Assembly (NCBI GenBank): GCA_012522555.1
Contig: JAAYKG010000172.1
Span: 1-33,608 of the forward strand
Source of the DNA: Armatimonadota bacterium
Lineage (GTDB): Bacteria > Armatimonadota > UBA5829
Direction: 5' to 3'
Length of the DNA stretch: 33,608 nt
Position numbers and translations under genes: made by a program. Below, in pieces: positions 1 to 33,608 of the stretch; within the stretch, counting starts at the first letter, position 1; each line of letters starts with the position of its first letter. Under the pieces are notes generated by a model. That model ran no database searches, was not told where the DNA came from, and saw nothing but the letters and a program-made list of their open reading frames with translations.

Positions 1-113
1 TAGTAGTATGGCCCGCCTGCTTGCGCGACGCCTACCAGCATCACCGCCAGCAAGATGCAGGCGACGATAACGCTGGTGGGGATCCGCGCAAGCAATGTTG
101 ATTTCCCTTTCAT
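1..113 (-). CDS. N-terminus of a secreted/membrane protein with signal peptide (truncated by window edge)
   Basis: Reverse strand reads MKGKSTLLARIPTSVIVACILLAVMLVGVAQAGGPYY... (basic N-region, hydrophobic core, AQA-like cleavage site), open to the window edge, with AGGAGGG about 5 nt upstream of the ATG. Confidence 0.65.
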   Translation of the reverse strand, partial: MKGKSTLLARIPTSVIVACILLAVMLVGVAQAGGPYY

Positions 114-300
114 TATTACCCTCCTAATGGGATTTTTTTGCTCGATTTAAGCCCGACAGAATCCGTGCGAACCTCGCACGGACCCTGCTCAGGCAGGTAT
201 TTTCCGGTTTCCGGCCACAGAAACTTCGACCCGATCGTAGTTCAATCGCGGCTAATACCTCTACAAGTAGGTTTACCATGAGATAGCCCACCTGTCAACA
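114..300 (-). promoter_or_regulatory. Structured 5' leader / regulatory region of the secreted-protein gene
   Basis: Reverse-strand TTGACA (293-298) lies upstream. Perfect stems: TCCGTGCGA/TCGCACGGA (162-170/174-182), CCTGC/GCAGG (184-188/193-197), CCGG/CCGG (204-207/211-214), and a long-range AGGTATT/AATACCT (195-201/254-260). Confidence 0.35.
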
Positions 301-715
301 TGTATTTTATCAGGAGAGTATAGATTCTATTATTTTAGTGCGCTATATTTTGTTGTGATTATTGTTATATTCGGATTTCGCGAGGATCATACACGGAGAA
401 TGGCTGATAGCACTATAATATATATCACGTTTTATTCATCAGTTTTCGGCTTACTCACTGGTCGTTGGCGCAAAGCGGGGCTGGAGGTAACTGCCGGGAG
501 GCTCCCGGATAGCAGGTGACTATATATCGTCGTTTATGTTATTCTTAGCCTGATTACGGTCATATATACTCTGTATCGGACACAATGACTACAATGGCCT
601 AGCGTTTGCGCCGCGGCGGCAATTTACTAATCACTGCTCATCAGGAATATAAATTATTTCACACCGCATAAATAGTTGCTGCTCCCGACGAAAATCTCGA
701 AGGGAGCAGGCAAAA

Positions 716-1930
716 TCAGACTATGCAGGTGTCTGCAGGGGCGCCCCGAAGGGCTTTGATCTTTTTGGTCAACGCGGGCAAAACCTCAAAGAGATCGCCT
801 ACGAAACCGTGTGTGGCTATATCGAAAATTGGGGCTTCAGGGTCTTTGTTTATGGCGATAATCACATCGGCGCTCTTCATCCCGACCTGGTGCTGCACCG
901 CGCCGGATATCCCACAGGCGATGTAAAGCTTGGGGCAGACTGTTTTGCCGGTCTGGCCTACCTGATGAGCATACGGAATCCAACCAGCATCGACCGCCGC
1001 CCGGCTGGCGCCGACCGCCGCTCCAAGTTCGGCGGCCAGTTCGCGAATCATCTCAAAACCCTCCGGCCCGCCAAGCCCGCGACCACCGCTTATTATAATA
1101 TCGGCATCGACCAGATTGACCTTCTCGCCGAGGGTCTCTACGAACTCGATAAACTTCGAGCGAGAGCTGAACAGAGTCGGTTTGGGGGCGAGCTTGATGA
1201 CCTCAGCGGCGCCTTCGCAGCGTTTGGCGCTGGTCGGAAACACCTTATGCCGAACCGTCGCCATCTGCGGACGAGTATAGGGGCACAAAATAGTAGCCAT
1301 AATGTTGCCGCCGTAGGCTGGTCGAGTCTGATGCAACAGCCCATCCTCGCCGATCTCAAGACCGGTGCAGTCTGCAGTCAACCCCGTGTAAAGCTGAATC
1401 GCTACGCCGCTCATAAAACTTCGCCCGGTTGTAGTGGCTCCGGCGAGCACGATCTCCGGTTTATAATCCCGCATAACATCGGTCAGCACCCGGCAGTAGC
1501 GCTCCGAATCGTAAACCGCAAGCTCGGCGGCTTCATAAACATATACCTTATCGACCGGATACGACGCCAGTTCTTTGACCGCATCAGCGAGTTGGTCACC
1601 AAGGATAACCACGCTCAGCTCAGTGCCGCGATCCTTTGCCAACTGTCCGCCTATGTTAATCAATTCGAAGACCACCGGAGCGACTTTGCCGTCGCGCTGC
1701 TCACCAAACACCCAGACTCCCTTATACTTGTCAAGGTCTTCGGCGGCCTGCTTTTCTATCTCGATAGTGATTGCTTTGAATCGGCATGCGCTGACACAAG
1801 CCCCACACAATGTGCATTTTTCCAAGTCGATGACGGCGAGCTTATCTTTGACTTCAATCGCGCCTGTGGCACACGACTTCACGCACAGCGTGCAGCCATT
1901 ACATTTGGTCGGATCAACAAAAATCGACAT
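716..1930 (-). CDS. etfA: Electron transfer flavoprotein alpha subunit with N-terminal 2x[4Fe-4S] ferredoxin domain (bifurcating type)
   Basis: CNGCTLCVKSC and CTLCGACVSAC motifs at the N-terminus, then an ETF-alpha domain with the FAD-binding C-terminal region SGGRGLGGPEGF...GQTGKTVCPKLYIACGISGAVQHQVGM. Confidence 0.95.
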   Translation of the reverse strand: MSIFVDPTKCNGCTLCVKSCATGAIEVKDKLAVIDLEKCTLCGACVSACRFKAITIEIEKQAAEDLDKYKGVWVFGEQRDGKVAPVVFELINIGGQLAKDRGTELSVVILGDQLADAVKELASYPVDKVYVYEAAELAVYDSERYCRVLTDVMRDYKPEIVLAGATTTGRSFMSGVAIQLYTGLTADCTGLEIGEDGLLHQTRPAYGGNIMATILCPYTRPQMATVRHKVFPTSAKRCEGAAEVIKLAPKPTLFSSRSKFIEFVETLGEKVNLVDADIIISGGRGLGGPEGFEMIRELAAELGAAVGASRAAVDAGWIPYAHQVGQTGKTVCPKLYIACGISGAVQHQVGMKSADVIIAINKDPEAPIFDIATHGFVGDLFEVLPALTKKIKALRGAPADTCIV

Positions 1931-1931
1931 C

Positions 1932-2729
1932 TTAAACCACCTCCAGGCACTTCAGCGTGTCGTAGAGCTTGTCCACAAGCTCCGGCGCCTCGCCGGTTAT
2001 CTTCTCCCCGCCCTCTCTGCAAGGCGGAGTCATAATTTTGACCACTTGAGTCGGAGATCCGAGAAGCCCGACTTTATCTTCTGGGGTTTGTAGTTCCTCG
2101 GCCCCCCATTTGGTTATCTGTGCTTTTTTTGCCGCCATCTTGCCGCGCAGTGAAGCCGTTCTCGGCTCGTTGATCTCTTTGACCACAGTACACAGCGCCG
2201 GCAGCTTCAACTCCACGGTTTCGTAGCCTTCTTCGATCAATCGTTTGGCGACCATTTTTCTGGTATCTATAGACCTGATTTCGGCTATATAGGCGGTCTG
2301 GGCCATATCTAGATGGACTGCGATTCCCGGGCCGACCTGACCGGTATCTCCATCAATAGCCTGCATGCCGCAAAAGACGAGGTCAGGCTCGATTTTCTTT
2401 ATTGCCATTGCAAGCACATAGCTCGTGCACCACGTGTCGCTGCCCGCAAAAGCCCGGTCACTGAGCAGGATAGCTTCGTCTGCTCCCAGTGAAATCGCCT
2501 CTCGCAGGGCATCTTCGGCCTGCGGCGGGCCCATACTAATCACGGTTACGGTAGACTCCTCCCCTGCTTCCGCCATTTTCTCCTTAGTTCGAATCGCTTC
2601 CTCCAAGGCATAAAGATCGAACGGGTTGATCTGCGTCTCGACCCCCTCCCGGACCAGAGTGTTGGTCTCGGGATTGATCTTTACTTCGGTGGTACCGGGG
2701 ACTTGTTTAATGCAACAACATATCTTCAA
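1932..2729 (-). CDS. etfB: Electron transfer flavoprotein beta subunit
   Basis: MKICCCIKQVPGT...INPFDLYALEEA...GMQAIDGDTGQVGPGIA is typical EtfB. TTG start with AAGGTGAG upstream; 1 bp from etfA. Confidence 0.95.
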   Translation of the reverse strand: MKICCCIKQVPGTTEVKINPETNTLVREGVETQINPFDLYALEEAIRTKEKMAEAGEESTVTVISMGPPQAEDALREAISLGADEAILLSDRAFAGSDTWCTSYVLAMAIKKIEPDLVFCGMQAIDGDTGQVGPGIAVHLDMAQTAYIAEIRSIDTRKMVAKRLIEEGYETVELKLPALCTVVKEINEPRTASLRGKMAAKKAQITKWGAEELQTPEDKVGLLGSPTQVVKIMTPPCREGGEKITGEAPELVDKLYDTLKCLEVV

Positions 2730-2788
2730 AATAGCTCACCTTCAAAGACTTGCGATAAAATAGACCGAAAATCACTGCGGCCCAGGTA

Positions 2789-2817
2789 ATTGTAACTGGT
2801 TTGCCTGCCCTTCGCAA
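2789..2817 (-). promoter_or_regulatory. Sigma70-like promoter for etfBA
   Basis: Reverse strand TTGCGA - 17 nt - TACAAT upstream of the etfB start. Confidence 0.5.
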
Positions 2818-2852
2818 CTGCGATCGCCGATGTGAGTTGCGGAGATAGCTTA

Positions 2853-2895
2853 CCCCCTCATCCCCGCGGCTCACCTGTCGTGGGGGAGAGGGATA
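2853..2895. repeat. REP-like imperfect palindromic intergenic element
   Basis: CCCCCTCATCCCCGCGGCTCACCTGTCGTGGGGGAGAGGG has imperfect inverted arms. A related CCCTCTCC...GGGGTAGCT sequence occurs at about 22308-22331. Confidence 0.4.
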
Positions 2896-2975
2896 TATGG
2901 TTCCACTCTTTCGACTCGTGGAGATCGACTGACGGGTTCCATGATGGTGGGATTTGAGTTACAATAAGGTGTCCT

Positions 2976-3782
2976 ATGCCAAGGGTATCAATTATTGTGC
3001 CGGTATATTGTGCATCGGGAGAGCACGAAGATTTTCTGCGTGAAACGCTGTGTTCTGTGGCGGCGCAAAGCTTTCGCGACTGCGAACTTGTCATCGTTGA
3101 CGATTGTTCACCGATTGATATACGGCCGCTCGTTAATTCGGTCGCCGATCTGCCCACGGTCAGGATTCTGCGGAATCAGACAAATTTAAGACATGCAAAA
3201 TCGAGAAATGTGGGAATAAAGGCGGCAGAGGGGCAGCTTATCGCTTTTCTCGATCACGACGATATATGGCTGCCCGAGAAACTTGCGCGACAGGTGGAGA
3301 CGCTGGAGGCCAATCCCGATGCCGGAATGGTATTTTGTGATATGGAAGTCTTCGGACCGGACGCCGGCAGACTGCGTATTGATCAGAGGATCATTCCTGA
3401 AAGGCCGGATTTCTATTGGTTCGTGAGACACGGGAATTTCACGATCTCTGCAAGCGCTGTGATGGCGAAGCGGCGGTATTTACTCGACATCGGGCTGTTT
3501 GATAGCCGATATTCAACGTGTGACGACTTCGATGCGTGGCTTAAAATGCTGCTGGTCGCGCCGATTGTTCATATTCCCGAGAAGCTGGCTAAATATCGCC
3601 TGCACGGCGCAAACACCAGCTTTGCAGTCGATCGGTTGAATGACAACAAATTGTTGACTGCATTGATCTGGAAATATTGGAAGACTGCACCGTTAGCGAC
3701 TCGTTTGCGCCTGCTGCCGAGGCTTGCGCGAAAGCTCGTGGGCAGGGTATATTTTGCAATAGAACAGCGTAGGCCGTTTTAG
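2976..3782 (+). CDS. Glycosyltransferase family 2
   Basis: SIIVPVY...LRETLCSVAAQSFRDCELVIVDDCS...NVGIKAAEGQLIAFLDHDDIWLPEKL (GT-A fold, DHDD motif). Confidence 0.92.
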   Translation: MPRVSIIVPVYCASGEHEDFLRETLCSVAAQSFRDCELVIVDDCSPIDIRPLVNSVADLPTVRILRNQTNLRHAKSRNVGIKAAEGQLIAFLDHDDIWLPEKLARQVETLEANPDAGMVFCDMEVFGPDAGRLRIDQRIIPERPDFYWFVRHGNFTISASAVMAKRRYLLDIGLFDSRYSTCDDFDAWLKMLLVAPIVHIPEKLAKYRLHGANTSFAVDRLNDNKLLTALIWKYWKTAPLATRLRLLPRLARKLVGRVYFAIEQRRPF

Positions 3783-3802
3783 CAAAGAAAAGAGGGAATG
3801 AT

Positions 3803-5038
3803 ATGTCTGCTGGTTACAGTTCTGTGCTTATCACGGGCACAGAGTCGGATAATCCGTTTGCAATCGATATAGGGGTGTTTTGCGGACAGCTTACCGACAT
3901 AGCCGACGTCATCTCCCTGAAAACATTTGCCAACACAGAGTTTTGCCCCAGATTCATCTCCGACGAAAAAGATATGGAAGCCATCGGCAACAAGCTTAGC
4001 GGTTCAACCGTCGTTATGGTCTCGACCGCCTCTAATACTCTATCCAGAAATGAACTGGCGATGCGCACTATGCTTGTGGCTCGAGCGGCCAAAGACAACG
4101 GTTCCAGAAAAGTGATTTTAGTGGAGCCGGATCTGTTTTTCAGCGCCCAGGACAGAGGGCCGCGGCCGGAGCATGGGCAGATGACGTTCGACAGAAGCCC
4201 GGCAGATTTCAAGAAATTCGACGGCCAGCCATTTACCAGTCGATTTTACGCCCAGGCGCTGACATTGGCCGGGGTCGACGCCGTCATTACGGTTCACAAT
4301 CACTCGACGTCTGTGAAAAAGCTGTTCAGAGAAGTAATGCGAGGGGAGTTCGTCAATCTTAACCCGGCCGAAGTGTTCGCGGATTATATTCGCAACTCGG
4401 ATGTCGCTCCGGGATTGGTGAGCGGAGCAGGGCTGCTGGTGTGTGCGCCGGATGCCGGGGCGAGAGAATTCGCCACACAGGTTTTCGACCACCTCCATGC
4501 TGATACTGCGGGTTTGCTGTATTTTGCAAAACAGCGGACCGATGAGCGTAATGTGTCGAGTATGATATCCCCGGAATCGCCCTGTCCGGTTGAATCGATC
4601 AAAGGCAAGGACGTGATCGTCTTCGACGACATGGTTCGTACTGGCAACACCATAAAGGAGTGCTGCCGGCTGCTTAAAGAAGCTGGAGCGGGACGGGTTG
4701 TGTTTTTTGTGACACATTTCTATTCATCCCCTGAGGTTCGGGAAACACTCGCCACTCAGGCGGTAGATGAGATCGTGACTACCAACACCATTCCGTCTAT
4801 ACTTAACCGCGACATGCAGGGCAGGCTGCGGCGCAAATTGACCGTTCTGAAGCTGGAAAAATGGATAGCGGACTACACAATGCGCTATATCGGTCAACAA
4901 CCGAGCAAATTGGATGGGATCACTTACACTATAGATATGTCCTCCAAAAACCCTCGATGGAGGGTGGAAACAGATCATTTGATCAGGACCATCGATGTGC
5001 AGCCGGAGCTGGATTTTTCATCGCGCTCTGAAGTTTAG
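3803..5038 (+). CDS. Divergent ribose-phosphate pyrophosphokinase (PRPP synthetase)-like / phosphoribosyltransferase-fold protein
   Basis: PRPP-loop-like VIVFDDMVRTGNTI; two-domain Prs-like layout (FSAQDR vs YARQDR; VDAVITVHNHS vs VDxVLTVDLHA). SD-like AGAGGG upstream of the ATG. Confidence 0.8.
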   Translation: MSAGYSSVLITGTESDNPFAIDIGVFCGQLTDIADVISLKTFANTEFCPRFISDEKDMEAIGNKLSGSTVVMVSTASNTLSRNELAMRTMLVARAAKDNGSRKVILVEPDLFFSAQDRGPRPEHGQMTFDRSPADFKKFDGQPFTSRFYAQALTLAGVDAVITVHNHSTSVKKLFREVMRGEFVNLNPAEVFADYIRNSDVAPGLVSGAGLLVCAPDAGAREFATQVFDHLHADTAGLLYFAKQRTDERNVSSMISPESPCPVESIKGKDVIVFDDMVRTGNTIKECCRLLKEAGAGRVVFFVTHFYSSPEVRETLATQAVDEIVTTNTIPSILNRDMQGRLRRKLTVLKLEKWIADYTMRYIGQQPSKLDGITYTIDMSSKNPRWRVETDHLIRTIDVQPELDFSSRSEV

Positions 5039-5078
5039 GTGATTAGCGCCAACATCGCATTCAAGCGCCGATATTCGT

Positions 5079-5108
5079 TTGCGGCCGGCAATGGGTGGAT
5101 GCTATAAT
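5079..5108 (+). promoter_or_regulatory. Candidate promoter for cdsA
   Basis: TTGCGG - 18 nt - TATAAT, about 52 nt upstream of the cdsA ATG. Confidence 0.45.
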
Positions 5109-5159
5109 GCCGATAGACAAAAACGTTGACCGAGGTTTTTCAGGGAGTAGCGTGAAACG

Positions 5160-6035
5160 ATGCTGATACGGATTCTGACTGGGGCGGTGGGCATTCCGCT
5201 CGCTGTCATCCTTATCTTCGTTCCACATGGCCTGCCGTTTGCTGTGGCGATGGGGGCCATCTCTGTGGCCGGAGTGATGGAGTTCTATAGAGGGGTTCGC
5301 AAGATAGGCGCTCGCCCAGTGGAATGGGCAGGGCTGCTTGCTGTGCTCTTTTTTGTATTTTCCGCTCGCACATTTCGTTATTCCGATGGAACGACCATCG
5401 GGGCAATTTTTCCCACCGCGCTTACTTTGCTGCTGATTTTATCGTTTTGCGTGGAGATGATTCGCAGCGAGCGCTCCCCGATTGTCAACGTTGGAACCAC
5501 TGTATTCGGCGCCATATATGTCGGCTGGCTTATATCTCATCTCGTCGTTTTGCGAGGAGTTTGGCTGGAAGGACTGACAGTCGCTCCGAAGGTTGTGCAG
5601 ATTGGGCAGTTCAAGCCGGAGGTAGGCGCGTGTCTGGTGATGATGACGTTCTTATGCACGTGGGCGTGCGATACCAGTGCGTATTTTTTTGGAAGGGCGT
5701 TCGGCAAGACCAAAATTGCCCCCAAGCTTAGTCCTAACAAGACAATTGAAGGCTCGATTGCGGGATTGGTCGGCACGGTGGTCGTAGCCATGCTTGCGGG
5801 TTGGGTGATACATCTGCCGTGGTATCATACTCTTGCGATGGGAGTAGTGTTTGGTGTGCTCAGTCAACTCGGAGATCTCTCCGAATCGTCGATTAAGCGC
5901 GAGCTTAAAATTAAAGATTTCGGCACTATCGTTCCCGGCCACGGTGGTATCCTCGATCGCTTCGACAGCCTCCTCTTCACAGGCCCGGCGGCATATTACT
6001 ATACGGTGCTGTTTCTTCAACACTGGCCTAAGTAG
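5160..6035 (+). CDS. cdsA: Phosphatidate cytidylyltransferase (CDP-diglyceride synthase)
   Basis: Polytopic membrane protein with CdsA signature LGDLSESSIKRELKIKDFGTIVPGHGGILDRFDSLLFTGP. Confidence 0.96.
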   Translation: MLIRILTGAVGIPLAVILIFVPHGLPFAVAMGAISVAGVMEFYRGVRKIGARPVEWAGLLAVLFFVFSARTFRYSDGTTIGAIFPTALTLLLILSFCVEMIRSERSPIVNVGTTVFGAIYVGWLISHLVVLRGVWLEGLTVAPKVVQIGQFKPEVGACLVMMTFLCTWACDTSAYFFGRAFGKTKIAPKLSPNKTIEGSIAGLVGTVVVAMLAGWVIHLPWYHTLAMGVVFGVLSQLGDLSESSIKRELKIKDFGTIVPGHGGILDRFDSLLFTGPAAYYYTVLFLQHWPK

Positions 6036-7445
<1,410 letters not shown>

Positions 7446-7458
7446 TTCCATCTGTGTG

Positions 7459-7487
7459 ATCCCTCCGGGAGGTGTTCTCGGAGGGAT
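7459..7487 (+). terminator. Rho-independent terminator after eno
   Basis: ATCCCTCCG...CGGAGGGAT 9-bp perfect stem, then TGTTTC. Confidence 0.7.
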
Positions 7488-7581
7488 TGTTTCATCGGCA
7501 GGCATCTGGTCTCTTGTAAAGCCCATTAGTGGATTTCCCGAAAAATCTGCACGAGATAAGTTCCTTACAAGGAGAGCCGTT

Positions 7582-9744
7582 ATGAACTTTGATGCGATTA
7601 CCCGCCGCGAATTTATTGCCTCAGCGGGATTAGGCGTTGCTGCCGCTATGCTGCCGTCTTTTGCCGCTTCGAACAAGCCCGCATACGCTTTGGAAGAATC
7701 CGGCACACACCCGTATAGGCCATATACACTGTCCCCATATGACAAGGGGATGATGATCGAAGACGCCTGGCCGACGATTTTTTTCGGCGATGAAACTATT
7801 GGCGAGATTAAGCGCAAAGTTGCGAAGTTGGATTGGGCGAAAAAAGCGGTGGCGCGAATGGTGAAAGAGGCGGAAGGGGTTATGCTCAAGGGACCTCAGC
7901 TTCCCGTAGAGCGGGCGGGCTGGCGGCATGATTTCTATTCTCGCGCTACTGGAGAGCACCTGTTGTATGATCCCGACTCGTGCGACAAATTTCTCGACCC
8001 GTCGACGGGCAAATACGAATATGATGAGGCTCAGCGCAGAGCGTGGGCGCTGCTGACCCACGAGCGAACATTTCGGATGATGCGCAGCGTGGGGGTATTG
8101 TATGGCGTAACGGGAGATGAGCGATATGCGAGCTGGATTGCCGATGGGATGCGCCAGGCTGTGGAATATTTCAAGCACGACGAATTTATGAAAGGCAGCG
8201 CGTTATATTTTCAGGCGCTGTATGACGCGGCCATATTGATGATCCTGGCTAATATTTTTAGCCTCACAAAAAACAGCAGCGCCTATAGCAAGCAGGATGT
8301 TGAGAACATTCGTGTTGGGATATTCGAGAAAGATATGGGCGAGATGCTTGATTTCCTGTCGAAGAACCCTGGCGGCAATATGTCTTGTTATGTCGCTGGG
8401 GCATTGGCGTGCTCGGGGCGGGTCTTCGAGCGTGACGATTGGACGAATGCGGCCACTGGGGAGTCGTCCGGGGCCAGAACGCTGCTTACCACAAGCTTAT
8501 ATCAAGACAAAGAGAAGAAAACCGACGGACTATGGCATGAGGGCACCATGTTTTATCATTTTTATTCGATGTGCCCATTGGTGACTGTGCGTGAGCAGGC
8601 GGTAAAGATGAACGATCCTATTATTAAGGATGCTGCTCTGTGGAGCCGATTCGAGGAGATGTTCGCTGCGCCGGTCGCGTTGGTTGATGAAAGGCTTCGA
8701 CTGCCTTTGATTGGAGATCTCGGCGCGCCGAAGGTTATGAACTTAGCCGCATATCGACACCTGTATGAGTATGCGGCGGGGCAGATCAATTTTGAGCGTT
8801 TCGGGCCAATATTGGCGGCGATCTACGAGCGCAGCAAAGCGATGCGTGGAGAGATGTCGGCTTTGGCGTTTGGACCGGATTCGCTGCCGAAACCTGGGGG
8901 AACCCCGAAAAAGAGCACGCTTCTGCCCTGCGCGGAGATTGGAACGTTTCGCTGTGGTTCACTGCAAGTATTGTTCCGCGCGGGGAGATATCGCGGCGGA
9001 CACGATCATCCGGATAAACTACAGATCACCCTCAGCGCATTCGGCCAGCCTATATCCCCTGATCTGGGAACACCCGGATATTCGATTTTGCCGATAGTGC
9101 AGCACTACCATCGAGCCACTGTGGCGCATAACACATTGTTCAGCGATGAGACGCACCTCAAAGGAACCTCTGTTCTCGAATGGCGTGGTGATGAGGAAAA
9201 TCCGCGAGCGAGAGCAAGTGTGGTCGATGAGGGGGTGCGATATCAGCGAACGGTTTTCTTTTCGCCGCCATATGTTGTGCTGCTGGATGAGTATTCTTCA
9301 GACGACGATCATCGGTTCGGTTGGGCGTATCATTCGTATGGTAAGCTGAGTGTTGCGTCGCCAACCCTCGAAGGTGGGTCGAAAGAGCTGCTGGGGATGC
9401 CGGCTTTGCGGAGCGATGGCCCATTTTCTATGCTCACCGATCGATTCAGCGGGGCGACTTCCGGCTCGATTAGGGGTATTTGGAATGTGTCGCGGGCAAT
9501 CAAGCTGCATTTGCTGTCGGTGGCAGACGCGCCTACTGAGGTTACTTGCTGCAAGTCGATAGGAAACCCGAACACGGATAATTTAGACTGCCTTATATTG
9601 CGCTCACCCGGCAAATCGCTGCGAATAGCGACTGTGCTGGAACCATCACGAGTTGACAGCACCCTCGAGTCGGTGAAATTCGAGGATATCTCAGTTGCGG
9701 TAGGGCTGAGGGGCGGGGGCAGACGGATTTACACGTGGGATTGA
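7582..9744 (+). CDS. Heparinase II/III-like protein with twin-arginine signal
   Basis: MNFDAITRREFIASAGLGVAAAMLPSFA (Tat-like motif), C-terminal RAGRYRGGHDHPDKLQITLSAFGQPISPDLGTPGYS...HYHRATVAHNTL. Start at 7582 preceded by AAGGAGAG. Confidence 0.85.
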   Translation: MNFDAITRREFIASAGLGVAAAMLPSFAASNKPAYALEESGTHPYRPYTLSPYDKGMMIEDAWPTIFFGDETIGEIKRKVAKLDWAKKAVARMVKEAEGVMLKGPQLPVERAGWRHDFYSRATGEHLLYDPDSCDKFLDPSTGKYEYDEAQRRAWALLTHERTFRMMRSVGVLYGVTGDERYASWIADGMRQAVEYFKHDEFMKGSALYFQALYDAAILMILANIFSLTKNSSAYSKQDVENIRVGIFEKDMGEMLDFLSKNPGGNMSCYVAGALACSGRVFERDDWTNAATGESSGARTLLTTSLYQDKEKKTDGLWHEGTMFYHFYSMCPLVTVREQAVKMNDPIIKDAALWSRFEEMFAAPVALVDERLRLPLIGDLGAPKVMNLAAYRHLYEYAAGQINFERFGPILAAIYERSKAMRGEMSALAFGPDSLPKPGGTPKKSTLLPCAEIGTFRCGSLQVLFRAGRYRGGHDHPDKLQITLSAFGQPISPDLGTPGYSILPIVQHYHRATVAHNTLFSDETHLKGTSVLEWRGDEENPRARASVVDEGVRYQRTVFFSPPYVVLLDEYSSDDDHRFGWAYHSYGKLSVASPTLEGGSKELLGMPALRSDGPFSMLTDRFSGATSGSIRGIWNVSRAIKLHLLSVADAPTEVTCCKSIGNPNTDNLDCLILRSPGKSLRIATVLEPSRVDSTLESVKFEDISVAVGLRGGGRRIYTWD

Positions 9745-9809
9745 GCGAGTATGTAAAGTCGCCGTTTTCACGCCGCGCGAGTGGGTAATCTCGTATCGGA
9801 GGTGAGAAA

Positions 9810-10316
9810 ATGAAAGCGCGTGAAATACTCGGCCTTGCAGCGATTGACTCCGAACGCGGAGATGCTTTGGGCAGTGTTAAAGGGTTCATCATCGATCTGG
9901 AAAAGAGATCGATTGTGGCGCTGGAGGTAAGTGGTGGTTTTCTGTCTTCGTCAAAAGTCTTGCCGTTCAACAATATCAAGGCGCTCGAACAGGATGTCGT
10001 AATGGTGCCTTCAGCTCACAGCTTCATCAACCGCCGCGACCTCGGGTTCACTGGGCTTACGGATCGCCTGACCGGGCGACAGGTGCTGACGGAGGATGGC
10101 AGGCGGCTTGGCGATGTGCGCGACTATTCCTTTGACGTGCAAAGCGGGGATATCACCACAATTACATTCGGGGTCGATAAAGAGGTGCTTGGGGGTCTAT
10201 GGAAAACTGCCGGGGATGAATATGAAATATCGGCAAGTTATATCAAAACCTTGGGCGAAAATATAATAGTGGACAATTCTGTGCCTGAAGAGACCGGGAT
10301 GAACAAAGCGGCGTGA
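9810..10316 (+). CDS. PRC-barrel domain protein (two tandem PRC-barrel repeats)
   Basis: MKAREILGLAAIDSERGDALGSVKGFIIDLEKRSIVALEV and a second unit GRQVLTEDGRRLGDVRDYSFDVQSGDITTITF; SD GGAGGTGAG. Confidence 0.85.
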   Translation: MKAREILGLAAIDSERGDALGSVKGFIIDLEKRSIVALEVSGGFLSSSKVLPFNNIKALEQDVVMVPSAHSFINRRDLGFTGLTDRLTGRQVLTEDGRRLGDVRDYSFDVQSGDITTITFGVDKEVLGGLWKTAGDEYEISASYIKTLGENIIVDNSVPEETGMNKAA

Positions 10317-10353
10317 ATTGATTGATTCATAATCATGTATATCACAGGCGGCC

Positions 10354-10382
10354 TTGACGGGCTTGTTGCAATGATCTATCAT
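10354..10382 (+). promoter_or_regulatory. Promoter immediately abutting the large heparinase-like gene (leaderless candidate)
   Basis: TTGACG - 17 nt - TATCAT, ending 7 nt before ATG 10390; no SD. Confidence 0.5.
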
Positions 10383-10389
10383 CAGCATC

Positions 10390-13368
10390 ATGATGATGGA
10401 TATACTTGTGATGTTAGCGATGCTTGCGCCGGGCGGACACCCGCGGTTGTATCATGATCCCGCGTCTCTGACCCGTGCGATGGACAACGTGCAGCACGCT
10501 TCGTGGGCGCTGGCATATCGCGATTCGACGATTGCTGCGGCTGATAAGTGGGCAGCTAAGCCCTCCGCCGAGCTTAGAGCATTGGTCCCTGCGCCGGGAT
10601 CGACGTTTGCTTATGGGTTCGATGGCTGCCCCTCGTGCGGCGCCAACTGGCCGTGGTGGGGCGCACAAATATCATCGTTCGATATGCCGGGCCGCGTCAC
10701 CTGTCCGGAATGTCGTAAAGTGTTTCCCAACGACGATTTCCCGGATCCTGGGGGCGGTTGGCGCAATCCGGAAACCGGCAAGGTTTATTATACGGTGGGC
10801 TGTTATAACGCTTATGCCGCCCGGCAGATAAACTTAAACATACTGCCCAGCCTCGCTCGAGCTTATGCTTTGACTAAGGATCGCAAGTATTCCAACGCCG
10901 CTGCGGTTATATTTGATAGGCTGGCAGAGTTGTATCCGGTTTCAACGGTAGGATCTGCGGATTATCCGTCAAACCCCAATTCCGGCAGACTCGAGCAGCC
11001 CCAATATCAAGTCGCGCGGATTTTGGTCGTTCTCGCTAATGCGCTTGATTTGCTGTATGATAGCCCGGAATTTGGGGCGCCTTCGACCTCCGGCAAAGGC
11101 AGCGTTCGAGATCATATTAAAACGGCCATAATCGCAGATGGAGGCAAATATTGTTACGATATGGCGGCGAGGGGCTACTGTCGGCTCACCAATGGTCAGG
11201 CGGATTATATAAGAGGAACCCTGGCTGCAGGAATAATGACCGATAATAAGCTCTGGATCGACTACGCGATCAAGGGGCCTTATAACGTATATAATTTTCT
11301 GGATAATTGCCTCGACCGGGATGGTCAGAACTACGAGACCTCTATAGGCTACAGCGGGCATGCGATCGGCTTGTATCTTGATATGGCCGAGATGCTCTAT
11401 CATCTGAGTACCGAGGAATATCCCGAGGGGATAAATCTCTACGAGCATCCCAAGTTCCAAAAAGCGCTCTCGGTTGCGATGGCTGATATTGACTGCTTCG
11501 GGCATTCCCCGCGTTTTGGGGATTCGGGGCCGGATTTCAGCGTGGTGAGCGACGATGCGCCGTTTTCTGCCAGAGATATGTTATGGGCGGAGCATTTGGC
11601 GGCACGCGCCAGAGACACTGAACAGTGGTCGGCGATGCGTAATGCAATAGCTCGAGGGGATGTTGAAGCGCGCCGAAACGAAAAGGCGATGAGCGGATCG
11701 CGATCATGGCTGACTTTTCACGCAAGCCCTGCCACAAAGACAAAAAAACGAGTCAACTTAGAACCACGAACCCTGCTGGGCGGACGAGGGGTGACAATTC
11801 TTCGCTCCGGCAAGGGATCAAGCGGCCGGGCAGCGCTGCTGCGTTATGGACCGTGCCTGAACCACGGCCATCGCGACGATCTCAATCTTAACTTTTTTGG
11901 CCTGGGACGAGAGCTGACCTACGACTTCGGTTATTATCTCGGCAGCGCACACGTCCAGGTCGGTTTGGCTAACACAACGGCAAGCCATAACCTCGTCGTG
12001 GTAAATGAGCAGAATCAGATGAAAGCAGGGAGCGGCGGCGATTTATATTTCTGCACTGATGCGGCTCCTGTTCGAGCGGTGGAAGCGTCATCGGAAGCTT
12101 GCTACGCATCGGAAAATGTAAAGACCTATAGACGGACGTTGGCTATGGTCGACATCGGAAAGGGTTCATATCTTGTCGACATATTCCGCACGGCTGGAGG
12201 AAACCAGCACGACTTGATGTGGCATTTCGCAGGGAAACAAGACTCTGTAACAGGCGCTGCTCTAGGAGAAGCGCAAAAAACCGGAAGCCTCGCCGGTGAA
12301 GATATAGATTGGGGTCGACACGTCGGCTCGTCGGGATATCTGCGAAACGCTCAGGACAAAGGCGGCTATTGGAACCCGCCGCCAGGAAATGGCTACGGCT
12401 TCTTTTATGATGTACGGCGGGCAAAGGCGGACGGAGCGTGCAGCGCGACCTGGAAGTTGACTGATGATAACACTCAGCGCCTCAAACTGACACTGCTGCC
12501 GGAACCGGGCTGCGAACTAATCACCGCCAGCGCGCCGGGCATCCTACCGGACTATCCAAAGGCAGATTTCGCAATTCTTCGACGTAAGGGGGCTGATCTG
12601 AGCAGCACATTTGTGTCGATCGTCGAACCATCGGACACAGGAGGCGCTGTATTATCGGCTGATAGAATGCGATGCGAATCCGGGGATGCGGTCGGTGTCG
12701 AGATCAAGACAACCGCAGGCTTCGACTACGTGTTAAGCTCATTATCCGGAAAGCCGTCTGTGCTGCTTACAAACGACGGACAAAGGATCGATTTTGAAGG
12801 CCGTTTCGGGTTTATTCGCATCGAGGGCGGCAAGGTGGCAAGCAGCCGATTGGTCGGTGGCACAAACCTTGCGATCGGCTCGTATACTCTCAAGTCAAAC
12901 AAGGGTGTAGAGGGTGGAGTAAAAGAAATCAATTATGAGCTTTCCAAAATCACTATCGATCGCGTCGTGACGGATCTGCCTGAAATTGTATATTTCTCCC
13001 GCGACGGGTATTCGCACTCCTCTCCTTATCTGGTTAAATCTGTAGACGGCTCCAATATCACCCTCGACGGCGATTTTGTGATCGGCAGAGGGCAGATCGG
13101 ACAGGACGGGCCTAAGTCCGATTCAATCGGCAACGTCGTGCCTTTGCCTCGCTCTATTATCGTCAGTGGGGCAAAAAGCGACTATTTCCGAGGTAAATTG
13201 ATAGTCAACGACCGGACCAAAAAAAGTACGACGGTAATCAATGTCGAATCGGATCAAATCACGGTGCGTGTAAACGACCCGAGCATTTTCAGCGCGGGGG
13301 ATTCTTTCACAATATACGATGTGCAGCCGGGGGATACGCTCAGTTCGCCGTTGATAATCGGCAAATGA
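10390..13368 (+). CDS. Large heparinase II/III-like polysaccharide lyase family protein with CxxC zinc-ribbon-like segment and C-terminal extension
   Basis: GCPSCGANWPWWG...VTCPECRKVFPNDDFPDPGGGW...; YGPCLNHGHRDDLNLNFFGLGRELTYDFGYYLGSAH (heparinase II/III-like core). Confidence 0.8.
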   Translation: MMMDILVMLAMLAPGGHPRLYHDPASLTRAMDNVQHASWALAYRDSTIAAADKWAAKPSAELRALVPAPGSTFAYGFDGCPSCGANWPWWGAQISSFDMPGRVTCPECRKVFPNDDFPDPGGGWRNPETGKVYYTVGCYNAYAARQINLNILPSLARAYALTKDRKYSNAAAVIFDRLAELYPVSTVGSADYPSNPNSGRLEQPQYQVARILVVLANALDLLYDSPEFGAPSTSGKGSVRDHIKTAIIADGGKYCYDMAARGYCRLTNGQADYIRGTLAAGIMTDNKLWIDYAIKGPYNVYNFLDNCLDRDGQNYETSIGYSGHAIGLYLDMAEMLYHLSTEEYPEGINLYEHPKFQKALSVAMADIDCFGHSPRFGDSGPDFSVVSDDAPFSARDMLWAEHLAARARDTEQWSAMRNAIARGDVEARRNEKAMSGSRSWLTFHASPATKTKKRVNLEPRTLLGGRGVTILRSGKGSSGRAALLRYGPCLNHGHRDDLNLNFFGLGRELTYDFGYYLGSAHVQVGLANTTASHNLVVVNEQNQMKAGSGGDLYFCTDAAPVRAVEASSEACYASENVKTYRRTLAMVDIGKGSYLVDIFRTAGGNQHDLMWHFAGKQDSVTGAALGEAQKTGSLAGEDIDWGRHVGSSGYLRNAQDKGGYWNPPPGNGYGFFYDVRRAKADGACSATWKLTDDNTQRLKLTLLPEPGCELITASAPGILPDYPKADFAILRRKGADLSSTFVSIVEPSDTGGAVLSADRMRCESGDAVGVEIKTTAGFDYVLSSLSGKPSVLLTNDGQRIDFEGRFGFIRIEGGKVASSRLVGGTNLAIGSYTLKSNKGVEGGVKEINYELSKITIDRVVTDLPEIVYFSRDGYSHSSPYLVKSVDGSNITLDGDFVIGRGQIGQDGPKSDSIGNVVPLPRSIIVSGAKSDYFRGKLIVNDRTKKSTTVINVESDQITVRVNDPSIFSAGDSFTIYDVQPGDTLSSPLIIGK

Positions 13369-13373
13369 TTGAA

Positions 13374-13400
13374 CGGCCCACGCTATCGTAACGTGGGCCG
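13374..13400. terminator. Bidirectional terminator between convergent genes
   Basis: CGGCCCACG...CGTGGGCCG 9-bp perfect stem between the stops at 13368 (+) and 13414 (-). Confidence 0.65.
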
Positions 13401-13413
13401 AATATCTAAAATA

Positions 13414-15411
13414 TCAGTCTTCCAAATTGAGCCACTTCGCTTCATCCGGGGTCAACTCGATATCGAGAGCGGCCAACGAGACCATAAGCTCGCTCAACTT
13501 TTCAGGCCCGATCAGCGGAAAGACCGGGAATGGGAGGTGCAGCAGATACGCCAGCGCGATCTGCACCGGGAGCGCTCCCTTTCGATCCGCTAGCTTCTGC
13601 GCCCGCGCCAGCCGCTCGAAATTGTCCTCGCAATACCAGCAATTCACCAGCATCTGATCCGACAGATCATCGGCTGCGCCACGTGCGAAGAACCCCTTCG
13701 CAAGGCTCGACCACGCCAGAAGTGGCATCTGGTTATTAGTGAACCATTTCCACGACTCGGCATCTGTTGATGAAAGGCAGCCCTCCCACGGCGGCGCAAC
13801 CATACGTGCAAGGCTGAAGTTGTTGCTGACCGAGGTAAATCCGCGCAGCCCCTTGGATTTCGCATAGGCGTTGGCCTCGTCTATGCGCTGCAAAGTCCAG
13901 TTAGAACCGCCGAACGCGCGCAATCGGCCGGCATTGAGTTGTTCGTTCAGCGCATCAACAAACTCACCTACGGGTATCTCCGGATTATCCCGATGCAGCA
14001 CATAAAGATCTACATAGTCCGTGTTCATTCTCTCCAGAGTCTCCGCCAATTGGCTGCGAATCGCCTCCGGATTGCAGTTCGGAGTGTGCGCCCCTTTTGC
14101 AAGGATCACAACGTCATCGCGGATGCCCCTGTTGGCGACCCATCTTCCGAGAATATAATCGGAATTGCCGTAAATATACGCGGTATCGAAGCAGTTGCCG
14201 CCATTGCGAAAGTATTCATCAAAAATGATCGAAGCGTGGGGGAGTTGGAATTGCGCACCGGCCAAAGTCGCACCTTGAATCAGCCGTGATACGGGTTTAT
14301 CGAGGCCCTCTATCTTTCCGTATGGCATCTTTGTTTCGGGTCGCCGCTTGAGCGGTCGGCGGTCGATGGTTGGGTAATTAGAGGTCGGCTGTTCGATGTC
14401 ATAAACCAAACCGATAGCAAGCCTCCATGTGTCACAAGTGCGCATGTTGCCAAGCGTATCGTCCCAGGTCATCGCCGGCGGCGCGGCCTGCCTGTTGGCG
14501 ATATTTGCAGCCACAACATCAGCTTCATATGCATATACCCCCCGATCGGACTCGACGCTGACATCCTCCGGCGCCTGACCACAGCGGGTGAGAGTCATCG
14601 CGGGCCTATCCCCCTGCTTATCAGGATTCCAGAAACCCGGCAGGTAGATATTTCCCTGGGTTCCAAAGACGTGCAGGGAGTTGTCTTGATTGAGCCGAAC
14701 CCCGGTAGAGATCTGAGCGATGATATCTCCTGGAAATCGCAGCAGCGCCGCGGTGTATTCATCCACGCCGGTCTCTGCGAGCTTGCCGATAGCTTTTACC
14801 TCGACAGGCTCGGCAAAGTCTTGCCCCATCGCAGCTCCGGCAATAAGGCGCGAAACAGATGTCGTGTAGCAGCCCACATCCAGGATCCCGCCCCCACCCA
14901 GTGAGTTTTTGAAAAGCCTCCCCTCGGGATTAAACCCGGCATCGAAACTGAATGAAGCCTTTATCATTCGCACCTCGCCGATAGCTTTGTCTTTGATAAG
15001 CTCGACGAGTTTGGCGATCTGGGGGTGGCAGCGATACATGAACGCTTCCATTAAGAAGACATCGCTGCGACGAGCGGCCTCCACCACAGCCATCGCGTCA
15101 GGGTAGTTTATGGTGAGTGGCTTCTCGCAAAGTATATGCTTGCCCGCCTCAGCCGCCTTAACCGCCCACTCGGCGTGCATTGGATGTGGGGTGCTGATAT
15201 ACACTGCCTGCACATCCGGGTCCGCTAACAACAATTCATAGCTGCCGTAACATCGCGTCACTTTCATCTCAGCGCCAAACTTATCCGCTGATTTTTGGCT
15301 GCGGCTGCCCACCGCCAACAATTTTCCGGTCCCCGATTCAGCCAGGCCCGCCGCAAATTTTCTGGCTATATTTCCCGTCCCGATAATCCCCCACGCAAGT
15401 CTTTCGTTCAT
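13414..15411 (-). CDS. Gfo/Idh/MocA oxidoreductase - aldo/keto reductase fusion protein
   Basis: N-half: WGIIGTGNIARKFA, CEKPLT, GGGGILDVGCY. C-half: FDTAYIYGNSDYILGRWV, VVILAKGAH, VDLYVLHRDNP (AKR tetrad D/Y/K/H). One uninterrupted 665-aa ORF. Confidence 0.93.
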   Translation of the reverse strand: MNERLAWGIIGTGNIARKFAAGLAESGTGKLLAVGSRSQKSADKFGAEMKVTRCYGSYELLLADPDVQAVYISTPHPMHAEWAVKAAEAGKHILCEKPLTINYPDAMAVVEAARRSDVFLMEAFMYRCHPQIAKLVELIKDKAIGEVRMIKASFSFDAGFNPEGRLFKNSLGGGGILDVGCYTTSVSRLIAGAAMGQDFAEPVEVKAIGKLAETGVDEYTAALLRFPGDIIAQISTGVRLNQDNSLHVFGTQGNIYLPGFWNPDKQGDRPAMTLTRCGQAPEDVSVESDRGVYAYEADVVAANIANRQAAPPAMTWDDTLGNMRTCDTWRLAIGLVYDIEQPTSNYPTIDRRPLKRRPETKMPYGKIEGLDKPVSRLIQGATLAGAQFQLPHASIIFDEYFRNGGNCFDTAYIYGNSDYILGRWVANRGIRDDVVILAKGAHTPNCNPEAIRSQLAETLERMNTDYVDLYVLHRDNPEIPVGEFVDALNEQLNAGRLRAFGGSNWTLQRIDEANAYAKSKGLRGFTSVSNNFSLARMVAPPWEGCLSSTDAESWKWFTNNQMPLLAWSSLAKGFFARGAADDLSDQMLVNCWYCEDNFERLARAQKLADRKGALPVQIALAYLLHLPFPVFPLIGPEKLSELMVSLAALDIELTPDEAKWLNLED

Positions 15412-15593
15412 AGCGAAATCTCCCGATAAATGAATAGGATGGCTGTCATTTCACTGAGCATATCAAACCACGCACCCGCAGTCAATGCACAACTAACTAG
15501 TGTGTGATGTGTCAGTGTTAAGGCTGCGGCTTTTCAATGTTGCATAGCCGCTTTGTTTTATTGCGTAAGCCCTGTAAGGCAGCCCGAATCTCG

Positions 15594-15622
15594 TTGACAC
15601 TGAGATAGGTGGATGCTATACT
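15594..15622 (+). promoter_or_regulatory. Sigma70-like promoter
   Basis: TTGACA - 17 nt - TATACT upstream of the GAF-SpoIIE gene. Confidence 0.7.
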
Positions 15623-15660
15623 GCCTCCGGCTGTCAATGCTGCGCTAAATGGAGATAATT

Positions 15661-17919
15661 ATGCTCGAGGGAATAGCAAAAGTCGGCGATGACACACCGC
15701 CAGACGACCGACAGAATATCTTGATTGCTTTGGCCAATCTGTCGAAAATTCTCGGGGCATCCGAAGCTGATTCCACATTCACGGAACTGGCTGAAACCGC
15801 AGCCACGATGCTGCGCGTGGAAAGAGCCGCCATTTTTTTGAAACGAGACGGCGAAGCGCTGTCTGTGGTCGGGCAAGTGGGACAAAGCGACGACGAATCG
15901 TTTACAAAAGGTGCAATTTTGGCAGCCGAGGAAGCGCTGTTTGGCGTGGAACCTGTCATCCATTCGGATATCTCATTAAGCGACTCGCTTAATGGATTGT
16001 CTGAGGCAGGAGTAGTTTCACTGTTGTGCGTGCCGCTTAGTATCGGCCGAGCGAGCGTCGGTGCGATAGTTGCAGCCTCCAACAAAAAGCGCAAATTTTC
16101 CTCCACCGACGTCGAGCTACTCCATACCGTCGCCAGCCAGACCGCACTCAAAGCTTGGCCGGAGGTCCCGGAATCTGAGTGCCTCGATCAGGCGGAGTTA
16201 ATCAGGCTGGCCCAACGCAAGATTCAAGAACTTTCGTTGATAAACCAGGTTAGCGGAGCCGTCAGCTCTACTTTGGACATTGATGTGCTGATCGACATCG
16301 CCCTCGAGCAGAGCATGCTGGCGGTTGGGGCGGATACCGGGTCTTTGATGCTGGTTCACGAAGAGACAGGCAAACTGCAGATCGCCGCGGCGCACGGGTT
16401 GGCCCGCAAAACCGTGGAAAACACTTCCCAGCAGATCGGAACCAGCGTGGCCGGATGGGTGGCCGAGCACGGAGAGAGTGTGCTGGTCTCAAACGCTCAC
16501 ACCGACACCCGATTTCGCATGCCATTTTATCGGGACGACATAACATCGGCGGCATCGGTGCCCCTAAAGACCAAATCCGAGGTCATCGGGGTGCTTAACG
16601 TGAACACCACCCGCCCGGATCGCAAGTTCGATGAGCGCGACCTGGCGCTGCTGGGGACCGTGGCCAACGAACTTGCCGCTGCAATAGAAAACGCCCGCCT
16701 GTATGCACGCGTAAATCGCCGCACAAAACAGCTCGACAGCTTGTTGACGATATCTCAAACCGTTACGTCCACCCTTAACCTCGATGAACTATTGCGACGT
16801 CTCAGCGATGAGATCACCAAATTGTTCACTCTCGATGCATGCATGATTCTTTTGCTTGACGACCTTAGCGGCAGGCTGCGACTAGGATATGGGACAGGAC
16901 TAAAGGCTCGCCGCCGATACGCTTATTATGACGCCGCGTCGCCGTTGGCTGCGCATATAGTCAAAACTCGCAGCAGACTGGTGATCAAAGATGTTCAGAA
17001 GTCAAGGAACTTTGCTACCGAGGTATCGGCTCGCGAGGGTCTTCGATCCGCCGTATGCCTTCCATTGAAGAACGCGGGCAAGCTGGTGGGGGTAGCGGTC
17101 GGCTTCGCAAAGGATGTGCGAGTTTTTCCAAAATCTCAGCGCGAGATAATGCGTCCGCTTGGCGAATTGGCCGGGGTGGCGATCCGCAACGCCAGGGTAT
17201 ACCGCCAGAAATATAAAATGGCGGAAATTCTGACCCAACGGACTATGCCTTCGACGATACCGGGGGTGGAAGGGCTGGATATCGGTCACAAATTTATGCC
17301 TGTTCACGAAATCGGGGGGGATTATTACGATTTCCTGCAAGTCGAGCCTGGAAAGATCGGGGTTGTCATGGCTGATGTTTCCGGCCATGATGTGGAAGCC
17401 GCCGAATATACCAGTATGGGCAAACACGTAATACGAGCCTACGCTAGAGAGCACATATTTCCCGCTCGCGTTCTGAGCAACACAAACGATCTTATCTGTG
17501 AGGACACCCGCGCAGAGATATTTATCAGCGCATTCTATGGGGTCATCGATCTGCAAAAAAAGAAGTTGCACCACGCCAACGCCGGCTGCGAAAGGCCGAT
17601 ACTCTACAGGCCCAGTGAAGGCAGCGTCTCACGATTAGAGGCCGATGGGATGCTGCTGGGAATTATGGCCCATACTCACTTCGAGGAGCGTGAAATCGAC
17701 CTTAAACCGGGGGATATAATCGCGATGTTCACCGATGGTCTTACCGAGGCGGGGATCGACAAGGATCGCTTTGGAGACGACCGAACAATCGCTGCGATAG
17801 CTGCCAGCGCTCGATTGTCCGCCCAGCAAATCGCCGATTCTATCTCCAACGCGCTCGCTGATTTCGTGCGGGGCCAGATGTCTGACGATGTTGCAATAGT
17901 AGTAATAAAAATCATTTAG
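15661..17919 (+). CDS. Multi-GAF domain SpoIIE/PP2C-type serine phosphatase (RsbU-like)
   Basis: Three GAF-like segments, then SpoIIE: DIGHKFMPVHEIGGDYYDFLQVEPGKIGVVMADVSGHDVEAAEYTSM...IIAMFTDGLTEAG. ATG 15661 has GGAG 6 nt upstream, favoured over 15649. Confidence 0.93.
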   Translation: MLEGIAKVGDDTPPDDRQNILIALANLSKILGASEADSTFTELAETAATMLRVERAAIFLKRDGEALSVVGQVGQSDDESFTKGAILAAEEALFGVEPVIHSDISLSDSLNGLSEAGVVSLLCVPLSIGRASVGAIVAASNKKRKFSSTDVELLHTVASQTALKAWPEVPESECLDQAELIRLAQRKIQELSLINQVSGAVSSTLDIDVLIDIALEQSMLAVGADTGSLMLVHEETGKLQIAAAHGLARKTVENTSQQIGTSVAGWVAEHGESVLVSNAHTDTRFRMPFYRDDITSAASVPLKTKSEVIGVLNVNTTRPDRKFDERDLALLGTVANELAAAIENARLYARVNRRTKQLDSLLTISQTVTSTLNLDELLRRLSDEITKLFTLDACMILLLDDLSGRLRLGYGTGLKARRRYAYYDAASPLAAHIVKTRSRLVIKDVQKSRNFATEVSAREGLRSAVCLPLKNAGKLVGVAVGFAKDVRVFPKSQREIMRPLGELAGVAIRNARVYRQKYKMAEILTQRTMPSTIPGVEGLDIGHKFMPVHEIGGDYYDFLQVEPGKIGVVMADVSGHDVEAAEYTSMGKHVIRAYAREHIFPARVLSNTNDLICEDTRAEIFISAFYGVIDLQKKKLHHANAGCERPILYRPSEGSVSRLEADGMLLGIMAHTHFEEREIDLKPGDIIAMFTDGLTEAGIDKDRFGDDRTIAAIAASARLSAQQIADSISNALADFVRGQMSDDVAIVVIKII

Positions 17920-18024
17920 TGTTCATTTTGGGCTGTAATTCGGCTCTTTCACCTCCAGCGTAAGACAATTCCCACCGATAATCCAATTATTCGAAGCAAT
18001 AAAACGTCTTCAAGCCAGGAGATT

Positions 18025-18450
18025 GTGAAGTTGAAGCAAGGCCACGTCGTTGAGTTAGAGATCCCCAGCGCTCCGGAATATGTAAGCATCGTGCGTCGCG
18101 CTGTGGAAGGATTAGCCCGACGAATGGAGTTCAGCGAAGTCCAGATCGAGGACCTGAAATTGGCGGTCGGCGAGGCTTGCACAAATGCAGTTCGACACGG
18201 ATGCGCCGATAACGATCTGCGGCATATCGCCGTGCGCTGTATGGTTATGGACGAAGGCCTCGCTGTCGAGATACGAAACGATATAAGAGACTGCCGAATC
18301 CCGACAGTCCCCGCGCAGCCCGATGTCACCCGTGAAGGTGGGTTTGGACTTTACCTTATCCGCAAGTTGATGGACGAGGTGGATATTGTCTGGGAGCCGG
18401 AGACCGCAGTAGTAAAGATGCTAAAGCGTCTCAGCCCCACCGCCGTCTAG
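18025..18450 (+). CDS. Anti-sigma regulatory factor, RsbW/SpoIIAB-like HATPase serine kinase
   Basis: IEDLKLAVGEACTNAVRHG (N-box) and EGGFGLYLIRKLMDEVDI (G-box). GTG start with AGGAG. Confidence 0.92.
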   Translation: MKLKQGHVVELEIPSAPEYVSIVRRAVEGLARRMEFSEVQIEDLKLAVGEACTNAVRHGCADNDLRHIAVRCMVMDEGLAVEIRNDIRDCRIPTVPAQPDVTREGGFGLYLIRKLMDEVDIVWEPETAVVKMLKRLSPTAV

Positions 18451-18451
18451 C

Positions 18452-19258
18452 CTAAGCCACGCTTATTTTAGCCAACCTGGCGATATCATCGGCATTCACA
18501 GCATACAGCGCGTTCATCAACTCCACCCCAAAAGTCCCCGGGCGATCCCCCGATATTTGCGCCGCGAGTTCACCCGCAAGCCCAAATGACACCAGGCCGC
18601 CCAGCGCAGCCAAAAACGGATCGGCTTGAACCGCTGCGAACGCAGCGACGGCAACGTTGGACATACAGCCAGTGCCGACCAATCGGCTTAACATAACATC
18701 GCCATTTGCGATATTCGCTGCTCGTTTGCCATCGCTGACAACATCTATCGGGCCTGTTATCGCAACTGTGCAGCCGTAAATGGCTGCAAACTGTGCCGCG
18801 ATTTCGTCTGGGGTTCCGGATGCGCTGATTGATTCGACCCCTCTTACCTCGGCGGCTATCCCCGCGAGGCTGGCGACCTCCCCGAGATTGCCGCGCACTA
18901 TCGAGACATCGAGAGCTTTCAGAAGTCGTTTGCTGGATTGTATTCGCAGTTTTGTTGTGCCTGCCCCGACCGGGTCGAGTATAACAGGAATGCCGAGTTC
19001 GTTGGCGCGTCTTCCGGCAAGCTCCATCGCATCGACCCAGGCCGGCTCCAAAGTGCCGATATTGAGAACCAACGCGCCGGCTATGGAAACCATATCCTCG
19101 ACCTCTTCGACCGCGTGGGACATAATAGGCAGCGCTCCTATGCATAAAGTGGCATTGGCGGTCTCGTTCATTACAACATAATTTGTGATGCTGTGAACAA
19201 GCGGCCGTTTCTTACGAACAAGGTTGAGGTCGTTTGAGATTGTCTTGATTGTATCCAT
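18452..19258 (-). CDS. thiM: Hydroxyethylthiazole kinase
   Basis: RPLVHSITNYVVMNETANATLCIGALPIMSHA...NIGTL...PVILDPVGAGTTKLR...VGTGCMSNVAVAAF. Confidence 0.97.
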   Translation of the reverse strand: MDTIKTISNDLNLVRKKRPLVHSITNYVVMNETANATLCIGALPIMSHAVEEVEDMVSIAGALVLNIGTLEPAWVDAMELAGRRANELGIPVILDPVGAGTTKLRIQSSKRLLKALDVSIVRGNLGEVASLAGIAAEVRGVESISASGTPDEIAAQFAAIYGCTVAITGPIDVVSDGKRAANIANGDVMLSRLVGTGCMSNVAVAAFAAVQADPFLAALGGLVSFGLAGELAAQISGDRPGTFGVELMNALYAVNADDIARLAKISVA

Positions 19259-19290
19259 TTTCCCTCCAGACAGGTTGGTTCAGTTCATAC

Positions 19291-19319
19291 ATGATAAATC
19301 CAATCGCCAGACTCGGCAA
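19291..19319 (-). promoter_or_regulatory. Promoter for thiM
   Basis: Reverse strand TTGCCG - 17 nt - TATCAT, with GGAGGG before the ATG. Confidence 0.5.
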
Positions 19320-19364
19320 GATAACGGGCAACCCAGCTCGACTTTTTTCGCCGTGCGCAATGAC

Positions 19365-19393
19365 TTGCTATGTACAATCTAGTGCTCTACAAT
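19365..19393 (+). promoter_or_regulatory. Promoter for Gfo/Idh/MocA gene
   Basis: TTGCTA - 17 nt - TACAAT. Confidence 0.45.
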
Positions 19394-19455
19394 GGTTCAC
19401 AGATGAGTTTGTACGGCACTATTGTTATAGAATTGCATCAACGAGGTACTTTGTG

Positions 19456-20544
19456 ATGGGGAAATCTTCTGAGCTTAAGGTCGGCATGATCGGCTGTGGC
19501 GGCATTGCAGGCGGCAAGCATCTGCCGAGTCTTGCAAAACTGGATGCTGTGAAATTGGTCTCTTTTTGCGACATTATCGAGGATCGCGCCGCTGAGAAAG
19601 CGGGCGCATTCGGCGTTACAGGCGCGACGACTTATACCGATTATCGCAAGATGCTGGAGGCGGAGAAGCTGGATGTGGTTCACGTGTGTACACCCAACAT
19701 CAGCCACGCCGATATTACCGTAGCTGCTCTTGAATCGGGCTGCCATGTGATGTGCGAGAAGCCTATGGCCAAGACCGCCGAAGGCGCCAGAAAGATGGTC
19801 GAGGCGGCCAAACGAACCGGCAAAAAACTCACCATCGGCTATCAGAACCGGTTTCGAGCCGATTCTCGGTATCTGAAATCGTTCTGCGACGCAGGTGGGC
19901 TGGGTGATATCTACTTCGCCAAAGCCCATGCTCTTCGCAGGAGAGCAGTTCCGACCTGGGGAGTGTTTCTCGATGCCGAAGCGCAGGGCGGTGGCCCACT
20001 TATCGACATCGGAACACACGCGCTGGATCTGACGCTGTGGATGATGAACAACTATGAGCCGGAATTCGCGGTCGGAAACACCTACCGCAAGCTCGGCGAT
20101 CGAGAGAACTGCGCAAACCCGTGGGGGCCATGGGATCCGAAACAGTTCACGGTTGAGGATTCGGCTTTTGGATATATCCACTTCAAGAACGGAGCTACGG
20201 TTTTTCTGGAGGCAAGCTGGGCGTTGAACCTGCGCAAAACGGATGAGGCAATCTGCACGCTATGCGGCACCGAAGCTGGTGCGGATATGTGGGATGGGCT
20301 GCATATCAACGGTGAGCGATTCGGCAAGATGTATGTGGAAAGGGCGCAGCTGGAGCCTGGCAGCGTGCCGTTCTATTCCGGAAACGATGAAATACCGGCC
20401 GAGCTGGAGGCTGCGAGCTGGATCGATGCGGTGCTTGAGGATAAAGATCCAGTTGTGCTGCCGGAGCAGGCCCTGGTGGTCACGGAGATTCTCGAGGCTA
20501 TTTATAAATCCAACGAGACCGGCAAACCAGTCTACTTCGACTAA
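19456..20544 (+). CDS. Gfo/Idh/MocA family oxidoreductase
   Basis: KVGMIGCGGIAGGKHLPSL...HVCTPNISHADITVAALESGCHVMCEKPMAKT...GGGPLIDIGTHALDLTLWMM. The 69-aa ORF-track extension overlaps the predicted promoter and is probably non-coding. Confidence 0.93.
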   Translation: MGKSSELKVGMIGCGGIAGGKHLPSLAKLDAVKLVSFCDIIEDRAAEKAGAFGVTGATTYTDYRKMLEAEKLDVVHVCTPNISHADITVAALESGCHVMCEKPMAKTAEGARKMVEAAKRTGKKLTIGYQNRFRADSRYLKSFCDAGGLGDIYFAKAHALRRRAVPTWGVFLDAEAQGGGPLIDIGTHALDLTLWMMNNYEPEFAVGNTYRKLGDRENCANPWGPWDPKQFTVEDSAFGYIHFKNGATVFLEASWALNLRKTDEAICTLCGTEAGADMWDGLHINGERFGKMYVERAQLEPGSVPFYSGNDEIPAELEAASWIDAVLEDKDPVVLPEQALVVTEILEAIYKSNETGKPVYFD

Positions 20545-20551
20545 TACTATC

Positions 20552-20590
20552 GCCCCGGGTTAAGCACAATCCGGGGCTATTTTTGTGCTT
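20552..20590 (+). terminator. Rho-independent terminator with loop/downstream complementarity
   Basis: GCCCCGG/CCGGGGC stem (20552-20558/20571-20577) followed by TATTTTT. Loop AAGCACAA (20562-20569) is complementary to TTGTGCTT (20583-20590). Confidence 0.7.
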
Positions 20591-20628
20591 GAGAGGAGCT
20601 GTTTTTTTGCATTTTGGGGTGATTTTTC

Positions 20629-20658
20629 TTGTGACATCAAAGCCTCCCCTGCTATAAT
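20629..20658 (+). promoter_or_regulatory. Promoter of aspartase-like gene (leaderless candidate)
   Basis: TTGTGA - 18 nt - TATAAT; 6 nt separate the -10 from ATG 20665; no SD. Confidence 0.6.
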
Positions 20659-20664
20659 AAGCCC

Positions 20665-22080
20665 ATGAAAACGCGCACAGAACACGACCTGCTAGGAACT
20701 ATGGAGGTCCCCGCGGACGCTTACTACGGCATCCACAGCCTCCGCGCCCAAATGAATTTCGATCTATCCGGGCTGCGTCTTATCCCCGAAATGATTCTCG
20801 CTTTAGCCGAAGTCAAGAAGGCATGCGCTCTGGCTAATGCGAGGACCGGCCATCTTGATGAGCAAATTGCGGAGGCCATCTGCACGGCCTGCGATGAAAT
20901 TGCGGCCGGCGGGTTCAGCGACCAATTTATCACCGACCCATTCCAGGGCGGCGCAGGCACCTCGGCGAATATGAACTCCAATGAAGTCATAGCCAATCGA
21001 GCAATCGAGCTGCTCGGAGGGGAAAAAGGAGACTATTCGAAGGTTCATCCACTCGATCATGTAAACCTGGCTCAGTCCACGAACGACTCTGTGCCCACAG
21101 CTATTCGAGTCGCCGCATGCAGATTGCTCGCGCAGACCGCCGAAGCGCTTGCTGAGCTGCTGAGTGCGCTTGAGGCAAAAGAGGCGGAATATGCCGGGGT
21201 GTTGAAGCTTGGCCGCACGGAGATGCAGGATGCTGTGCCTATGACTTTGGGCCAGGAGTTCGGCGCGTGGGCGAGAGCGGTTGACCGAGATATGGGGAGG
21301 CTGTGCAAGGCGCAGGTCCTGCTTATGGAAGTAAACCTGGGCGGCACTGCCATCGGGACTGGCCTGAATGCGGACCCTGTTTATGTGAAAGAAGTGGTCG
21401 AAATACTCAGCGAAGTCACAGGCTTGCCGTTTGAGTCTGCCCCGGATATGATCGATTCGACACAGAATTGTGATGTTTTTGCTGAGGTGTCTGGGCTGAT
21501 TAAGTCCGCTGCCGTAAATATCTCGAAGATAGCCGCTGATCTTCGAATCCTCAGCTCCGGCCCGAGAGGCGGGTTTGGAGAAATCGCGCTGCCACCGCTG
21601 CAGGCCGGCAGTTCGATTATGCCGGGCAAAGTGAACCCTGTGGCGACCGAAGCGGCGACGCAATGCGCGTTTCGAATTATAGCGAATGATGTCGCTATAA
21701 CTATGGCTACGGCGGGCGGCCAGCTCGAACTAAACGCTTTTTTGCCGATGATCTCGCATAATCTGTTCGAATCGCTGAGGCTGCTGGGCGGAGCTGCGAA
21801 ATTGCTTGCGGAAAAGTGTATAAACGGGATCGTCGCTGACGAAAAGAAGTGTGTCGAGCACCTGGAAAACAGCTTTGGGATGTTGACGGCGCTTTGTCCG
21901 CACATCGGATATGAGGCGTCGTCGAACCTTGCCAAAGAATCTACCAAATCCGGCAAGAATATTCGCGAAATCGCGATCGATAAGGGCCTGTTGAGCGCTC
22001 AGCAGCTTGACGCGATCCTCACCCCTGCCGCTATGACCCAACCGGGAATAATAGGCGAGGATGCGTGTAAAGATAGCTGA
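20665..22080 (+). CDS. aspA: Aspartate ammonia-lyase (aspartase/fumarase superfamily)
   Basis: TRTEHDLLGTMEVPADAYYGIHSLRA...GGAGTSANMNSNEVIANRA...GSSIMPGKVNPV signature. Confidence 0.92.
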   Translation: MKTRTEHDLLGTMEVPADAYYGIHSLRAQMNFDLSGLRLIPEMILALAEVKKACALANARTGHLDEQIAEAICTACDEIAAGGFSDQFITDPFQGGAGTSANMNSNEVIANRAIELLGGEKGDYSKVHPLDHVNLAQSTNDSVPTAIRVAACRLLAQTAEALAELLSALEAKEAEYAGVLKLGRTEMQDAVPMTLGQEFGAWARAVDRDMGRLCKAQVLLMEVNLGGTAIGTGLNADPVYVKEVVEILSEVTGLPFESAPDMIDSTQNCDVFAEVSGLIKSAAVNISKIAADLRILSSGPRGGFGEIALPPLQAGSSIMPGKVNPVATEAATQCAFRIIANDVAITMATAGGQLELNAFLPMISHNLFESLRLLGGAAKLLAEKCINGIVADEKKCVEHLENSFGMLTALCPHIGYEASSNLAKESTKSGKNIREIAIDKGLLSAQQLDAILTPAAMTQPGIIGEDACKDS

Positions 22081-22132
22081 TCGAACTCTCCGGCGTGAAA
22101 GTCTATACGTGAATTAACAAAATTATAATCTG

Positions 22133-22163
22133 GCCGGTCAGCGATTTTGGCCTCTTGACCGGC
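22133..22163 (+). terminator. Rho-independent terminator after aspA
   Basis: GCCGGTCA...TGACCGGC 8-bp stem followed by GGTTTTT. Confidence 0.7.
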
Positions 22164-22435
22164 GGTTTTTCCCTCCGTTCTCCGGGGCGGAGGGATAATT
22201 ATTCTTTGATTGCCCCCAAAGGACTCTCCTCTTTTATGCCAGGGCCAATGCACAAATAAATAGTCAGTTTTAAGACTGCGATCTTTCGCTATTGCCAAGC
22301 CTTTTCCCTCTCCTGAGAGGCTGGGGTAGCTTTGTTTTAGTGCGCCAGCTCTGTCTTTTCTGCGGCCGCCGGTTTTCGTTTGCACACTGGTTGTCGTAAA
22401 ATAGAAAGAGGGCGCTTTATGAAATTGAGGTACTT

Positions 22436-23866
22436 GTGACGCAACAAATCGACAAATCCCCAAAGCACGGTGGACGAGATATGACAGTCGGCAGCATTCC
22501 GCGCCACCTCATAATGTTCTCGCTTCCGATGCTGGCGGGCAATGCAATACAGACGGCCTACGGGTTCGTCAACGCCTATTGGGTCGGCAAAAAACTCGGC
22601 GAAGGGCCACTGGCGGCGGTCACCAGCAGTTTCCCTGTCCTGTTTTTGCTGATGGCGGTGGCGATGGGTCTTACTATGGGCACAAGTATCCTGGTGGCGC
22701 AGTTTGCGGGGGCGAAGGAGTGGGATCGTATGAAAAAGACGATCCAGACCTCCACTGTTATGCTGGCGTTCGTTGGCGCTTTGTTTATGTTTATAGGCTA
22801 TGCATTCGCCGACGATATTATGCGACTGATGGACACCCCTCGCTCCATCTATCCTATGGCCGTTAGCTATCTCAAGATCTATATTCTATCGATGCCGGCT
22901 ATGTTCGGGATGTTTCTGGTGGCGTCCGCGCTGAGAGGCGTCGGTGACTCAAAAACCCCGTTATATTTTCAAGTGGTCGCATTAGTGGTCACTGCTGTGC
23001 TCGACCCGATTTTGATGTTTGGATGGCTGGGTTTCCCAAGGTTCGGCTTGAACGGGACGGCGATTGCCAGCGTCAGCACCCAATGGGCCGGGATGCTTGC
23101 GTTGATGATATATCTCGCACGCAAAAAGAATATTGCGTCTCCGGACTGGCGTCGATTGTATGTGGATTGGCCGACGTGTTGGCTAATCATCAAGATCGGC
23201 CTGCCGTCTGTGGCGCAGCAGAGCCTGGTTTCGCTGGGGATGATTTTTGTGATTACGATCATAAACGGCTTTGGTCAGGAGGCGACGGCGGCTTTTGGGG
23301 TCGGGATGCGAATCGACCAGCTCGCTTTTATGCCTGCGCTGACATTCGGCGGCTCGGTTGCTATGTTGGTGGGCCAAAATATCGGGGCTGGGTTGACGCA
23401 TCGAGCCAAAGAAGTATTCGGATGGGGGATTATGGTATGTGGCGGCATCAGCCTTGTCTTTGCGGTGGTCGCTTTCACAGTGCCGGAGTATATGGTGAGA
23501 ATATTTATGGACGAGCCGCAGGGCTTCGGGATCGCTGTAAATTATCTGCGCATAATGGCGATATCATACATTTTCTTTTCGGTGTTGTTTGTTGCTAACG
23601 GTGTCATAAATGGTGCGGGATATACGCTGATAACCACGATCATTTCACTCGTGGGGTTGTATGTTGCGCGAGTGCCCTTGGCAATATATCTGTCGCAGCG
23701 AATGGGCCAGGTGGAGGGAGTGTTTTATGCTATGACGATTAGCAACGCTGTATCGATGGCCATAGCCCTCGCCTGCTATGTGTCCGGGTTCTGGAAGAAA
23801 CCACTTATTCGCCACGGCAATGTCGAGCCGGTCGAAGACATCGAACCGCTTCCTGTTATGGATTAA
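22436..23866 (+). CDS. MATE family efflux transporter
   Basis: 12-TM-like protein; SIPRHLIMFSLPMLAGNAIQTAYGFVNAYWVGKKLGEGPLAAV...; GTG start with GAGG upstream. Confidence 0.94.
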   Translation: MTQQIDKSPKHGGRDMTVGSIPRHLIMFSLPMLAGNAIQTAYGFVNAYWVGKKLGEGPLAAVTSSFPVLFLLMAVAMGLTMGTSILVAQFAGAKEWDRMKKTIQTSTVMLAFVGALFMFIGYAFADDIMRLMDTPRSIYPMAVSYLKIYILSMPAMFGMFLVASALRGVGDSKTPLYFQVVALVVTAVLDPILMFGWLGFPRFGLNGTAIASVSTQWAGMLALMIYLARKKNIASPDWRRLYVDWPTCWLIIKIGLPSVAQQSLVSLGMIFVITIINGFGQEATAAFGVGMRIDQLAFMPALTFGGSVAMLVGQNIGAGLTHRAKEVFGWGIMVCGGISLVFAVVAFTVPEYMVRIFMDEPQGFGIAVNYLRIMAISYIFFSVLFVANGVINGAGYTLITTIISLVGLYVARVPLAIYLSQRMGQVEGVFYAMTISNAVSMAIALACYVSGFWKKPLIRHGNVEPVEDIEPLPVMD

Positions 23867-23879
23867 CGCGAGGTAGGCA

Positions 23880-25094
23880 ATGGCTGATCTCAACCAAACC
23901 CCGTCGAGTGAACGGGTTCATATCACGATATTCGGCAGGCGCAACGCCGGCAAGTCGAGCTTGATAAATGCTCTCACGAACCAGAGCCTTGCCATAGTGG
24001 CGGATGTGCCGGGCACGACCACCGATCCTGTGTCGAAGTCTATGGAGCTGCTCCCCATAGGGCCGGTTGTCATTACCGATACGGCCGGAATAGACGACAG
24101 CGGGGAACTGGGCGGGATGCGGGTCGAGAAAACCCTGCGAGCGCTGGAAAATACCGATATTGCCATACTTGTAATCGAAGCCGGAACACTGCCGGAAAAA
24201 TGGGAAGATGACCTCGTCGGCAAAGTAAAGGAACGCGAGATCCCGCTGCTCGTATGTGCGACCAAGATAGATAAGGCGGCCCAATTCGACCACATCCGCA
24301 AATGGGCCGCCGAACACAGCACGCTGTTTATTCCGGTAAGCTCCACGGCACGACAGGGAATCGAGCACTTGAAGCTGGCTTTGGGGGAATTGTCCCCAAA
24401 AGGCGGCCCCGATCCGCAGATTATCGGCGACCTGATCAGCGAGGGTGACATAGTGGTGCTGGTGGTTCCGCTCGATAAGGCGGCTCCAAAAGGCAGGTTG
24501 ATCCTGCCGCAGGTGATGACGATTCGTGACGCGCTGGATTACGATGCGTTCGCAGTCACTGTGCGCGAAAAGGTGCTGCGCGAGTGTCTGAATGGTCTTG
24601 GGCGCGACCCCAGACTGGTGATTACGGATTCGCAGGTCTTCGGCCAGGTGGATGCCTTGACGCCGAAAAGAATACAAATGACCAGCTTTTCGATTTTGCT
24701 TGCCAGATATCGCGGCGACCTGGCCGCGCTGGCCGCCGGAGCAAAGGCGATAGATCAGCTCAAAATCGGGGATCGAGTGCTGATATCGGAAGGCTGCACC
24801 CACCACCAGCAAGACGACGACATCGGCCGCGTGCAGATCCCGAACTGGCTGCAAAAAGAGGTCGGTGGGAAACTGGAGTTCGGTTTTTCATCGGGCCGAG
24901 ACTTCCCAAAAGACTTCGACACCTACGACTTGATCGTCCACTGCGGCGGTTGCATGATCAACAAAAGAGAGATGCTCTATAGACAGAGAGTGGCCTCGGA
25001 GGCAGGGATTGCTATGACCAACTATGGGGTGTTGCTGGCCAAGGTCAACGGGATTCTGGATAGGGCTATGGAGCCGTTCGCACACCTCATCTAA
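23880..25094 (+). CDS. hydF: [FeFe]-hydrogenase H-cluster maturation GTPase HydF
   Basis: GTPase motifs GRRNAGKSSLINAL, DTAG, TKID; HydF cluster-binding motif CTH...HCGGC (EGCTHH ... VHCGGCM). Confidence 0.96.
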   Translation: MADLNQTPSSERVHITIFGRRNAGKSSLINALTNQSLAIVADVPGTTTDPVSKSMELLPIGPVVITDTAGIDDSGELGGMRVEKTLRALENTDIAILVIEAGTLPEKWEDDLVGKVKEREIPLLVCATKIDKAAQFDHIRKWAAEHSTLFIPVSSTARQGIEHLKLALGELSPKGGPDPQIIGDLISEGDIVVLVVPLDKAAPKGRLILPQVMTIRDALDYDAFAVTVREKVLRECLNGLGRDPRLVITDSQVFGQVDALTPKRIQMTSFSILLARYRGDLAALAAGAKAIDQLKIGDRVLISEGCTHHQQDDDIGRVQIPNWLQKEVGGKLEFGFSSGRDFPKDFDTYDLIVHCGGCMINKREMLYRQRVASEAGIAMTNYGVLLAKVNGILDRAMEPFAHLI

Positions 25095-25127
25095 GCACGC
25101 AATCATCGCCCGCTGATTGCCGTCATG

Positions 25128-25156
25128 TTGACAGTGCCTGTGCGCGAATCTATAAT
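25128..25156 (+). promoter_or_regulatory. Consensus sigma70 promoter for leuS
   Basis: TTGACA - exactly 17 nt - TATAAT. Confidence 0.8.
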
Positions 25157-25188
25157 CAGCCTTGGAAGCGCTGCTTGTGATCGTCGAC

Positions 25189-25218
25189 ACGGAACTTGCC
25201 TGTGGCCGGTTCCGTTTT
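25189..25218 (+). promoter_or_regulatory. Terminator-like hairpin in leuS leader
   Basis: ACGGAAC/GTTCCGT (25189-25195/25209-25215) with inner GCC/GGC, ending in TTTT, between promoter and start codon. Confidence 0.4.
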
Positions 25219-25268
25219 GCTGATTGATACGCTTGCCGCATTTTATGGTATTTCCACGGGAGCATAAT

Positions 25269-27919
<2,651 letters not shown>

Positions 27920-27923
<4 letters not shown>

Positions 27924-29083
27924 CCCGGCAGCAGTTCATACAGCGGCCCGAAGTTCAGTTCGGCTTTTGCAAGGGCGTCTGAATAGGCCAAAGCGGGGTG
28001 TGGGCGATCGGGGCTGATGAGCGACTCGAGGCTGTCGATTAGCTCATCGGGAGCCAACTTGTAGACGTCCAGCTTCAGCTCGTCGGGCAGACCTATATCC
28101 TGGGCGAACGCGGCGCATTTTGGGTGGTAATCCAGCATCACAAAAGGAACTCCGGCGGAATATGAGAATATCGATGCGTGAAATCGCGTGCAGATCATAA
28201 TGTCCATGTCAGCGATGGTTTTCCATATTCTCGAAGGGTCTCGGTGGTACGGATGGATGATTACGTCGCACTTGTTTTCAAGCTCCGATCTCATCGCCTC
28301 GACCAGAGGGCCGTCCCCGTCACCTTGATGCCCGGAAAACTCGAATAGATTCACTCTTATCTTGTAGCGCTTGGAAAATCCGATCAGGCATTCTATAACA
28401 GCGGGCAGGCATTTTCCGGCGCTGCCGCTTCCATATCCTCCCATCGCTTTGAAAGGGGTCACCGACACTCCAATATCCAGCGCGTCGGATTTAAGCTCAA
28501 TTTTTGGGGTGGTCGATATGCCATAGACCTCGGGCAGAGTCAACACTGCATCCATAGCATCGACTGGCTTATATGGCAGAGAGTAACCACAGGCTATCTC
28601 GTATGAATCGCGATCTCTCAGCGTGAGAAAATCCATCGCCCGCAGAAACTCCCCACATTCATCCCTTTTCGTTTGGCTTGAAAAAGGCCCCATCGAGACG
28701 CCAATCGCCCCAAAAACAAGAGCTTTAGAGTTTCTGGCGATTTTGAGAATCGTCATATAGTGACGATAGTCGATATTTTCGTGCAAATTGGCGCCGCCGG
28801 CCAGCAGCAGAATTTCACAGCGTTTTGCGCACAAGCTCCATCGCCACTTGTTGCGCCATCGGCCCCTATGCAGCCACGGCAGAGGCGCAGAGACCCCGAG
28901 AGGCTCCGGCAATATCGGCAGGTCATACGGCTCGGCGGGTACCACGTATCGGCGCACCCCTCGATTTTTGTAGAGATGCCAGCCGATGGCGGAAGCCAAC
29001 GCGTCATCTCCAGTGCTTCGATGGCCGTGGAACCCCAGCAGGGCTGCTTTAGCATTTTTCAATGGCTTATTATTCTCATTCAT
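27920..29083 (-). CDS. Polysaccharide pyruvyl transferase family protein (CsaB/WcaK-like)
   Basis: LLLAGGANLHENI, FGAIGVSMGPF, FLTLRDRDSYEIA, MICTRFHASIFSYSAGVPFVMLDYHPKCAAFAQDIGL. Start at 29083 gives an ATGA overlap with the upstream flippase. Confidence 0.9.
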
Positions 29084-30684
29084 ATCTGTTTCGCCGCCGA
29101 CCCCTTCTTTTTCCACGGCGCCACTTGGTCGAGGAATCGCCTGTCCTCGTCATTCATAGCGAAGCGATAAACCAGCAAGCCGAAAAACAACAGCAGCACT
29201 AATCCCGTCCCTACAATTCTCACGAACGTGGAAATGTCCAGAATCTGAGTAACCCACCATGCGCCCCCGGCGGTTACAGCAAAGACGAGAATCGATGGTA
29301 TCGTCGCTTTGTAGAACGGCATACTTGAGCTATTAAGTATATGCGCCGCGTAGATCGGCGTGAAGACGATGTTTTTCAACCCGAACGCAATAAGATTCGC
29401 CAACGCCACCCCAACCAGGCCCATCCGAGTATATTTTACGAGAACAATCGCCAGAATCAGTTTAATCAATCCGCCGACCACAGCGGCCACTCCCGGTATC
29501 GCTACCTTATTCGCAGCGTTATTGATCGCAAACAGCGGCTCCATAGACGAGTTCCATACTTGCGGGGCCAAAAGCAACCATGCCACAGGCCACAGGCTCG
29601 CAAACTCAGGCCCGAGCCACCAAGTTATAAACGGAATCACCAGGCCGCAGGTCAGCCCAAGCGGGACCGCCATCCCCAAGGACATAAACTTGACGGCTTT
29701 GGCCGAGTTGCGGATTAGCCCGGGTATATCATTTCTCGCGAAATAAGAGATGGTCAACGGCATCATCATCCCGGACATCAGCCCGCTCATCACGCGCAGC
29801 ATCGCGAGTAAACCCAGCAAGGTTCCATATTTACCGACGCTCGCCGGGCCCATCAGCCGGTTGATAACCAAAGCATCCACGCTGAGATACAGCATCGATC
29901 CGACCTGATTGACCGACACCCAGCCCCCCATCTGCGTCATCTCATAGAATTTTCTTTTGTCAAAAATTCCGAATTTTGGTTTGAGCTGGGGGGTGAGCTT
30001 TACCAGCGAAATCCAAGTTCCGATCAACGCAGCCGAGGCCCCTGCCACATAACCTATCCCCACCTGCCACAACGCCGGGCTCATAACCGCAAATAATAGA
30101 ATCCACGTGTCATACCGAAAAGCCTGATTGGTCATTTCGAGCAGGTTGCGGACGTCGAAACGCTGCTTGATGTATTGGCCGACTTGCAACGGAGATATGA
30201 ACAGCGAAGGCACAAACGCCACATAGCAAAAGAAAAACAACAGTTGGGTGTTGAGTTTTTGCCCCGGCGGTATTTTTACCAGACTGGGCGCGAAATAGGA
30301 AATCGCCCCTGCTGCGGGGAGAAGGATAGCGACCAGATATACAATTGCGGTGTATTGCGTGCTGAAGTACCTTTTTGCGGTCTCGTTATCCCCTTTCGCC
30401 GCATGCAGCATCACAAAACGAGTCACGGTTCCCACGATCACCACAGTAATCACCTGGGTGATGGAGATAAACTGGTTGGCGAGGGTGATCATCCCGTAGT
30501 TCGCGACACCAAGCCTGCCAATCAGGTAAGGGACCATTAGAAGCGAGGTGACAGCAGTATAGGCGAAGAATGTTATGCTGGACGCGGTATTTTGGGCGAA
30601 GCGCTTCTTCCCTTCGGCGGTTGTGCTGACGTTTTCGTCACCGGCTGCGCCGATCTCTTCCTCAAGTTGCTCGGTATTATCCAT
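29080..30684 (-). CDS. Wzx-like polysaccharide/oligosaccharide flippase
   Basis: Polytopic; QNTASSITFFAYTAVTSLLMVPYLIGRLGVANYGMITLANQFISI is typical of MOP-superfamily Wzx N-termini. Confidence 0.9.
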   Translation of the reverse strand: MDNTEQLEEEIGAAGDENVSTTAEGKKRFAQNTASSITFFAYTAVTSLLMVPYLIGRLGVANYGMITLANQFISITQVITVVIVGTVTRFVMLHAAKGDNETAKRYFSTQYTAIVYLVAILLPAAGAISYFAPSLVKIPPGQKLNTQLLFFFCYVAFVPSLFISPLQVGQYIKQRFDVRNLLEMTNQAFRYDTWILLFAVMSPALWQVGIGYVAGASAALIGTWISLVKLTPQLKPKFGIFDKRKFYEMTQMGGWVSVNQVGSMLYLSVDALVINRLMGPASVGKYGTLLGLLAMLRVMSGLMSGMMMPLTISYFARNDIPGLIRNSAKAVKFMSLGMAVPLGLTCGLVIPFITWWLGPEFASLWPVAWLLLAPQVWNSSMEPLFAINNAANKVAIPGVAAVVGGLIKLILAIVLVKYTRMGLVGVALANLIAFGLKNIVFTPIYAAHILNSSSMPFYKATIPSILVFAVTAGGAWWVTQILDISTFVRIVGTGLVLLLFFGLLVYRFAMNDEDRRFLDQVAPWKKKGSAAKQI

Positions 30685-31030
30685 TCAGTAAGGGGACCTC
30701 AAATGCAGAATACTAGTGCAATTATACAACAATCGACGCGCCCCGCCGAGTTATTGTATAAAGCTCTATTCCATATCTTCGAACAATGAAGTAAATCTAT
30801 CCGTATACGGCCACTTGTTGGGAAAACGCTTCCTTTTCTATACAGTCGAGGAAGTGTCTGATGTTTCTTGGGCGGAGTGCTTGAGGTTCTGGCCGACCTC
30901 GTATACTACGCTCTGATCCAATCTGCAAGTTGGCTTTGTGTCAAACCTGTCTTGTTTTGAGGCTGTTTCTGGCAATCTTTGGAGCGGTGTGGTAGACTGT
31001 CTTACACCCAACGTCAGGAGTATATTTTCA

Positions 31031-32500
31031 GTGTCGCTACGTATAGTCGCAATCGCCGACATTCACTATGCCGACGGCCCTATTAAACAAACCGGACCCA
31101 GACAAACCTCAAAAGCTGATATTCTTCTACAGCGAAGTATAAATCGCATCAACAGATTCATTAAACCCGACCTGACGGTTATTCTCGGAGATCTCGTCGA
31201 CGATGCTTCCGAAGAAGACCTCACAAAACTCAAGGAAGCTATCGATAGCATAAAATCCCCATGCATAGTGCTGCCGGGAAACCACGACGGCGATGCTTTC
31301 TACAAAGTATTTCCCGCTCCACCAGAGTCTTTGGATATCGATGGAGTGAGGATTTTGAGCTTCGTCGATGAGCAACTGCCCGAGTATAACGCCCGGCGAT
31401 CCGAGCGAGATATTGCTCGGATGTATCAAGCCAGGCGTGAGCACGACGGCCCGATTATATCACTCCAGCACGTCCCGCTGCTGCTGCGCCACGCCAGCCA
31501 GTCCCCTTATCGGTATACTAATGATAAGGAAACCTGGGAGGCGTTTGAGCGTAACGGTTTTTCTCTTTCGATCAGCGGGCATTGGCATCCCGGGGACGAT
31601 TTGGTCGCTCGTGAGGAATGCAGGGCCGTTGTGGTTCCGGCTCTGTGCGAGCATCCATTTGCCTTTTTTGAGATCAACATAGATGGCGATAATATCCAGA
31701 CCAGACGGCATGAGCTTGCGATTCCCAAAGAACTGGAACTGATCGATTATCATATACATACCCCCTTTGCTTATTGCAGCCAGAATATGGAGATCCCGGT
31801 GACATTTGAGCTGGCCGAACAGTTTGGGCTGGCGAAACTTGCGTTTACCGAGCACTCGGGGCAGCTCTACTTCGAACGTCAGACTTACTGGTCCGCGGCA
31901 TTTCTCGATGATGCCCTGGCATACTCCGAGGGCAAAAACAATCGCATGGACGATTTTATTGCGGTGGCCAAGCAGCATTGCCCTCCTGCACTGTTGGGAC
32001 TGGAAATCGACTGCGACAACTCCGGCAAGCCGATCGTTCATCGTTATGTGTGGGATCAGATCCAGGTCAAGCTCGGCTCCAAACACTGGCTCAAAGCTCT
32101 CAGGAAACCTGAAGATGAGATCGACGTGCAGGAAGCTGCCGATGAAATGGTCGGCAGGCTGTCGAAATTTGCGGCAAGCGGGATCGATATTCTTGCGCAT
32201 CCGCTGAGAGTATTCAGGAAGTGGGCGGATGAGGATCTGCCGGCAAACCTCATCCCCGGCATTGTCGAGCAGCTTAGACTGAACAATGTTGCCGCAGAGA
32301 TCAACTTCCACGGCCAGATAACGACCCCGCTGTTTCTCAACACCTGCCTCGATGCCGGCGTTAAAGTCGTGTTCGGCAGCGATTCGCACACATATTATGA
32401 AATCGGCGAGTTCGGCCCGCATCTGGATCTAATCAAAGCCTGCGGCCTGAGCTATGCCGATCTGCCAAATATTCTTGCCAATATCGGCAGCGGAGAATGA
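31031..32500 (+). CDS. Calcineurin-like metallophosphoesterase fused to a PHP-domain phosphoesterase
   Basis: Metallophosphoesterase motifs: ADIHYAD, LGDLVDD, PGNHDGD, QHVP, SGHWHPG. PHP motifs: DYHIHTPF, FTEHSG, GLEIDCD, ILAHPLR, GSDSHTY. GTG 31031 with AGGAG about 10 nt upstream is a better start than 30938. Confidence 0.9.
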   Translation: MSLRIVAIADIHYADGPIKQTGPRQTSKADILLQRSINRINRFIKPDLTVILGDLVDDASEEDLTKLKEAIDSIKSPCIVLPGNHDGDAFYKVFPAPPESLDIDGVRILSFVDEQLPEYNARRSERDIARMYQARREHDGPIISLQHVPLLLRHASQSPYRYTNDKETWEAFERNGFSLSISGHWHPGDDLVAREECRAVVVPALCEHPFAFFEINIDGDNIQTRRHELAIPKELELIDYHIHTPFAYCSQNMEIPVTFELAEQFGLAKLAFTEHSGQLYFERQTYWSAAFLDDALAYSEGKNNRMDDFIAVAKQHCPPALLGLEIDCDNSGKPIVHRYVWDQIQVKLGSKHWLKALRKPEDEIDVQEAADEMVGRLSKFAASGIDILAHPLRVFRKWADEDLPANLIPGIVEQLRLNNVAAEINFHGQITTPLFLNTCLDAGVKVVFGSDSHTYYEIGEFGPHLDLIKACGLSYADLPNILANIGSGE

Positions 32501-32504
32501 TAAA

Positions 32505-33533
32505 ATGGAAACAACCAGGCTTGGCCGAACAAATCTGACTGTGACGCGCACCGGGTTCGGGGTTTTACCCTTACAGCGGTGTGATATGGATGAGGCTGTC
32601 CGAATTCTCAGGGCTGCATATCACGGCGGGATTACGTTCTATGACACCGCTCGCAACTACAGCGACAGCGAGACCAAAATCGGCCGGGCGCTTTGCGATG
32701 TGCGGGACTCGATCGTTATCGCGACCAAATCCGGCTCCAGCACTCGTGCGGGAGTGATAAGAGATTTGGAGAGAAGCCTGGCCGAGCTTAAAACGGATTA
32801 TGTCGATCTACTTCAACTGCACAATCCCGCCGAAATCCAAAACCCTGACGATGAAGAGTCCGCCTATGCAGGCCTGATCGAAGCCCGCGACAAAGGGATG
32901 ACGCGATTTATAGGTATCACGAATCATATCCTCGATCGCGCTGAGGCAGCAATAAAGTCCGGAATGTACGACACTTTGCAATACCCGTTGTGCCATATAT
33001 CATCCCCGAAGGACTTGGCGCTTATCGATATGTGCAAATCGGCGGATATGGGGGTTATCGCGATGAAGCCTCTCTCCGGTGGCTTGATTACACATCTCGC
33101 GCCGGCGTTTGCCTATCTGCGACAATTCGATAATGTGATCCCGATATGGGGAATCCAAAAGATGAGCGAGCTTGAAGAACTGCTTGCAGCCGAAGCAAAC
33201 CCGCCGACGCCCAACGACGAGATGCTGTCGATAATAGAAAACGATCGCTGCGAGCTGGCGGGGGATTTCTGCAGGGCGTGCGGTTACTGTTTGCCGTGCC
33301 CGCAGGGTATTCCTATCACAATGGCCGCCAGGATGCCACTGCTGCTGAGGCGCGCTCCCTGGCAGGGGTTTATCAATGAAGAATGGTATGCAAAAATGCA
33401 TCTTGTCGAGAATTGCACGGATTGCGGCGACTGCCGTTCGAGATGCCCCTACGGCCTCAATCCTCCGGCTATGCTCGCCAAAGCCCTGGCTGATTATGAT
33501 GAGTTTTATGAGCAGCATGCAGGCGATGCCTGA
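32505..33533 (+). CDS. Aldo/keto reductase with C-terminal 4Fe-4S ferredoxin-like domain
   Basis: RLGRTNLTVTRTGFGVLPL...FYDTARNYSDSE...IATKSGS...LLQLHNP; C-terminal CRACGYCLPCPQGIPI and CTDCGDCRSRCPYGL. Confidence 0.95.
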   Translation: METTRLGRTNLTVTRTGFGVLPLQRCDMDEAVRILRAAYHGGITFYDTARNYSDSETKIGRALCDVRDSIVIATKSGSSTRAGVIRDLERSLAELKTDYVDLLQLHNPAEIQNPDDEESAYAGLIEARDKGMTRFIGITNHILDRAEAAIKSGMYDTLQYPLCHISSPKDLALIDMCKSADMGVIAMKPLSGGLITHLAPAFAYLRQFDNVIPIWGIQKMSELEELLAAEANPPTPNDEMLSIIENDRCELAGDFCRACGYCLPCPQGIPITMAARMPLLLRRAPWQGFINEEWYAKMHLVENCTDCGDCRSRCPYGLNPPAMLAKALADYDEFYEQHAGDA

Positions 33534-33537
33534 CGGT

Positions 33538-33591
33538 TTGACAGAGACTCGACTTAGCGGGATAATACTGCGGTAATAAACCTCAAAGGAG
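33538..33591 (+). promoter_or_regulatory. Possible promoter plus SD for a gene starting at the right edge
   Basis: TTGACA - 19 nt - TAATAC, then AAAGGAG (33585-33591) before a possible TTG at 33600. Confidence 0.3.
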
Positions 33592-33608
33592 TATTGCTAT
33601 TGGCCATA

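Follow-up and report, generated by a model that had tools for sequence, protein, structure and literature searches.

Organization of the locus

The window, that is, the whole stretch of 33,608 nucleotides analyzed here (contig JAAYKG010000172.1 of an Armatimonadota bacterium), carries a gene that joins a calcineurin-type metallophosphoesterase (MPE) domain to a PHP domain, followed directly by a gene for an aldo/keto reductase (AKR). The features of this locus are as follows.

~31015..31019, plus strand: AGGAG, resembling a ribosome-binding site, 5' of the GTG start (read directly; coordinates approximate)
31031..32500, plus strand: MPE-PHP fusion gene, 489 aa, from GTG at 31031 to TGA ending at 32500
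31031..31729, plus strand: MPE domain, residues 1-233 (PF00149, profile matches, invariant ligands)
31730..32497, plus strand: PHP domain, residues 234-489 (PF02811, profile matches, invariant ligands)
32505..33533, plus strand: AKR with a C-terminal 4Fe-4S dicluster domain (PF00248, E 5e-31; PF13534, E 1e-8)

The reading frame of the fusion given in the first-pass annotation proved correct. GTG at 31031 was adopted as the start on the basis of the upstream AGGAG, the AGGAG...GTG context likewise present in a homologue from the same genus (G008; 69% identical), and the start positions of the fusion homologues, which begin at the same residue as the window protein. A longer frame from 30938 reflects only an upstream in-frame start. 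An AlphaFold model of the fusion protein, built on a two-sequence alignment, had a pLDDT of 45. The protein is probably a genuine enzyme and would be located in the cytosol.

Elsewhere, the window encodes a second double-domain protein of 665 aa, in which a Gfo/Idh/MocA oxidoreductase is joined with an aldo/keto reductase (13414-15411, minus strand). The plus strand carries two large proteins that end in heparinase II/III-like domains (7456-9744 and 10390-13368), separated by one small gene; a SpoIIE-type phosphatase with three GAF matches (15649-17919); a divergent ribose-phosphate pyrophosphokinase-like protein of 411 aa, the N-terminal match of which is weak (3803-5038); and a HydF-type GTPase for [FeFe]-hydrogenase maturation that has dimer and tetramer domains (23880-25094), directly 3' of which lies an apparent leucyl-tRNA synthetase, as judged by eye.

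Two phosphoesterase domains with complete ligand sets

Pfam searches revealed PF00149 (Metallophos) at residues 3-187 of the whole protein with 59.2 bits (E 9.5e-16), passing the curated cut-off of 21.5 bits, and in the N-terminal half alone with E 2.3e-16. PF02811 (PHP) followed at residues 239-355, but its score straddled the cut-off of 26.4 bits, falling just under it in the whole protein (23.9 bits) and just over it in the C-terminal half alone (26.5 bits, E 9e-6). The PHP assignment was based on the ligands and the family profile more than on Pfam alone.

The DxH / GDxxD / GNHD / H / GHxH ligand set of Metallophos is present in the window protein (D10-I-H12, G53-D54, G83-N-H-D86, H147 and G183-H-W-H186), and the ligands D10, H12, D54, N84, H147, H184 and H186, together with the catalytic-type H85, are invariant in all 13 full-length fusions described below. 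The PHP ligand set (HxH, [DE]H, E, H, H, DxH), aligned to the structures 2yxo and 4gc3, is also present (H241-I-H243, E274-H275, E325 in GLE, H352, H390-P and D451-S-H453), and H241, H243, E274, H275, E325, H352, H390, D451 and H453 are invariant in the same 13 proteins. The first-pass annotation had described a complete five-motif MPE fused to a PHP domain with its own metal ligands, and hence a single chain with two metal-dependent phosphoesterase folds unrelated to each other; both descriptions hold, as the ligands are intact and jointly conserved over deep divergence.

Comparison of an MPE-half profile with the PDB gave Lmo2642 as the top match (3.6e-11), followed by Rv0805 (5.9e-10), zebrafish 2nxf (3.2e-9) and GpdQ (2zo9; 9.8e-6), with weaker matches to Mre11/SbcD. 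Of these, 2nxf is ADPRibase-Mn (PMC3407115). The equivalog cut-offs of CpdA and SpdA were not reached by the fusion protein (25.6 vs 225 and 24.6 vs 400 bits, respectively). These matches place the MPE half, at the level of sequence profiles, near phosphodiesterases and diphosphatases (Rv0805, ADPRibase-Mn and GpdQ).

The best match of the PHP-half profile was 2yxo (5.2e-9), the T. thermophilus histidinol phosphatase; YcdX and the histidinol phosphatase 4gc3 were also matched, and PolX PHP domains more weakly. However, the protein stayed below the HisJ cut-offs (TIGR01856, 18.7 vs 90.2 bits; NF005596, 34.3 vs 202 bits, E 1.6e-8), and the window genome encodes a separate HisJ-family protein (112.9 bits over 150 residues, ended by a contig edge) as well as a further, distinct protein similar to the 3',5'-nucleoside bisphosphate phosphatases. 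The PHP half is thus not assignable to a named activity, and histidinol-phosphate and pAp, both put forward earlier as candidate substrates, become less likely.

Conservation of the fusion in Armatimonadota

A homologue search, covering first the order of the window genome and then 291 Armatimonadota genomes, revealed a full-length, single-frame fusion in 13 genomes (G000, which is the window genome, G008, G006, G007, G015, G207, G211, G246, G024, G247, G250, G274 and G275), with identities to the window protein ranging from 69% down to ~33%. Two further copies were broken or split: that of G014 (L018:4138-5642) consists of two overlapping frames split near residue 200, through sequencing error or recent decay, and that of G240 runs off two contig ends. 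Recurrence of the same fusion in 13 genomes ruled out an assembly artefact at the domain junction, which the first-pass annotation had named as a possible refutation.

Invariance of both ligand sets at 33-69% identity, which is far beyond chance, indicates that selection acts on the two sites within the same chain. Four non-ligand segments, A-Y-C, E-H-x-G-Q-L-Y, A-A-E-x-N-x-H and P-x-L-C-E-x-P, are also invariant in 13/13 and may line the substrate pockets. In a tree, the fused PHP domains occupied one side of a branch with 100/100 support, apart from distant stand-alone Armatimonadota PHPs, and this clade spans about ten families; the fusion is thus old and retained, being present in at least 13 species. 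The stand-alone PHP of G227 was nested among the fused PHPs and is a probable product of fission, the nesting nodes within that subclade being not all strongly supported. G025 contains the MPE half alone, close to a contig end.

No relative of the fusion was found in phages or viral contigs, and on plasmids the two halves occurred only apart from each other and in other phyla, as in the case of a stand-alone PHP from Sinorhizobium. Both kinds of domain are already known, and no paper on their pairing in one protein was found in the open-access literature; as far as that literature goes, the combination appears to be new.

Gene context

As the first-pass annotation stated, the Fe-S AKR follows the fusion by 4 bp, its ATG lying at 32505 in the window after the TGA that ends at 32500. 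In G008, the AKR is also downstream and its start lies inside the fusion stop codon, and in G006 and G007 it is upstream and overlaps the fusion start by 11 nt. Such tight coupling in both gene orders, found in two genera, argues for co-expression. The AKR, however, adjoins the fusion in only four of the 13 full-length cases: in G015 and G207 an orthologue is located elsewhere in the genome, and no AKR match at E 1e-60 was found in seven other fusion genomes (G211, G246, G024, G247, G250, G274 and G275). Conversely, five genomes that lack the fusion (G002, G003, G004, G017 and G018) have an AKR orthologue. The link is thus lineage-local, and the case for the small pathway suggested earlier for the two genes is weakened.

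Other neighbors of the fusion vary across the phylum, distant neighborhoods are unrelated, and no pathway is named by context. In G015 and G014, the fusion is directly followed by a sirtuin gene, which was rejected as a functional clue: most genomes of that family carry it, unlinked, whether or not they have the fusion. Two neighbors were each seen once: a RecQ-type helicase gene adjoins the contig-end copy of G240, and a DNA methylase-like gene follows the fusion in G275.

Proposed function and alternatives

When genes are fused, a shared metabolic role is strongly suggested. We infer catalysis at both sites: the N-terminal MPE, of the Rv0805/GpdQ/ADPRibase-Mn neighborhood, would hydrolyze a small metabolite at a phosphodiester or pyrophosphate bond, and the PHP site would then take off the resulting monophosphate. 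Where the Fe-S AKR is coupled, its target may be a carbonyl or alcohol group of the product. The diesterase step is favored by the invariant GNH histidine of the MPE, and the monoesterase step by the best PHP match being a monoester phosphatase (histidinol phosphatase, 5.2e-9). The sequential dephosphorylation proposed in the first-pass annotation is therefore made plausible by the profile relatives of both halves, and it stays a prediction. PHP-family enzymes able to cut diesters are known, such as Sb-PDE (PMC5460133), so the roles of the two domains could be less clear-cut. Likewise, the existence of stand-alone halves (the G227 PHP and the G025 MPE) means that one activity does not have to follow the other in strict sequence. 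Overall, we give a bifunctional phosphoesterase, with an MPE diesterase/pyrophosphatase step preceding a PHP monophosphatase step in one chain, roughly even chances. A bolder version is doubtful: an enzyme confined to Armatimonadota in our searches would channel its substrate, a phosphodiester or a metabolite linked to a nucleotide, through two unrelated metallo-phosphoesterase sites of one chain, with the Fe-S AKR, in some genera, catalyzing step three of what would be a new salvage pathway.

The two domains could instead act on unrelated substrates or as independent broad-specificity phosphatases, fused merely for joint expression or stability. Broad-specificity activity is common in the MPE and PHP superfamilies, and the variable gene context across the phylum and the separate halves in G025 and G227 fit such an arrangement; we nevertheless consider it rather unlikely, given that the fusion forms one clade, its sites being tightly conserved across some ten families. 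If the PHP half were the organism's histidinol-phosphatase, with the MPE half as an accessory, its best matches (NF005596 and 2yxo) would be explained, but its scores far under the curated HisJ cut-offs, the much better HisJ-family match elsewhere in the genome and the fact that no his genes were seen adjoining the fusion make this very improbable. An oligonucleotide or nucleic-acid end-processing enzyme has a low probability: nucleases exist in both superfamilies (Mre11/SbcD and PolX-PHP) and were among the weaker profile matches, whereas no DNA- or RNA-binding domain was found in the fusion protein and repair genes are not consistent neighbors, the helicase and methylase-like genes being isolated occurrences.

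A nucleotide-sugar or ADP-ribose enzyme was also weighed, in which the MPE would split ADP-ribose or an NDP-alcohol into NMP and a phospho-sugar or phospho-alcohol, to be dephosphorylated by the PHP, and a sugar aldehyde could be the substrate of the AKR. The 2nxf match covers the E-x-P after GHxH and the loop after D-x-[H/Q], where a near-invariant R24 falls in the segment matching the s2s3 element of ADPRibase-Mn, which bears a catalytic Arg (human Arg43; alignment uncertain by one residue), and the sirtuin gene in G015 and G014 would suit such chemistry. However, Rv0805 and Lmo2642 score equally well, the sirtuin is common throughout the family of G014 and G015, the MPE half of ~235 aa is too small for the 43-residue h7h8 element, and the D[V/I]Q signature of the first motif of ADPRibase-Mn (PMC4334965) was not found, all 13 fusions having D-x-H. 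This assignment accordingly seems improbable to us, and the two-step phosphoesterase remains the preferred reading. Few enzymes of this phylum have been characterized, and the fusion connects two phosphoesterase superfamilies that are among the largest and least assigned. It offers a concrete target of moderate size, the substrate of which would help annotate both superfamilies as well as the uncharacterized neighboring Fe-S AKRs.

Comparison with known systems

The MPE fold, all five motifs and the GNHD histidine are shared with Rv0805, the class III cyclic-nucleotide phosphodiesterases (Icc/CpdA/SpdA) and GpdQ, but the window protein falls below the curated CpdA and SpdA cut-offs and is fused to a PHP domain. 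ADPRibase-Mn resembles it in profile score, in the Arg-containing loop after motif I and in the E-x-P after motif V, whereas the fusion differs in its first motif, is shorter and is joined to PHP. Sb-PDE likewise uses a PHP domain to hydrolyze phosphoesters, diesters included, but is a secreted protein of 441 aa with a signal peptide, in which an MPE domain is not described (PMC5460133). The HisJ/HisK-type histidinol-phosphatases (2yxo and 4gc3) and YcdX have the PHP fold, by profile, and the complete metal-ligand positions in common with the fusion, which is distant from them, bears its own invariant AYC, EHxGQLY and AAExNxH segments, and is joined to an MPE.
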